Origin: Metabacillus sediminilitoris
Lineage (GTDB): Bacteria; Bacillota; Bacilli; Bacillales; Bacillaceae
Reading direction: 5' to 3'
DNA: 64,000 nucleotides
Assembly (NCBI RefSeq): GCF_009720625.1
Contig: NZ_CP046266.1
Location: forward strand, 3,419,501-3,483,500
The translations under genes and the position numbers were made by a program. Below, one piece after another: positions 1 through 64,000 of the stretch (positions within the stretch are counted from its first letter, which is position 1; the number at the start of each line of letters is the position of its first letter). The notes beneath the pieces are model-generated. The model was not told the origin of the DNA, did no database searches, and saw only the letters and a program-made list of their open reading frames with translations.

Positions 1-542
1 AACAGAGATACCCATTTGGTATGATGCGGTAATATAGCTGAATGAAGCATATCAGGATTTGTAATTACAATATGTCCTGCTTTCCTGACTTTTTGACGAA
101 TCGAAGGTGAAGTATCACCATCATATGTATATGAATTTAATTGAACACCCATCTCAGATATGATTTCATTCAGTTCGGATTTTTGATCTTGAGCTAAAGC
201 TTTTGTTGGAAAAAGATATAATGCCCGACTATTTTCATTATTCAAAATTTGTTGTAATACAGGTAAGTTATAACATAATGTTTTCCCTGATGCTGTAGGT
301 GTAACAGCAACAAAATGTGAACCGTTCTTTGCGAGCTGAAAAGCTTCATCTTGATGTGTATATAATGCCGTAATACCTCTCGATTGCAAAGTTGTTTTCA
401 ATCGTTTGTCTAACTCAGACGGTAATTTTACGAGATCAGCTTCTTTTGGTGGTATTGTATGCCAATGAACAATTTGTTCACTATATTCTTGGTCATTTTT
501 TAAAGAATCAAGTAAATTTGATAATGATTTTCTAAATTCCAT
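1..542 (-). CDS. mrfA: DEAD/DEAH-box DNA helicase MrfA (YprA), N-terminal part
   Basis: Only the first 180 codons lie in the window; the gene runs off the left edge. The protein opens MEFRKSLSNLLDSLKND and carries a Q-motif-like segment (TALYTHQDEAF) followed by Walker A in the form TPTASGKTLCYNLP and motif Ia (LFPTKALAQDQ), as in the YprA superfamily 2 helicases. In B. subtilis MrfA works with the exonuclease MrfB in repair of mitomycin C lesions. The ATG at 542 follows a GAGG about ten bases upstream. The next gene upstream is ypqE, as in B. subtilis. Assignment rests on the visible N-terminal motifs and on synteny. Confidence 0.85.
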   Translation of the reverse strand, partial: MEFRKSLSNLLDSLKNDQEYSEQIVHWHTIPPKEADLVKLPSELDKRLKTTLQSRGITALYTHQDEAFQLAKNGSHFVAVTPTASGKTLCYNLPVLQQILNNENSRALYLFPTKALAQDQKSELNEIISEMGVQLNSYTYDGDTSPSIRQKVRKAGHIVITNPDMLHSAILPHHTKWVSL

Positions 543-631
543 CTTTATACAACCTCATTTCCTCGACCTAAGATCGTATAATCTATTTTATCGAATAAAC
601 GTTCGTAAGGAAAGAGGTATAATTTGTATCA

Positions 632-659
632 AAAAAAGCAGAAAAATTTCTGCTTTTTT
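632..659 (-). terminator. Intrinsic terminator after ypqE
   Basis: A perfect hairpin (AAAAGCAGAAA paired with TTTCTGCTTTT) flanked by A and T runs on both sides lies directly after the ypqE stop codon. It would end ypqE transcripts before mrfA. Confidence 0.75.
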
Positions 660-662
660 CAT

Positions 663-1166
663 TTATTTTATTTGGACACCAAATATTTGTGAAGAGCCTT
701 TTAACACATCATCAGTGGTAGTTGCTTTATCGATTTTATCTACGATGTCCGAATTCGTGATGATGATAGGAGTAATTGTACTTGCTGCTTTTTCTTTTAT
801 TAAGGAAAGGTTTGCCGTAATTAATTTGTCACCAACTTGGACTTTCTGTCCCTCATTAACATGTACTTCAAAACCCTCACCTTTCATATTTACTGTCTCA
901 AGTCCAATATGAATGAGCAACTCAATCCCAGTTGCTGCTGAACGAAGTCCAATTGCATGCTTCGTGTGAAAAATTTGAATAACTTGTCCATCTATAGGAG
1001 CTACAATCGTCCCTTCAGTCGGTTCAATTGCCATTCCCTCTCCCATTAATTTTTGAGAAAAAACAGGATCTGGTACTTCCTCAAGGTTTAATAGCCTTCC
1101 TGTTAATGGAGCTGTAATTGATTCCTCTGTTACCTTTTTCTTTTTGTTAAAAAATGATTTAATCAT
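663..1166 (-). CDS. ypqE: PTS glucose-type EIIA protein YpqE
   Basis: A 167-residue stand-alone IIA domain of the glucose (Crr) family. The segment IELLIHIGLETVNMKGEGF contains the phospho-accepting histidine in the pattern HIGLETV. An upstream EGTIVAPIDGQVIQIFHTKHA carries the second conserved histidine of the fold. Such proteins take phosphate from HPr and pass it to a sugar-specific IIBC partner, or serve in regulation. No permease gene is adjacent, so its sugar is not evident. The ATG at 1166 follows AAGAGG. The neighbour mrfA matches the B. subtilis order. Confidence 0.88.
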   Translation of the reverse strand: MIKSFFNKKKKVTEESITAPLTGRLLNLEEVPDPVFSQKLMGEGMAIEPTEGTIVAPIDGQVIQIFHTKHAIGLRSAATGIELLIHIGLETVNMKGEGFEVHVNEGQKVQVGDKLITANLSLIKEKAASTITPIIITNSDIVDKIDKATTTDDVLKGSSQIFGVQIK

Positions 1167-1333
1167 ATAACCGCCTCTTTTCGTGAAACTCTTTTTATTT
1201 TTAACTTACCCCTTCACTTTCCTTTAAAACGAAAATTCATTTCTTAATCTTTAGAACAAGTTAGTATATTTAACCTTTTTTCTAACTCTTCATATAATAA
1301 TTTTAAATGATTCATGATAAGGAGGCTATAATT

Positions 1334-1807
1334 TTGCGTAAGAAAAATGATTTAATTAAGCAAAACACTCAACAACAAAGTGAGCAGCTTGATTTTTTTC
1401 AAATTGTCGATCAGTTTTTCCGCTCGGAGCCTTTACAGCAATTTATGAATGAATTTGATACGATGATTACAGATTCTTTTCCACACCACCATATTAATGT
1501 TAATACCTTTGAAACAGATAAAACATGTGTCATCAATTTAAAAATTCCTCCAGTAAAAAAAGAACAAATTAAACTCGAGCTTTTTGATCAGTATTTAACA
1601 ATTTCAATTACAAATCGTGAAGAAATAAAAGAATTCAATGAAAATTCTTCGACATTTAGAAATTTTACATCCCTCGATAGCATATCAAGAACAATTCTAC
1701 TCCCTTATTCGGTAAAAGAACATGACATAAAAACGAAATTTAAAAAAGGCTTATTAACAGTCACTATTCCTAAAAAGGCAAAGAAAATTCTTATCGATGA
1801 AGATTGA
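1334..1807 (+). CDS. Hsp20/alpha-crystallin family small heat-shock protein
   Basis: A 157-residue protein with a C-terminal alpha-crystallin domain. It ends with the typical strand pattern KFKKGLLTVTIPKKAKK, and the region from about residue 45 (HINVNTFETDKTCVINLKIP) forms the first strands of the beta-sandwich. Such proteins are ATP-independent holdases; some Bacillus members (CotM, CotP) are spore-coat proteins. The start chosen is TTG at 1334, placed eight bases after AAGGAGG. The in-frame ATG at 1307 lies upstream of that ribosome site and is unlikely. A hairpin terminator follows at 1835. Confidence 0.8.
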   Translation: MRKKNDLIKQNTQQQSEQLDFFQIVDQFFRSEPLQQFMNEFDTMITDSFPHHHINVNTFETDKTCVINLKIPPVKKEQIKLELFDQYLTISITNREEIKEFNENSSTFRNFTSLDSISRTILLPYSVKEHDIKTKFKKGLLTVTIPKKAKKILIDED

Positions 1808-1834
1808 ACATAATCATCACCACATATTGTAAAG

Positions 1835-1855
1835 GGTCAGACGAAGAGTCTGACC
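1835..1855. terminator. Bidirectional terminator between convergent genes
   Basis: GGTCAGAC pairs with GTCTGACC around a five-base loop. The hairpin lies between the Hsp20 gene and the convergent small gene at 1856-1981, whose stop codon touches it. Confidence 0.65.
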
Positions 1856-1981
1856 TTAGCTGTTTTTATGTGATTTACTTCCATACTTTGGATTTTCTTC
1901 TGGGGTTGGATCTTTAGCTAAATCTTTTGCTGATGTTGTTACGTCGTTTTTTTGAATTTGCTTTTGCTTATTTACACCCAT
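1856..1981 (-). CDS. Small hydrophilic protein, 41 aa, unrecognised
   Basis: The reading frame gives MGVNKQKQIQKNDVTTSAKD followed by a Lys/Pro/Asn-rich tail ending SKSHKNS. It is highly charged, has no hydrophobic core, and its composition resembles that of minor acid-soluble spore proteins, but I do not recognise a named family. Support for a real gene is a strong ribosome site (GAGGAG) seven bases before the ATG, a clean stop, and a terminator hairpin immediately downstream. The spore-protein idea is inference from composition and from sspM nearby. Confidence 0.6.
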   Translation of the reverse strand: MGVNKQKQIQKNDVTTSAKDLAKDPTPEENPKYGSKSHKNS

Positions 1982-2101
1982 AAAATCACTCCTCAAATAT
2001 ATGATTTCACATTAGGTGAAAAAAATGACTAATAAAAAAAACCAAATATTAACGTGAGAGAAAAAGTTATCACATCAAACACTATAATTGGAGGTGTGAA
2101 A

Positions 2102-2287
2102 ATGGATAAACATAAAATAGAGCTGCCTGACTTTAATGAACTAACAGATCGTATTATAGCGGAGCCAACATCATCCCCTACTCTTGTGATAAAAACAAAT
2201 TTAGATCAAGAAAATAACGAAAAAGAAAATCCTTATGCAACGAATAGGAATTCTTCAACAAGATTTAAAAACTTTTTTAAGGACTGA
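2102..2287 (+). CDS. Small protein, 61 aa, unrecognised; first gene of a tiny-gene cluster
   Basis: MDKHKIELPDFNELTDRIIA begins a 61-residue protein with an acidic N-terminal half and a polar, Asn-rich C-terminal half ending KNFFKD. The ATG at 2102 is preceded by GGAGGTGTGAAA, an excellent ribosome site, and is preferred to the upstream in-frame ATG at 2054. Its TGA overlaps the ATG of the next gene (TGATG), so the two are translationally coupled. I do not recognise the family and assign no function. Confidence 0.6.
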   Translation: MDKHKIELPDFNELTDRIIAEPTSSPTLVIKTNLDQENNEKENPYATNRNSSTRFKNFFKD

Positions 2288-2541
2288 TGGACATGGATTT
2301 TACAATTGGATATTTAATTGAATCTTTATCTAATTATGATAGAAGCTCTGTTGGTAGTAGAATCAGCAAGAAAATAGAAAAAGGGCAATTTAACTCAGAG
2401 AAGGATTTTGTCCTAGCACTTGATGAGGAAGAAATTCAATTTTTAAACAATATTTTACCAGATGAAATTAAATACGCATTTGATGAACAAGACTTTGTAA
2501 GAGGTAATCAGTTAAATGAAGTTTATGAATTGTTAATCTAA
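2287..2541 (+). CDS. Small acidic protein, 84 aa, unrecognised
   Basis: The protein begins MDMDFTIGYLIESLSNYD and ends NQLNEVYELLI. It looks mostly helical and acidic (segments SEKDFVLALDEEEIQFL and PDEIKYAFDEQDF). It starts on an ATG that overlaps the stop of the preceding gene. A second ATG two codons later is also possible. It sits between another small protein and a Tad1-like protein in the same orientation, suggesting one transcript. The compact, codon-economical sequence looks like a genuine regulatory-size protein, but I cannot name its family. Confidence 0.6.
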   Translation: MDMDFTIGYLIESLSNYDRSSVGSRISKKIEKGQFNSEKDFVLALDEEEIQFLNNILPDEIKYAFDEQDFVRGNQLNEVYELLI

Positions 2542-2561
2542 ATTTTCAAATGGAGGCTTTC

Positions 2562-2822
2562 ATGAATAGAAACAGTAATCATTACATCAATATCAAATTC
2601 CAAACAGGAGCAATTGATAAAGAAGGGGTTAATGGCTGTCAAGTTGAAGACGTAATTAATGTCCTTGTTGAAAAACTAAAATCCCATCAAAACGGAGAGT
2701 TCGCTTGTCCTGAAAATTCAATTGCCATCACCAACTTACAGAGTGCTAATTATGCACTTCGTGTAAGAAAAGAACGAATGGAGGATAAACAATTAGGATA
2801 TGAGCATAATGAAACCTTTTAG
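2562..2822 (+). CDS. Tad1/Acb2-like hairpin-domain protein (candidate), 86 aa
   Basis: The protein contains INIKFQTGAIDKEGVNGCQV, then VEDVINVLVEKL, then FACPENSIAITNLQSANYAL, then RKERMEDKQLGYEHN. As I recall them, Tad1/Acb2-type hairpin proteins of phages have the order NFQNGPIKE-GVNG-EDL-FACRENALAITKLEEAL-RTxDRxxRGV, and this matches it block for block. Those proteins sequester cyclic nucleotide immune signals (Thoeris or CBASS). The Arg-rich end is altered here (RVRKERMEDKQ). The ATG at 2562 follows GGAGG by five bases. No phage genes surround it, so the role in this host is open. The family call is from remembered motifs, not a search. Confidence 0.5.
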   Translation: MNRNSNHYINIKFQTGAIDKEGVNGCQVEDVINVLVEKLKSHQNGEFACPENSIAITNLQSANYALRVRKERMEDKQLGYEHNETF

Positions 2823-2943
2823 CACAAAGAAATTTTCTAATACTGATGTGAATGAAGTCAAACGCTTAAATGCAAAATCTGGATTATCCTATAATGAAGT
2901 CAAACAATTACTGGAATCCAATTTTAAAAAGAGTATACGGTAA
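2809..2943 (+). CDS. Very small protein, 44 aa, overlapping the Tad1-like gene
   Basis: The frame MKPFSTKKFSNTDVNEVKRL continues NAKSGLSYNEVKQLLESNFK and ends KSIR. It begins 14 bases before the end of the previous gene. NTDVNEVKRLNAKSG recalls the TDVxxVKxxNAxS motif of gamma-type small acid-soluble spore proteins, but the protein lacks their Gln-rich repeats. The ribosome site is poor, so translation would rely on coupling to the previous gene. Low-confidence coding call. Confidence 0.35.
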   Translation: MKPFSTKKFSNTDVNEVKRLNAKSGLSYNEVKQLLESNFKKSIR

Positions 2944-2993
2944 GTATTCTTTTCTAATTACCCTGTCTAAAAGATCATGTCTTTTTCACATAA

Positions 2994-3067
2994 TGACGGG
3001 CGGTAACCCACCACCTTTGCTTCGTGATCTACTAAGCATATTGGAGGGTATTACTGCCCGTGTATAA
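2994..3067 (+). repeat. Short palindromic intergenic element (copy C)
   Basis: GGGCGGTAACCCACCACC at the left pairs with TTGGAGGGTATTACTGCCC at the right to form a long imperfect hairpin of about 65 bases. The same layout, with different bases in the arms, occurs on the minus strand at 59043-59107, where it belongs to a larger element. This copy lacks the rest of that element. It lies between the small-gene cluster and yppG. Confidence 0.5.
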
Positions 3068-3082
3068 AACATAAATTATGAA

Positions 3083-3547
3083 TTACTTAAACATTGAGGT
3101 CACTCCTTTAAAAAGCCCCCCCATTTGGTTTACAGCACTCATCATTTGTCCTGCAGTGTCCATCATCTTATTAATATCTAGTTGCCCATCTGATTTCTTG
3201 AATTGTGAAATGACCGATTGAATTCCCGTAGGCTGTTGTTTAAAATTTGGCGCTGGTTTTGGATATGGTGTCGGATATGGTGTATTTACAAATTGCCCAT
3301 TTATATTACTACCATTTCCATAATAGGGCTGAAACGAATTTTGATATGGTTGTTGATATACTTGTTGAAATGGTTGCTGGGGCTGGTATTGGTTTTGGAA
3401 CGAATGTTGTAACATAGAAGGGTGCTCATTTTGCGCAAATTGTTGAAATGACGGCTGTTCATATGGATTAATAGATGAAAAAGGCTGATAAAATCCATTT
3501 TGACTTCTTCTTGGTCTTCTATGAAAAATTGGATATTGCTGATTCAA
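3083..3547 (-). CDS. yppG: YppG-like Gln/Pro/Tyr-rich protein
   Basis: A 154-residue protein whose first two thirds are rich in Gln, Pro, Tyr, Asn and Phe. A conserved C-terminal block follows: [19 protein letters not shown] and [17 protein letters not shown]. This end matches the YppG family of Bacillus, of unknown function and probably linked to sporulation. The start chosen is TTG at 3547, seven bases after GGAGG; the TTG at 3565 lies upstream of the ribosome site. Location near sspM and yppE agrees with the B. subtilis order. Confidence 0.7.
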
Positions 3548-3690
3548 TTTTCTTCCTCCTTCCAATAATCGGAACCTTGGTTGTTTTTACTATATGATGT
3601 AAATGCCCATCTGGTGAAACAATTGAATACATGTTTGTGTGTGAATTTGCTCATATTAGAAGTGTAACAATTAAAGGAGGTTTTTCGAGC

Positions 3691-3855
3691 ATGGCTAGAG
3701 GAAAACATTTTAATCATAAAGAACGAGGACATGAACCAACAATTCCAAAACATGGTCAACAGGTTGTAGAAAAGAAAATAGAACATTTAGGATATGCTAT
3801 TGAACCGGTTGCAAGCGAAAATCAAGCTCCTGTGACAGTTAAAGTCGAGAAATAA
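3691..3855 (+). CDS. Small basic protein, 54 aa, unrecognised
   Basis: MARGKHFNHKERGHEPTIPK begins a 54-residue soluble protein, basic and His-rich at the N-terminus, ending VTVKVEK. AAAGGAGG lies 11 bases before the ATG and a strong terminator hairpin follows (3931-3966), so it is very likely expressed as a single gene. Position between yppG and yppE suggests one of the small sporulation-associated genes of this region, but I do not recognise it and claim no function. Confidence 0.6.
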   Translation: MARGKHFNHKERGHEPTIPKHGQQVVEKKIEHLGYAIEPVASENQAPVTVKVEK

Positions 3856-3930
3856 GAATATAATAATTGAATTAATATATGTAAAGGTACCTTTCAAATA
3901 TATAAACGTCTACATTTTAAAGACATATGT

Positions 3931-3966
3931 AAGGGAAACACATTCGATTCACAGTGTGTTTCCTTT
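3931..3966 (+). terminator. Terminator hairpin after the 54-aa gene
   Basis: GGAAACACA and TGTGTTTCC pair around a loop of about a dozen bases, with A residues before and TTTCG after. It is the first strong hairpin downstream of the gene at 3691-3855. Confidence 0.6.
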
Positions 3967-4200
3967 CGTGTAAAAATCAGTATCAAGACTATTACAAAGT
4001 TAACGAAAAACAATCCTCCTTGGAATACATGGAGAATTTCCCCTCTTATAACCTTGAAGGACAATACCCGTCGTTTAGCTGGAGAATTGTCCTTTATAAT
4101 TGAAACACTGAGATTGATCAACGGATATAAGGAAAAGTGAAATAAATGCTAACTTACTTTATCATTTTTCCTTCAATAGTGGTTATCTAGAGTTTGAACG
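3967..4200. other. Intergenic region with an AAGGACAAT/ATTGTCCTT inverted repeat
   Basis: No credible gene. A nine-base perfect inverted repeat (4057-4065 with 4086-4094) encloses 20 bases. It lacks a T run and is not a typical terminator. Similar TTGTCCTTTA strings occur in other intergenic regions of the window (near 33710 and 59030). The rest is AT-rich sequence without recognisable signals. Confidence 0.4.
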
Positions 4201-4563
4201 TCAAAGCACGTCATCAATTTCAGCAAGAATACTTTTAATTATATATTCGACAGAATGATGTAAATTGTGAAATCTTTGCTTATTAATATCTTTATAAAAA
4301 GATTGCAACACAATTTGTTCAATATTTTCAATTGTTGATTCAATTTGTGAAAGATGGATATATTTAGGTTTTCGATTCTTTACCCATGCTTCAGCTAAGG
4401 GTTTCCATTTATTCGCCTGATTCATGACCAACTCAAAAGCAGGTCTTACTTCTTTATAAAATAAAGCTTCTGTTTTTTCTGGTTTTTGAATAATTTTTTC
4501 AAATCTATCTTTACATTCATTTAATTGTTGCAGAAGATCTTTTGATGTTGAAATTAGATTCAT
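4201..4563 (-). CDS. yppE: DUF1798 family protein YppE
   Basis: A 120-residue all-helical protein (MNLISTSKDLLQQLNECKDR), close to the 123 residues of B. subtilis YppE, whose fold is a small helical bundle of unknown function. Conserved-looking elements include YKEVRPAFELVMNQANKWKP and HHSVEYIIKSILAEIDDVL. The start at 4563 is chosen because GAGGTG lies six bases upstream. The ATG at 4611 would create an overlap with the neighbour and has no ribosome site. The upstream gene at 4601-4873 is probably co-transcribed. Confidence 0.75.
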   Translation of the reverse strand: MNLISTSKDLLQQLNECKDRFEKIIQKPEKTEALFYKEVRPAFELVMNQANKWKPLAEAWVKNRKPKYIHLSQIESTIENIEQIVLQSFYKDINKQRFHNLHHSVEYIIKSILAEIDDVL

Positions 4564-4600
4564 GAAGTTCACCTCAGATCTAATCATATCAGATACAAAT

Positions 4601-4873
4601 TTATTTCGCATATTTTAGATTTGTTGCTATAAAAGGAAAGCAGGAAGCATGAAACTGATTATTATCATTATTTAGATGTGCTTCTCTATCCCTATCAACT
4701 CTAGAAATCATTTCTGTTAGCTGCTTGTCAATTTGAAGTGCATCTTCCTCTAATTTCATCTCCATTTTTTGAGTCGAAATTTTCTCTAAAAAAACACCTT
4801 CAAGTGCAAAAAGTTCTTGTTCTAATTCAGCTAATTTTCCTACGATTACACTCTTTTCAATGATATTTTTCAT
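4601..4873 (-). CDS. Small coiled-coil protein, 90 aa, unrecognised
   Basis: The sequence MKNIIEKSVIVGKLAELEQE and the following 50 residues have a heptad-like spacing of Leu and Ile with many Glu and Lys, consistent with one long amphipathic helix. The C-terminus (FHASCFPFIATNLKYAK) is different in character. GGAGGG precedes the ATG, so translation is well supported. It occupies the place of yppD/yppF in the B. subtilis order, but I cannot match it to either with confidence. Confidence 0.55.
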   Translation of the reverse strand: MKNIIEKSVIVGKLAELEQELFALEGVFLEKISTQKMEMKLEEDALQIDKQLTEMISRVDRDREAHLNNDNNQFHASCFPFIATNLKYAK

Positions 4874-5047
4874 CTTTCTCCCTCCTCTTTATGCTACTAA
4901 TTCTCTGAATAAATTTGATTACCTTCCCACTTGACAAAAGTAGTTTCTATTCGTCAAAGAAAGTGAAAAAAAGCATTCTTCGACATTTCTTATTACTTGA
5001 ATGAAACAAAAAGGTTTGAACAAACTATTTACTAGGAGGTGCTAAAA

Positions 5048-5152
5048 ATGGCAAAAAAACCAAAAGGCAAACAACAACAAACAACTGAAGAAAAAGGTCG
5101 CTTCACGACTGGAGATAAAAAATTAGATGGGCCTAATCGTCCATCAACTTAA
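5048..5152 (+). CDS. sspM: Small acid-soluble spore protein M (SspM)
   Basis: A 34-residue Lys-rich protein, MAKKPKGKQQQ at the start and KKLDGPNRPST at the end. The C-terminal block is nearly identical to that of B. subtilis SspM, which is also 34 residues. SspM is a minor spore core protein made in the forespore, so expression by the late forespore sigma factor is expected. AGGAGG lies seven bases upstream of the ATG. It converges with yppC across a shared terminator. Confidence 0.88.
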   Translation: MAKKPKGKQQQTTEEKGRFTTGDKKLDGPNRPST

Positions 5153-5185
5153 TCACCGTTTTAAAAATTTTATTTTAGTACGAAA

Positions 5186-5210
5186 AAAGCAAGGACATTG
5201 TCCTTGCTTT
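5186..5210. terminator. Bidirectional terminator between sspM and yppC
   Basis: AAAGCAAGGA pairs with TCCTTGCTTT around a short loop, with an A run on one side and T-rich sequence on the other. It serves both convergent genes. Confidence 0.8.
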
Positions 5211-5213
5211 CTT

Positions 5214-6206
5214 TTAACCATTCCTCCAATATTCTTGCAGCAATGTGAGTAAATGCAATTGATCTTGTTTATGCTTGAACCACTCAGTTAATTCATAATG
5301 ATTAGGTACTTTTTTCTCCTTAAACCACTTTTCTGTATCTTGACCATGAAACCAATCTTTTCTATTTTCGTCTATTGAATGTGAAACCATTGGATAACTC
5401 GTCCGTAATAAAGGTGTTTCTCTTTTTCGAAATTCGGGAAAATATCGTTCGTAATCATATCGCGAGCCTGTATGTGGAACAGATTTTGAAAACGTAATAA
5501 ATTGATCATATAAACCTGCTGAAAATAATAACCATGCCAGCTGTTTTCCAAGCTCAATTCTATTTTTTAAATGATTAAATTTTGAAACTGAAAAACCGAA
5601 CAATTTACCGCTTAAAATTGGAAATACGACTGTACTAAAATGGAATCGATCCTGAATCTTATATGGTATCGTTTTAAACACTTTGTCTTTATATTTTTTG
5701 TTATCTATAACCGGGTTTTGTATAATGTTTTGTTCATTTATGATAAGTGCTGTCAATAATCGCTCTGTTTGATCTTCTTGCCAAAATCGAGTCCATTCTA
5801 TTTCCATAAAATGAGATACTTGAAAGGCATTTAATAAATAAAATAAAGGTTTATTACGTTTTTTTGACCACTCATACAGCAGAAGTTGTGGGTATGCATC
5901 CTGAAAGATTGTCCAATTTGCATGTTCATAGGTCATAAACAGCAGGCTTCTTTGCTCAATACTTAAAGCTTTTCTAAGCCATTTTCCTTGTAAATCTGTC
6001 ATGCTCCACCCTGCATTCCTTGAAACCATGCTAGCTAGATATGCCCATTTAATTTCGGGATGTCGAAAATAAAAATCTTCATATGCCTTTGTCCTAGATA
6101 TATTGTCATAATTTTTATTATTTGTCGTATTAACTATATGTGAGACGATTTCGTCATCGTTGGGTTCCAATGTAGCCAAATCTAATCGTTTTTTTTTGAT
6201 GAACAT
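5214..6206 (-). CDS. yppC: DUF2515 family protein YppC
   Basis: A 330-residue protein, close to the 320-odd residues of B. subtilis YppC, of unknown function. It begins MFIKKKRLDLATLEPND and is rich in aromatic residues (for example RHPEIKWAYLASMVSRNAGW and WTRFWQEDQTERLL). I see no signal peptide or clear membrane span. The start ATG follows GAGGTGA. It is transcribed divergently from recU, an arrangement shared with B. subtilis. Confidence 0.78.
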   Translation of the reverse strand: MFIKKKRLDLATLEPNDDEIVSHIVNTTNNKNYDNISRTKAYEDFYFRHPEIKWAYLASMVSRNAGWSMTDLQGKWLRKALSIEQRSLLFMTYEHANWTIFQDAYPQLLLYEWSKKRNKPLFYLLNAFQVSHFMEIEWTRFWQEDQTERLLTALIINEQNIIQNPVIDNKKYKDKVFKTIPYKIQDRFHFSTVVFPILSGKLFGFSVSKFNHLKNRIELGKQLAWLLFSAGLYDQFITFSKSVPHTGSRYDYERYFPEFRKRETPLLRTSYPMVSHSIDENRKDWFHGQDTEKWFKEKKVPNHYELTEWFKHKQDQLHLLTLLQEYWRNG

Positions 6207-6337
6207 GACTTCACCTCATATTCTGTATCGTCTCCAACTTGAAGAAAATGTACACATTTACAAAATTGAAACTTTTTTATCATCTCTTTCTTGATATTTT
6301 TGATATGATAAGTGTAGTTTTAGTTAGGAGGTAAAGT

Positions 6338-6931
6338 ATGATTTTTCATTACCCGAATGGAAAGCCTTATCAGCCAAAGGCACAAGTGGAGCAAAAAAAA
6401 CAAAAAACACTTACATATAGCAATCGAGGTATGATACTTGAAGATGATCTAAATGAAACAAATAAATATTATTTAGAAAATAACCTTGCCGTTATACATA
6501 AAAAGCCAACACCTGTTCAAATCGTCAATGTTGATTATCCAAGAAGAAGTGCTGCTGTCATCAAAGAAGCCTATTTTAAACAAAGCTCAACAACTGATTA
6601 TAATGGCATTTATCGCGGGAAATACATTGATTTTGAAGCAAAGGAAACAAAAAATAAAACGTCATTTCCTTTGCAAAATTTTCATGAACATCAGATTGTT
6701 CATATGGAAAATGTCTTACATCAAGGTGGAATCTGCTTTGTTATTTTATCAGCATTTAATGAAATTTATTTTTTAGAAGCACAGCACCTCTTAACATTTT
6801 GGAAACGTCAAGAAGCTGGTGGAAGAAAATCATTTACGTATAATGAACTAATTGAAATAGGATACAAAATTCCGTTAGGGTATCAAGCAAGGATTGACTA
6901 TCTAAAAATTATCGATAAACTATATTTTTAA
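6338..6931 (+). CDS. recU: Holliday junction resolvase RecU
   Basis: A 197-residue nuclease close to the usual length (about 200). The catalytic core is visible as [20 protein letters not shown] followed by [15 protein letters not shown], giving the Asp, Glu and Lys of the metal-dependent active site. The N-terminal YPNGKPYQP segment is characteristic of the family. RecU resolves recombination intermediates and segregates chromosomes after repair. AGGAGG precedes the ATG. It is followed at 79 bases by ponA in the same direction, the conserved recU-ponA operon. Confidence 0.94.
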
Positions 6932-7010
6932 GGTATTTTCCTTATAAAAATTTTGGAAACTTATAATAACCCTTTTTATTTAAAGGCCTATTATGAAAGG
7001 TTGGTAGTAT

Positions 7011-9686
7011 ATGTCTGAACAATATACGAGTCGTGAAGAAAGAAAAAAACAACAGGCTCAAAAATCTGCAAATAATAAAAAACCAAAAAAGAAAAAATTA
7101 AATAAGTCTGCACCATTGTGGAAGAAGATTCTTTTAACTTTACTTGCAATTGGTATAGTTGGTATGGTTGCAGGCGGAATTACATTCGCAGCGATTGTAG
7201 CCGGTGCTCCACCATTAGATGATAAAAAACTTAAGGATTCATTCTCTTCTAAAGTTTACGATATTAATGGCGAGGAAATTACTGAGTTTGGTCAAGTTAA
7301 ACGGACGTATACCCCTTATGAAGATATTCCTAAAGTTCTTGAAGATGCCGTTCTTGCAACTGAGGATGCACGTTTTTATGAGCATAGCGGTGTTGACTTT
7401 ATCCGCTTAGGCGGAGCATTAGTAGCGAATCTACAAGAAGGATTTGGAGCTGAAGGCGGCAGTACGATCACTCAGCAGGTTATTAAAAACTCACTTTTAA
7501 CGACAGATAAGACGATTACACGTAAAGTTCAAGAAGTATGGTTAGCCTTTCAATTAGAACAAAAATATTCAAAACAAGAGATTCTGGAAATGTATTTAAA
7601 TAAAATTTACTTTGCAGGTAATATTTATGGTGTTGCCCAAGCTGCTGAGTCATTTTATGGAAAAGAATTAGGTGATCTAGAGCTCCATGAGGCTGCAATG
7701 ATTGCAGGTATGCCACAAAGTCCTAATAACTATAACCCTAGAACAAGTCCAGAAAAAGCTGAAAAACGAAGAAATATTGTTTTATCATTAATGGCTAAGC
7801 ATGGTTTTATTACAGAAGCTGAGGCAAATGAAGCAAAAAAAGTACCAGTACAATCCACTGTTGTTGAACCAACAGAAAAAGCCAATCCATACCATGCATT
7901 TGTCGGCGAAGTTATTGAGGAAATAAAAGAAAAAACCGATATTGATGCAGGTTCAGCAGGATTAGAAATCTATACTACATTAGATCCTGAGGCACAGGAT
8001 ACGGTAGAAAATGTTCTAAATGGTGATGAAATTGAATTTCCTGATGAGGAACTTCAAGCAGGTATTGCCTTAGTCGATACAAAGACAGGTGAAATTCGAG
8101 CACTTGGCGGCGGCCGCAATCAGCCGGTAGGAGGATATAATTATGCAACAGATACGAAACGTCAGCCAGGATCTGTTATAAAGCCTGTACTGGATTATGG
8201 TCCGGCTATCGAACATTTAAAATGGTCAACTTACAAGCAAATCACTGATGCACCATATTCTTACAGTGATGGTACTCCTATTAACAACTGGGATAGAAGT
8301 TATAAGGGTGAAATGTCAATTCGTAATGCTTTAGCTGATTCAAGAAATATTCCAGCTGTAAAAGCAATACAAGAAGTTGGTTTAGAAAAAGCTCAGAAAT
8401 TTGCTCAGGGCCTTGGCATTCCACTTGATGAAATATATGAATCATATGCGATCGGCGGATTTAATGATGGTGTTTCCCCTCTGCAAATGGCTGGTGCTTT
8501 CAGTGCCTTTGGTAATAATGGTATTTTTATCGAGCCGCATACGGTTAAGAAAATTGTCTTAAGTGATGGAACAGAAATTAGTCTTGCACCTGAGCCAGAA
8601 GCTGCAATGAGTGATTATACAGCGTTTATGATTACTGACATGATGAAATCAGTTGTTGAATATGGTACTGGTAAATCTGTCAATTCGCCTCCAATTAATA
8701 TTGCAGGTAAAACTGGTACAACAAACTTTACTCCAGAGGATAAAGCAAAATACAATGTACCTTCTGGAGCAGCCAAAGATGCCTGGTTTGTCGGTTATAA
8801 TCCAAACTATACTGCAGCAGTCTGGACTGGATACAATATTTCGAAAGATAGTGATAAGGTGTATTTAGATTCTTCTGATCAAAGACTTGCACGTGCTATT
8901 TTTAAAGAAGTCTTTACTACTGTAGCAGAAGGAGATACATCAGATTTCGAACAACCTGATAGTGTAGTTAAAAGAGCAGTAGAAATAGGTTCGAGTGAGG
9001 CTGTATTAGCAAGTGACTATACTCCTTCAAGTAAAATAAGGTATGAATATTTTGTAAAAGGTGAAGAGCCTAAAAAGGTTTCAAAGAAATACGAAAAGCC
9101 TGAAAAGCCTAAGAAACCTTCAAATTTAAATATTAACTATGATCAAGTTTCAAATACAATTACAGTAAATTGGAGTCATGATCAAGATGTTACATTTGAG
9201 GTAAGTCAATCTACAGATGAAGGACCTTACAATGTCGTAGCAAACTCTAAAAATACCTCGTATCAGGTAGGTAATGTTATCCCTGGAGCCATATACACAT
9301 TCCAAGTCGTGGCAGTAAGTGCTGAAAATACTCGAAGCGATGCTGCTGCAACGAAAATACAGGTACCTGAGCCAGAGGTAGACGTTCCAGAGCTCCCTGT
9401 TGAAGAAGGTCAAGGTGATGATGTACAAAATGGTGAAGATCAAAATGATGATCAGAACGAGAACGAGAACGAAAACGAGAATGAAAATGGCAACGGCAAT
9501 GGGAATAGCAATGGAAATGGAAATGAAAATAATAATGGTGGTAATGGCAACGGAGAAAACCAAGAAGATACAGAAAATGAGGGTGATACAGAACAAACTC
9601 CGCCTTCAACTGAAGCTACTACCCCACCTCAAAACAACGCTGGTAAAGAGGATGAGGAACAACAAAATAATAATGATGGAGAATAA
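7011..9686 (+). CDS. ponA: Class A penicillin-binding protein 1 (PonA)
   Basis: An 891-residue bifunctional peptidoglycan synthase. It has a basic cytoplasmic tail, one membrane span (about residues 38-64), a glycosyltransferase domain with catalytic glutamate near residue 118 (ATEDARFYEH) and GGSTITQQV, then a transpeptidase domain with SVIK near residue 388, an SRN motif, and KTGTT near 566. A fibronectin type III-like domain (about 702-785) and an acidic Asn/Glu/Gly-rich tail follow. Downstream of recU as in B. subtilis, where it makes septal and side-wall peptidoglycan. The low-complexity tail is unusually repetitive. Confidence 0.95.
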   Translation: MSEQYTSREERKKQQAQKSANNKKPKKKKLNKSAPLWKKILLTLLAIGIVGMVAGGITFAAIVAGAPPLDDKKLKDSFSSKVYDINGEEITEFGQVKRTYTPYEDIPKVLEDAVLATEDARFYEHSGVDFIRLGGALVANLQEGFGAEGGSTITQQVIKNSLLTTDKTITRKVQEVWLAFQLEQKYSKQEILEMYLNKIYFAGNIYGVAQAAESFYGKELGDLELHEAAMIAGMPQSPNNYNPRTSPEKAEKRRNIVLSLMAKHGFITEAEANEAKKVPVQSTVVEPTEKANPYHAFVGEVIEEIKEKTDIDAGSAGLEIYTTLDPEAQDTVENVLNGDEIEFPDEELQAGIALVDTKTGEIRALGGGRNQPVGGYNYATDTKRQPGSVIKPVLDYGPAIEHLKWSTYKQITDAPYSYSDGTPINNWDRSYKGEMSIRNALADSRNIPAVKAIQEVGLEKAQKFAQGLGIPLDEIYESYAIGGFNDGVSPLQMAGAFSAFGNNGIFIEPHTVKKIVLSDGTEISLAPEPEAAMSDYTAFMITDMMKSVVEYGTGKSVNSPPINIAGKTGTTNFTPEDKAKYNVPSGAAKDAWFVGYNPNYTAAVWTGYNISKDSDKVYLDSSDQRLARAIFKEVFTTVAEGDTSDFEQPDSVVKRAVEIGSSEAVLASDYTPSSKIRYEYFVKGEEPKKVSKKYEKPEKPKKPSNLNINYDQVSNTITVNWSHDQDVTFEVSQSTDEGPYNVVANSKNTSYQVGNVIPGAIYTFQVVAVSAENTRSDAAATKIQVPEPEVDVPELPVEEGQGDDVQNGEDQNDDQNENENENENENGNGNGNSNGNGNENNNGGNGNGENQEDTENEGDTEQTPPSTEATTPPQNNAGKEDEEQQNNNDGE
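9453..9563 (+). repeat. Low-complexity hexanucleotide tract in the ponA 3' end
   Basis: Repeats of GAGAAC, GGCAAC and GGAAAT-like units encode runs of Asn-Glu followed by Asn-Gly in the PonA tail. Such tracts expand and contract by slippage. Confidence 0.7.
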
Positions 9687-9711
9687 GAATTGTAACTCTC
9701 CACTAATAATT

Positions 9712-9745
9712 AAAAGGGATTACTCAAGACGAGTAATCCCTTTTT
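9712..9745. terminator. Terminator shared by ponA and ypoC
   Basis: AAAAGGGATTACTC pairs with GAGTAATCCCTTTT around AAGAC. The last codons of ypoC lie inside the stem, so this one hairpin ends both convergent transcripts. Confidence 0.85.
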
Positions 9746-10278
9746 AACTTTTTAATTGCTTGTTTTTTAAAATAAGATTTTTCAAGTTCAGCAAATAATT
9801 GATCTAATTGTACAAAGGAATGGTATTTCATAGGGTTGCTAAGTACAAATGTTAAACGTTCTTCACAATTAATCGGCGTTATTTGTAATTCTGAAATCCG
9901 CATATTTTTCACTTTCAAAGTGGGAACAGATGATTCATTCATCCAGAATAGACAAACAATAAATAATGAAAGGCTTTGAATGATTACACTCTTATTTTGT
10001 GTGCTGCCTCTTTTTTTATATCCTTCATAAACTTCAGGTTTAAGTTCTTTCCATTGCTTTAATATAATTGGAATGGTTTTATCTAAATTTCTCCATGGTT
10101 CCTCAACCAACTGACTTTTTATAACCTGCAGCATATCATAATATAAAGGTTCCTTTTTGATGATTGTCGCAAATTCTAACCCATCTTGAAAAACTGCAAA
10201 TGTTGAGTCAATATCAAAAAATGGTTGGATTAGAAATGATTCTGGAACTAGAAATTCATCATTTTTATTATTTAGCAT
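9724..10278 (-). CDS. ypoC: YpoC family protein
   Basis: A 184-residue soluble protein of unknown function beginning MLNNKNDEFLVPESFLIQP. It has the typical position of ypoC, downstream of nth and facing ponA. Its ATG overlaps the last codons of nth by 11 bases, so translation is probably coupled, and its stop codon falls within the terminator stem. Segments such as QVIKSQLVEEPWRNLDKTIP and HSFVQLDQLFAELEKSYF suggest an all-alpha fold. Function is not known. Confidence 0.75.
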   Translation of the reverse strand: MLNNKNDEFLVPESFLIQPFFDIDSTFAVFQDGLEFATIIKKEPLYYDMLQVIKSQLVEEPWRNLDKTIPIILKQWKELKPEVYEGYKKRGSTQNKSVIIQSLSLFIVCLFWMNESSVPTLKVKNMRISELQITPINCEERLTFVLSNPMKYHSFVQLDQLFAELEKSYFKKQAIKKLKRDYSS

Positions 10279-10933
10279 TAGTAGATATTACCTTTTTCAT
10301 CCGCTTCTGTCCTTCTCTACATAAGTGTAAAAGTGGACAAATTTCACATTTTGGAGATTGAGCTTTACAATGATATCTGCCGAAAAAAATCATTCTATGA
10401 TGTGTTTGTGACCATTCTTCTTTTGGAATTTTTCTCATTAATGTTTTTTCCACTTCTAAAACTGAATCCTTCCAGCGACAAATTCCTAATCGTTTGCTAA
10501 CTCTTTCTACATGTGTATCAACTGCAATCGCAGGTTCACCAAATGCTACCGACATAACAACATTAGCTGTTTTCCGGCCAACACCAGCAAGTTTAGTTAA
10601 TTCTTCATGTTGATTTGGAACCTGACCATTATATTGTTCTAAAAGCGTTTCACAGAGACGGCGGATATTTTTCGCTTTATTGCGATACAAGCCAATGGAC
10701 CTTATATCTGATTGTAATTCCTCTAATGAAACAGCAAGGTAATCTTCTGGTGTTTTATATTTCTGAAAGAGATTTTTGGTCACTTTATTTACAAGTGCAT
10801 CTGTACATTGAGCGGATAATGCAACAGCAATAACAAGTTCAAATGGATTAGCATGAATTAATTCACAATGTGCATCAGGAAACATTTGTTCAAATGTATC
10901 TAAACATTCTCGAATTTGAATTTTCGTTAACAT
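10268..10933 (-). CDS. nth: Endonuclease III (DNA glycosylase/AP lyase)
   Basis: A 221-residue base-excision repair enzyme that removes oxidised pyrimidines and nicks at the abasic site. The helix-hairpin-helix with catalytic lysine reads LAGVGRKTANVVMSVAFG, and the catalytic aspartate is in AIAVDTHVERVSKRLG. The C-terminal [4Fe-4S] site is intact as CKAQSPKCEICPLLHLC (spacing 6, 2, 5). Followed by ypoC with overlap. In B. subtilis dnaD lies directly upstream of nth; here a terminator and a 250-base repeat element separate them. Confidence 0.95.
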   Translation of the reverse strand: MLTKIQIRECLDTFEQMFPDAHCELIHANPFELVIAVALSAQCTDALVNKVTKNLFQKYKTPEDYLAVSLEELQSDIRSIGLYRNKAKNIRRLCETLLEQYNGQVPNQHEELTKLAGVGRKTANVVMSVAFGEPAIAVDTHVERVSKRLGICRWKDSVLEVEKTLMRKIPKEEWSQTHHRMIFFGRYHCKAQSPKCEICPLLHLCREGQKRMKKVISTNAK

Positions 10934-10952
10934 ATTATCACCTTCTAATATT

Positions 10953-11150
10953 CGCCAAAAAGCGAGACTTTCATTTGTAGGGTTTCTTTTAGCCCTACTA
11001 ATGATTGCGTACTTATCACGCTTAGAATGCCACCTTCATGTGTTTTCGGCTTGACAAGTCGTTGTTGGCCCCCTTGGTACTTCGTCTGATCTTTACTGGC
11101 AGTCCTCCCTCCCCTTATTAGCTTTGATTCACCAAAATCAAGGGTATTGG
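10953..11150 (-). repeat. Structured dispersed element (copy A) between dnaD and nth
   Basis: Read on the minus strand, this stretch contains the core TTCTAAGCGTGATAAGT, then a hairpin (CATTAGTAGGG with CCCTACAAATG around CTAAAAGAAA), then AAAGTCTCGCTTTT. The same core, hairpin position and end motif recur at 58935-59040 with different stem bases. The upstream 100 bases are GC-rich for this genome. An open frame of 87 codons runs through it but has no ribosome site and is not considered a gene. Confidence 0.6.
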
Positions 11151-11173
11151 TTTTACTACCTGTTTTAATGAGA

Positions 11174-11201
11174 TTAAAAAGAGAGCTAAACGCTAGCTCT
11201 C
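11174..11201 (-). terminator. Terminator of dnaD
   Basis: On the minus strand GAGAGCTA pairs with TAGCTCTC and is followed by TTTTTAATC. The stem includes the last codons and stop of dnaD. Confidence 0.8.
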
Positions 11202-11897
11202 GAGCCAATTATAAAACGGAACTTTTCGTTTATACTCATCTTGATGTACTTGTTGTGTAGAAGCATTACTTTGATTCTGTCGGAATTTTTTAGCATGATT
11301 TCGTGCTTGATCAATGGTACGAATCCCATTCTTCTTCCATTCAAAAAGAATTCTATCGATATAGCGAAAGTTCAATTTCCCTGACATGACTGCTTCCCTT
11401 AAAGCAGCTTTAATAATAACAGGATCATAATCCTCTTGATCAATCCAAATAGCTAATGTTTCACACTCAAATGGTGACAATGGTCTGCCAAATTCATTTT
11501 CAAATATTGTATATAAACTTTCGTCCTCTTGCTTACTTTGTTCCTGTGCTTTTATTTGATTTTCTTGAGTTAAATAGGAATATAACTTGTTCCAAAGCGG
11601 TTTTAAAGAGTAATTTTCATAAAGAATGGTATTTGCTTCACATTCTTCAATTGTTAAAAAACCTCTTTGAATTAAGCTTCTTAAGATAGACGTACAATCT
11701 GAAGTTGAGATTGACATGTGTTCGGAAAGCTCAGTTGGAGTAGGAAATTGATTACCAATTTGTTTAAATTTCCTTACTTGGAGGATCATCATAAATTCCT
11801 CTTCATTTAAGCCTAACTTGGCATAGTAATTAAATAAAATAACTGGTATTGAGACACTTCCAGTTTCTTGCATATAAATAAATTGGTCTTTATTCAT
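11193..11897 (-). CDS. dnaD: DNA replication initiation protein DnaD
   Basis: A 234-residue protein (B. subtilis 232) with an N-terminal winged helix (MNKDQFIYMQETGSVSIPVI to about residue 100) and the C-terminal DnaB/DnaD domain. The latter includes the signature EFGRPLSPFECETLAIWID and YIDRILFEWKKNGIRT. DnaD helps load the replicative helicase at oriC and at restart sites. The ATG at 11897 follows GAGGTG by seven bases; longer forms lack a ribosome site. It is the next gene downstream of asnS, ending in its own terminator. Confidence 0.93.
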   Translation of the reverse strand: MNKDQFIYMQETGSVSIPVILFNYYAKLGLNEEEFMMILQVRKFKQIGNQFPTPTELSEHMSISTSDCTSILRSLIQRGFLTIEECEANTILYENYSLKPLWNKLYSYLTQENQIKAQEQSKQEDESLYTIFENEFGRPLSPFECETLAIWIDQEDYDPVIIKAALREAVMSGKLNFRYIDRILFEWKKNGIRTIDQARNHAKKFRQNQSNASTQQVHQDEYKRKVPFYNWLES

Positions 11898-11978
11898 CAA
11901 ACACACCTCACCTTCAAGTATAACATGACCACTCCGCTCATGTATAAAATCAATCTGGGTTATTTTTTTCCAAAACAT

Positions 11979-12022
11979 AAAAACGGCTCTTTATGAGCTA
12001 TAAAAGCTATTAAGAGCCATTT
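11979..12022 (-). terminator. Terminator after asnS
   Basis: On the minus strand GGCTCTT and AAGAGCC pair across a larger loop that itself contains AGCTTTTATAGCT, followed by GTTTTTATG. It separates asnS from dnaD. Confidence 0.7.
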
Positions 12023-12030
12023 TCATTATA

Positions 12031-13323
12031 TTATGGATATAGTCTGTTTAATAAACGTGGAAATGGTATCGTTTCTCGAACATGTTCTACACCGCTAATC
12101 CATGCAACTGTTCGTTCTAGTCCAAGACCAAAGCCTGAATGTGGAACAGATCCATATTGTCTTAGCTGTAAATACCAATTATAAGCTTCTTTATCTAACT
12201 TATGATCATCTAAACGCTGCTTTAGTAATTCAGCGTCGTGAATACGCTCAGAGCCACCAATAATTTCACCATATCCCTCTGGTGCAATTAGATCTGCACA
12301 TAAAACAACATCTTCACGTGTTGAATCTGGTTGCATGTAGAATGGTTTTAAGCTTGTAGGATAATGAGTGATAAATACCGGTTTATCATAAGCTTCTGCT
12401 ATTGCTGTTTCATGTGGGGCTCCAAAATCATCCCCCCACTTAATTTCCGTAAATCCTTTCTCGTGAAGGAATTTAATCGCATCGTCATATTTGATACGTG
12501 GAAATGGCGCAACAATCTTTTCTAATTTAGATGTATCTCTACCTAAGGTATTTAATTCTAAAGAACAGTTTTTAAGAACACTTTGAACGATATATGATAC
12601 ATATGATTCCTGAACTTGTAAATTATCCTCAAATTCATAAAAGGCCATTTCAGGCTCAATCATCCAAAATTCAATTAAATGACGACGAGTTTTTGATTTT
12701 TCTGCTCTAAATGTCGGTCCAAATGAAAAAACTTTTCCTAGCGCCATTGCAGCTGCTTCCATATAAAGCTGGCCACTTTGCGAGAGGTATGCATCCTCAT
12801 CAAAATATTTTGTATGGAAAAGCTCTGATGTTCCTTCAGGAGCACTCCCTGTTAAAATTGGCGGATCAACTTTCACAAAGCCTTCTATATTAAAGAACTC
12901 GTATGTAGCCCGGATAATTTCATTTCTAATTTTCATCACAGCATGTTGACGTTTTGAACGCAGCCATAAATGACGATGATCCATTAGGAATTCAGTACCG
13001 TGTTCTTTAGGTGTGATAGGATAATCAACAGATTCAGATATCACCTGAATATTTGTAATCCCTAACTCATATCCGAAAGGTGATCTTTCATCTTTACGGA
13101 CAATTCCTGTTACATATATAGAAGTTTCTTGTGTAATCGATTTAGCTTGTTGAAAAATGGTTTCATCAACTTCAGCTTTTACAACAACACCTTGAATAAA
13201 TCCAGTTCCATCTCTTAGTTGTAAAAATGCAATTTTACCGCTTGATCGTTTGTTTGCCAGCCAAGCACCAATCGTCACTTCTTTACCAACAAATTTTCCT
13301 ACTTCTGCTATTGTAGTTTTCAC
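12031..13323 (-). CDS. asnS: Asparaginyl-tRNA synthetase
   Basis: A 430-residue class IIb synthetase. The N-terminal OB-fold ([20 protein letters not shown]) is followed by the catalytic domain with motif 2 ([20 protein letters not shown]) and motif 3 ([15 protein letters not shown]). The start chosen is GTG at 13323, eight bases after TTGGAGG; the upstream ATG at 13374 lacks a ribosome site. In B. subtilis aspB lies directly upstream; here the upstream gene is ypmB and aspB is missing from this place. Confidence 0.95.
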
Positions 13324-13400
13324 TATTGATTCCCTCCAAAGCTCGGATGTCTTAAACATGTATGTATAAACCATTTATTATTATACTTTTTTTAGATTTG

Positions 13401-13433
13401 AAAGAAAGTATAAGTGTATTATACTTTCTTTTT
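13401..13433. terminator. Terminator between ypmB and asnS
   Basis: AAAGAAAGTATA pairs with TATACTTTCTTT, with T runs in both directions. It ends ypmB transcripts before the asnS promoter region. Confidence 0.75.
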
Positions 13434-13494
13434 ATGTCTAGCTCCAGCACTTGCTCATTATGACAATAATAAAGGCCTCATTCCTATTCTCTTT

Positions 13495-14001
13495 CTATGA
13501 GTCCTTTTTATTTTTTATAGCCATGTGTTTAATAATTTCTCCATCATAAAAGTTTACAAAATCAAATGTATAGCGATCAGACTGATCTCTATACTTTACT
13601 TCCCAAATTGGAATCCCTTCATCCATTCCTAAATTCACACCAACGATTTCTAATGGATTGTATTCTTGATTCACCTTTGATATAGCTTGTTTCGCTGTTA
13701 TTCCTGAAGACTGTTTTTTAATTGTTACATCTTGATTCTTGTTCGTTTGTGGAACCCATATATATACCTTTTCATCTTTTTTATTCACTCCTGAAACGAC
13801 ATGATATTTTATATGACCATAAAACGTATCAATTGCATCAATAGAGGACAAATTTCCTTTTTCTGTTGCTAGCTGCTTTGTTTTTTCATGTCCATCAAGA
13901 TATTGTTCTCTTGCAGAATGATAAGCAGAAGTGAATACCCATACAGCAATTACTACAATGGCCGCGATTACGATGAATGTTATCGATGTTTTTTTGCCCA
14001 T
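13495..14001 (-). CDS. ypmB: YpmB/TseB membrane-anchored cell-wall protein with PepSY domain
   Basis: A 168-residue protein with one N-terminal membrane span (SITFIVIAAIVVIAVWVF) and an extracellular part containing a C-terminal PepSY-like domain (GITAKQAISKVNQEYNPLEI and GIPIWEVKYRD). B. subtilis YpmB, renamed TseB, affects cell-wall elongation through PBP2A. The ATG at 14001 lies nine bases after AAGGAAG. It follows ypmA closely, as in B. subtilis, so the two are probably one transcript. Confidence 0.85.
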   Translation of the reverse strand: MGKKTSITFIVIAAIVVIAVWVFTSAYHSAREQYLDGHEKTKQLATEKGNLSSIDAIDTFYGHIKYHVVSGVNKKDEKVYIWVPQTNKNQDVTIKKQSSGITAKQAISKVNQEYNPLEIVGVNLGMDEGIPIWEVKYRDQSDRYTFDFVNFYDGEIIKHMAIKNKKDS

Positions 14002-14016
14002 TACATCCAACTTCCT

Positions 14017-14187
14017 TTAAGTACGATAAATTGTAAATACAGCTTTATTTTTGTCTTGTTGATCAAGCGCTAGACCAAACATTAGATCATTTCGTTTTAA
14101 TGTTCGATTTAACAAGTCAACAATCTTATATAAGTCATCTGAATGCTCAACAGTAACTGATGATAATATTTCTATTTTACTTTCCAA
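14017..14187 (-). CDS. ypmA: Small conserved protein YpmA, 56 aa
   Basis: The frame ESKIEILSSVTVEHSDDLYK and the ending KAVFTIYRT match B. subtilis YpmA in both sequence and length (56). The start is TTG at 14187, eight bases after GGAGG. The ATG at 14202 immediately precedes that GGAGG and cannot use it. Function is unknown; the protein is conserved next to ypmB throughout Bacillus. Confidence 0.85.
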   Translation of the reverse strand: MESKIEILSSVTVEHSDDLYKIVDLLNRTLKRNDLMFGLALDQQDKNKAVFTIYRT

Positions 14188-14349
14188 AACATTTTCCTCC
14201 ATAATGAAACAAATTTTGTAACTTATATGTCTGATAAGTCTGGACACAATAACAGTACAACAACATTATCATTTGTTGTACCTTGATCCAATTTACATGT
14301 GTAAACACTTAATGCGTGATAATAAAATTTCTCCTAACTCACACCATTC

Positions 14350-14390
14350 GGCTGATTCAACCATGAATGAAGTTGAATCAGCCATTTTTT
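14350..14390. terminator. Hairpin with 12-bp stem downstream of dinG
   Basis: GGCTGATTCAAC pairs perfectly with GTTGAATCAGCC. The T run follows the hairpin on the plus strand only, so for dinG transcripts (minus strand) it is a hairpin without a clear U tract. Confidence 0.5.
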
Positions 14391-14396
14391 AATACA

Positions 14397-17225
14397 TTAC
14401 TTCATCCATTCTTCAATTGAATGTGTTAATAAATGCATTGGTTTATTTTCAATGTCAATATTGGGAATAGAGTCAAGAAATGCTCTCCCATATTTTGTCG
14501 TTACAATTCGATTATCTAAAACGAATAATATACCTTTGTCAGATTCCTTTCGTATCAAACGTCCAAAGCCTTGCTTAAATCGCAATACAGCTTCAGGTAG
14601 AGAGTAATGATAAAAAGCATTTATCCCATTCTCTTCTAATTGTTTGCTTTTTGCTTCAACAATAGGCTCTTCAGGTGAGGCGAATGGCAACCTAACAATC
14701 ATTAATGCATTTAGTTCATCCCCAGGGAAATCAATACCTTCCCAAAAACTATTTGTACCTAATAATATTGCCTTTTCAAATTGTCTAAAGTTTTTTGCTA
14801 ACCTTGAACGACTGCCACTTCCCGTACCCTGCCCCATTATAATAAATTCATCTAATGTTTCATCCTCTTTTAAAAGTTGATATGTTTTTTTAAGCATTTC
14901 ATACGATGTAAATAATACAAGAATTTTCCCATCAGTTATTAGTGCCAAACTGCCAATATTGGCTGCTACCGCTTCTGAATATTCATCAAGCGTTACTTCA
15001 TTTACAAGAGGCATATCACTTGGAATAAACATCTTAACTTGATTCTTAAATTGAAAAGGTGATGAAAGCTGCAGTTGTTTTGGATAAAAGTCTGTTAGAC
15101 CCAACGCTTCAACTATATAGGAAAAAGATTTATTTACTGTTAAAGTAGCTGATGTTAAGATAACGCTTTGTTTATTTGCAAAAAATTTATCCGCTAGAAA
15201 ATCAGATACTTGAAGAGGCTGAGCATAAAAGGTCACGGCGTTTTTTGCACCTTTTGAATCAATCTCGATCCACGTAACGACAGAATCATCTACCTCAAAT
15301 AGTAAATACTCTATCTTATCTTTATATTCTTTAAGAAGGGTAAACATTTTTTGGAAATCTTCATAAATGATTCTATTTTTTATGGAAATATTCCCCTTTC
15401 TTTGCCCCAAATCAAACAAAGATTTTTCCATCAACACTAGTAGATCATGAATGGTAAACTTGATTCTTTTTGCAAGTTCTAGAAAGGAGTCCCATGCTCG
15501 ATTATTTTCCCTCTCCGTGTGATATTTATAAGATGTACGATTGACATAAACCCCTTTTCGTCTGTTAAAAACATAAGAATGAATACCTGAGAAAAATTGA
15601 TGGCATTCTTCCTGTAACTGGTTAAGAAAAGGGTCCATTTCTTGAAGAGCTAATAGTTTCTGTTCACCTAATTCTTCCGTTAAACGGGCAAACTTTTTTA
15701 TTATTCCATTTGACGAAAATGTACCTAGACGTGTGATAGTACTGTGAAAATCTAGATATGAAATTTTAACACCTAATTGTTCACCAGCAACTCGATGGAA
15801 ATGATGTGCTTCATCTATAATGATTTCATGATGTTCAGGTAAATATTTTTGTTCCCGCAAAATATCTGATAATAGAATTGAATGATTTGTAATAATGAGA
15901 TTCGCTTTTAACGCATTGTCTTTAGCACGATTATAAAAACACACGTTCGAAAATGGGTTTTCCATTAATGAAGACCGATCCACATGCAGTTGATTCCACA
16001 ATACATTACCGCCGGATGGAAGGTTTAATTCTTCAAAATCACCGGTTTCTGTCTCGGTTAACCACATAAGAAGTTGAGCCTTTGACAGAATAAAATCATA
16101 ATTATCGTCTTGCTCTTTTAATGATTGTTCGAATTTTTGCAAGCATAAATAATGATTCATTCCTTTTAAGATTGTTGCGGTGAAACCAAAAGGGAATAGC
16201 TTCTTAAGATTTGGAATATCACGTTCAAACATTTGTGACTGCAGATTTGTTGTATATGTGCTTACAATCACAGGTCTTTGTTCTTGTTTAGAAAATAAAA
16301 TTGCTGGAACCAAATACCCAATTGTTTTTCCACTACCTGTTCCAGCTTCAACTAAAAAATGTTGATGTGTATGTAAAGCATCGTTTATTTCTTTCATCAT
16401 ATCTATTTGTTCTGTTCTTACATAGTAGGAAGGAATGATGTTACTTAATTCTCCTTTCCTATTTTGAAAAAGGTCGATCATCTCTTCTACATGAAACTGA
16501 TCTTTGCTCCACTCATTATTTTTATCAAGATTATCTTTAAGTACTTTTTTTATTGCTAATGATCTAATTGTGTCTAAATCTTTTCTATTATGCTGTTGTT
16601 TAATAGTAAGTAATTTTTGTGAAATCATCTCTTCGAAAATTTCTTCAATATCACTTATGAAAGATCTTGATAACTTTGTTATTTGCTGAAGGGTAATAAT
16701 CGGTAAATTCCTAAATTTTTCACAAATACGTAATAATAGCAGTGCTGTTACTTCTGCATCACTATCCGCACGGTGCGGATTTTCATGAACAAACTTAAAT
16801 TCATCACTAATATCTGATAATTTATAGCTTTTTTCAGTTGGAAATGCTACTCTTGCTAATTCAACAGTATCTAGAATTGGACCAGTAAATTGAAACCCGC
16901 AATTTATCATTTCTTCTTGTAAAAATGATAAATCAAAATAAACATTATGCGCAACAAAAAAGGAATCAGCTAATAATGAGTTAAGGTCTTTGGCAATTTC
17001 TTCAAAGGTTGGCGCGTTATCAACCATCTCATTTGTTATTCCTGTTAATTGTTCAATAAATAAAGGAATACGTTGTTTTGGATTAACAAAGCTCATATAG
17101 CGGTCTACAATTTGTCCTTCTTCGATGACAACTGCAGCTATTTGAATGATTTTGTCGCCCTTTTTTGGGGAATTTCCTGTAGTTTCTAAGTCAATTACTA
17201 CAAATCGTTGCTTCATTTGTGACAC
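14397..17225 (-). CDS. dinG: DinG-family 3'-5' exonuclease/helicase-like protein
   Basis: A 942-residue protein. The N-terminus is a DEDD exonuclease domain (FVVIDLETTGNSPKKGDKI, then HNVYFDLSFL and HRADSDAEVTALLLL). The remainder is an XPD/DinG-type superfamily 2 domain with Walker A VEAGTGSGKTIGYLVPA, DEAH box IIDEAHHFHRVAG and motif VI QGFGRLIRKESDKG. In Firmicutes of this group DinG is reported to act mainly as a nuclease. I do not see the four-cysteine Fe-S pattern of E. coli DinG, as expected for the Firmicute form. A degraded repeat lies upstream. Confidence 0.92.
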   Translation of the reverse strand: MSQMKQRFVVIDLETTGNSPKKGDKIIQIAAVVIEEGQIVDRYMSFVNPKQRIPLFIEQLTGITNEMVDNAPTFEEIAKDLNSLLADSFFVAHNVYFDLSFLQEEMINCGFQFTGPILDTVELARVAFPTEKSYKLSDISDEFKFVHENPHRADSDAEVTALLLLRICEKFRNLPIITLQQITKLSRSFISDIEEIFEEMISQKLLTIKQQHNRKDLDTIRSLAIKKVLKDNLDKNNEWSKDQFHVEEMIDLFQNRKGELSNIIPSYYVRTEQIDMMKEINDALHTHQHFLVEAGTGSGKTIGYLVPAILFSKQEQRPVIVSTYTTNLQSQMFERDIPNLKKLFPFGFTATILKGMNHYLCLQKFEQSLKEQDDNYDFILSKAQLLMWLTETETGDFEELNLPSGGNVLWNQLHVDRSSLMENPFSNVCFYNRAKDNALKANLIITNHSILLSDILREQKYLPEHHEIIIDEAHHFHRVAGEQLGVKISYLDFHSTITRLGTFSSNGIIKKFARLTEELGEQKLLALQEMDPFLNQLQEECHQFFSGIHSYVFNRRKGVYVNRTSYKYHTERENNRAWDSFLELAKRIKFTIHDLLVLMEKSLFDLGQRKGNISIKNRIIYEDFQKMFTLLKEYKDKIEYLLFEVDDSVVTWIEIDSKGAKNAVTFYAQPLQVSDFLADKFFANKQSVILTSATLTVNKSFSYIVEALGLTDFYPKQLQLSSPFQFKNQVKMFIPSDMPLVNEVTLDEYSEAVAANIGSLALITDGKILVLFTSYEMLKKTYQLLKEDETLDEFIIMGQGTGSGSRSRLAKNFRQFEKAILLGTNSFWEGIDFPGDELNALMIVRLPFASPEEPIVEAKSKQLEENGINAFYHYSLPEAVLRFKQGFGRLIRKESDKGILFVLDNRIVTTKYGRAFLDSIPNIDIENKPMHLLTHSIEEWMK

Positions 17226-17236
17226 CTCTATTATTT

Positions 17237-17310
17237 AAAAAGCACAAGCGCCTTGAACTTGATGATATGGACTGTAGGAACCATTAAGAGTTAGGTGCTT
17301 AGCCAGACAT
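17237..17310. repeat. Degraded dispersed repeat (GCACAAGCGCC ... TGCTTAGCCAGACA)
   Basis: AAAAGCACAAGCGCCTTG at one end and GGTGCTTAGCCAGACAT at the other resemble the ends of an abundant Bacillaceae intergenic repeat. A second decayed relative is at 54791-54897. No coding capacity. Confidence 0.45.
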
Positions 17311-17415
17311 AAAACGAAATGAAATAAAATTATATCTTATCTAGTGAGAAAAGGTAAATAATAATTTTTATGTATTGTATTTATTAACGTATCCTAACTA
17401 TACCATAATCATAAA

Positions 17416-17495
17416 GAAAAAAAGACTGACTCTCAACAAAAGTCCGAATTCATCGTAAGGAATACAAATTCAGATATTTGAAGAGTCAGACCTTT
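17416..17495 (-). terminator. Large-loop terminator after panD
   Basis: GGTCTGACTCTT and GAGAGTCAGTCTT (minus strand) pair over a loop of about 50 bases, which holds a further short pairing, and are followed by a T run (TTTTTTTC). It lies between panD and dinG. Confidence 0.6.
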
Positions 17496-17523
17496 ATAAT
17501 TATCTATCTCTCTATAGAATTTT

Positions 17524-17907
17524 TTACATGATTGTTGCTGCTGGCTCGTGACCGATTATTTCTACAATATTATTATTTTCATCCATGATTGCGATTTTAG
17601 GATTGTGTGAAGAAACATTTTCTTCGGGAATTAATGTGTAAGTAAGGATAATGATAATATCTCCTTCTTGTACTAACCTTGCAGCTGCACCATTTAAACA
17701 TACGACGCCGCTTCCTCTTTCACCTGCAATAATATATGTTTCAAATCGTGCACCATTATTATTATTGACTATCTGAACCTTTTCGTTTGCAGCCATTCCC
17801 ACAGCATCAATGATATCTTCATCAATTGTAATACTTCCAACATAATTTAAATTCGCTTCTGTTACACGCGCTCGATGAATTTTTGCATTTAGCATTGTAC
17901 GAAACAT
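17524..17907 (-). CDS. panD: Aspartate 1-decarboxylase precursor
   Basis: A 127-residue pyruvoyl enzyme that makes beta-alanine for pantothenate. The self-cleavage site is Gly24-Ser25 in [12 protein letters not shown]; the serine becomes the pyruvoyl group. Other family elements are [20 protein letters not shown] and [17 protein letters not shown]. It is the last gene of the panB-panC-panD operon and is followed by a terminator. GGAGG lies upstream of the ATG. Confidence 0.96.
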
Positions 17908-17972
17908 TTTCTCTCCTCCAAATGTTCATGATCTCTATAATCACCAATGAATCATTATAAAAACTTTGTTAT

Positions 17973-18821
17973 TTATTGAACTTCGATCGTGATATTATCA
18001 ATTAGTCTTGCTCCAGTAAACTTGACAGCGACAGCAATGATACATTTTCCGCTAATTATCTCAACTTCTTCTAAGTCAGGATATGAAAGAGTCTCAACAT
18101 AATCAATGTTTCCATCCGTTTCTTCATTAATGATATGTGTAATGAGGTGATTAATCTTTGTTTTGTTACGTTCCCCTTGTAAAATTAATTGTTTAGCTGC
18201 TAATAAGCTTTTATAAATAGATGGCGCTTGTTTTCTTTCTTTTTCGCTCAAGTATACATTTCGTGAGCTTTTGGCTAGACCATCTTCCTCTCTAATCGTT
18301 TCGACTGCTTCTAATTGAACGGGAAATTCAAATTCATTTATTAAGCCATCAATAACTGCTACTTGTTGTGCATCTTTCATTCCAAAGTAAGCGCGGTTAG
18401 GCTCAATTAAATTAAAGAGCTTTGTTAAAATTGTTGCGACCCCGTCAAAATGTCCTTCTCTCGATCTCCCACAAAGGACATGAACTCTTGAAGTTACAGT
18501 AACAGTATATGAAGGTTTATTTGGATACATTTCATTTACGCTTGGACTGAATAAAAGATCTACACCAGCAAGTTTTGCCAATTCTTCGTCTCTTTTTATA
18601 TTTCTTGGATAGGAATCAAAGTCTTCATTCGGCCCAAATTGTAATGGATTTACAAAAACACTTAATACGACAATATCATTTGCTTTTCGTGCTTCATCTA
18701 AAAGTTTCAAATGTCCTTCATGTAAAAATCCCATTGTTGGTACGAACCCGATCGTTACATTTTTATTTTTATATTCCGTTATTTTCTGCCTTAATTCTTT
18801 TTTAGTTGTAATCACATTCAT
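17973..18821 (-). CDS. panC: Pantothenate synthetase
   Basis: A 282-residue ligase that joins pantoate and beta-alanine using ATP. Visible motifs are the HIGH-type signature [17 protein letters not shown] and the KMSKS-like loop [15 protein letters not shown], plus [12 protein letters not shown]. Its ATG overlaps the panB stop (ATGA), indicating coupled translation, and panD follows after 65 bases. Confidence 0.96.
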
Positions 18822-19657
18822 CTCTTTATTCCCCCATATATGCTAAATAGCTCTTCTTCTTTCATGTTAAAGGAATGAGATTCATCGGGAAAAGATCGAT
18901 TTTTTACCTCTATAATATATTGACTAATAGCCTGTTCAACCGTTGAAGCTAACGCAGCATACTTTTTAACAAATTTCGGTACTTTTTCGGATCCATAGCC
19001 AATTAAATCATGATACACCAAGACTTGACCGTCTGTTTTTGCTCCTGCACCAATCCCTATTGTAGGAATTTCTAATTGTTTTGTTATTTCTTCGGCCAAT
19101 TGTTGTGGTACACATTCTAAGACAAGAGCAATAGCTCCTGCATCTTGACATTTCTTTGCATCATCTATTAATTTTCGTGCAGCCATTGCATTTTTCCCTT
19201 GTACTTTGTATCCGCCTAGTACATTAACAGACTGGGGTGTAAGACCAAGATGTGAGACTACAGGTATACCACCATGAGTAAGCGCTTCAATAATTTCTGC
19301 AACTCCATCGGCTCCTTCAAGCTTTAAAGCATCTGCTCCCCCTTCTTGCATAATACGAGTTGCATTTTTCATCGATTCTGCTTTTGAAAGATGATAAGAC
19401 ATAAATGGCATATCTGTAACAACAAACGTGTCGTTTGCGCCGCGTTTTACCGCTTTTGTATGATGGATCATATCCTCAACTGTAACTGGAATTGTAGAAT
19501 CATAGCCTAAAACAACCATGCCTAAGGAGTCACCAACAAGGATCATATCGACTCCAGCTTGTTCAACATGTTTTGCACTTGGATAATCATAAGCCGTTAC
19601 CATTGTGATCGGTTCACCAATTTGTTTCATGTTCATAAAATCAAGTCTTGTCTTCAT
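18818..19657 (-). CDS. panB: 3-methyl-2-oxobutanoate hydroxymethyltransferase (ketopantoate hydroxymethyltransferase)
   Basis: A 279-residue TIM-barrel enzyme that makes ketopantoate from alpha-ketoisovalerate and methylene-tetrahydrofolate. Characteristic segments are [39 protein letters not shown] (metal and substrate Asp), and [18 protein letters not shown]. It is the first gene of panBCD; AGGAGGGAAACA precedes its ATG. The birA terminator lies upstream, so the operon must have its own promoter in 19658-19825. Confidence 0.96.
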
Positions 19658-20076
19658 ATTGTTTCCCTCCTAATTTCAAAGAGCATTCTTTGGTATTCAT
19701 TCTTCCTTATGCTCAAAGCTGTAACATGGATAGAATCTTCTTTACGTACACAACATTCTACTGGTTCAATATCAGTGCTTGTTAGGAGAGAAGATGAAAT
19801 AAGCGATTTTACGTTTAATCATATAAAAAAATCCTTCTTTCGACAAAGAAAGAAGGATTTAAAGGCATACTAAAATCGATTTTCATCCCTCTGTCCTAGT
19901 CCTTTTTGGATCAAGGCAGAATTTCATTAAAATTCATTTTTTAAGGTTCATTACAATCACTACAAGAGGTGTAGTTCAATTAGATACTACCCAAGTGAAA
20001 GTATAACAGAATGTTCAAATAAATTCTATCATTTGTTCTATACAATTTATTTGTATATATAACAACTATTTATTAC
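19658..20076. other. birA-panB intergenic region
   Basis: Contains the terminator of the birA operon (19824-19860) and the presumed panBCD promoter, whose boxes I could not fix with confidence. A short hairpin, ACTAC with GTAGT around a small loop, lies near 19960. No coding sequence is credible here. Confidence 0.5.
19824..19860 (-). terminator. Strong terminator of the ypjD-birA operon
   Basis: AAATCCTTCTTTC and GAAAGAAGGATTT pair around a short loop and on the minus strand are followed by a run of seven T residues. It lies 216 bases past the birA stop. Confidence 0.8.
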
Positions 20077-21057
20077 TTATTTTATCTCTATATCAGCTGA
20101 ATAAATTCGTTCAATTGACCGATCTGCCGTTTCGATTAATAAAACGCCATCATCATTAATTCCAATTGCTTTGCCTTCAATCGATCCACGAAGAGTTCTT
20201 GCAACAATCATTTTATTTAAACTAATAGCATATCCTTCCCAAAGCAGCTTAATTGGCTTAAACCCTTTAGTCAAATATAAAGAGTATAATCCTTCAAATT
20301 TCAATAAGATCATTTGAATTAACTGTGCTCTCTCAAGGTTTGTCCCTGTTTCAATCTTAATAGATGTTGCAATATTTCGAAGTTCCTCAGGAAAATGCTC
20401 AATTGTTTGATTTACATTTATTCCAGTTCCAATGATCACAGAATGCACTTTATCCGCTTCAGCTTGTAACTCCGTTAATATGCCAACGATTTTTTTCCCA
20501 TTTAACATAATATCGTTTGGCCATTTTATTGTTGGTCTAAGGGGTGTTAACTCTTCGATTGCTTGTACAATCGCCACAGCGGTTAAAAGTGTTAGCTGAG
20601 GTGTTTGATTAACCGGTATGTTCGGGCGAATAATCATACTCATCCAAATACCTGTACCACTTGGAGAATACCATGCTCTAGCCATTCTTCCTCTTCCATC
20701 CGTCTGTTCATCAGCTACAACGATCATTCCATCTGGACAACCGTCATTTGCTAGACTCTGTGCTATTTTCTGTGTAGAAGAAACGGTCTGTTCAAAATGG
20801 ATGTGGCGTCCCATGATATTCGTCTTTAAGCCTAATTGAATTTCATTACTGCTTATTTTATCTGGCTTTTTTGTTATTCGATAGCCTAATCGCCGAACAC
20901 CTTCAAGCTCATAGCCTTCTTTACGTAAATCTTCAATATGTTTCCAAACAGCCGTTCTAGAACAACCTATATATTCACTTATTTTTTGACCTGATAAAAA
21001 TTCTCCATCTGCTTTTGAGAAGGCCTCTAGTAATTTTGTTCGAAGTCCTGTTTGCAA
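20077..21057 (-). CDS. birA: Biotin-protein ligase / biotin operon repressor BirA
   Basis: A 326-residue protein with an N-terminal winged helix (GQKISEYIGCSRTAVWKHIE) and the biotin ligase domain with the ATP/biotin loop GRGRMARAWYSPSGTGIWMS and KWPNDIMLNGKKIVGIL. It biotinylates carboxylases and represses biotin genes. The start chosen is TTG at 21057, eleven bases after AAAGGAG and aligned with the B. subtilis N-terminus; the GTG at 21069 overlaps the ribosome site. It overlaps the 3' end of cca by about 30 bases. Confidence 0.94.
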   Translation of the reverse strand: MQTGLRTKLLEAFSKADGEFLSGQKISEYIGCSRTAVWKHIEDLRKEGYELEGVRRLGYRITKKPDKISSNEIQLGLKTNIMGRHIHFEQTVSSTQKIAQSLANDGCPDGMIVVADEQTDGRGRMARAWYSPSGTGIWMSMIIRPNIPVNQTPQLTLLTAVAIVQAIEELTPLRPTIKWPNDIMLNGKKIVGILTELQAEADKVHSVIIGTGINVNQTIEHFPEELRNIATSIKIETGTNLERAQLIQMILLKFEGLYSLYLTKGFKPIKLLWEGYAISLNKMIVARTLRGSIEGKAIGINDDGVLLIETADRSIERIYSADIEIK

Positions 21058-22244
21058 CTCATAAGCCACTCCTTTATTGCCGAACTATTATTTGCAAGTT
21101 TTTTAGTAACTATTGCTTTTTCAATTTCAGAAATTGCTTTTGAGACCCATGGACCTGGTGTTTTATTCAGGGTTTGGATGACTTCATGACCTTTCACTGC
21201 GATCTGATCTCTACTTTGAAGCGGAAGTTGTGAAAAAGAATGTTTTATTTTATTTATATTAGCCTTCAATTCGTCCGGTTTGGTCATTACAGTACGAAGC
21301 CTTTCGACAGATAGTGCTGTTTCATAACCCGCTTCATATAATAAAAGATCTGACCAAGGGTTTTGTTGTAAAATCGTTAATAGATGGATATTTTTTTCTA
21401 CCGATTTAATAAGTTTAACTGGTAATTTCCATTCCCTCAAAAAGTGATCAATTCTTGTAGGTTTTATAAAAAAAGTTAATAAAGTCCAAAGCTCTTCATT
21501 TGTTTCTAATAATTGCATGTTATATGTCGCAAGCAATCTCAATTCCTGCTTTTTCATATCTAATCCAGGTAAATATTTATTCAAGTTTGTTTCAACAATC
21601 ATATGCAGTGCAGTTTTTATATTCATACCTTTTAAAAGCTTTTCCATTTCGATCGTTTTTCGCTCAACGGAAATGACATTTAAAAGTTGAATATGTTCTT
21701 TTATCGCCTCAATTGTACGAGGACATAATGTAAAATCCAACTGACTAATAAATCTAACAGCTCTTAACATGCGTAAAGCATCCTCTGTAAATCTTTCTGA
21801 AGGAGATCCTACTGTTTGAATAAGTTTCGCTTTAATATGAGCCTTACCATTAAAATAGTCTTGAATTTCACCATCAATGCCCATAGCCATTGCATTTATT
21901 GTAAAATCTCTCCGCCGTAAATCTTCTTTTAATGATGTTATGTAAGAAACTTTTTTCGGTCTTCGATAATCTTCATATTCTGATTCAGTACGATAAGTTG
22001 TTACTTCATATGGAATGTTTTTATGTAATACGATAATTGTTCCATGCTTTGCCCCAACGTCAATTGTTTTGCTAAATAAATCCTGTACTTCATAAGGCTT
22101 TGCAGATGTTGCTATATCAACATCCCCTATCTTGCGTTTTAAAAGATAATCCCTAACTGCTCCCCCAACATAATAGGCTTCGTAGCCAGCTTTATGCAGC
22201 TTTTCTAATATAGGTTTTGCTTCTATAAATGGGGTATCCATCAT
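21027..22244 (-). CDS. cca: CCA tRNA nucleotidyltransferase
   Basis: A 405-residue class II nucleotidyltransferase that adds or repairs the CCA end of tRNAs. The active-site motif is YYVGGAVRDYLLKRKIGDVD with DIATS, followed by RRDFTINAMAM and EDALRMLRAVRFISQL. Two consecutive ATGs follow a GGAG; the first (22244) is used here. It sits between bshA and birA, as in B. subtilis. Confidence 0.95.
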   Translation of the reverse strand: MMDTPFIEAKPILEKLHKAGYEAYYVGGAVRDYLLKRKIGDVDIATSAKPYEVQDLFSKTIDVGAKHGTIIVLHKNIPYEVTTYRTESEYEDYRRPKKVSYITSLKEDLRRRDFTINAMAMGIDGEIQDYFNGKAHIKAKLIQTVGSPSERFTEDALRMLRAVRFISQLDFTLCPRTIEAIKEHIQLLNVISVERKTIEMEKLLKGMNIKTALHMIVETNLNKYLPGLDMKKQELRLLATYNMQLLETNEELWTLLTFFIKPTRIDHFLREWKLPVKLIKSVEKNIHLLTILQQNPWSDLLLYEAGYETALSVERLRTVMTKPDELKANINKIKHSFSQLPLQSRDQIAVKGHEVIQTLNKTPGPWVSKAISEIEKAIVTKKLANNSSAIKEWLMSCKQDFEQNY

Positions 22245-22267
22245 CGACAACTCCAATTTCGCTCTCT

Positions 22268-23398
22268 TTAGCTAAGCAGATCATAGTAAATTGATTCATA
22301 TTGCGAAACAATTTTCTCAGAATGAAAATCATTTTTTGCTATATATATCGCATGTTCCGACATTTTCTTATGTAGATCAGGATTTGATAATATATGAATG
22401 GCATGATTTGATACAGTATTAATATCACCAATTTCACTTAGAAAACCTGTCTTCCCCTCATGAATGACTTCAGGTATTCCTCCAATGTTCGTACCAATAC
22501 ACGGTACTCCACATGCCATTGCTTCTAACAGAACCAAGCCAAAACTTTCTTTTTCTGATAATAGTAGCATCAAATCACTAATAGAATATAGTTGCTCCAA
22601 ATTGTCTTGTTTACCTAGAAAAAGAACTTTATCTGTAAGACCTAATTCTCTTACAAGTCGACTGACAAACGACATTTCAGGACCATCACCAACTAGTAGT
22701 AATTTCGCGTTAATTTTTCGCTGAATTAATTGGAAAGAATAGATCACATCCTGAACACGTTTTACTTTTCGAAAATTTGATACATGGATGATGACCTTTT
22801 CATCCTCATCGATTCCATATTCTCGTTTTAAGTGTGTTGTGTTTTTCTTAAAGTAAATACGATCATCAATAAAATTATAAACCGTTTCAATCTGTTTTTT
22901 AGGTTGAAGGAGTTCAATTGTTTGTTCCACTAGTGAATGTGAAACGGCTGTTACTTTATCAGAGGTTTCAATGCCAAAACGAATCAAATCTGAAAGTGAT
23001 TGGTCATAACCTAGAACCGTAATATCTGTACCATGAAGAGTTGTAACAATCTTAAGATCCTCACCAATCATTTGTTTAGCTAAAAATGCACAGATAGCAT
23101 GTGGAATTGCGTAATGTACATGTAATAAGTCTAATTTTTCTCTTTTAGCGACTTCTGCCATTTTACTAGCTAATGCTAAATCATATGGAGGATATTTAAA
23201 TACTGAATACTGATTTACTTCCACTTCATGAAATGTAATATTACAATAAACTTTATTTAAACGAAAAGGCAAACTTGATGTAATAAAATGAATTTCATGA
23301 CCCCGTTCAGCAAGCAGCTTGCCAAGCTCTGTTGCTACTACACCTGAACCACCAACAGAGGGATAGCAGGTAATTCCAATTTTAAGCTTTTTTTTCAT
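22268..23398 (-). CDS. bshA: N-acetyl-alpha-D-glucosaminyl L-malate synthase BshA
   Basis: A 376-residue GT-B glycosyltransferase (family 4) performing the first step of bacillithiol synthesis: transfer of GlcNAc from UDP-GlcNAc to L-malate. Features are the N-terminal glycine-rich loop [29 protein letters not shown], and the donor-site EX7E region [19 protein letters not shown]. The ATG at 23398 overlaps the bshB1 stop codon (TGATG), so the two bacillithiol genes are translationally coupled. Confidence 0.95.
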
Positions 23399-24108
23399 CA
23401 CACATCACCTAATAAGTCATTTGAAAGTAAAATTGGCTTTTTCGTTTTAAACCCTTCTGCGTATATGACACCAACCTCTTTTCCAAACAATCTCTCCCTA
23501 TTCTCTACACTCTCAATATACCCGTTTGTTAATGGTGTATCTGTCGAACCATTTGATTTCTCAAATTGACTTTCATACGCACGAAGACTTGATAATTTCT
23601 GATTGATTGTATGTGAAATATCAATGACAAAATCAGGCTTATGAAAACCATTAATCATATAATAAAAAGTTGATTGAACACGATGTGGTAATTGTTCCAT
23701 TTCGTCTTTATACTTTTTTATACCTGCAGAAAATACTGCTTCCTCTACTAATCTGGAACAATTTCCATGATCAGGATGACGATCCTCAAAATAAGGGATA
23801 AAGACAATTTTAGGTTGATATTCTCTAATAATAGTTACAATTGACTTGATCGCAGCTTCTGTTAAAAGAAGGCCCCGATCAGGTAATTGTAATTGAATTC
23901 TATTTGTTATGCCTAAAATTTCCCCAGCTCGTTTTGCTTCCTGTTGACGAATCGAAACAGTGCCATTTGAAGAAAGTTCAGCCATCGTTAAATCACAAAT
24001 ACCGATTTTATGCCCAAGTTTACTATATTTTGCTATTGTTCCTCCCATCCCGATTTCCACATCGTCTGGATGGGCGCCAATTGCAAGAATATCAAGTGTT
24101 TTACTCAT
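23398..24108 (-). CDS. bshB1: Bacillithiol biosynthesis deacetylase BshB1
   Basis: A 236-residue zinc deacetylase of the LmbE family. The metal-binding motif is [15 protein letters not shown] near the N-terminus, with the second element [18 protein letters not shown]. It removes the acetyl group from GlcNAc-malate in bacillithiol synthesis. It is flanked by mgsA upstream (8-base overlap) and bshA downstream (stop/start overlap), an operon layout identical to B. subtilis. Confidence 0.95.
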
Positions 24109-24523
24109 TTTCTGCTCCTTGTTTATGTATCACGTTTCTCCAATTTAAATCTCCGCGTTCCAGACCTCTGATAAGCATTTCAGCTGTACCCATATTTGTC
24201 GCTAAAGGTATTGCATATACATCACAAAGGCGAATTAATGCTGTAATATCCGGCTCATGCGGTTGTGCTGTTAATGGATCTCGAAAGAAAATAACCATAT
24301 CCATATCATTTTTAGCGATCAAAGCACCAATTTCTTGATCTCCACCTAATGGACCTGATTGAAAACGATGAATTGATAGTCCACTTGCTTCCTGAATTCG
24401 TAAACCTGTAGTACCTGTTGCAAAAAGTTCGTGATCTTCAAAAATAGGTTGATATGCCATTACAAATTGTACTAGGTCTGTTTTCTTTTTATCATGAGCA
24501 ATTAATGCAATTTTCATTTTCAT
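24101..24523 (-). CDS. mgsA: Methylglyoxal synthase
   Basis: A 140-residue enzyme that converts dihydroxyacetone phosphate to methylglyoxal and phosphate. The phosphate-binding segment [26 protein letters not shown] and the catalytic aspartate region [20 protein letters not shown] are intact. A second in-frame ATG two codons in is also possible as start. It lies between dapB and bshB1; linkage to bacillithiol genes fits a role of bacillithiol in methylglyoxal detoxification. Confidence 0.95.
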
Positions 24524-24531
24524 TTTCCCCT

Positions 24532-25329
24532 TTATTCAATAATGTTTTCTAATCCGTAAACAAGCAAATCTACTTTCATTACATTTTCAACGGCCAGTTT
24601 TACTCCTGACATAAATGAAGCACGATTATATGAATCATGACGTATTTTTAAGGTTTGTCCATCTCCTCCAAACATCACTTCTTGATGTGCAATTAATCCT
24701 GGAAGACGTACACTGTGTAATCGAATGCCATCAAAATTTGCTCCGCGTGCACCTGGAATGAGTTCTTTTTCATTTGGATGTCCTTGTTGTTTTTCTTCTC
24801 TTACTGCTGAGATCATCTCGGCTGTTTTTATCCCTGTACCAGATGGTGCATCTAACTTTTGATCGTGATGTTGTTCAATAATTTCAACATCTTGAAAGTA
24901 CTTTGCAGCCATTTGTGAGAATTTCATCATTAAAATTGCTCCAATTGCAAAGTTTGGTGCTATAATCGCTCCAATACCTTTTTCAGATGTCAATTGTTGT
25001 AATTCCTTTAAATCGTCTTCAGAAAATCCAGTTGTCCCAACAACAGGTCTTACACCATTTATTAAAGCCTTCTTAGTATGAATTTTGCCAATTTCAGGTG
25101 TTGTTAAATCAATTAATACATCTGGTTTCGTTTCAAAAAAACACTTATCAATATCAGAATAAATTGGTACGTCAGCGTTAAAGCCATCTAGTTCCTTTAA
25201 GCTCCACCCGTCATGTTTATGATCTACTACTCCAACTAGTGTAAAATGTGTTGTTTCTTCTACAAGCTTCACTGCCTCACTACCCATTCTGCCTCTGGGC
25301 CCCGCAATCACAATCTTAATCTCTTCCAT
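24532..25329 (-). CDS. dapB: 4-hydroxy-tetrahydrodipicolinate reductase
   Basis: A 265-residue enzyme of the lysine, diaminopimelate and dipicolinate pathway. The Rossmann motif is [17 protein letters not shown], and the catalytic and substrate loop reads [19 protein letters not shown]. It overlaps ypjD by 14 bases at its 5' end. Dipicolinate and cell-wall diaminopimelate both depend on this step in a spore former. Confidence 0.96.
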
Positions 25330-25672
25330 TTGATAAATCTCCTTTACTATCTATTCTCGTCCAACGATTTTTGTCTCTTGTTTGAAATTTATTCATAACA
25401 AGATCATGTGCTTTTTCTAAATCTATGTTTAATGAATTAGCTAGGCAGATCAGAACAAATAAGACATCACCTAGTTCTTCTTCAATTTCCTTCTCTTCTT
25501 CAGAAGCTTTTTTAGGCTTCTCACCATAATAATGATTGATTTCTCTAGCTAGTTCTCCAACTTCTTCTGTAATACGTGCCATCATTGCAAGTGGCGAGAA
25601 ATATCCTTCTTTAAATCCACTTATGTATTGATCAACTTCTTTTTGAAGTTCTTGCATCGACTTCTGCTTCAT
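25316..25672 (-). CDS. ypjD: MazG-like nucleotide pyrophosphohydrolase YpjD
   Basis: A 118-residue all-alpha NTP pyrophosphohydrolase. The metal-binding pattern is visible as [17 protein letters not shown] followed by [18 protein letters not shown] (EExxE then ExxD). It probably hydrolyses non-canonical nucleoside triphosphates. The ATG at 25672 follows GAGGTGA; the longer form lacks a ribosome site. It is the first gene of the long ypjD-dapB-mgsA-bshB1-bshA-cca-birA cluster. Confidence 0.88.
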
Positions 25673-25856
25673 CTGTATCACCTCACATACTTTACTCTTC
25701 AATGTTAGCTAATCAATCAACGTTTTACAATTATTTCGACATCATTTTTTCAAAATTTGCATCTTGACATTCTTTTGAGTTTACGAATTTATCTTTTCAC
25801 ATAAAAAAATTGATCATAATCAATTCATCCTTTTGATAAAAATAATGATCAAACAA

Positions 25857-25881
25857 AAAAGGTTAGAATTAAATCTAACCT
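25857..25881 (-). terminator. Terminator after ypjB
   Basis: On the minus strand AGGTTAGA pairs with TCTAACCT and is followed by TTTTTTG, immediately after the ypjB stop. Confidence 0.8.
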
Positions 25882-25886
25882 AATCT

Positions 25887-26678
25887 TTATTCTTTATTAA
25901 TTTCCCGTTTCTCTATTCTAGCTTTTTCTGCACGATATTTTCTAAAGCCAGCATATGACAATGATAATAATATAACACTTCCCGTTGATATCATTACCCA
26001 TAACAACGAAGGATCTGCTTCATCTTCTTTCACCCGCTCGAAAAGGGCCTTTAATTCTTCTTCCATTATGGCCAGTTGTTTAAAACGACTAGTTTCTGAG
26101 ATTTCTTGAAACAATCGATCCTCTACTAATGAAATATGAGCATCCATCTGTTTAACTCGCTGACTATCTAAATCTACCTGTATGCTTGGATAAATCACTT
26201 CGTATAATGATAAGAATTGATTCCAATCATGCTGAAAGGATTGATTGTCACCTTCAACGACATCATTTTTCATTTGCGTGAAAGTTTCCATAATAGACGA
26301 TTCCATAGAACCCCATAAAGGTTGATGTTCAGATACCATAGCATCGACAACTAGTCGAAACTTAGTTAATGATCGAACTTTCTCATTTGTGCTGACCTTT
26401 TCATCCCGCAATATATCTTTTGCATTTTTGTGAGTGCTTGTTATTGTTCTTAAATGATCAACTGAAATATTTTCATTTTCAAGTGGGAGCTCTTTAAATT
26501 TCACTGCAAAGTAATCGAGTAATTGGGCCGACTCGTTAAAACGTTCCTGCTTTGCTAGTTGTAACGCTGTATCAGAAATCTCATTTAAAGATTCCCAGTC
26601 ATATGCTTCTTCTCCAAGTGCTGGTTTCATGTAGATCAGCAACATACTAATCATAATTGCGGCTATCCATTTCTTCAT
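25887..26678 (-). CDS. ypjB: Sporulation protein YpjB
   Basis: A 263-residue protein (264 in B. subtilis) with an N-terminal signal peptide (MKKWIAAIMISMLLIYMKPA), a long helical extracytoplasmic part and a C-terminal membrane span (SLLWVMISTGSVILLSLSYA) followed by a basic tail. It is annotated as sporulation-associated in Bacillus; the biochemical role is unknown. It lies downstream of ypjA and ends at a terminator. Confidence 0.85.
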   Translation of the reverse strand: MKKWIAAIMISMLLIYMKPALGEEAYDWESLNEISDTALQLAKQERFNESAQLLDYFAVKFKELPLENENISVDHLRTITSTHKNAKDILRDEKVSTNEKVRSLTKFRLVVDAMVSEHQPLWGSMESSIMETFTQMKNDVVEGDNQSFQHDWNQFLSLYEVIYPSIQVDLDSQRVKQMDAHISLVEDRLFQEISETSRFKQLAIMEEELKALFERVKEDEADPSLLWVMISTGSVILLSLSYAGFRKYRAEKARIEKREINKE

Positions 26679-26786
26679 CCTTGTCCCCCCTACAACTTCT
26701 ATTAAAAAAAGTATGTTGAAATGGACAAGGTTAGACCAATATTTTCGTACAAAAAAATGATTGTTACATGTAGAAAGCCTAGATAT

Positions 26787-27389
26787 TTATCTAGACTTAG
26801 GAAGACTTAATTGTTTCGCACGTTTATCAATAACTAAATAATAAGCAATCAATAGAGAAATGACGCTTAACCAAAATGTAAAATATCCAACTTGATTGAT
26901 ATAATCCATTATGACACTGTATCTTGGCATCATTCCAAATACATAATCAATTACATCATTATGAAAAGTCCAAACGGCTGCAAGCAGCAAATGCCAGACT
27001 TTAAAGCGGTAATATGGTGCATAAAGTAAACCTTGAATGGCCATACCAAAATGTGATGCAATTAACATATAACTTTCCCATGGTAAACTGCCATTAATCA
27101 TTAATACAAGAATATTCATAATGACTGCCCAAATTCCATATTTAAAAAGAGTAACAATTGCTAGTGCTTCAATTATTGGAAAGTTTTTGTGCATTAAAAA
27201 TCCAACCAATACAATAAAGAAAAATAGGCTGGCAGTAGGGCTATCAGGAACAAATATGTAAAAATGGGCAGGCGTATCTGCTAATTGATATCGATACCAA
27301 TAGTAGCCATATGCAGTCCCGAAAAAGTTTATTAACGTCAGGATTATTAAAAAAGGTTTTTGACCTAAAGCATATTGAAATATTTTCAT
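26787..27389 (-). CDS. ypjA: DUF1405 integral membrane protein YpjA
   Basis: A 200-residue protein with about five membrane-spanning segments, for example LIILTLINFFGTAYGYYWYR, SLFFFIVLVGFLMH and VGYFTFWLSVISLLIAYYLV. It matches the YpjA family of unknown function, located next to qcrC in Bacillus. Between it and qcrC lies a nested GC-rich repeat (27506-27731), which is not found there in B. subtilis as far as I know. Confidence 0.82.
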   Translation of the reverse strand: MKIFQYALGQKPFLIILTLINFFGTAYGYYWYRYQLADTPAHFYIFVPDSPTASLFFFIVLVGFLMHKNFPIIEALAIVTLFKYGIWAVIMNILVLMINGSLPWESYMLIASHFGMAIQGLLYAPYYRFKVWHLLLAAVWTFHNDVIDYVFGMMPRYSVIMDYINQVGYFTFWLSVISLLIAYYLVIDKRAKQLSLPKSR

Positions 27390-27505
27390 TTTTCACTCAC
27401 CAAATCTAAATTATTTATAGCCTATCAACATTCATTTTCAAAAATTAAACTAAGATAAATTAACTAAAACTTAGTAATTCTAACTACTTTGCTCTCAATT
27501 TTTAC

Positions 27506-27731
27506 AAAAGGCTGTTTTCACAAACTTTGTGGCTATTTACAAGTAGTGCAATATGGTTGATTGCAGCGAGAGATGCTCGCTTTTTAGCGGGGCTGGCGGT
27601 GAGCCTCCTCGGCGTAAACGGCTGCATGAGTCTCACCTGTTCCGCTGCTCCCGCAGGAGTCTCGCACTTCTGCTCCAATCAACCTTATATAGTTATCGTT
27701 TAAAAGCAACAATCTCTTAGAAAAGAGCCTT
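27506..27731. repeat. Nested palindromic element with GC-rich core (copy 1)
   Basis: The outer arms are an imperfect inverted repeat, GGCTGTTTTCACAAACTTTG on the left and AACAATCTCTTAGAAAAGAGCC on the right in shortened form. Inside, a GC-rich unit (27556-27683) begins GTTGATTG and ends CAATCAAC, with CTCCCGCAGGAGTCTCGCA near its right end. A second copy with the same nesting is at 36415-36652. The core is much richer in G and C than its surroundings. No gene inside. Confidence 0.75.
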
Positions 27732-27736
27732 ACAAA

Positions 27737-27762
27737 AAAAAGCTGACTATTGTCAGCTTTTA
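27737..27762 (-). terminator. Terminator of the qcrABC operon
   Basis: AAAGCTGAC pairs with GTCAGCTTT and on the minus strand is followed by TTTTTTTG. It begins at the qcrC stop codon. Confidence 0.85.
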
Positions 27763-28527
27763 TTTTGAAGTAACACCAGAGATAAACTCTGAAAGAACTT
27801 TTAATTGATCATCTGTTCCTTTGAAAACGCCTGCAGGCATTGCTCCTTGACCATTTTTAGCAATATCTGCAATTTTATCTGGCTCTAATCCATTATCAAC
27901 GAGAGCTTTACCTGCAGCCCCACCTTCTAGATTATCACCATGACAAGAGATGCAGCCTTGCTCTTTATAGATTGCATAACCCTCAGATGATGTGTCAATA
28001 TCTGCTTCAGCTTTGATTTTCCCCTGTTCAGCAGCTGCTTCCCAATCATGTGTCGCAACTGATTCATATGTTAAGTAGAATGTAGCAGCCACACCAAGAA
28101 TCATCATCCCTACAGCAACCGGTCGTTTTGCAGGACGACGATGTGGTCCGCGATCTAGGAATGGAGCTAACATTAACGCACCAAATGCTAATCCAGGTAT
28201 TACGATAGCACCAATAACCGTATATGGACCTGATGCAAATGAATATTTTAACAATTGGTATAAAAATAAGAAATACCAGTCTGGTAATGGAATATAACCA
28301 GCATCAGTAGGGTCTGCCACACGCTCAAGCGGCGATGGATGGGCTACTGTTAAACATAAAAAGCCAATTAAGAAAACAGCACCTACTAACCACTCTTTTA
28401 AAAGGAAGTTAGGCCAGAACGCTTCTGTCTTCCCTGGATATTCCGAATAGTCCTTTGGAATATTTGGTTTTCTCTCTGCTGGAATACGAGAGTCGCCAAC
28501 AAATTTCATACCTTTTCCGCGATGCAT
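27760..28527 (-). CDS. qcrC: Menaquinol:cytochrome c reductase cytochrome b/c subunit QcrC
   Basis: A 255-residue fusion typical of Bacillus. The N-terminal part is the subunit IV-like half of cytochrome b (PLPDWYFLFLYQLLKYSF and further membrane spans), and the C-terminal part is a c-type cytochrome with one haem site, CISCH in KEQGCISCHGDNLEGG, and a distal methionine candidate in GQGAMPAGVF. It is anchored in the cell membrane and passes electrons from menaquinol to cytochrome c. AAGGAGG precedes its ATG. Confidence 0.95.
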   Translation of the reverse strand: MHRGKGMKFVGDSRIPAERKPNIPKDYSEYPGKTEAFWPNFLLKEWLVGAVFLIGFLCLTVAHPSPLERVADPTDAGYIPLPDWYFLFLYQLLKYSFASGPYTVIGAIVIPGLAFGALMLAPFLDRGPHRRPAKRPVAVGMMILGVAATFYLTYESVATHDWEAAAEQGKIKAEADIDTSSEGYAIYKEQGCISCHGDNLEGGAAGKALVDNGLEPDKIADIAKNGQGAMPAGVFKGTDDQLKVLSEFISGVTSK

Positions 28528-28601
28528 AAATTCCCCTCCTTACTAAGGTGGTCTCCGATATTATTTCGTTTATATCGTAATAGTTCTTTTGCATTTTAAT
28601 C

Positions 28602-29276
28602 TTATAGCGGTCCTGAAATACCTTGCTTACGTATCATGACAAAGTGAGCTGCCATTAAGCCGAAAAGTGCAGCTGGAAGGAAGAATACATGGATAGCAAA
28701 GAAACGTGTAAGTGTTTGAGCACCTACGATTTCAGGGTGACCTGATAATAATGTTTTAACAGTTGGTCCAATTAATGGTACCGATTCTGCTATTTGTAAT
28801 GTAACCTTTGTTGCGAATAACGCTTTCATATCCCAAGGTAGTAAATAACCCGTTAAACCTAAACCTAGCATAATAAAGAATATAAGTACGCCCACGATCC
28901 AGTTTAGTTCACGTGGTTTTTTATACGCTCCTTGGAAGAAAACGCGCAACGTATGTAAGAACATCATAACAATGACTAAACTTGCACCCCAGTGGTGCAT
29001 ACCACGTACAATTTGACCAAAAGCTACTTCATTTTGTAAATAAAAAACGGATTCCCATGCATTTTTAATATCTGGCACATAATACATCGTTAAAAACATA
29101 CCAGAAAGAACTTGAATAACTGTAACGAAGAATGTCAGTCCACCAAAGCAATAAACAAAGGCAGAAAAATGGTGTGCTGGGTTTACGTGTTCAGGAACTT
29201 CATGGTCAGCAATATCGCGCCACATCGGCGTAATATCTAATCGTTCATCAACCCAATCATAAATTTTGTTAAGCAA
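28602..29276 (-). CDS. qcrB: Menaquinol:cytochrome c reductase cytochrome b subunit QcrB
   Basis: A 224-residue cytochrome b6-type subunit with four membrane spans. Haem-ligating histidines appear in RGMHHWGASLVIVMMFLHTL and FFAIHVFFLPAALFGLMAAH. It starts at TTG 29276, nine bases after GGGGAGG, which lies inside the end of qcrA; translation of the two is tightly linked. It works with QcrA and QcrC in the bc complex. Confidence 0.95.
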   Translation of the reverse strand: MLNKIYDWVDERLDITPMWRDIADHEVPEHVNPAHHFSAFVYCFGGLTFFVTVIQVLSGMFLTMYYVPDIKNAWESVFYLQNEVAFGQIVRGMHHWGASLVIVMMFLHTLRVFFQGAYKKPRELNWIVGVLIFFIMLGLGLTGYLLPWDMKALFATKVTLQIAESVPLIGPTVKTLLSGHPEIVGAQTLTRFFAIHVFFLPAALFGLMAAHFVMIRKQGISGPL

Positions 29277-29280
29277 TAGA

Positions 29281-29790
29281 TTACGCCTCCCCTCGTGGTT
29301 TTGCTTTACCTAAGAATAAATAACCGTCCTTAACTGCTTGATCATAAACATCTAGCGGAGCAATTGGCGGTGTTCCCGGAATGTTTGTACCATCTTTTTC
29401 ATATCTTCCATAGTGACATGGACAGAAAAATTGGTTTGGGTTAGACGGATCATTATTCCAACCTACAGTACAGCCTAAATGTTTACAAATTGGTGATAGC
29501 GCTGTAATTTTGTCGCCATTTTTGAAAACCCATGCTGATCTTGTTTCTTCTGATTCGTACCAAGCATCTTTTTGTTTGATTTTAAAGTCAAAGCGTTGAG
29601 GTTCTTCAGTCAGTTCGTCCACCTTGACAACTTGTACTAAATCTGTTTCTTCTGCTGGTCGGAGCACAGGGTCAAGTGCAAAGCGAACCATTGGCATTAG
29701 CATACCTGCAGCCATGAAACCGCCTACACCCGTAAGCGTGTAGTTCAAGAATTGACGTCTAGAAACTCGATGTTTTTTCTCGCTCATCAT
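29281..29790 (-). CDS. qcrA: Menaquinol:cytochrome c reductase Rieske iron-sulfur subunit QcrA
   Basis: A 169-residue Rieske protein. The N-terminus has a twin-arginine-like signal anchor (KKHRVSRRQFLNYTLTGVGG). The [2Fe-2S] ligands are in CKHLGCTVGW and CPCHYGRYEKDG. The protein is exported and faces the outer side of the membrane. It is the first gene of qcrABC; two consecutive ATGs follow the ribosome site. Confidence 0.95.
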   Translation of the reverse strand: MMSEKKHRVSRRQFLNYTLTGVGGFMAAGMLMPMVRFALDPVLRPAEETDLVQVVKVDELTEEPQRFDFKIKQKDAWYESEETRSAWVFKNGDKITALSPICKHLGCTVGWNNDPSNPNQFFCPCHYGRYEKDGTNIPGTPPIAPLDVYDQAVKDGYLFLGKAKPRGEA

Positions 29791-29932
29791 TTTCCCCCCT
29801 CTATCTTAAGCTCAGTCCGTTAAAGGACATACGGAAAAGACATATAAAACTAGGACATTCTCATGATATATCAATCTCATCAAGAGGTCAATAAAATCCT
29901 GATTTGTTATCTTGGAAATGAAAGGGTTTTTA

Positions 29933-30385
29933 TTATTTATTCCAAGATTGTAATAAAATGTTCAAAATTTGTTCAACTTGATCCTGCATTAATTTTTTCT
30001 TTAGGTTCTCATCCATATGCTCGAACGGGACTGTAGGCAACCATACAAGGTTCCCTTTTAGCAGTTCACTATTACTTTCCTTAAGTGACTCATCACTTGT
30101 TAAGAAAATAACGTGCTTAAACTCCTGTTGAATGTTAGTTTTCCATTCTATTAAGTTTTCAATCACATTTATTGAATTTTTTAAATAAGATATCGAAGGA
30201 AAAAGATAAACCCTGCCTTTTAGCTGTCTCTCAAGCTCGATCGTTACATGTGTTATATACTCCCCTTTAGAAACAGTCGTTTTAAAATCTGTGTCTAAAC
30301 AAACCGGGATTAATGGAATAACAGCAGTATCGACATATTCCTTTGATTGCTGATAAATATCAAAGTCACTTATAGTCCACTTCAA
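29933..30385 (-). CDS. ypiF: DUF2487 family protein YpiF
   Basis: A 150-residue soluble protein (MKWTISDFDIYQQSKEYVD) matching YpiF in position and length. It contains ITHVTIELERQLKGRVYLFP and VIFLTSDESLKE. It is located directly upstream of qcrA, as in B. subtilis. Function is unknown; the conserved linkage suggests a role with the bc complex, which is inference only. Confidence 0.8.
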   Translation of the reverse strand: MKWTISDFDIYQQSKEYVDTAVIPLIPVCLDTDFKTTVSKGEYITHVTIELERQLKGRVYLFPSISYLKNSINVIENLIEWKTNIQQEFKHVIFLTSDESLKESNSELLKGNLVWLPTVPFEHMDENLKKKLMQDQVEQILNILLQSWNK

Positions 30386-30497
30386 ATTTCTACACCCCCA
30401 CTATTAATGAAATATAGATATATTATAATGTTTGTCTACCTAATTGTTAAATATGAAGTTCAAATTATAGCTATTTTCTTTTTTCTATGCACACAAA

Positions 30498-30528
30498 TAT
30501 ACCCTTCCACGTTTTGTGAAAGGGTATC
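30498..30528 (-). terminator. Probable terminator after ypiB
   Basis: ATACCCTTTCAC and GTGGAAGGGTAT (minus strand) pair with one mismatch around a short loop. The following sequence (ATTTGTG) has only a weak T run. Confidence 0.5.
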
Positions 30529-30651
30529 AAAACAATCGTTTCTACGTTCTTTTTTTTAGCTTCCGTACTTTCTCCATGAATGATGCCGCTTATTATTTTA
30601 AGCTACTATACACGAATAGATAGATGTATGGGAAAGTCGATCAGATCATCA

Positions 30652-31194
30652 TTATTTTTGCAAGTTAATCAATTGTTTCGTTAGCCTTTGAAAGCCCTCT
30701 TTATCTTGACGATCAAGGGCTTCGTCAATTAATTGAAGAAGCTTTTCTTTTTGATACGTTTGCAAGGAGTGCTCAAGGACCTTTTCAGCGACTTCACGGT
30801 CCTTTTCATTCTCGTTTAAATGCTTTGGCATAAATGGATTTGATACTAATACAGCTGCGTATTGAGGGGACTGATAAGCTGATCTAAAATTAAGTTGAAT
30901 AAAAAGTTCTTCGTCTTTATTTAAACGGATATCATGGAAAGATTTTTCCGCATCTGTTGTCATCACATTTTCTTTATAAAAACGGAAAGGAACTTCTTCA
31001 ACACAGTGCGTTGACATGATTATCCCCCTTGGACAGTACTGTGCTTGCTCTACAAAGTGCACTTTTTCCATTAAGGTATCATGACTCATTAAATAATTTA
31101 AAATCCATACACATTCTCTTCTTTTCAGTTGATAATGGTTTAAAAACCACCTGACAAAATCTTTCTTTTCGTGGACAGATACAGGGGCCACCAT
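30652..31194 (-). CDS. ypiB: UPF0302/IDEAL-domain protein YpiB
   Basis: A 180-residue protein, as long as B. subtilis YpiB (179). The N-terminal UPF0302 domain includes [20 protein letters not shown] and [20 protein letters not shown]. The C-terminus is an IDEAL-type helix ([20 protein letters not shown]). Molecular function is uncertain. It follows ypiA on the minus strand. Confidence 0.85.
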
Positions 31195-31273
31195 ACAATT
31201 CCCTCCTCTGCAATTCAGTTGTTTCTTACATAGTTAATTCCACAAATCGAATTAAATTCCTTCTTTACCCGAC

Positions 31274-32542
31274 TTAAAACTCATCTTCTAATTGTAGCAA
31301 TATCTCGCCAATTTCGACATTTGAAGGGTCTTGCTTAAGAATTTGTTCAAATATCGCCTTAGCTTCTCTTCTACGTCCTTCCTCTAATAGAAAATAACCA
31401 TATTCCTGTAAAAACTCTCGTTGTTCCTTGAAAGAATTATATGCTAGTTGATAATGATTTAATGCCTGTGTATATTCTTCTTTTTGATGATATGCTCTTG
31501 CTAAATTCCAATCAAACTGTGGATCCTCTTCGCCATATTTTTTACTTTCTGAAATAATATCAATGACATCGTCGTATCTTTCATCTTGTAGAAAAACATG
31601 AGATAATGTGATAGCAGCTTCAATATGTCCAGGATCTATCGCAAGTGTTTCACGTAATAATTTTTCAGCTATTTTTATTTCGCCTGATTTTATGGCAATT
31701 TTACCGCCATATAGATACAACTCTTTATTGTATTCATCTGCTTTTATTCCTTCTTGGACAATTTCAAGACTTTCTGATATTAATCCCTCATGCTCATAGG
31801 CCTTTGCTAAATATAAATAAAGAGAAGTATAATGTGGATCAGCCTCTTTCAACTTTGAAAATTGTTGAATAGCTGTTTTAAAATATCCTCCTTGGAACGC
31901 TGTAAATCCATATCCAAATAATGTGTTAAGATCCTCATGTTCACTAATAGCTTCTTTATAATAATCAAGTGACTCTTCAAATTGACCAATCGCACTTAGA
32001 CACTCTGCAAGCCTTTGGCTTATAAATATTCCTGAAATCGACGAATGTTCTTCTTTAACCGTTTCGTAATAAGGGATAGCATGTTTGTATTTTCCTTGAT
32101 GTAAATAAAGTTCCCCTAAAGCGAAATCGATAATACGTTCATGTGGTAATAAGTGCTTTGCTTCTTGTAATTTTTGTTCACTGACTTCCACTAATCCTTG
32201 CATCTGATATAAATCTGCTAATAAAAGGAGTGCTTGTGGATATGCTTCATGATCGATCATTATTGTATTTAATAAATCAATCGCATCCTCCTCTTTTTCC
32301 ATCTCAATAAAAAGTTCTGCTAAAAATAAGGTAATTTGTATTTCATCAGGATAAAGAAAGTGCAGTTCTTCAATAATATCATGTGCTTTATCAATGATTC
32401 CCCATTGATAATATTCTTCTGCTAATTGCAGTTTCTCTTCATCATGAAGTGTAGGCTCTATATTTGCTAATAGATCTAAGCCTTTTTCTGTTTCACCTTT
32501 ATTTACCAGATTAATTCCTTCGATTAATACTGAATTAAACAT
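31274..32542 (-). CDS. ypiA: Tetratricopeptide repeat protein YpiA
   Basis: A 422-residue protein formed almost entirely of about eleven TPR-like helical repeats, for example LAEEYYQWGIIDKAHDIIEE and WNLARAYHQKEEYTQALNHY. TPR proteins are protein-interaction scaffolds; the partner of YpiA is unknown. In B. subtilis aroE (aroA) is directly upstream, whereas here an extra gene (32645-33568) lies between. Confidence 0.88.
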   Translation of the reverse strand: MFNSVLIEGINLVNKGETEKGLDLLANIEPTLHDEEKLQLAEEYYQWGIIDKAHDIIEELHFLYPDEIQITLFLAELFIEMEKEEDAIDLLNTIMIDHEAYPQALLLLADLYQMQGLVEVSEQKLQEAKHLLPHERIIDFALGELYLHQGKYKHAIPYYETVKEEHSSISGIFISQRLAECLSAIGQFEESLDYYKEAISEHEDLNTLFGYGFTAFQGGYFKTAIQQFSKLKEADPHYTSLYLYLAKAYEHEGLISESLEIVQEGIKADEYNKELYLYGGKIAIKSGEIKIAEKLLRETLAIDPGHIEAAITLSHVFLQDERYDDVIDIISESKKYGEEDPQFDWNLARAYHQKEEYTQALNHYQLAYNSFKEQREFLQEYGYFLLEEGRRREAKAIFEQILKQDPSNVEIGEILLQLEDEF

Positions 32543-32644
32543 ATTTATTCCCTTCTTTTTAAACGAATAATTGTAGTTATTGTATCGTATATCTTACATG
32601 TAATGTTTTGCTAATGGCAACTGATATGATTTCATTAAGTATAC

Positions 32645-33568
32645 TTAAAAAGAAGCTGATTGTGGAATAAAACGACCTGAAATAGAAATAAAACTTTCTT
32701 CACCAACACCTGGATTAAAAGTAATATCACCTTTTACATTTATAAGTTTACCTTGATGAGCTGTGAAAGTTGGCACCTGTTCATCATATTGAATCTTTGG
32801 CATACCATTTGTATGATAACGTAAATCATCTAAATTGTACAAATTATAGTTTACTTGTCCACCTACTCGGATATCACCTTTTACAGGATATATACCTAAT
32901 CTCATTAACACATTTTTAGATAAAGGTGCCTTTTCTTCCAAAGGCGTTGAAATCGAGGAAAGACGATTCTCTTTCATAATTTTTTCCCATAGATGCAGGA
33001 TTTTTTGATTTTTATGAGAATCTTTAGGTGGATATAGAATGAGTGTAATTGGATTTGAAAACATGGCATCTCTAATCCAGCCCCATGAAATCGCTTTAAA
33101 TGTATCCTCTTTGTCAGCTTCTATAAAAACGACAGATACATTCTGTTGTTTACATTTTCTTAAAATAGCAGGTGTTAATGAGTGTAGGGGAAGCTTAATA
33201 CCAATATAATAATCAATTGGTGTGTTAATCATTTGATGTCTTTTTTCCTTTAGTTTCGTAGCAAGATCTCGTTCACCCTGAACATCTACTACTGTTAGTA
33301 GTGAAGTACAGCCTTTTTTTAAGTAATGCTGGATCATATATTGTTTGAATTCTTGAAAGTGAAGTAATGTATGAAGAGAAAAATCTAGCATAACATATCC
33401 TGGGGTTAATAAATAAGTGCTCATATCCATTCTCATAAAACGAAAATTTTTCATTGAAGGACGCATAAATTCAATTCTGTCGTGGTTAATTAATAATGAA
33501 GTTTTTTCAACACTATCAGCTTTTAGCAGACTTACATTTTCAATTATATAACTCACTTTACTCCCCAC
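32645..33568 (-). CDS. Amidohydrolase-like protein without visible metal ligands, 307 aa
   Basis: I do not recognise a named family. The N-terminal 65 residues resemble the small beta-sandwich that starts dihydroorotase/NagA-type amidohydrolases and reach LTPGYVMLDFSLH, where the family usually has a PGFIDxHxH metal motif; only one His remains. The C-terminus (GDIRVGGQVNYNLYNLDDLR) resembles the returning beta-sandwich strand GxIxVGxxADxxLxD. The middle (GCTSLLTVVDVQGERDLATK, KQQNVSVVFIEADKED) may be a shortened barrel. It looks like a non-catalytic relative. It is inserted between aroA and ypiA. Confidence 0.6.
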   Translation of the reverse strand: MGSKVSYIIENVSLLKADSVEKTSLLINHDRIEFMRPSMKNFRFMRMDMSTYLLTPGYVMLDFSLHTLLHFQEFKQYMIQHYLKKGCTSLLTVVDVQGERDLATKLKEKRHQMINTPIDYYIGIKLPLHSLTPAILRKCKQQNVSVVFIEADKEDTFKAISWGWIRDAMFSNPITLILYPPKDSHKNQKILHLWEKIMKENRLSSISTPLEEKAPLSKNVLMRLGIYPVKGDIRVGGQVNYNLYNLDDLRYHTNGMPKIQYDEQVPTFTAHQGKLINVKGDITFNPGVGEESFISISGRFIPQSASF

Positions 33569-33779
33569 CTTCTTTCCTCTTAAGACAAGCTATGAGTGAA
33601 GGTGATAAAATATGCTAATAAATTTCGGATGATTGAAGAAAGGCCTCTTAAAAGGGTCATAGTGATTCAACATGAGATTGTCCTAAATTCGAATTTACGA
33701 TAGGTTGTCCTTTATTCAAATTTAAAACAACTCTCATTTGAATCAATCTACGTTTAAGATTTGCATTATTTTGAACCTA
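33569..33779. other. Intergenic region after aroA with long imperfect inverted repeat
   Basis: GATTCAAATGAGAGTTG and CAATCTCATGTTGAATC (minus strand) can pair across about 50 bases that include two similar AGGACAA strings. There is no T run; its role as a terminator is uncertain. Confidence 0.4.
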
Positions 33780-35075
33780 TTATTTTGATAATAATGCTAA
33801 ATGATCAAAAAAGTTTGGGTATGATACTTCAATAGCCTTTGCATCATATAATGTAATCGCGTCTTGAGTAATACAAGAAGCAACTGCTAGCATCATGCCA
33901 ATTCGATGATCACCATGACTTGAAACTGTTGCATTACCTACTAATTTCGTTTTACCAGTTATGATCATACCATCATCAGTGCCTTTTATTGTTGCACCGA
34001 TTTTTGATAGTTCACCTACAACTGTATCGATACGATTTGTTTCCTTCACTTTAAGTTCACTTGCATCTTTAATGATCGTTTCACCTTCAGCTTGTGTGGC
34101 AAGTAAAGCAATGACAGGGATTTCGTCAATTAGCTTTGGAATCAAGTCCCCACTTATCGTAGTTCCTTTTAAAGACGATGTTTTTATTACAATATCAGCA
34201 ATTGGCTCAAAAGCATCCTCTTTATGTGGGATAATTTCAATAGATGCTCCCATCATTTTTAACACATCAAGAATTCCAGTTCTTGTTGGATTTATCCCTA
34301 CATTTTTAAGGATGATCTCACTATTTGGTACAATAGCTCCTGCTACAAGGAAAAAAGCAGCAGATGAAATATCTCCTGGTACAAATATATTTGTCGCGGT
34401 TAAACTTTGGCCGCCTTTTACTGTTGCAGAGATTTCATCTTCTTTAACTTCAACACCAAATGCCCGTAACATACGTTCAGTATGATCTCTGGATTTATGC
34501 GGTTCTATCACTGTAGTTTCTTCCTGATTTGTTTTTAATCCAGCTAAAAGAATCGCAGATTTAACTTGTGCACTAGCAACTGGTGATTCATATTTTATAC
34601 CATGTAATTCTCCACCGCGAATAGCTAATGGTGTAAATTGTCCATTTTCTCTTCCATCAATTTTAGCTCCCATTAACCTTAATGGTTTTGTCACTCTGGC
34701 CATTGGTCGTTTGGCAATTGACTCATCACCGATAATACATGAATGGAATGACGATCCAGCTAAAATCCCCATCATTAATCTTGTCGTTGTTCCAGAGTTG
34801 CCAACATCTAAAATGGATGAAGGTTCTACTAAACCATCGTAGCCTTTTCCTTCAACTGTAACCGTACCTTCTTGAATGTCGATTGAAACACCCATCTTCC
34901 GAAAACAATCTACAGTACTTAAACAATCAGCACCCATTAAAAAATTTGTGATTACTGTTTTACCGTTTGCAAGTGACCCAAACATTACTGCTCGATGTGA
35001 AATCGATTTATCCCCTGGTACTTCAATCGTACCAGCCAAGTTATTTACATTTGATAATTTCTTTTGTTCCGACAT
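33780..35075 (-). CDS. aroA: 3-phosphoshikimate 1-carboxyvinyltransferase (EPSP synthase)
   Basis: A 431-residue enzyme of the shikimate pathway (named aroE in B. subtilis). Phosphoenolpyruvate and shikimate-3-phosphate binding segments are visible: [39 protein letters not shown], and the C-terminal [16 protein letters not shown]. It acts just before chorismate synthase. It is 63 bases downstream of tyrA and probably co-transcribed with it. Confidence 0.96.
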
Positions 35076-35138
35076 GTTTCCACCTCTATTATGACAATTT
35101 AATGCTTATTGATAAGGTTTCTATTCATCTTACCATTT

Positions 35139-36251
35139 TTAGATGATAAATGTTTCATAATTCGAATATTTGCTAATACAATCTATTGCTAGTTCACGAT
35201 CACGTTCAGTTTGAAAGCTTAATCTTAAAACACCATATATTTCTTCTCTGGTTTCAATAATACGAATATTTGTTAAGCTTATTTCTTCTTTCGCTAAATA
35301 ACCTGTTATTTCTGAGATAATACCAGGATAATCTGGTACATCTACGAATAAATCATAAAATGATGGGATAGCACCTTTTTGCTTTTCAGGAAGGCCATCA
35401 CGATAAAGCTTTGCTTGTTCAAAAAACAACAATAATTGTTCAGAATCTTCATTTGCAACCAATTGTTTCACACGTTCCATTTCTGACATCCATTCTTCAA
35501 ATAGAGTAAGTAATGGCTCTTTATTATGAAGTAAAATGTCCCGCCACATTGAAGGATTACTTGAAGCAATCCTCGTGATATCTCGAAACCCGCCTGCTGC
35601 AAGCCTTTTTACAAGAGGATAATGTTCTTCATAACTTTCAGCTTGGGAAACTAAGCTTGCTGCTACAATATGAGGAAAATGACTAATCACTCCTGTTACT
35701 TTATCATGTTCTTCAGGTGTCATTTCAATAATATTGGCTTTTGTTCCCTCAAGTACCCTTTTTACCTCTGAAAGGTCTTCTGTTGTTACATGTTTTGATG
35801 GAGTTAAAATATAAAAAGCATTTTCAAATAGATGAGGCTTGGCTGCTAAAATACCAGATTTATGAGAACCAGCCATCGGATGTCCTCCGATAAATTTGAT
35901 TCGGCCATTTAAATATTTATTTGCCCAATCTACTATTTTCGCTTTCGTGCTTCCTACATCTGTAATAATGACACCTTGTTTCAACTCAATATTTTGCAGC
36001 TGTTCAATGATTTCAATTGTTTGCTGAACAGGAGTAGAAATAAAGATCATATCGACATGAGCCAAATTCGGAAAAAGAGTAGGAGAAATTTCATCAATGG
36101 CTCCAAGCTTCATCGCCAACATGGCTTGTTCTTCATTAATATCAAAACCTATTACATTGATAGAAGGATTCGTTTGTTTTATTGATAATGCTAATGAACC
36201 ACCAATTAACCCAAGTCCTATAAAATAAATATTTTTTACCATTTCATTCAC
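35139..36251 (-). CDS. tyrA: Prephenate dehydrogenase with ACT domain
   Basis: A 370-residue NAD-dependent enzyme giving 4-hydroxyphenylpyruvate for tyrosine. It has the Rossmann motif FIGLGLIGGSLALSIK, active-site regions GGHPMAGSHKSGI and SHFPHIVAASL, and a C-terminal ACT domain (VPDYPGIISEITGYLAKEEI) for feedback by aromatic amino acids. In B. subtilis hisC lies directly upstream; here about 400 bases containing a terminator and a repeat separate them, so tyrA-aroA probably has its own promoter. Confidence 0.95.
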   Translation of the reverse strand: MNEMVKNIYFIGLGLIGGSLALSIKQTNPSINVIGFDINEEQAMLAMKLGAIDEISPTLFPNLAHVDMIFISTPVQQTIEIIEQLQNIELKQGVIITDVGSTKAKIVDWANKYLNGRIKFIGGHPMAGSHKSGILAAKPHLFENAFYILTPSKHVTTEDLSEVKRVLEGTKANIIEMTPEEHDKVTGVISHFPHIVAASLVSQAESYEEHYPLVKRLAAGGFRDITRIASSNPSMWRDILLHNKEPLLTLFEEWMSEMERVKQLVANEDSEQLLLFFEQAKLYRDGLPEKQKGAIPSFYDLFVDVPDYPGIISEITGYLAKEEISLTNIRIIETREEIYGVLRLSFQTERDRELAIDCISKYSNYETFII

Positions 36252-36353
36252 CTTTTTCTTGGCCTACCATTCTATAGATGCATTACTTCATTATCTTAAA
36301 GACTTGCTGAGTACTTTCCCGTTTAAAAGCTTCAATTATTCCTAAGCAAGTAC

Positions 36354-36397
36354 AAAATTCAGTCCTCTCTTCCATTGAAAAGAGGACTGAATTTTTG
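36354..36397 (-). terminator. Strong terminator between hisC and tyrA
   Basis: AAAATTCAGTCCTCTTTTC and its complement with a GAAAAGAGGACTGAATTTTT layout form a stem of about 16 pairs around a short loop. It ends transcripts from the trp-hisC side before tyrA. Confidence 0.8.
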
Positions 36398-36414
36398 TTA
36401 CTTATTATTTTATT

Positions 36415-36652
36415 TAGACTATTTTCGCATACTTTGTTGCTTTTCAATTATATTACACGAATAAGCTAGATTGATTTATGCTGCAGGTACTCGCTTTTCC
36501 GCGGCCGGTCTCATGAGCCTCTGCAGTGTTTTGCACTTGCGTGCGGGGTCACCTTAGGCAAACTTCTCCCGCAGGAGTCTCGCATATTCACTACAATCAA
36601 CAGTTGATCGAATTTGTTACTTGCTAAAACAACAATCTTTACGAAAAGAGCC
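36415..36652. repeat. Nested palindromic element with GC-rich core (copy 2)
   Basis: Left outer arm GACTATTTTCGCATACTTTG and right outer arm AACAATCTTTACGAAAAGAG mirror each other and match the arms of copy 1 (27506-27731). The inner GC-rich unit (about 36469-36601) begins near GATTGATT, ends near CAATCAAC and contains CTCCCGCAGGAGTCTCGCA, as in copy 1. It fills most of the hisC-tyrA gap. Confidence 0.75.
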
Positions 36653-36656
36653 TTAA

Positions 36657-37748
36657 TTAAAGAATGAAGTCTTTTAAAATCTGGATAATTTCAGCATTTT
36701 GCTGTTCTGTTCCAATGGTAATACGCAAATGATTTGGCACTCCAAGTGCATTACCTGAACGAACGATATAGCCTCTTTTAAGCAAAGCCTGGAATAGTTC
36801 ATCAGAATCTCTATTAAAGTCAATTAAAATAAAGTTCCCTTCGGATGTGTAGTAATTTAATTTTAATTCTTCACAGAAATCATAAAACTGTTGCAAGCCT
36901 TGTTTATTCTTAATTTGACATTCTTCAACAAATTGTACATCACCTAAAGCTGCAATAGCAGCAGCCTGAGCGACTCTATTTGTATTAAATGGTTCTCTTG
37001 CCGGTTCTATTTTATTAATTAATTCAACATTTCCAAGTCCATAACCGATGCGTAAAGCTGCAAGACCATATGCTTTTGAAAATGTTCGTAGGATCATTAA
37101 ATTTGAATTATCTTTTAAAAGCGGCACTGTTTGTGGATAATCCTCAGCAGTCACATATTCATAGTAAGCTTCATCAACGATGACAAGAACATGTTTCGGC
37201 ACTTTAGTTAAAAAATCAAGTAATGCTTGTTTTTTTACATATGTACCAACTGGATTATTTGGCGTGCAAATCCAAACTATTTTTGTATTTTCATCAATTT
37301 GCACGAGCATTGAATCTAGATCATGGTCACCATTCACGAGTGGTACTTCTCGAATTTCTGCACCTTCGATTACCGCATTATGTTTATATTGTGGAAATGT
37401 AGGAGTTGCCATCACAGTATTTGATTGTGGGTTTAAAAGTGCACGACAAATGATTTGAATAACTTCATCTGTCCCATTTCCAAAAATGATTTCGTTTTCG
37501 TTTACCCCAACGTGATTTGCAACTTTTGTGCGAAGAAGTGCTGCATAACCATCTGGATATATAGCTAACTGTTCAAGTTCATCGAGGATTGCTTGTTTAA
37601 CTTTTGGTGAACATCCAAATGGATTTTCATTAGAAGCAAGTTTAACAACTTTGGTTAAATTGAACTCCTTTTTGACTTCTTCAATCGGTTTTCCTGGTTG
37701 ATATGGTTTTAACTGTAATAACTGTTCTTTTACTTGCATAGGTAACAC
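36657..37748 (-). CDS. hisC: Histidinol-phosphate / aromatic amino acid aminotransferase
   Basis: A 363-residue PLP-dependent aminotransferase. The cofactor lysine lies in [20 protein letters not shown], with [16 protein letters not shown] and VDEAYYEYV also characteristic. In Bacillus the enzyme serves histidine synthesis and the last step of tyrosine and phenylalanine synthesis, which explains its place at the end of the trp cluster. It is followed by a repeat and a terminator. Confidence 0.95.
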
Positions 37749-37881
37749 CTCTCCTACTAAAGTGAATCTTCGATCAGAGGGATGAGCCTCTGATCATGAT
37801 GATTATTATCTTAATCTGTTCTTTTTAAATAAGCAATCAAATTGATAATTGCTGTTAATCCTTCACTTTTTTTAGATCATG

Positions 37882-38676
37882 TTATGCTCCGAAAGTATGT
37901 GCAAAAGTTCTAAATTCATCAATAGCTTGCTGACGACTATTTTTATTCAATAATGACGTTTGCAACCGTTCAATTTCTCTAACTAATGCACTCCCGACAA
38001 CTACACCATCACACAAGTTTGAAAATTGCTCTACCTGTTCTTTAGAGGAGATGCCAAAACCTACGACAACTGGTACTTTACTATATTGTTTTACTTCATC
38101 TAGGAAAGTTGTTATTGAGTTGTCGAAGCTTTTTCTGACTCCTGTAACACCTAAAGAAGAAACACAATAGACAAAACCCTCAGCGTTTTCTACAATCATT
38201 TTAATTCTGCTAGTGGATGTAGGTGCAACAAGTGATATAAAAGAAATTGAATGCTCTTGACACTTTTTACGGAGCTCTTCACTTTCTTCAAAAGGAATGT
38301 CTGGAATTAACAAGCCATCTACAGTATTTTCCCGCAGTAAAGCGAAAAAGTGTTCTTGATCTAATTGTAACACAGGATTGTAATACGTAAATAGAATAAT
38401 CGGAATATTTACCCCTTTTTTCCTCATCTCAGGAACTAATTGGATAGCTTTCACAATATTCATCCCGTTTTTCAAGGCCCTGCTTGAAGCTTTCTGAATG
38501 ACAGGTCCATCAGCGATAGGATCAGAAAACGGTATTCCTAGTTCAATAGCAGAGGCACCTGCTTCTTGTAAGGCAACGGCTAATTCGATTGTTGCATCAC
38601 TATGAGGGTCTCCTGCTGTAATAAATGGTATAAAAAGCTTTTTATCTTGTAACGGCTGCTTGAAGAGTGTTTTCAT
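37882..38676 (-). CDS. trpA: Tryptophan synthase alpha subunit
   Basis: A 264-residue TIM barrel that cleaves indole-glycerol phosphate to indole for the beta subunit. The catalytic Glu and Asp are in [25 protein letters not shown]-like [15 protein letters not shown] and [12 protein letters not shown] form the phosphate site. The ATG at 38676 follows GGAGGG by seven bases and overlaps the end of the trpB part by 35 bases. Confidence 0.96.
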
Positions 38677-40507
38677 TTGCTGTTCCCTCCTGATAATATG
38701 ACATTAATGTATGGACATCTTTATCGCCTCTACCTGATAGACAAATAAGGATGCTTTCATGACTAGCCATTTGTTGTGCATGTTCAAAAGCGGTAGCAAG
38801 TGCGTGAGCCGATTCAATTGCAGCTAAAATTCCTTCTTGTTTCGCTAAAAGTTCAAGTGCATGAAGAGCTTCTTTATCTGTAACACTTTCATACTTCACT
38901 CGACCTGTACTTGCCAAATGAGCATGTTCAGGTCCAATACCAGGATAATCAAGACCAGCAGAAATCGAATATGGTTCAATTACTTGACCATATTGATCTT
39001 GAATTAAATATGTCAATGACCCGTGAAGGACACCCTTCGTTCCTTTTGTAATGGTAGCTGCATGCATATCCGTATCAACACCCATACCAGCAGCCTCAGA
39101 TGCAACTAGCTCAACATTATCATTCAAAAATGCTGAAAACATCCCAATTGCGTTACTCCCGCCCCCGACACAAGCAATTACTTTCGTTGGTAGATTTCCT
39201 TCTATTTCTTGAAATTGTGCTTTCGCTTCATCCCCTATTACCCGTTGGAATTCCTTTACGATATATGGGTATGGATGTGGACCAACAGCAGATCCAATAA
39301 TATAAAAATGATCTTCACAGTGCTGAACCCAATAACGCATTGCCTCATTTGTTGCATCCTTTAAAGTTTTGTTCCCACTTGTTACAGGTATGACTTCAGC
39401 ACCAAGAAGCTGCATGCGAAACACATTTAATTGTTGACGACGGACATCCTCTTCCCCCATGAATACTTTGCATTCCATTCCAAATTTTGCAGCTACTGTA
39501 GCCGTTGCGACACCATGTTGCCCTGCACCTGTTTCTGCAATAATTTTTGTTTTCCCCATTCTTTTGGCAAGTAATGCCTGACCTATTGCATTATTAATTT
39601 TATGTGCACCAGTATGGTTTAAATCTTCTCTTTTAAGATAGATTTTTGCACCACCTAATTTTTCTGTAACATTTTTAGCAAACGTAACCGTTGTTGGTCT
39701 GCCAGAATATTCTTTTAATAAAAAATGGTATTCTTTTAGGAATGCCGGGTCTTTCATTGCTTCATTATGGGCTTGTTCAATTTCCGCTAATGGACTCATT
39801 AATGTTTCAGGAACAAAACGACCACCAAATTCACCATACCTGCCATTTTTATCTGGATAAGTTGACATATTAGAATACACCCTTTCTTCAATTTGGTTTA
39901 TTTTATCTCTACTTTTCTTCTCATTTACTTCGATACCGCTCGATAGGTCAATACCTTGAGGTTTATAGGTTAATAGTTTTTGAATATTGGTTTCATTTAC
40001 GCCGCCTGCAATAAAACAAAGCATGTCATGGTCTACAGAAAATTTTATATAGTTTGGAATAGCTGACCAGTCAAAACTTACTCCTGTTCCTCCCCATTGA
40101 CCTTTTATTCTAGAATCAATAATAAAGCCGTCAACGACATCTTTATATATTTCCATTTCTTCAAGTGTCTGTTGATGATGATGAAGTGCCTTCCAAACAG
40201 AACCTGTGTATGACTTTTTAAGTTCCTTAATGTCACTTACTGATTCATTCCCATGAAGTTGAATGACATCGATTGGAAAAACTGTTAATACCTCATTGAT
40301 TTCTTTAATAGTAGGATTTACAAATACAGCTACAACTTGTTTACTAGAAATATCAACACTAGCCAACCATTCTTTTACGACTTTTGGATCAACTCGACGT
40401 TTACTCTCAGCAAAAATAAAACCAATATAGTCTGCTTTAGATCTAGTTACAATTTCTAGGTCTTCTTTTGTTCGAACGCCGCATAATTTTAATAATGGTT
40501 TAAACAT
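38642..40507 (-). CDS. trpFB: Fused phosphoribosylanthranilate isomerase - tryptophan synthase beta (TrpF-TrpB)
   Basis: One uninterrupted 621-codon frame encodes both enzymes. TrpF (residues 1 to about 212) shows the catalytic Cys in [12 protein letters not shown] and Asp in [15 protein letters not shown]. TrpB begins with the Met at residue 214 ([18 protein letters not shown]), with the PLP lysine in [15 protein letters not shown] and [12 protein letters not shown] read the junction codon by codon ([12 protein letters not shown]) and found no stop. An AAAGGGTG ribosome-like site nine bases before the internal ATG (39868) may still allow separate TrpB synthesis. The ATG at 40507 overlaps trpC. 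In B. subtilis these are two genes. Confidence 0.9.
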
Positions 40508-41264
40508 TGACACTTTCTCCAAAAAATTGTTGGATGGCCAACGTCTGATCCTCTTTTCTCATAAGCGATTCGCCAACTAAAACCGCTTTTGCTCCGTATT
40601 GCTGCACTTGTTTTAAATCATCCTTTGTATAAAGACCGCTCTCACTTACAAGTAATGTATCTTTTGGGATATAAGAAACCATATTTTCAAGTTGTTGGAT
40701 ATCTACTTCAAATGTTTTGAGATTTCGATTATTTACTCCTAAAATTTTCGGTGTGATGACCTTTAACACTTGTTCTAATGTTTGTAGGTCATGAACTTCA
40801 ACGAGAACATCTAGTGTTAATTCTGTTGCATATTGATTAAGTTCCTTTAGCAAAGAAGGATCAAGTGCTTCACCGATTAACAGGATGGCATCTGCTCCTA
40901 TACGTTTAGCCTCATCAACCTGAATGTGATCAATGATAAAATCCTTTCGCAATATTGGTAGATTCACTGACTTTTTCACAGACGTTAAGTACTCTCGTTT
41001 TCCTTGAAAGAATGGATTATCGGTAAGAACTGATAAACAATCTGCACCACCCTTTTCATATGCTAGAGCAATTTCTACAGGTTGAAAGTTTTCTTTTATT
41101 AACCCCTTAGAAGGTGATGCCTTTTTCACTTCAGCAATTAAACCAATCTCTCGCTTTGGATACTTTAGCGCTTGGTAAAACGAACGATGTGGCAATTTTT
41201 CATCAGCTGGTAATACTAGATTTTTTATTTCTTCTTTTTTTGTTTCAATTATTTTATTAAGCAT
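40500..41264 (-). CDS. trpC: Indole-3-glycerol phosphate synthase
   Basis: A 254-residue TIM barrel. Catalytic residues lie in [37 protein letters not shown] and [13 protein letters not shown]. It acts between TrpF and tryptophan synthase. It overlaps trpD by 8 bases at its start and trpF at its end, so the operon is translated with tight coupling. Confidence 0.96.
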
Positions 41265-42273
41265 AGTTTTCCTCCACCTGATGACGCAGCATCATTAATT
41301 GGTTTAATGCTAAACCATTTTGGATCGCTTCTTTTGCAAACATGACACCATCAGCTAATGTTTGAACATAACCTGCTACATATAAAGCTGCTGCTGCATT
41401 TATTGCAACAATGTTTTCAGCACTTTGCGGTGCTATACCTTTAAATACACGTTCAATAAGCTCTGCACTCTCTTGTGGGTTTGTGACTTTAATTTCCTCC
41501 ATTTTCCCCTGCTGTAGACCAACATCATTAGGATGTAAAACATATCTTGTAATCACACCGTTTTTCAGTTCAACGACATCTGTTTCATTTGTTATAGAAA
41601 TTTCATCTAATCCCTCTCTGCCTGTAACGAGAAGGACATGCTTAGCACCTAAACGCTTTAATGCTTCGGCCATCTTTTCAGCGTAGGCTGTTGAATAAAC
41701 ACCAATTACTTGCCTTTTAGCATTAGCTGGATTTGCCAAAGGTCCTAAAAGATTAAAAACATTTCGAAATCCAATTTCTTTACGAGGATTCACAGCATGC
41801 TTCATTGATGAATGGAACATTGGTGCAAATAAAAAGCTCATGTTTTGTTTATCTAGACTTTCTACTGCTTCTTTTTCGGTCGTTTGGAAATGAATCCCCA
41901 ATGTTTCTATCACATCAGCGCTTCCGCTTTTAGAAGTAAATGCCCGGTTTCCATGTTTAGCAACTTTTACTTTCAGTGATGAGACAACAATTGCTGCTGC
42001 TGTTGAGATATTAAAAGTTGAGGCTCCATCTCCACCAGTTCCACATGTATCCACAACATCAATTTCATAATGGATCTGTGCCATATGGTTTTTCATAGAC
42101 TTGGCAAAACCAACAAGCTCATCGACTGTTTCTCCTCTAAGTCGCATAATTGAAACAAGACTTGCGATTTGACTTGATGTTGCGTTACCTGTCATGATCG
42201 CATCCATCACTTGTTCTGCCTGAGCTTCTGTTAATGTTTTCCCTTCAATACATTGGGCTAATATCTCTTTCAT
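41257..42273 (-). CDS. trpD: Anthranilate phosphoribosyltransferase
   Basis: A 338-residue enzyme with the PRPP-binding glycine-rich motif [20 protein letters not shown] and [18 protein letters not shown]. The ATG at 42273 overlaps the trpE stop (TGATG) and lies ten bases after AAGGAGG; GTG at 42276 is an alternative. It follows trpE directly; there is no trpG glutaminase gene in the window. Confidence 0.95.
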
Positions 42274-43787
42274 CACTGTGTTACCTCCTTAGAAAATACC
42301 TTTTCAGCTAATTGGATTGCTTTTAACATGGCACTTGCCTTATTGCACGTTTCTTTCCATTCAAGTTCAGGGATGCTATCAACTACAATGCCTGCACCTG
42401 CTTGTACGTATGCTGTGTTATTTTTTACCGTAATCGTTCGAATCGTAATACATGAATCAATATTTCCGTCAAAGCCAACGTAAGCGACACAGCCTGCATA
42501 ACTGCCTCTTGCAGTCGGCTCTAGTTCACTTAAAATTTGCATTGCACGAATTTTAGGTGCTCCAGATACAGTTCCGGCCGGAAACGAAGCCAGTAAAGCA
42601 TCAATTGGGTGGACATCATCTCTCATCTTTCCAGTTACTTTAGAAATTAAATGCATAACATGTGAAAAACGGCCGATTTCCATTAATGTTGGAGTAGTAA
42701 CTGAACCATACTCAGATACTCTGCCAAGGTCATTACGTGCTAAATCTACCAACATATAATGTTCTGCTTTTTCCTTTTCATCATGTTTTAATTCTTCTTC
42801 AAAATATTGATCCTCTTCAATTGTTTTACCACGTCTTCGTGTTCCTGCAATTGGATGAATTTCCAGATGCTTATTTTGAATATAAATTAATCTTTCTGGC
42901 GAGCTACCAACAAGTTCCGTGTCGTTGTAACGTATATAAAACATGTATGGTGATGGGTTAACATTTCGTAAAATCCGATATAATGAAAATCCGTCTGTTG
43001 TTATTGGGATTTCAAACCGCTGTGACAATACTCCTTGGAATATATCACCAGCCCGGATGTATTCCTTTACTTTTTCGACATCTTCTAAGAACTTGTTCTT
43101 TTCATAATTGGATTTAATTTCATCAAAATTGACATCAAATTGATCTGATACTTGTAATGGAAGGTGGTCAGGTTGATCTTTTTGCTTTAGCTTGCTGAAA
43201 TATTTATTCATCTTTGCTTCTGCAAGCTGATAAATAGCTTTAAGATGTCCCTCATCTTCCTCACCATTTACACGCTCATAGTGGATAAAATATAGTTGTT
43301 TCTCTTGATGATCAAACGCAATAACGGTTTCACACACAAAAAACATGCAATTTTGTTGATTAAGGTCATTTACCTTATGCTTATCAACTTTTTCAATGAT
43401 CGAAACAGTGTCATAACCAATATAGCCAACAGCACCTCCAACGAATGGTATTTCAAGGTTTGGAAGTTTAATCGCTAAATGTTTTTGGAGATTACTGAAA
43501 ATTTTTGTAATGGAATTTGATTTAGAGACCGTTTTTCTTTGTTCATTCAATATTGAAAACTCGCCATTGTTTTCTTCGATAAATAAAAATGGGTTTATAC
43601 CAATAAAAGAATACCGTGACCAGCTTGATTCAGAATCCTTACTTTCTAATAAGTACACAGCTTCTTCCTGAAAAAGCTGAAATAATTGAATAGGTGTAAA
43701 TGTGTCAACGAAAAAACGTTGCACGATGGGGATTGTACGATATTGCTTGCTATCTTCACAAAAGGTTGTAAAAGAAGAAAAATTCAA
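42273..43787 (-). CDS. trpE: Anthranilate synthase component I
   Basis: A 504-residue chorismate-utilising enzyme. The N-terminal feedback-site region is LESKDSESSWSRYSFIG. The catalytic domain includes GDIFQGVLSQRFEIP, PIAGTRRRGKTIEED and FPAGTVSGAPKIRAMQI. It starts at TTG (43787), eleven bases after GGAGG. The ribosome site lies in a hairpin (43800-43816), and the mRNA leader has a TRAP site and attenuator, so both transcription and translation appear tryptophan-controlled. Confidence 0.95.
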   Translation of the reverse strand: MNFSSFTTFCEDSKQYRTIPIVQRFFVDTFTPIQLFQLFQEEAVYLLESKDSESSWSRYSFIGINPFLFIEENNGEFSILNEQRKTVSKSNSITKIFSNLQKHLAIKLPNLEIPFVGGAVGYIGYDTVSIIEKVDKHKVNDLNQQNCMFFVCETVIAFDHQEKQLYFIHYERVNGEEDEGHLKAIYQLAEAKMNKYFSKLKQKDQPDHLPLQVSDQFDVNFDEIKSNYEKNKFLEDVEKVKEYIRAGDIFQGVLSQRFEIPITTDGFSLYRILRNVNPSPYMFYIRYNDTELVGSSPERLIYIQNKHLEIHPIAGTRRRGKTIEEDQYFEEELKHDEKEKAEHYMLVDLARNDLGRVSEYGSVTTPTLMEIGRFSHVMHLISKVTGKMRDDVHPIDALLASFPAGTVSGAPKIRAMQILSELEPTARGSYAGCVAYVGFDGNIDSCITIRTITVKNNTAYVQAGAGIVVDSIPELEWKETCNKASAMLKAIQLAEKVFSKEVTQ

Positions 43788-43799
43788 AGTGACTCACTC

Positions 43800-43836
43800 C
43801 TCCAATATTTTTGGAGAATGAGGATTTAGGAGGTGA
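43800..43836 (-). promoter_or_regulatory. Candidate Shine-Dalgarno-sequestering hairpin of trpE
   Basis: In the mRNA, CUCCAA (43811-43816) and UUGGAG (43800-43805) pair around five bases; the 3' arm is part of the trpE ribosome site. A UCACCUCC string just upstream (43828-43836) is a second possible partner for GGAG and GUGA. This parallels the translational control known for trpE in B. subtilis. The pairing is seen in sequence; the control role is inferred. Confidence 0.55.
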
Positions 43837-43961
43837 AATTGAAGATTATTTTGCACATCGACCCTTTTCTTACAATACATTCACACATCTTTTGTTAAAA
43901 ATGTCCCAGTTGTATTATAAAAAAGATCTACATTCTTCAAATGAAAAAGAAGAACATAAAA

Positions 43962-43987
43962 ACCCAAAAACACTTCGGTTTTTGGGT
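43962..43987 (-). terminator. trp leader attenuator (terminator hairpin)
   Basis: In the mRNA ACCCAAAAAC pairs with GUUUUUGGGU around a six-base loop and is followed by a U-rich tract. Its 5' arm overlaps a CUACCC string (43984-43989), which can instead pair with GGGUAG (44038-44043) inside the TRAP site to form an antiterminator. The two structures exclude each other. Confidence 0.85.
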
Positions 43988-44012
43988 AGACTTGTGCCAT
44001 TGTAAATAAAAC

Positions 44013-44067
44013 CTCAGCTAAACTAACTCATTCTCTGCTACCCTATACTCATCTAATCTATTAACTA
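44013..44067 (-). promoter_or_regulatory. TRAP-binding site of the trp operon: eleven (G/U)AG triplets
   Basis: Reading the minus strand in transcription order the triplets are UAG, UAG, UAG, GAG, UAG, UAG, GAG, GAG, UAG, UAG, GAG, with spacers of 4, 2, 2, 2, 2, 2, 3, 1, 2 and 2 bases. TRAP is an 11-subunit ring that wraps such RNA, one triplet per subunit, when bound to tryptophan. The match in number and spacing is strong, and mtrB is present in the window. Confidence 0.9.
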
Positions 44068-44083
44068 ATCAATCTTCTTTTTT

Positions 44084-44113
44084 ATGTTAATACAAATTAC
44101 CAACTCATGTCAA
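44084..44113 (-). promoter_or_regulatory. Promoter of the trp operon
   Basis: A perfect TTGACA (44108-44113) is followed after 18 bases by TAACAT (44084-44089) on the minus strand. Transcription would start a few bases later, about 10-15 bases before the first TRAP triplet. The promoter lies just past the aroH stop, so trp genes may also receive read-through from aroC-aroB-aroH. Confidence 0.65.
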
Positions 44114-44147
44114 TCATGTTATGCCATTATTCTGAAATCTTCAATAA

Positions 44148-44513
44148 TTATTTAACGAATAAGTCGGGTCTCAGCTTGATAGCATCACCTAAATAAACAT
44201 GCTGAATATCCTCTTGCTTTTCATTTGTTTCAACCGTCATCAGTATTCTAATACATTTTTCTAAACTATTTGGGACAGGTATTTCCTGCATGCACATAAC
44301 AGGGACAAATGTCCATCCATCAATTGTTCTTAATGCTTTTGCAGGAAATGCAGCTGTAAGGTCCTGTGTAACTGTCATAATCACTTGAGCAACAGTTTCT
44401 GGTTTAACGTTATTTTGACGAATCATTTCATGTAACAGCTCATCAGTAGCCTTTATGATAAGAGATTCTTCATTTTCTTTAACAGTTGTTGCTCCGCGAA
44501 TTCCTCTAATCAA
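44148..44513 (-). CDS. aroH: Chorismate mutase, AroH class
   Basis: A 121-residue monofunctional chorismate mutase of the trimeric Bacillus type. It begins IRGIRGATTVKENEESLI and contains FPAKALRTIDGWTFVPVMCM, CIRILMTVETN and HVYLGDAIKLRPDL, which match B. subtilis AroH. The start is TTG at 44513, six bases after GAGGTG, overlapping the aroB 3' end by 8 bases; a longer frame to 44570 lacks a ribosome site. Confidence 0.93.
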   Translation of the reverse strand: MIRGIRGATTVKENEESLIIKATDELLHEMIRQNNVKPETVAQVIMTVTQDLTAAFPAKALRTIDGWTFVPVMCMQEIPVPNSLEKCIRILMTVETNEKQEDIQHVYLGDAIKLRPDLFVK

Positions 44514-45603
44514 CCTTTTCACCTCGTTCGACGGTTCTCCACTCATCAAGTAGAGCAAATAACTCTTCACCTGTAAAAATGGCAGATGTTGTTACACCGA
44601 TGTCTTTTAATAATATAAATGTTAATTGATTTGATTTTGTTTTTTTATCTTTTTTCATTTTATTTATTAATTGCTCTGTTGTCTGGTCATTTGGAACTTC
44701 AGTCGGGAAACCAATCTCCTTAAACCATGTTTTTAATTCATGATATGGGAGATTTATATCTAATGTTTTATTACTTAACCATATAGCAAATAGCATGCCA
44801 ATTGCAATACTATCACCGTGTGAGAGCTTCCCATATCCAGCCTCTGCTTCAATCGCATGACCAAGTGTATGACCAAAATTTAAGATTGCCCTAAGACCTA
44901 ATTCTTTTTCATCTTTTGAAACAACATCTGCTTTTATTTGGATACCTTCACGTATCATTCTTTGCAAGTTATCAATTGTTATGTCCTCTAATTGACGAAC
45001 TTCCTTAAATAAGAACTGAAACAGTGATTCACTTCTTATAAGAGAATGTTTAATGACCTCAGCGAAACCTGATCTTAGTTCACTTTTTGGCAAACTTTTC
45101 AAAAACTGAATGTCATATACAACTGCCTTAGGCTGATAAAAAGCACCGATCATATTTTTCCCTTCAGGGTGGTTGATCGCAACTTTTCCACCGACAGCAC
45201 TATCATGTGCTAATAATGTAGTCGGTACCTGAATAAATGGAATTCCCCGCATATACGTAGCTGCAACAAAGCCTGTTAGATCACCGACAACCCCGCCTCC
45301 GAAGGCAATCACAACTGATTTTCGATCAAGTTCATTTTGTAACGCAAAAGTGTGAATCTCATAAAACATCTCAAATGATTTAGCAGCCTCGCCACTTTTG
45401 ATTACATGCTTATATGTCGTCCATTCCCCGCCGACGAGATCTATCAAACAATCTCCATATAATCTGTCTACATTTGTATCTGTTACAATTAGAATCTTCG
45501 ACGGTGATATGCCTCTAATTAGATTTGGGAGTTTTTTTATCGCTTCATGACCAACAATTACCGGGTATGTCTCTTCAGTCGTATTGATCAAAATCGATTC
45601 CAT
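44506..45603 (-). CDS. aroB: 3-dehydroquinate synthase
   Basis: A 365-residue NAD- and zinc-dependent enzyme of the shikimate pathway. Motifs are FGGGVVGDLTGFVAATYMRG, the zinc-site HDSAVGGKVAINHPEGKNMI, and LNFGHTLGHAIEAEAGYGKL with its metal-binding His. Its ATG overlaps the aroC stop (TAATG), and aroH overlaps its end, so aroC-aroB-aroH form one coupled unit. Confidence 0.96.
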   Translation of the reverse strand: MESILINTTEETYPVIVGHEAIKKLPNLIRGISPSKILIVTDTNVDRLYGDCLIDLVGGEWTTYKHVIKSGEAAKSFEMFYEIHTFALQNELDRKSVVIAFGGGVVGDLTGFVAATYMRGIPFIQVPTTLLAHDSAVGGKVAINHPEGKNMIGAFYQPKAVVYDIQFLKSLPKSELRSGFAEVIKHSLIRSESLFQFLFKEVRQLEDITIDNLQRMIREGIQIKADVVSKDEKELGLRAILNFGHTLGHAIEAEAGYGKLSHGDSIAIGMLFAIWLSNKTLDINLPYHELKTWFKEIGFPTEVPNDQTTEQLINKMKKDKKTKSNQLTFILLKDIGVTTSAIFTGEELFALLDEWRTVERGEKVD

Positions 45604-46775
45604 TAAAAATCCCTCGTATATTGGCGCATTTTTTCAATATTTTCCTTGATGAGATCCATACGATCTACACCAAACTGCTCAACAATTGCATTCGCAATTT
45701 CCCAAGCGACAACAGCTTCAGCTACAACACTTGCAGCAGGCACTGCACAGCTATCAGATCGTTCAATACTTGCCGTAAATGGTTCTTTCGTATCAATATC
45801 GACGGATTGTAATGGTTTATATAGTGTCGGTATTGGTTTCATCACGCCTCTTACAACGATAGGCATACCTGTTGTCATACCGCCTTCAAAGCCGCCTAAT
45901 CGGTTTGTTTTCCGCGTATAGCCCGCTTTTTCATTCCAAATAATTTCGTCATGAACTTGACTGCCAAATTTTCGAGCTGCTTCAAATCCAATCCCGAATT
46001 CCACTCCTTTAAAGGCATTAATACTAACAATCGCTCCTGCTATCTTACTATCTAACTTACGATCATATTGTACATAGCTGCCAATTCCAGCTGGAAGTCC
46101 TTCTACGACTACTTCTACAACTCCACCAATAGAGTCACCGTTAGCCTTAGCATTGTCAATTGCCTCCATCATTTTCGTCTCGGCTTGACGATCATAACAT
46201 CTCACAGGAGATTCTTCAGTTACCGCTAATAAATCGTCAATATCACGATATTCTGCATTCTCAGCTTTTACGCCGCCAATTTCCAATACATGTCCTACAA
46301 CTTTAATATTTAATTCAGATAAAATTTGTTTTGCTAAAGCTCCAACTGCAACACGTACCGTTGTTTCACGGGCAGATGAGCGTTCCAATACGTTTCTCAT
46401 GTCACGATGCCCATATTTCATTGCACCTACTAAATCAGCATGTCCTGGACGTGGACGTGTAATTTGACGTTTTACTTCTTGCTCTTCATCTTGTGAAAGT
46501 GGTTCTGCACCCATGATCTTTGTCCAGTGCTTCCAGTCTCTGTTTTCTACAACTAATGAAATTGGCGCACCCAAAGCTTTACCGTGTCGAACTCCACCTA
46601 AAATTTGAACTTGATCTTTTTCAATTTGCATTCTTCGACCGCGACCATAGCCCTTTTGTCTTCTTGCTAAATCTTTATTTATATCTTCTGCTCTTAAATT
46701 TAATCCAGACGGTACACCTTCGACAATTGCAGTAAGTTGAGGACCGTGAGATTCTCCAGCTGTTAAATATCTCAT
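45603..46775 (-). CDS. aroC: Chorismate synthase
   Basis: A 390-residue FMN-dependent enzyme (named aroF in B. subtilis). Signatures include [60 protein letters not shown] and [17 protein letters not shown]. The ATG at 46775 follows GGGAG by nine bases; the upstream in-frame start at 46793 lies before the ribosome site. It opens the aroC-aroB-aroH group, downstream of cheR. Confidence 0.96.
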
Positions 46776-46852
46776 TTTTCTGTCTCCCTTCAACGCGCTA
46801 ACGCTTTTAAGTAAAAATATATCATATCTACAAAAAAAAAAATAGCAATTTT

Positions 46853-47653
<801 letters not shown>

Positions 47654-47727
47654 TTACGATAATTAATAGTATATCTTAAATTTGTGAGAATTGGCGCAAT
47701 TTTTAAAGAAAATGCTTCTTAAAAAAT

Positions 47728-47752
47728 AAAAAGCTAGCAAAATGCTAGCTTA
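47728..47752 (-). terminator. Terminator after ndk
   Basis: AAGCTAGC pairs with GCTAGCTT around five bases and is followed on the minus strand by TTTTATTTTTT. Confidence 0.8.
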
Positions 47753-48196
47753 GTAGATCCACGTATTGATTGATTTATCATATCCAACAAGCTCGGACTC
47801 ATTAAAAAATAATGCAATTTCACGATCAGCACTTTCAGGTGAATCAGATCCATGAATAATATTTTGCCCAACATTCATGCAGTAATCACCGCGGATCGTG
47901 CCTGGATCAGCATCTTTCGGATTTGTTTTACCCATCATTTTACGGGTTAGTTCCACAACATTTTCACCTTGCCAAACCATTGCAAAAACAGGTCCTGAAG
48001 TAATAAATTCTACTAACTCACCATAGAAAGGCTTACCTTTATGTTCCCCATAGTGCTGCTGGGCAAGATCTTCTGAAATTGTCATTAGTTTTGCGCCAAC
48101 TAATTGTAAGCCCTTTCTTTCAAATCTGCTAACAATTTCCCCGATTAATTGACGTTGTACTCCATCAGGTTTAACCATTAAAAATGTTTTTTCCAT
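47750..48196 (-). CDS. ndk: Nucleoside diphosphate kinase
   Basis: A 148-residue kinase equilibrating nucleoside tri- and diphosphates. The phospho-histidine lies in [20 protein letters not shown], and the N-terminus is [20 protein letters not shown]. The ATG at 48196 follows GGAG by seven bases; the longer in-frame start at 48214 lies before the ribosome site. It is located between hepT and cheR as in B. subtilis. Confidence 0.97.
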
Positions 48197-48295
48197 AATA
48201 TTTCTCCACCCCATAAGTTATTTATGTATAGGCTTTCATACCCCAAGAAAATAATAACATGTGATTGTATTGATATGCAATGATAGAATGGCGAA

Positions 48296-48328
48296 AAAAA
48301 AAGAAAATTCTTAATTAAAATTTTCTTT
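48296..48328 (-). terminator. Terminator after hepT
   Basis: An AT-rich stem, AGAAAATTTT with AGAATTTTCT on the minus strand, is followed by nine T residues. It overlaps the last codons of hepT. Confidence 0.65.
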
Positions 48329-49277
48329 TTCCAATATATTTAGCAATACTAGCCAATGTAGACCTTGCACGATTTTTTGGTAAGCTTTCGACAATTTCAA
48401 ATGCTTTTTGCAGATACTGATCACTAATTTTTGCTGATCTTTCAATCACATCTGATTGCAAAATTTTATTTAATATTGGTTGTATCTCACTTGGTTTCGT
48501 CTCATTTGTTATCTTTTCAATCTCATTCTTTAAGGATGGATCTTCTAATGCAAACAAAACAGGAAGCGTAATATTTCCTTGAAGAAGGTCGCTCCCAACA
48601 GGCTTTCCAAGTTCCTTTTCAGTTGAGGTAAAATCTAGTATATCATCGGTTATTTGAAATGACATACCAACGTAATAACCAAATCTGTAGAGTTTTTTAT
48701 GTATTTCTTCTGGAGCACCAGCTGAAATCGCTCCTAATTGACAACTTACGGCAATTAATATAGCTGTTTTCCGTTTAATTCGTTTTAAGTATGTACGCAA
48801 AGATTGCTCAAATCGATATTTATCTTTTATTTGTTCAATTTCTCCTAAACAAACTTCTACAATTGCTTTTGAAAGGATTTTATGTGCCAAAGGATTTTCA
48901 ATATTAGTCATTACCTCTAACGAGCGTGCTAATAAGTAGTCACCTGTATACATCGCAATACGATTATCCCACTTTTCTCTAACTGTCGGCTTTCCTCTTC
49001 GCAATTTTGCATCATCAACGACATCATCATGAACAAGTGTCGCCATGTGTATGGTCTCTAGTGTAACTGCCACATATTTGACGGTATTTATATCATAATC
49101 ACCGAACATAGATGACAGCAATACAAAAACAGGCCTAATCCGTTTGCCACCCGCTTGAAGAAGCTCTAAGTTAGCTTCTCTTAATAAGGGATACTCAGAA
49201 TGTGCTGTCTTTTCTAACTCTTGTTCAATTATTGTGAGGTCAGTATTCAGAAAAGAATACATTGATTTTAATTTCAT
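48315..49277 (-). CDS. hepT: Heptaprenyl diphosphate synthase component II (HepT)
   Basis: A 320-residue trans-prenyltransferase making the menaquinone side chain. The first aspartate-rich motif is HDDVVDDAKLRRGKPTVREK and the second is QITDDILDFTSTEKELGKP. It ends IAKYIGKRKF, as in B. subtilis. The ATG at 49277 follows AAGGTG; the longer frame to 49343 is not supported. It works as a heterodimer with HepS, encoded two genes upstream. Confidence 0.95.
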   Translation of the reverse strand: MKLKSMYSFLNTDLTIIEQELEKTAHSEYPLLREANLELLQAGGKRIRPVFVLLSSMFGDYDINTVKYVAVTLETIHMATLVHDDVVDDAKLRRGKPTVREKWDNRIAMYTGDYLLARSLEVMTNIENPLAHKILSKAIVEVCLGEIEQIKDKYRFEQSLRTYLKRIKRKTAILIAVSCQLGAISAGAPEEIHKKLYRFGYYVGMSFQITDDILDFTSTEKELGKPVGSDLLQGNITLPVLFALEDPSLKNEIEKITNETKPSEIQPILNKILQSDVIERSAKISDQYLQKAFEIVESLPKNRARSTLASIAKYIGKRKF

Positions 49278-49414
49278 CCTATTCACCTTAATACATCTTA
49301 TTGTCAATAAATACTTGATAAACTTTATTATTTCAAGAAGCACATGTTTTAAACTAGGTGCCTATCCTATTCGTTTGCTGTCTTTACACCACAAAGAGGT
49401 ATAACCAAACTCGA

Positions 49415-50131
49415 TTATGAAACAATCGTTGGTTTTACACCTAAATGCATGGCTGCGACCCCGCCTGTAAATGGTTTGACTTGCACATGTTCAAAACCTG
49501 CCTGCTTAAACATTCTTGCTAGTTCTGCCATTCCTGGGAAATCTCGGGCAGACTCTTGTAACCAAGAATATTCATTATAGCTTTTCGCGAAAAGTTTGCC
49601 GAATAAAGGCATGACATAACGGAAATAGAAATAGTACCCCTGTTTGAACACAGGCGCAGTAGGTTGTGATGTTTCTAAACACACTGCTTTTCCACCAGGC
49701 TTCAAAACTCGATTCATTTCTTTTAATACTTGCATATAATCTGGAACATTCCTTAATCCGAAACCGATTGTTACCACATCAAATGTATGATCTTCAAATG
49801 GTAGCTTCATAGCGTTACCATGTATTAGTTTTACATTTAATAAGCCTAATTCCTCTACCTTTTGCTTGCCAATTTCTAGCATGTTTTTACTGAAATCAAG
49901 TCCGATTACATGTCCATTAGTCCCCACTTCTTTTGCAAGAGCAATACTCCAATCAGCAGTACCACAACAAACATCTAAAGCTTTATGGCCTAATTTAACA
50001 TCCATCCTTTTCATTGTTTCTTTTCTCCATGCCTTGTGGCGTTGAAAGCTAATAATGGAATTCATTTGATCATAGTTTTTATATATTTTTTCAAATACAC
50101 CGTGGACTTTTTCTTCTTTAGATTGATCCAT
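49415..50131 (-). CDS. menH: Demethylmenaquinone methyltransferase
   Basis: A 238-residue SAM-dependent methyltransferase (UbiE/MenG family) catalysing the last step of menaquinone synthesis. Motifs are [29 protein letters not shown] and [20 protein letters not shown]. The ATG at 50131 lies one base after the hepS stop. The hepS-menH-hepT trio supplies menaquinone to the qcr complex also encoded here. The symbol menH follows B. subtilis usage; menG and ubiE are also used. Confidence 0.95.
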
Positions 50132-50132
50132 T

Positions 50133-50918
50133 TCACAAACCTTCTTCCACTGTCTTTTTATCATGTAATGTTTCATGAAAACGGATATATTTTAAACGTT
50201 TTTGCAGTAGATTTTTTATTGTTGGATTCTTAAAAACACCAGCTTCTATTAGTGATGAAGCCTCATCAAAAAACATACTACATGCTCTTTTCAATTCGTT
50301 CGTCGAGACTTGGCTATTAAACGTTGATGTGTCTTGATAGCTTTTACCACTAAAACATCGTAATTTTTCATGAGATAATCTTTTATACGTAATAAATTTT
50401 GTTGAAAGTAAATTCAATTTATTGAGTTGAAAATGATTGGTTACGTGTTGAAATAAAGCAGATTCAACTATAAGAAGGCTATCCAAAATGGACTCCGTAG
50501 AAACATTTACATCATGATAGAGTCTAAGTTTATGTTCATTAATCTCCTTAATCCCCACTGCTAGCGTTCGTACCATGTTTATATCCTTCATTTCAGAAAG
50601 CATTAAATAATACAATCCACTGAAATAATCACCAGCTAGAGCTGTTAATTGTCTTTGCACGAATTCAGTAGAAGAAATATCATGTTTTGTTGTCACATCG
50701 TCATGAGTATCAAGGGCAATTTGAACAAGCATAGCTGTCATAATATACTGTTTCTTTAACTCCTCTGAAAGATCTATCTCATCAAAAATCGCATAAAAGA
50801 GCAATAGCTTATCTTCATCTATATTTGGAGAAGGTAAATACTTTTCCAAAAATGGATGTGTCAGTTTCTCCTTTAACGAGATCTTCATTTCCGCTAACTT
50901 TCCATAGATGTCCTGCAA
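50133..50918 (-). CDS. hepS: Heptaprenyl diphosphate synthase component I (HepS)
   Basis: A 261-residue protein without an aspartate-rich motif, as expected for the regulatory subunit. It contains [36 protein letters not shown] and [20 protein letters not shown], matching B. subtilis HepS. The start is TTG at 50918, six bases after AAGGGTG. It forms the active enzyme with HepT. Confidence 0.92.
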
Positions 50919-51342
50919 ATAAATCACCCTTGTCCCCAATTTAACATTTTCTCTCTATTGATTGAAACCCCTAGCTGACTCCATACTATTAGGAAAGTGT
51001 CAATTACAATCGATATGTATATTATGTGGTTATAGGATCATAAATCACCATTTTTGGATTCATGTCATTCAAATACTCCACAATTATTATGTATAAGTAA
51101 TAAAATTGTATCCCCTGAACCATTTCATGTATGGGGGGAATATTGTTTGGTCACTAATCAATAAAATAATTTAATCCATTATAACACATTGAATCCTATA
51201 TGTTTCTATTTACTCTACTATTAGCAGATTATACTATTAATGAAGAGATACTACCATCAGTGTTTTTCTTTATTTACACTGATATTGATGTTACCTTGCA
51301 TTTGTAGTGTTTCTAAACGCAAATAAAAGCAGGTATCCCTGC
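50919..51342. other. hepS-mtrB intergenic region
   Basis: About 420 AT-rich bases holding the mtrB terminator (51322-51346) at the right and presumably the promoter of hepS-menH-hepT. A perfect TTGACA occurs on the minus strand at 50998-51003, but no good -10 box follows it at normal spacing. A G6/C-rich patch near 51130 is unexplained. No gene seen. Confidence 0.45.
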
Positions 51343-51346
51343 TTAT
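51322..51346 (-). terminator. Terminator after mtrB
   Basis: AAGCAGGG and CCTGCTTTT (minus strand) pair around a short loop next to the mtrB stop, followed by ATTTG. Confidence 0.7.
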
Positions 51347-51567
51347 TTACGTGAATCACTTTCCATTTCTCCAATGACGGTTTGAATTTGCGCTTTTCCG
51401 CGAATTTTTATTGCTGATGTATGCTCAGTAAACTGTGCGATCATTACTTCACCTTTATCTAATTTTTCAGAATGGTGAAATCTAGTGTCAGACCCTCTTG
51501 TAAGTCCAATCACATTTACGCCATCTTCAATTGCTTTAATAACAACGAAGTCATTTTTTGGATTCAT
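51343..51567 (-). CDS. mtrB: Trp RNA-binding attenuation protein TRAP (MtrB)
   Basis: A 74-residue protein matching TRAP over its length ([20 protein letters not shown], then [20 protein letters not shown]). The RNA-contact residues lie in KLDKGEV and AIKIRGKAQ, and the tryptophan-binding loop includes [12 protein letters not shown]. Eleven subunits form a ring that, with tryptophan, binds the (G/U)AG leader found upstream of trpE at 44013-44067. It lies 112 bases downstream of mtrA. Confidence 0.96.
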
Positions 51568-51679
51568 CCTAGCACCACCTGTTTATCTAATATTAAGTCT
51601 AATATGTACTAACACTATCATACCATTGAATAATTGTTAAACATATCATTATATTCATTAATAAAAGATACATTTTATA

Positions 51680-52246
51680 TTATTTGTTAATTAATGATAA
51701 AACCTCTGATCTTGCCGCATTATCTTTTCGAAAAATACCTCTTACTGCAGATGTAATCGTCTGTGAACCAGGCTTTTTAACACCTCTCATCGTCATACAC
51801 ATGTGTTCAGCTTCAACAACAACCATAACACCATGCGGATCAAGCGAATCATTAATACTATCAGCTATAGTAGATGTTATTCGTTCTTGTAATTGAGGTC
51901 TTTTTGCAACCGCTTCAACTGCTCGGGCAAGCTTACTTAAACCAGTCACTTTTCCGCCTTTTGGTATATAAGCTACGTGTGCTTTTCCATAAAAGGGAAC
52001 TAAATGGTGCTCACACATAGAATAAAATGGAATATCTTTTACTAATACTAACTCTTCATGATCTTCACCAAAAATTGTTTTAAAATGTTCTGATGGGTCT
52101 TCCTTTAAACCGCTGAATACTTCACCGTACATCTTTGCAACTCTTTTTGGTGTATCAAGTAATCCTTCACGTGTCGGATCTTCACCAATTGCTTCTAATA
52201 TAAGTCTTACTGCTTGTTCAATTTTTTCTTTGTTTACTTCTCCCAT
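51680..52246 (-). CDS. mtrA: GTP cyclohydrolase I (MtrA/FolE)
   Basis: A 188-residue enzyme for the first step of folate synthesis. Zinc and active-site residues are in [20 protein letters not shown] and [18 protein letters not shown]. The ATG at 52246 follows AGGAGG; the N-terminus [20 protein letters not shown] aligns with B. subtilis MtrA. It precedes mtrB in the conserved mtrAB pair. Confidence 0.96.
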
Positions 52247-52346
52247 TTCTGTCCTCCTTATTGATAACATTTAAAAAAGATTCTAGCATATGTATGATGA
52301 AAATAGCAAAAGTTAGAAAGGGCTATAAGGAGAGCATAAACAATGA

Positions 52347-52370
52347 AAAGCCCCTTAGAAAGGGGCTTCT
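52347..52370 (-). terminator. Terminator after hbs
   Basis: AGCCCCTT and AAGGGGCT pair around four bases and are followed by TTTCATTG on the minus strand, 45 bases past the hbs stop. Confidence 0.85.
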
Positions 52371-52414
52371 GTGAAGAATGGTATTATGTAATAGGTATTA
52401 CATGGAAAGTTAAC

Positions 52415-52693
52415 TTATTTCCCTGCTACAGCATCTTTAAGTGCTTTACCTGGTTTGAAAGCAGGCACCTTGCTTGCAGCGATTTCGATCTCTTCACCAG
52501 TTTGTGGGTTACGACCTTTACGAGCCGCACGTTCACGTACTTCAAAGTTACCAAAACCGATAAGTTGAACTTTGTCACCATCTTTAAGTGCATCTAAAAT
52601 TGTATCGAAAACAGCATCAACTGCTTTAGTTGCGTCTTTTTTAGATAATTCACTAGCTTCTGCTACTGCATTGATAAGTTCTGTTTTATTCAT
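52415..52693 (-). CDS. hbs: DNA-binding protein HU (HBsu)
   Basis: A 92-residue histone-like protein. [20 protein letters not shown] starts the helical dimerisation part; the DNA-binding arm region reads [20 protein letters not shown] and [20 protein letters not shown]. It compacts the nucleoid and is essential in B. subtilis. The ATG at 52693 follows GGAGGAGGTG. It has its own promoter and terminator. Confidence 0.97.
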
Positions 52694-52799
52694 GCCTTTC
52701 ACCTCCTCCCAATAGAATGGAAATAATATTTGTCTTCATTTCTTCACAGTTTCATTAATTTATATACATGGTAGATCATAAAATACGATCAACACGCTT

Positions 52800-52828
52800 A
52801 TCTTATATGATTTTTCTACAAAATTCAA
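52800..52828 (-). promoter_or_regulatory. Probable sigma-A promoter of hbs
   Basis: On the minus strand TTGAAT (52823-52828) and TAAGAT (52800-52805) are separated by exactly 17 bases. This leaves about 100 bases of leader before the hbs ATG. Confidence 0.6.
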
Positions 52829-53048
52829 TGATTTTCATCGTTAATATTGGCTACTAAGGAAGAATCGACCATTAGAGAAAATAATTTCTTTAAAAAGATT
52901 AACATAATAAATCAACTGAATCAAGTTTAATCCTAATAAAAAACCAATAGTATCAAGGATTTAGTACAAATAATCTTAAAAAACTGGTCAATTACTAGTG
53001 AATTTCTTCGTAATCATTTACTATTCTAGTTATATCATTCTGTACATA
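52829..53048. other. Upstream region of hbs
   Basis: AT-rich non-coding sequence between the hbs promoter and the spoIVA terminator. I see no gene or further convincing signal; additional promoters are possible. Confidence 0.4.
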
Positions 53049-53079
53049 CAAAAAAAAGACCTCTTTTTAGAGGTCAACT
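53049..53079 (-). terminator. Terminator after spoIVA
   Basis: GACCTCT and AGAGGTC pair around five A residues and are followed by eight T residues on the minus strand. Confidence 0.88.
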
Positions 53080-53082
53080 TTT

Positions 53083-54561
53083 TTATAAAATGATTGCTAT
53101 TAATCCACCAGAGCCTTCATTTATAATTCTTTCCAATGTCTCTTTAAGTTTGTAACGAGCATTTTCAGGCATTAATGATAGCTTTGCTTGAATACCTTCA
53201 CGTACGATTGAACTTAAGCTTCGCCCGAAAATATCAGAATTCCAGATTGATAATGGATTATCCTCGAAATCTTGCATTAAATAGCGAACTAATTCCTCTG
53301 ATTGCTTCTCAGTTCCAATAATTGGGGCAAATTCAGATTCAACATCGACCTTGATCATATGAATAGAAGGGGCAACAGCCTTAAGACGGACACCAAATCT
53401 TGACCCTTGACGTATAATTTCTGGCTCATCGAGACTCATATCTGATAATGCAGGCGCGGCAATTCCATATCCTGTTTGCTTAACCATTCTTAAGCCGTCA
53501 GCTACTTGATCATACTCTGCTTTTGCATAAGCAAAGTCTTGCATGAGTTGAAGCAGATGATCTTTTCCGCGAATTTCTACACCTACAACTTCTTTAAGAA
53601 TTTGGTCATATAAATCATCAGGTGCATATAAATCGATCTCTGCAATACCTTGACCCATTTCAATTCCAGCCAGGCTCGCTCTGTTAATAAAATCATATTC
53701 ACTAAATTGACCGACTACACGATCAACGTCCCGTAGTCTTTTAATATCCTTAACAGTATCTTTCACTGCCTCTTGATAACTTTCTCGTAACCAGTGATTT
53801 TCTCTTAAAACCATTACCCAGCTAGGAAGATTAACATTAACCTCTAGTACTGGGAATTCATATAACGATTCTCTTAGGACATTTAAAACGTCTGCTTCCC
53901 GCATGCTTTCAACACTCATCGCAAGAACCGGAATGTCATATTTTTCATTTAATTGCTGACGAAGGGTCTCTGTTTCCGGATGATAAGGACGAACCGTATT
54001 AATGATGATAATAAATGGCTTTCCAACTTCTTTTAATTCTTCAATCACTCGTTCTTCTGCTTCAACGTAATCTTTACGTGGAATATCACCTATTGAACCA
54101 TCTGTTGTTATGACACACCCAAGTGTAGAATGCTCTTGTATAACTTTACGTGTGCCAATTTCAGCTGCTTCATGAAATGGTATTGGCTCTTCATACCAAG
54201 GAGTATTAATCATACGAGGACCATTTTCATCCTCATAACCTTTAGCGCCAGGTACAGTGTAACCTACACAGTCTACTAATCTAATATTAACATCAAGTCC
54301 CTCATCCACGTGAATGGATACTGCTTGATTTGGGACAAATTTCGGCTCAGTTGTCATAATCGTTTTACCAGCTGCACTTTGTGGTAATTCATCTTGAGCT
54401 CTAGCTTTGTCAGATTCGTTTTCAATGTTAGGTAGAACAACTAATTCCATGAACTTTTTAATAAAAGTAGATTTACCTGTTCTAACTGCACCAACTACTC
54501 CTAAATATATATCGCCACCAGTTCGTTCAGCGATATCCTTGAAAATATCTACTTTTTCCAA
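53083..54561 (-). CDS. spoIVA: Stage IV sporulation protein A (spore coat ATPase)
   Basis: A 492-residue protein, the same length as in B. subtilis. It has an N-terminal TRAFAC-type ATPase domain with Walker A GAVRTGKSTFIKKF and an SGK-independent switch region VDCVGYTVPGAKGY, a middle domain, and a C-terminal end RIINEGSGGLIAIIL that binds SpoVM-coated membrane. It polymerises into the basement layer of the spore coat in the mother cell. The start is TTG at 54561, eight bases after GGAGG. Confidence 0.97.
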   Translation of the reverse strand: MEKVDIFKDIAERTGGDIYLGVVGAVRTGKSTFIKKFMELVVLPNIENESDKARAQDELPQSAAGKTIMTTEPKFVPNQAVSIHVDEGLDVNIRLVDCVGYTVPGAKGYEDENGPRMINTPWYEEPIPFHEAAEIGTRKVIQEHSTLGCVITTDGSIGDIPRKDYVEAEERVIEELKEVGKPFIIIINTVRPYHPETETLRQQLNEKYDIPVLAMSVESMREADVLNVLRESLYEFPVLEVNVNLPSWVMVLRENHWLRESYQEAVKDTVKDIKRLRDVDRVVGQFSEYDFINRASLAGIEMGQGIAEIDLYAPDDLYDQILKEVVGVEIRGKDHLLQLMQDFAYAKAEYDQVADGLRMVKQTGYGIAAPALSDMSLDEPEIIRQGSRFGVRLKAVAPSIHMIKVDVESEFAPIIGTEKQSEELVRYLMQDFEDNPLSIWNSDIFGRSLSSIVREGIQAKLSLMPENARYKLKETLERIINEGSGGLIAIIL

Positions 54562-54725
54562 GTGGATCCCCTCCCGATCATACAATATTGGGATAAAGCT
54601 TATCCGTCTTCTTATAGGACACTATATATGTATGACATTGTCCTATTTATTTATGACTTCATTGCTAAATTTTTTTCACATGTCATCATAATGATTCATA
54701 CTCCTTAAAAAAACGAAAAAGAAAA

Positions 54726-54764
54726 ACCCTTCTCTTTGAGTTTATTCTCTAAAGAAGGGTTCAT
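54726..54764 (-). terminator. Terminator after yphF
   Basis: AACCCTTCTT and AGAGAAGGGTT pair over a loop of about 15 bases and are followed by TTTCTTTTTC on the minus strand. It lies 160 bases past the yphF stop, beyond a repeat. Confidence 0.7.
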
Positions 54765-54790
54765 GACTTATTTATGAGATTTTTATCTAG

Positions 54791-54897
54791 AAAAAAGCTC
54801 AAGCACCTTAGCAGCCACACATTGTTTATATGAAGCACAGAAGTTCATTTGCCGGAATATCCTTAGCGGACTATGTGTTAAAGCTAGATAAATAGAC
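54791..54897. repeat. Degraded dispersed repeat (AGCTCAAGCACCT ... AAGCTAGATAAATAGAC)
   Basis: The ends resemble those of the decayed unit at 17237-17310 and of a common Bacillaceae repeat with a GTCTAGCT-like end and a GCGCTTGTGCTTTT-like end. It lies between yphF and its terminator. No coding capacity. Confidence 0.4.
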
Positions 54898-54922
54898 AAA
54901 AAAACGAAGAACAGAAAGATAC

Positions 54923-55648
54923 TTAGTTTTCAGAAATCATAAAAATCGGTTCTCCATTTTCATCAATTGTATAAGGTAATGAATATGCAGGAACAAAGTG
55001 AGAATCCTCGACTAATAGATTTCTTATATCATCCCCTTGTTTATACGTATGATCTTTTTTCTCTAAAGCCTTATATAAATCGATTCGATAGTCAACATAA
55101 ATGTCAGCGTTCTTATCAATAACTAATGGTAAGTGTTCACCTGAAAAAGGACTCTCAACTGTTGGCGGTTCCTCGTAACCTAGCTTATCATAATTTAATG
55201 TATATATTTCATTTGTAATTAGGTCTTTAAAAGGAGGATAACCATTTGCTTGGCGGTAGACATCTAATTTTATTGTTAATTCATGGATTTTTTCAGCCAT
55301 TCGTAAGTCAATCAACTTAACGGTTGGTTTTTTTTCAACATCTACTAAAACATATGAATAAATTCCGCCGCTTTCATATGCAGTACCAGGCGGTTCAGCC
55401 ATATATTTAGGTGCTAAAGCAGAAAAATCAATAGGATATTTTTGATATATAGGTGTTGTCATATCCCGTGTTTTTATAGGAAGTAAACCACCTGATTCTG
55501 CTTGAAACTGATCGATAGAATTTTGTACAGCAGCAATTTGGTCAGAATATGGAATTGTATTTTTTTGTAGTTTTTCTTCCGGATATAGACATCCAGATAA
55601 CAGGATACACCCATAGACTACAGCCATAATTTTTAAAAATTTCATCAT
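54923..55648 (-). CDS. yphF: Lipoprotein YphF
   Basis: A 241-residue protein with a lipoprotein signal peptide (MMKFLKIMAVVYGCILLSGC), in which LSGC is the lipobox. The mature part includes NTIPYSDQIAAVQNSIDQFQ and repeats of a similar layout (IDLRMAEKIHELTIKLDVYR). It is found between spoIVA and yphE in Bacillus; mother-cell sporulation expression is likely but inferred. The ATG at 55648 lies nine bases after AAGGAAG. Confidence 0.82.
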   Translation of the reverse strand: MMKFLKIMAVVYGCILLSGCLYPEEKLQKNTIPYSDQIAAVQNSIDQFQAESGGLLPIKTRDMTTPIYQKYPIDFSALAPKYMAEPPGTAYESGGIYSYVLVDVEKKPTVKLIDLRMAEKIHELTIKLDVYRQANGYPPFKDLITNEIYTLNYDKLGYEEPPTVESPFSGEHLPLVIDKNADIYVDYRIDLYKALEKKDHTYKQGDDIRNLLVEDSHFVPAYSLPYTIDENGEPIFMISEN

Positions 55649-55674
55649 CTGCATTAACTTCCTTTTACATCGTA

Positions 55675-55875
55675 TTATTCTGAAACAGGTCCGCTAAAAA
55701 CGACGAACAAAATGATTAGTCCTGCTAGAATCATAAAAATATAAGCTAATATTGTCATAATGACTTTAAGTATTCCCTTCAATTTAAAACGGCTTAAATA
55801 GATAAACAAAATAGCTACAAACATAAACCCCATTGATGCAAATGAGATCCACATTTTCATAAGGGCTGCACTCAT
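55675..55875 (-). CDS. yphE: DUF2768 membrane protein YphE
   Basis: A 66-residue protein with two membrane spans (WISFASMGFMFVAILFIYLS and VIMTILAYIFMILAGLIILF). Its size and position upstream of yphF match YphE. GGAGG precedes its ATG. Function is unknown; the gene is conserved in spore formers. Confidence 0.8.
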   Translation of the reverse strand: MSAALMKMWISFASMGFMFVAILFIYLSRFKLKGILKVIMTILAYIFMILAGLIILFVVFSGPVSE

Positions 55876-56519
55876 TTTGACACCTCCTACTCAATAAGCA
55901 CAATTGCCTTGATTCGTAAAAAGAAGGACATAGACAGTCTGAATATTAGACGTTCTTTGCCAAGAATTATGAAAGTGGCTAGACCTTGAGGACGTAGCGC
56001 GGGAGACCACATATAAAAATGCTAAAAAAAACAAATTGTTTTGCTGCTATGTAAAAAATTGCACGCTATAAATCTTACTTAATTGATGATTTGATGACTC
56101 CATGGTTGATTATAATATACTTTATAAAGCTTGTCCAAAAGCGTTTTCAGCTAGATAACATGTCTAGGCAGATTAAGAATTATGATTACTCAAGCAATAA
56201 AAAAACTGAAGTAAAGAGGGGACGAACTTTACTTCAGCCAAGTGAGCGACTAAATTGTACCCAACAAGAAGAACAACTCTTATTTGACTACGTTGCATAT
56301 TATGCGGATAAAAATAGTTTTGTATCCTCTAATGCCTAGATATGCCGTGTAAACTTTACAAGATAAGTATATTGTTCGGGCAACCTAAGGAAAAAGGGTG
56401 GGAAAAGCATTTGTATCCATTGCATTTTGCAAGCAGTATTTATAGCTTATAGGATATTGTTCCCTATTTGTAATTCTTGTTATTGTATGCATGGTATGTA
56501 GGGATTGCAACCATTCGCC
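55876..56519. other. gpsA-yphE intergenic region
   Basis: About 640 bases. At 55893-56000 lies another possible member of the decayed repeat family (AAGCACAATTGCCTTGATTCG at its left). A weak small reading frame is at 56160-56339. No clear terminator for gpsA was found. Confidence 0.4.
56160..56339 (+). CDS. Doubtful small open frame, 59 aa
   Basis: The frame MSRQIKNYDYSSNKKTEVKR continues to LFDYVAYYADKNSFVSSNA. It is opposite to all neighbours, has no Shine-Dalgarno before either this ATG or the upstream in-frame ATG at 56091, and matches nothing I know. Its composition is protein-like, so a young or decayed gene is possible. Confidence 0.2.
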   Translation: MSRQIKNYDYSSNKKTEVKRGRTLLQPSERLNCTQQEEQLLFDYVAYYADKNSFVSSNA

Positions 56520-57554
56520 TTAACGATTCTCCATTATATTCACTAAATCTTCCATTTCATGTGTTTTTACACGAGCCATTAAAGAATCAACAGCAATCTT
56601 TGGTTCCTTCTCATTAAATAACACATCATATAACGCCTCTGTAATTGGCATTTTCACATTATATTTACGAGCTAATTGATATGCCGCCTTTGTTGTTCGA
56701 ACACCTTCAACAACCATTCCCATGTTTTCTAACACTTCTTCTAATTTTTGGCCTTTTCCAAGTAAGTTTCCTGCTCTCCAGTTACGAGAATGTACACTTG
56801 TACATGTCACAATTAGGTCACCTATACCTGTTAGTCCTGAAAACGTTAATGGATTTCCACCCATTTTACTTCCTAATCGTGCAATTTCAGCAAGTCCTCG
56901 AGTAATAAGGGCAGCTTTGGCATTATCTCCATACCCAAGACCGTCTGTTATACCTGCTGCTAATGCAATAATGTTTTTTAAAGCTCCCCCTATTTCAACT
57001 CCGATAATATCAGGGTTTGTATATACACGGAAGTGTTGATTAATAAACAAATCTTGTATATATTCAGCAGCAGCCATATTTTTTGAAGAAGATGTGACAG
57101 TTGTAATATGTCTTTGACTCACCTCTTCGGCGTGGCTTGGTCCAGATAAGACTACGACGTCTTTTAATAATTGACTAGGCATTTCTTCTTCAATAATTTC
57201 TGATATACGAAGCAATGAATCAGGCTCAATCCCTTTGCTCACATGAACAATTATGATTGCATCATTAATGACCTTTGAAATATCGCTTAAAACACCTCTA
57301 ATTGCTTTCGTTGGTACTGCCAATACAACAGTCCGGGCACCCGCTAAGCTTTGCTTTAGATCTGAAAAACCTTCAATTTTCTCCGGTAACACAACACCAG
57401 GAAGGTATTTTTCATTTTTTCGTGTTTCATTTATTTCGTTAATTAATTGTGGACGATGGCCCCATAATTTCACATTATGTCCGTTATCTGCAAGTACAAT
57501 CGCTAATGCCGTACCCCAACTGCCGGCTCCTAACACTGTAATCTGTTCCACCAT
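56520..57554 (-). CDS. gpsA: Glycerol-3-phosphate dehydrogenase [NAD(P)+]
   Basis: A 344-residue enzyme that makes sn-glycerol 3-phosphate for phospholipids. The dinucleotide-binding motif is VLGAGSWGTALAIVLADNG, and the catalytic lysine region is VEIGGALKNIIALAAGITDG. It lies 12 bases downstream of der, the conserved der-gpsA pair. Confidence 0.96.
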   Translation of the reverse strand: MVEQITVLGAGSWGTALAIVLADNGHNVKLWGHRPQLINEINETRKNEKYLPGVVLPEKIEGFSDLKQSLAGARTVVLAVPTKAIRGVLSDISKVINDAIIIVHVSKGIEPDSLLRISEIIEEEMPSQLLKDVVVLSGPSHAEEVSQRHITTVTSSSKNMAAAEYIQDLFINQHFRVYTNPDIIGVEIGGALKNIIALAAGITDGLGYGDNAKAALITRGLAEIARLGSKMGGNPLTFSGLTGIGDLIVTCTSVHSRNWRAGNLLGKGQKLEEVLENMGMVVEGVRTTKAAYQLARKYNVKMPITEALYDVLFNEKEPKIAVDSLMARVKTHEMEDLVNIMENR

Positions 57555-57566
57555 ATCACACCCTTT

Positions 57567-58877
57567 TTATTTTCTTTCTCTAGCAAATATTTTAATAGGA
57601 GTACCTTCAAATTCAAATGCTGCTCTAATTCGGTTTTCTAAGAATCGTTCATAAGAAAAATGCATGAGTTCCGGATCATTTACAAATACAACAAATGTTG
57701 GAGGATTAACAGCAACTTGGGCCGTATAAAATATTTTTAAACGTTTTCCTTTATGTGTTGGTGTTGGATTCATTGCAACAGCATCCATCACAACATCATT
57801 TAATACATTTGTTTGAACTCTTCTTGAGTGATTTTCGCTCGCTCGAATAATGTTAGGCATCAGCGTATGAATTCGTTTTTTTGTCTTTGCTGATAAGTAT
57901 ACAATAGGTGCGTAATCTAAAAATTTAAAATGATCACGAATGTTTTCTTCGAACTTTTTCATTGTACGCTCATCTTTTTCAACAGCATCCCATTTATTCA
58001 CAACAATAATAACAGCTTTGCCAGCTTCATGAGCATATCCTGCAATATGCTTATCTTGTTCGATAATTCCCTCTTCCCCATCAATCACAACTAATATAAC
58101 GTCTGATCGGTCGATTGCCTTTAGAGCCCGAAGAACACTATATTTTTCAGTCGTTTCATACACTTTACCTTTTTTCCTCATCCCAGCTGTATCGATGATA
58201 ACAAATTCTTGTCCTTCATATTTATAAACTGTATCAATAGCATCACGAGTTGTTCCTGCAATATCACTTACAATGACACGATCTTCACCTAAAATCGCAT
58301 TAACCAGAGAAGATTTCCCAACATTTGGTCTGCCAATCAAAGAAAATTTTATCGTTGAATCATCATAATCATCTGTACCAATATTTTTGAAGTGTTTTGC
58401 AACTTCATCTAATAAGTCACCAAGCCCTAATCCATGTGATCCTGAAATTGGATATGGTTCACCAAACCCTAGTGAATAAAAATCGTAAATATTTGCTCGC
58501 ATTTCAGGATTGTCCACTTTATTGACTGCAAGCACAATCGGTTTATTTGAACGATAAAGAATTTTGGCCACTTCTTCATCAGCAGCTGTCACACCTTCAC
58601 GACCATTTGTTAAAAAAATGATAACATCTGCTTCTTCAATTGCGATTTCTGCTTGTTGGCGAATTTGCGCTAAAAATGGTTCATCACCAATATCGATTCC
58701 ACCTGTATCAATAATATTAAATTGATAATTTAGCCACTCACCTGAGCTATAAATACGATCTCTTGTTACACCGGGAATATCCTCTACTATCGAGACACGT
58801 TCCCCAACGATTCGGTTAAAAATAGTAGATTTTCCTACATTTGGACGTCCAACAATTGCTACAATTGGTTTTGCCAT
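57567..58877 (-). CDS. der: Ribosome biogenesis GTPase Der (EngA)
   Basis: A 436-residue protein with two GTPase domains and a KH-like C-terminus. The two Walker A motifs are [12 protein letters not shown] (near residue 8) and [12 protein letters not shown] (near 183); the NKVD and NKWD motifs give guanine specificity. It is essential for 50S subunit assembly. An element of unknown nature (58935-59110) lies upstream. Confidence 0.97.
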
Positions 58878-58934
58878 AAAAAAACACCTTCCTTTATTTT
58901 TGCAAATACCTTGAAAACAAATAGATATGTATAT

Positions 58935-59110
58935 AAAGCGAGACTCTCATCAGAAGGGAGTTCTTGATTCCTCACTGATGTTTTGCAAGACTTATCACGC
59001 TTAGAACCGCACATTTGTGGGTCCTGTCCTTTATCGGACATTTACGCGCAGTAATCTCACCACTATTAACTCTATGTCCTATTCAGACTTAGAGATGGAG
59101 GGTTACTGCT
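58935..59110 (-). repeat. Structured dispersed element (copy B) upstream of der
   Basis: On the minus strand, in order: a palindrome (GCAGTAACCCTCCA with TGGTGAGATTACTGC, about 59043-59107), GTCCGATAAAGGAC (a further short hairpin), the core TTCTAAGCGTGATAAGT, a hairpin (CATCAG with CTGATG and GGAGT-type inner pairs), and GAGTCTCGCTTTA. The core, last hairpin and end also occur in copy A (10953-11150), and the first palindrome in copy C (2994-3067). No reliable gene inside. Confidence 0.6.
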
Positions 59111-59158
59111 AATTTATTTCATTATTTTTTCTGGTATTAGCTATTGTATATCTACAAA

Positions 59159-59192
59159 AGAAACCCTCCTATTTAGCTAAGAAGGGCTTAAC
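59159..59192 (-). terminator. Terminator after ypzH
   Basis: AGCCCTTCTT and AGGAGGGTTT (minus strand) pair with mismatches around eight bases and are followed by CTTTTG. Confidence 0.6.
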
Positions 59193-59228
59193 TTATATAT
59201 AGTAGCAAACATTTCATGAATACTCAAC

Positions 59229-59423
59229 TTAGTGTTTGACGACAACATATAAATCATCACCAATTCCATGAGCAATACCATCTAATATGGCTTCAAGGTT
59301 TTTTGCATAGACATGCATTTCCTCTTTGGTCTTACAAATAAAGATCGCTGTACCGCCTGCTGCTCTTGATTCATCTGTTGTTATAATGGCAAGTATATAT
59401 TTTTCAAGTTCTGTACTCATCAT
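59229..59423 (-). CDS. ypzH: YIEGIA capping-complex subunit YpzH
   Basis: A 64-residue protein (LEKYILAIITTDESRAAGGT, ending DGIAHGIGDDLYVVVKH). It corresponds to the small protein annotated in many Bacillus genomes as the capping complex subunit for YIEGIA. Its start overlaps the yphB stop codon (two ATGs in a row are possible). Coupling to yphB supports a shared complex; its activity is not known. Confidence 0.78.
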   Translation of the reverse strand: MMSTELEKYILAIITTDESRAAGGTAIFICKTKEEMHVYAKNLEAILDGIAHGIGDDLYVVVKH

Positions 59424-60310
59424 ATACCCCCTCGACGGTTAGCCTTTGCTTCAGATGGCATCCTTATTGCATTTTCTAGTGTTGGAACCTCTCCGATCAC
59501 ACGCATTGCCTTTTCAACATTACGATCTTGCGGAAGAACAAAGACACCTAGGCGTCCATCATTTAAATCTCTTTTCGCTAAAGGAACCAATGATGGCTCT
59601 CCTGAATCTCTAACAACTCCAAGTGCAGTTGAAACATCATGAAGGATTGCTTGCCTTTGACCTAGATTTGCAATCGTTGTTGATGAATTAAAGTTTTTAG
59701 GCGTTAACACAAACCCCATCCCATATTTTAAGACAGCCTCCTGTTTATCAGGTATCCCAATATTCATAATATATATATTTCCAACATACAAACCGGCACC
59801 TTCAAAATGTGGTTCTACATATTCGATTGTAACAAGATCTTTAATTCGACTTCCTGCCATTAATTTTCTAGAAATAAAAAAGCAAATGGCTCCGACAATA
59901 ATTGCAGCATAAAAATTAACAACCAAATAAGCAAATGTAGTTAATAATGAAGTGAAAATAACAAGATAATTCCTACTTTCAAAGGCAATAGCAATGCCTT
60001 CAATGTATGTACTACCACGCGGAACAAGTTCAAAACCATCTAAAACAGTAAGTGTATTTCGTTCCATGTTTCGAACATCACGAAATTGCGATGCTGCCAA
60101 TGTTAGAAAAGTAATCGCTGTAAAATCCTCTTCCATAATTGATGGGACAGCAACTGTACCTAACCCAGCAGCAATAACACCAAGTGCAACATGGATGATC
60201 TTCCCATGTAAGTATGTTGGATATTGCCTGTAATCTGTTCTAAGCATATGGAGCCTTGTGAGTATTCCTACTATTACTCCAAAAAGCACCGGCATTGTAT
60301 ATTCATTCAT
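59420..60310 (-). CDS. yphB: YIEGIA family membrane protein YphB
   Basis: A 296-residue protein that contains its name-giving motif in STYIEGIAIAFESRNY. The N-terminal half has several membrane spans (TMPVLFGVIVGILTRLHML, IIHVALGVIAAGLGTVAVP, LVIFTSLLTTFAYLVVNFY). The C-terminal half is soluble (NFNSSTTIANLGQRQAILHD). It overlaps yphA and ypzH by four bases each. It is probably a sporulation-related membrane protein; no biochemical role is established. Confidence 0.85.
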   Translation of the reverse strand: MNEYTMPVLFGVIVGILTRLHMLRTDYRQYPTYLHGKIIHVALGVIAAGLGTVAVPSIMEEDFTAITFLTLAASQFRDVRNMERNTLTVLDGFELVPRGSTYIEGIAIAFESRNYLVIFTSLLTTFAYLVVNFYAAIIVGAICFFISRKLMAGSRIKDLVTIEYVEPHFEGAGLYVGNIYIMNIGIPDKQEAVLKYGMGFVLTPKNFNSSTTIANLGQRQAILHDVSTALGVVRDSGEPSLVPLAKRDLNDGRLGVFVLPQDRNVEKAMRVIGEVPTLENAIRMPSEAKANRRGGI

Positions 60311-60912
60311 TTTAGCCTTGCTTCTCCTTTTGCAGGTTTTTGTATTGATTGTTCAATTAGTAAAATAATATGCTGTGTGATTGACCAAAGATAGATAATC
60401 GAGCAACCAATGACCACTATATCCAAAAAGGCTGAAGTACCAATAATTAAACCATTATGAAATTCACCCATAATGAAGCAGTAGATAAATTCCCCTTGGC
60501 ATACAGAAATGATATAAAGAGCGTACTTTTGGATTGTTTGTTTTACTAAATAAATAGCTAACAGACTAATGATGATACTTATAATTAATCGATAATCAAA
60601 TACAAACCAAACTGGATCATAAATTCGAAAAAGTAAAATTCCAGAATAGGCAAATGTTAAAGTGAATGAAGACATATAAAATATAAATGTTTTACGTCCT
60701 TTTTGTTTCACAACAAGATAATAGCCCATACATAAAAACAACAATAAGGAAACCCTTATATTAAATTGGCCTATTTCCATATAAAATTTACTGATGACAA
60801 TAGTAAATAAAATAAAAAATGACATCATCAGTCTCATTTTTCCTTTTTTCATCAAAAAAGTTGAAACAATCCAGGCTAACCACATAAACCAATAAAAAAA
60901 AATTCCTTCCAC
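60307..60912 (-). CDS. yphA: Membrane protein YphA
   Basis: A 201-residue protein with about six membrane spans, beginning EGIFFYWFMWLAWIVSTFLM. The start chosen is GTG at 60912, six bases after AGGAGGG, giving a length and N-terminus close to B. subtilis YphA; ATG 60936 lies upstream of the ribosome site. It opens the yphA-yphB-ypzH set, in which each gene overlaps the next. Function is unknown. Confidence 0.8.
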   Translation of the reverse strand: MEGIFFYWFMWLAWIVSTFLMKKGKMRLMMSFFILFTIVISKFYMEIGQFNIRVSLLLFLCMGYYLVVKQKGRKTFIFYMSSFTLTFAYSGILLFRIYDPVWFVFDYRLIISIIISLLAIYLVKQTIQKYALYIISVCQGEFIYCFIMGEFHNGLIIGTSAFLDIVVIGCSIIYLWSITQHIILLIEQSIQKPAKGEARLK

Positions 60913-61114
60913 AGCCAACCCTCCTACTATTCCCATTATGCCTGATTCCCATTACATTTAATCGTAAATTAACAAAAAATAGCACTTATGAATATAGGGA
61001 AAATAACAAAAAATAGTTTTAAGAACAAAAGTGCAGCGCTTTATATCGTGCACATTTTTCAAGGAATATTAGGGCATGTTTAAAAAGATATTGAAACAAT
61101 TTGGAGGGTTCATA

Positions 61115-61246
61115 ATGGGAAAAGATCGACAAGAAAAAAAACTTAGGAAGAGCGAACGAGTAGAATCAGACCGAGATCAATCACTTAATTACCCTGGAGC
61201 AACAACATTAGAGGGACCTGATTCAGCAAGAGAACGAAATAAATAA
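61115..61246 (+). CDS. ypzI: Small protein YpzI, 43 aa
   Basis: The frame is MGKDRQEKKLRKSERVESDR, then DQSLNYPGATTLEGPDSARE and RNK. The segment NYPGATTLEGP is distinctive and, as I recall, typical of the YpzI family found at this place in Bacillus. Highly charged, probably unfolded and possibly spore-associated. GGAGGG precedes the ATG and a terminator shared with fni follows. Confidence 0.7.
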   Translation: MGKDRQEKKLRKSERVESDRDQSLNYPGATTLEGPDSARERNK

Positions 61247-61251
61247 AACAA

Positions 61252-61294
61252 AAAAATGGCTAAGATTGGTTATGGAACCAAATAGCCATTTTTT
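61252..61294. terminator. Bidirectional terminator between ypzI and fni
   Basis: AATGGCTA and TAGCCATT pair around about 20 bases that also hold GGTT/AACC, with A and T runs outside the stem. Confidence 0.75.
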
Positions 61295-61295
61295 C

Positions 61296-63510
<2,215 letters not shown>

Positions 63511-63683
63511 CTCGATTACCTCCTTGGTCAAAACCTTTGCAACTTTAGAATAAATGTATGTAAAATTTCATTTTATAAATAAAGCTATTACTACCTTCAA
63601 AATAAAATGAAAAAAAAACCTCTTAATAATAAACTTCTAATAAATGCTACTTTTTGTCAAGTAAGAAGTACTCAACATGATTA

Positions 63684-64000
63684 TTATTTTTTTAGAAGCT
63701 TACCTATTTCATCCATTATGATATTTGACATCTCATCAGCTGCTATTTTTTTCTCCCGGTATTCATCCATATTAATAGGTTTACCGTAAATAACTCGTAA
63801 AGTTTTGAAAGGTTTATATGGTCCTTTAATGGCACATGGAACTACAGCTGCAGTTGAACGGAGTGCAAAGAAGCCCGCTCCTGCCTGCCCTTTACCTAAT
63901 TCTCCATTTTTACTTCTTGTTCCTTCAGGAAAAAAGCCTAAAACATTTCCTTCTTTTAAAATTTTTAAGCCTGTACGTAGTGCTTCTCGATCACTACCGC
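63684..64000 (-). CDS. 1-acyl-sn-glycerol-3-phosphate acyltransferase (PlsC family), C-terminal part
   Basis: The last 105 codons of a gene that continues past the right edge. LGFFPEGTRSKNGELGKGQA carries the FPEGTRS motif III of PlsC acyltransferases, and VVPCAIKGPYKPF corresponds to motif IV. It transfers an acyl chain to lysophosphatidate in phospholipid synthesis. Its place before the ypfD gene agrees with the cmk-plsC-rpsA order of several Bacillus species. The catalytic HX4D motif is outside the window. Confidence 0.85.
   Translation of the reverse strand, partial: GSDREALRTGLKILKEGNVLGFFPEGTRSKNGELGKGQAGAGFFALRSTAAVVPCAIKGPYKPFKTLRVIYGKPINMDEYREKKIAADEMSNIIMDEIGKLLKK

Follow-up and report, generated by a model that had tools for sequence, protein, structure and literature searches.

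A Tad1-related host gene kept at one chromosomal place in four families of Bacillales

Tad1 (Thoeris anti-defense 1) is a viral counter-defence protein that soaks up immune signal molecules; the examples used here are that of SBSphiJ7 and those with structures in the PDB, CbTad1 (7uav, 7uaw and 8smd) and CmTad1 (8kbb-8kbd). In CbTad1, positions 92 and 109 are presumably residues of the gcADPR site. Bastillevirinae phages of Bacillaceae encode Tad1 homologues; of eight such phage regions examined, six have a RecA or recombinase gene next to the homologue. The second system of relevance is a set of CsgA and YbxH genes, which we take to be a sporulation operon of Bacillus; csgA is SigG-dependent in B. 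subtilis. Here we analyse a stretch of 64,000 nucleotides from the chromosome of Metabacillus sediminilitoris (hereafter the window, to which all plain positions refer), in which a Tad1-hairpin host gene, named TADL in this report, directly follows csgA.

TADL occupies 2562..2822 on the + strand and encodes 86 aa, from the ATG at 2562 to the stop codon at 2820-2822. A first-pass annotation had placed an open reading frame at these positions, and the four motifs that it quoted, EDVINVLVEKL among them, are all present in the order given. Another in-frame ATG at 2550 would overlap the GGAGG at 2552..2556 (+), the presumed ribosome-binding site five bases ahead of ATG 2562, so that the latter is the likely start; purine-rich stretches lie upstream of TADL at 20 loci. 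The opposite strand of 2562-2822, read in register, contains stops, and TADL is single-copy in its own genome according to a genome search. The matches to phrog_2428 and to PDB chains, together with an intact frame and a low dN/dS, confirm that the open reading frame is real, beyond chance.

The relationship to Tad1 was assessed by several kinds of search. In a PHROGs profile search TADL matches phrog_2428 with E 2.7e-19, an unnamed family that SBSphiJ7 Tad1 itself matches with E 8e-47, and three TADL orthologues from two other bacterial families reach 2.5e-15 to 7.9e-20. Among PDB chains, phmmer returned CmTad1 (8kbb, 6.7e-8), gp184 (8y6v, 1.2e-6) and CbTad1 (7uav, 2.3e-6), while a profile made of 12 host sequences alone gave 1.5e-12, 1.0e-7 and 9.5e-10 for the same three proteins, respectively. 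In pairwise alignment the identity is 38% with SBSphiJ7 Tad1 over 72 columns and 40% with the Goe8 homologue over 77 columns. We conclude that TADL shares ancestry with phage Tad1. The host profile also matched the macrodomain AF1521 (1vhu) with E 0.019, which did not recur when a wider profile was used and which we regard as a chance match. Searching Pfam, NCBIfam and PADLOC with TADL gave no match, and this includes Pfam PF24729 (Acb2_Tad1_hairpin) at its curated cut-off. SBSphiJ7 Tad1 passes that cut-off; the model fails on phage relatives too (Goe8 scores 19.7 bits and L031 22.6 for a cut-off of 27, and P1046 and L029 have no match), so its miss of TADL carries little weight. That the host branch is missed by PF24729 means that host copies can escape annotation.

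The AF2 model of TADL has the two-helix hairpin fold of Tad1, with a predicted helix 1 at residues 28-43 (2643..2690, +) and a predicted helix 2 at residues 50-83 (2709..2810, +). In a Foldseek search with this predicted hairpin, ranks 1-20 were all Tad1 chains, and the predicted fold of a TADL orthologue from another family likewise counted for Tad1 likeness. The resemblance to Tad1 that the first reading had seen in the order of motifs is supported in sequence and in predicted fold.

For the residues of the putative site, 12 host rows were compared with 23 phage or prophage rows. Both sets have in common Q14, G16, G22, N24, G25, E29, E51, N52 and R69, each present in at least 21 of the 23 phage rows, and the polar core N24, E51, N52 and R69 is kept in all 12 host rows. 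The codons of N52 (2715..2717, +; 22/23 phage rows) and R69 (2766..2768, +; 23/23 phage rows) encode residues that align with chain positions 92 and 109 of 7uav_C (CbTad1), and the structural alignment pairs them without gaps. Around this core the rim is different. E71 and R72 (codons 2772..2777, +) do not vary among the host rows but are seldom seen in those of phages, A65 stands in a column where 16/23 phage rows have Trp, and the K/R70 column holds Thr in 21/23 phage rows and in no host row. Position 73 is hydrophobic in the host (M, L, V or I) and Arg in 23/23 phage rows and 0/12 host rows of the ungapped alignments. The HMMER alignment has a one-residue gap after R69 that would bring R72 opposite the phage Arg, and the structural and MAFFT alignments have no such gap, so the loss of the phage Arg at M73 depends on the alignment chosen. 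The RGVEG tail is lost in the host copies. An altered C-terminal Arg/Asp pattern, as remarked in the first-pass annotation, is borne out under either alignment. If the ligand had changed, one would expect the core to be retained and the rim to differ, as is seen here; the loss of a ligand would fit as well.

TADL stands in a presumed operon of small genes. Upstream of it lie hsp20 (1307-1807) and a weak terminator-like hairpin (1833..1857, +; 1 found versus 1.5 expected in shuffles), which is the only one in 1200-4200, with none within 2102-2943. These are followed on the - strand by a 41-aa gene ending ..DPTPEENPKYGSKSHKNS (1856-1981), which recurs at almost every TADL locus without matching any family, and which may encode an undescribed small spore protein. 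A conserved stretch at about 2032-2070 (about AAAAAAxCCAAA..TTxxCGxGAGAxAAA) separates this gene from ybxH in most aligned Metabacillus loci and fits none of the sigma consensus strings tried. The first gene of the presumed operon (2102..2287, +) encodes 61 aa without a family match, a protein that we take to be YbxH-like. The last base of its stop codon is the first base of csgA (2287..2541, +; Pfam PF17334, E 1.9e-29), whose end is 20 bases 5' of TADL. PF17334 is presumably the sporulation CsgA of Bacillus; its description as 'Minor curli fiber component A' looks like a mix-up of names. CsgA found no match among PDB sequences at E up to 1.

Downstream, a 47-aa gene (2800..2943, +) has possible starts that overlap the end of TADL, as in 14 of 15 loci, and TADL may be translationally coupled to it. 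The 47-aa protein has a weak likeness to gamma-type small acid-soluble spore proteins (SASP), with E 0.026, or 0.0072 for an orthologue, both below cut-off. In one Metabacillus genome (L014:1730-1840) it is shortened to 36 aa beside an intact TADL, so that the two genes are separable. Further on come yppG (3083-3565), with a YppG family match, and an SspM-like gene (5048-5149; E 1.6e-6, below the curated cut-off). The earlier picture of neighbours of unknown function needs correcting in that CsgA and YppG are identified and one further gene resembles SspM. The surroundings look like housekeeping genes: no phage gene was seen by eye among the window's open reading frames of at least 30 aa up to position 9000 and at least 150 aa beyond, with family searches up to about 5150. 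No RNA family reached its gathering threshold in window positions 1-12000. Consensus promoters with up to one mismatch in 17 regions gave SigG 1, SigF 0 and SigA 0, versus 1.9, 0.3 and 0.1 expected in shuffles, and sigma-70-like sites in 1200-4200 were at chance (12 found, 13.1 expected).

The distribution of the gene is patchy. Sixteen of 21 Metabacillus genomes match TADL. Fifteen of these have intact copies, among which that of G014 is 79 aa long because its tail is shorter, and the copy of G016 breaks off about 20 residues from its start; TADL is thus absent or cut in six. All 15 intact loci have the same order: hsp20, the oppositely oriented 41-aa gene, the ybxH-like gene, csgA, TADL, the 47-aa gene and yppG. 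No intact copy occurs in the other 59 genomes of the family, where the single match, in G022, occupies the corresponding position and has an in-frame stop. An evenly drawn set of 397 genomes from the order contains at least eight that match: the own genome, five with host-type copies and two with full-length Tad1 genes. Among 398 genomes drawn from the class at least three match, all of them members of the order (the own genome, G110, and G125 with its prophage copy). Matches may have been missed in both draws, since no more than the first 13-14 candidate stretches of each genome were scored. The five host-type copies (G059, G146, G436, G110 and G152) belong to three other Bacillales families, with 1/18 genomes in that of G436, 2/4 in that of G110 and 2/2 in the third, and all five are flanked by this hsp20 on one side and by yppG on the other, csgA adjoining in three. 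In G152 a Hol44-like phage holin gene (L080:6837-7109, -; PF16079, E 3.4e-12) is placed between TADL and yppG, and a similar holin open reading frame, by eye, occupies the same place in G110 (L082:5939-6235) and also lies downstream of csgA in L122 and L124. A tblastn search of 72,556 plasmid records at E 1e-3 gave no TADL relative.

Loci without TADL are informative as well. Of 15 genomes searched for csgA, 11 have it; TADL matches are lacking altogether in 13 of the 15. In nine csgA loci from TADL-less genomes, csgA leads to the 47-aa gene in three (L115, L120 and L122), and the other six (L117, L118, L119, L121, L123 and L124) continue without it. csgA and the 47-aa gene thus occur without TADL, which is therefore dispensable. 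The csgA-to-47-aa gap of L115 (G012, a Metabacillus) has a possible 3' remnant of TADL, with a DNA score of 36 that none of 200 shuffles reached and a protein score of 40 that 3/200 did, although part of this stretch belongs to the 47-aa gene, at its conserved beginning. Nothing clear came from the remaining eight TADL-less loci, the next best (L120) being equalled by 7 and 14 of 200 shuffles. Both ancestral presence with many losses and exchange at the locus fit the patchy distribution.

Phages and prophages hold many relatives: TADL has them in 64 phage records, and two scans of viral contigs, overlapping in their contigs, gave 40 and 35 loci. The viral rows that were aligned, 8 from viral contigs and 13 from phage records, are all of phage type. 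Two genomes of the order draw, G125 and G359, have full-length Tad1 genes among prophage-like late genes, as judged by eye; these prophage genes (L083:8422-8793 and L084:8063-8446) are inside what looks like a head-gene cluster. Of the 20 host copies, 12 entered a tree together with 23 chosen phage or prophage rows (13 of the 64 phage records, 8 of the 40 viral loci and two prophages). In this unrooted tree a single branch, with 100/100 support and a stem of 1.61, divides all host rows from the others, and the host part is poorly resolved. TADL belongs to the bacterium and has the same chromosomal location in four Bacillales families. Synteny and clade support the chromosomal host homologue that was first offered as one origin, as opposed to a prophage gene, and the synteny in four families together with the single 100/100 host clade makes a recent capture unlikely.

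Selection was estimated by the Nei-Gojobori method among the 15 Metabacillus copies, with synonymous sites near saturation. The median dN/dS of TADL is 0.046 (64/105 pairs usable) and that of its residues 1-75 is 0.025 (41/105 pairs), for 0.082 in csgA (54/105 pairs) and 0.153 in the 47-aa gene (50/66 pairs, from 12 of 15 loci). TADL is under purifying selection in Metabacillus.

The explanation that we prefer, tentatively and with slightly less than even confidence, is that TADL is a host-owned, probably sporulation-time protein of Tad1 fold that would still bind a nucleotide-like ligand. It would share one message with csgA and the 47-aa gene, expressed most likely in sporulating cells, and would assemble through its helical hairpin, as Tad1 does. 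The core of N24, E51, N52 and R69 would bind a nucleotide-like small molecule non-catalytically, and TADL might store, buffer or sense the molecule while the cell develops or lies dormant (in the forespore or spore). The changed rim, hydrophobic at M73, with E71 and R72, Ala for Trp at 65 and no RGVEG, would imply a ligand or an affinity unlike that of phage Tad1. As no sigma consensus was above chance, the timing is something that we infer from the SigG dependence of B. subtilis csgA, from the weakly SASP-like neighbours and from the SspM-like gene nearby. A bolder version, which we regard as possible and rather doubtful, is that spore formers own a sporulation-time 'sponge' of the Tad1 kind, which would sequester or keep in store a cyclic or NAD-derived nucleotide of the cell's own, the host and phage genes being sister lines. 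If this were true, the fold that phages use as an anti-immune device would also serve host signalling or spore dormancy.

The alternative that survives best, and that we still hold somewhat unlikely, is a structural spore protein in which the hairpin would be an oligomerisation module only, ligand binding having been lost, and would pack with CsgA or SASP-like proteins. A position with csgA on one side and a weakly gamma-SASP-like gene on the other would suit such a role, as would the changed rim, the lost RGVEG tail and the domain relative in gp184, a phage virion chain. The residues conserved between host and phage, however, include the polar Q14, N24, E29, E51, N52 and R69, two of which pair gap-free with CbTad1 109 and 92 (R69 and N52), and the dN/dS of TADL is below that of csgA.

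A second alternative keeps the immune context, in that a captured anti-defence gene would hold back Thoeris or CBASS of the host itself, sparing the cell from death by false alarm. Matches to ThsB_TIR are present in 7/21, to SMODS in 4/21 and to TIR_2 in 8/21 Metabacillus genomes. The homology to Tad1 speaks for this idea, and six of the 15 intact carriers have at least one of the three matches; nine, the own genome included, have none, and two of the six genomes without intact TADL have one. Over the 21 genomes there is no sign of association between TADL and these three enzyme families, the only ones compared, and numbers are small. Since nine carriers lack all three, self-protection against Thoeris or CBASS is unlikely to be the general role of TADL, and we consider the captured-gene reading improbable.

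Far less credible is a host decoy that would co-assemble with incoming phage Tad1 and poison it, a dominant-negative counter-counter-defence. A hairpin without the N-terminal part or the tail would be apt for it, and the Bastillevirinae phages of Bacillaceae would supply the target, but the distance of the host clade from phage Tad1 (the stem of 1.61) makes mixed oligomers doubtful, a place beside csgA would be odd, and the nine carriers without the immune matches speak against it too. A decaying, functionless prophage remnant, which the phage relatives, the prophage-like clusters of two genomes and the broken copies in G022, G016 and possibly G012 might bring to mind, is hardly conceivable given 15/21 intact copies in the genus and the same place in four families, and is refuted for Metabacillus by the strong purifying selection (median dN/dS 0.046).

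Returning to the preferred reading of a host-owned protein with a putative ligand, we think that a host branch under selection raises two questions: whether sponges of this kind act on the nucleotide signals of the bacteria that encode them, and whether the fold was taken by phages from their hosts or the reverse.

Among the described systems, Acb2 is grouped with Tad1 in the name of PF24729, and the title of the T4 Vs.4 structure (7uq2) has cGAMP binding, but no sequence match to TADL was seen: no Acb2 was recognised among the 14, 12 and 9 PDB chains listed in three sequence searches, and 7uq2 surfaces among chance-level structure rows only. Of the Tad1/Acb2 likeness first proposed, the Tad1 half stands on sequence and predicted fold, and the Acb2 half is not supported, so that Acb2 is rejected as a label for TADL. 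Another system is gp184 (8y6v chain I), presumably phiKZ gp184 as a chain of a virion structure, which has the same domain near its C-terminus, as do phrog_22140 and phrog_23843 (200-230 aa); all three differ from TADL in being much longer and phage-borne. The presence of the domain in a virion chain means that the fold alone is no proof of ligand binding. By eye, phage proteins of about 206 aa (L037:4602-5219 and similar viral contigs) have a C-terminal Tad1 hairpin behind a signal-peptide-like N-terminus, and the Tad1 domain may have other uses in phages. The CsgA/YbxH operon of Bacillus is the frame that houses TADL, with the difference that the nine TADL-less csgA loci read on without it. 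Tad1 itself has the homologous helical hairpin and the core of FQxG...NG and EN...R in common with TADL. TADL host proteins have 78-88 aa, counted from the conserved start as some frames open further upstream into csgA, compared with 117, 120 and 142 aa in three phage Tad1-type proteins, and they have neither the part of Tad1 that precedes the hairpin nor its C-terminal RT..R..RGVEG motif. Moreover, Tad1 is borne by phages and prophages, whereas TADL is chromosomal, at a fixed place, and beside csgA in three of its four families.
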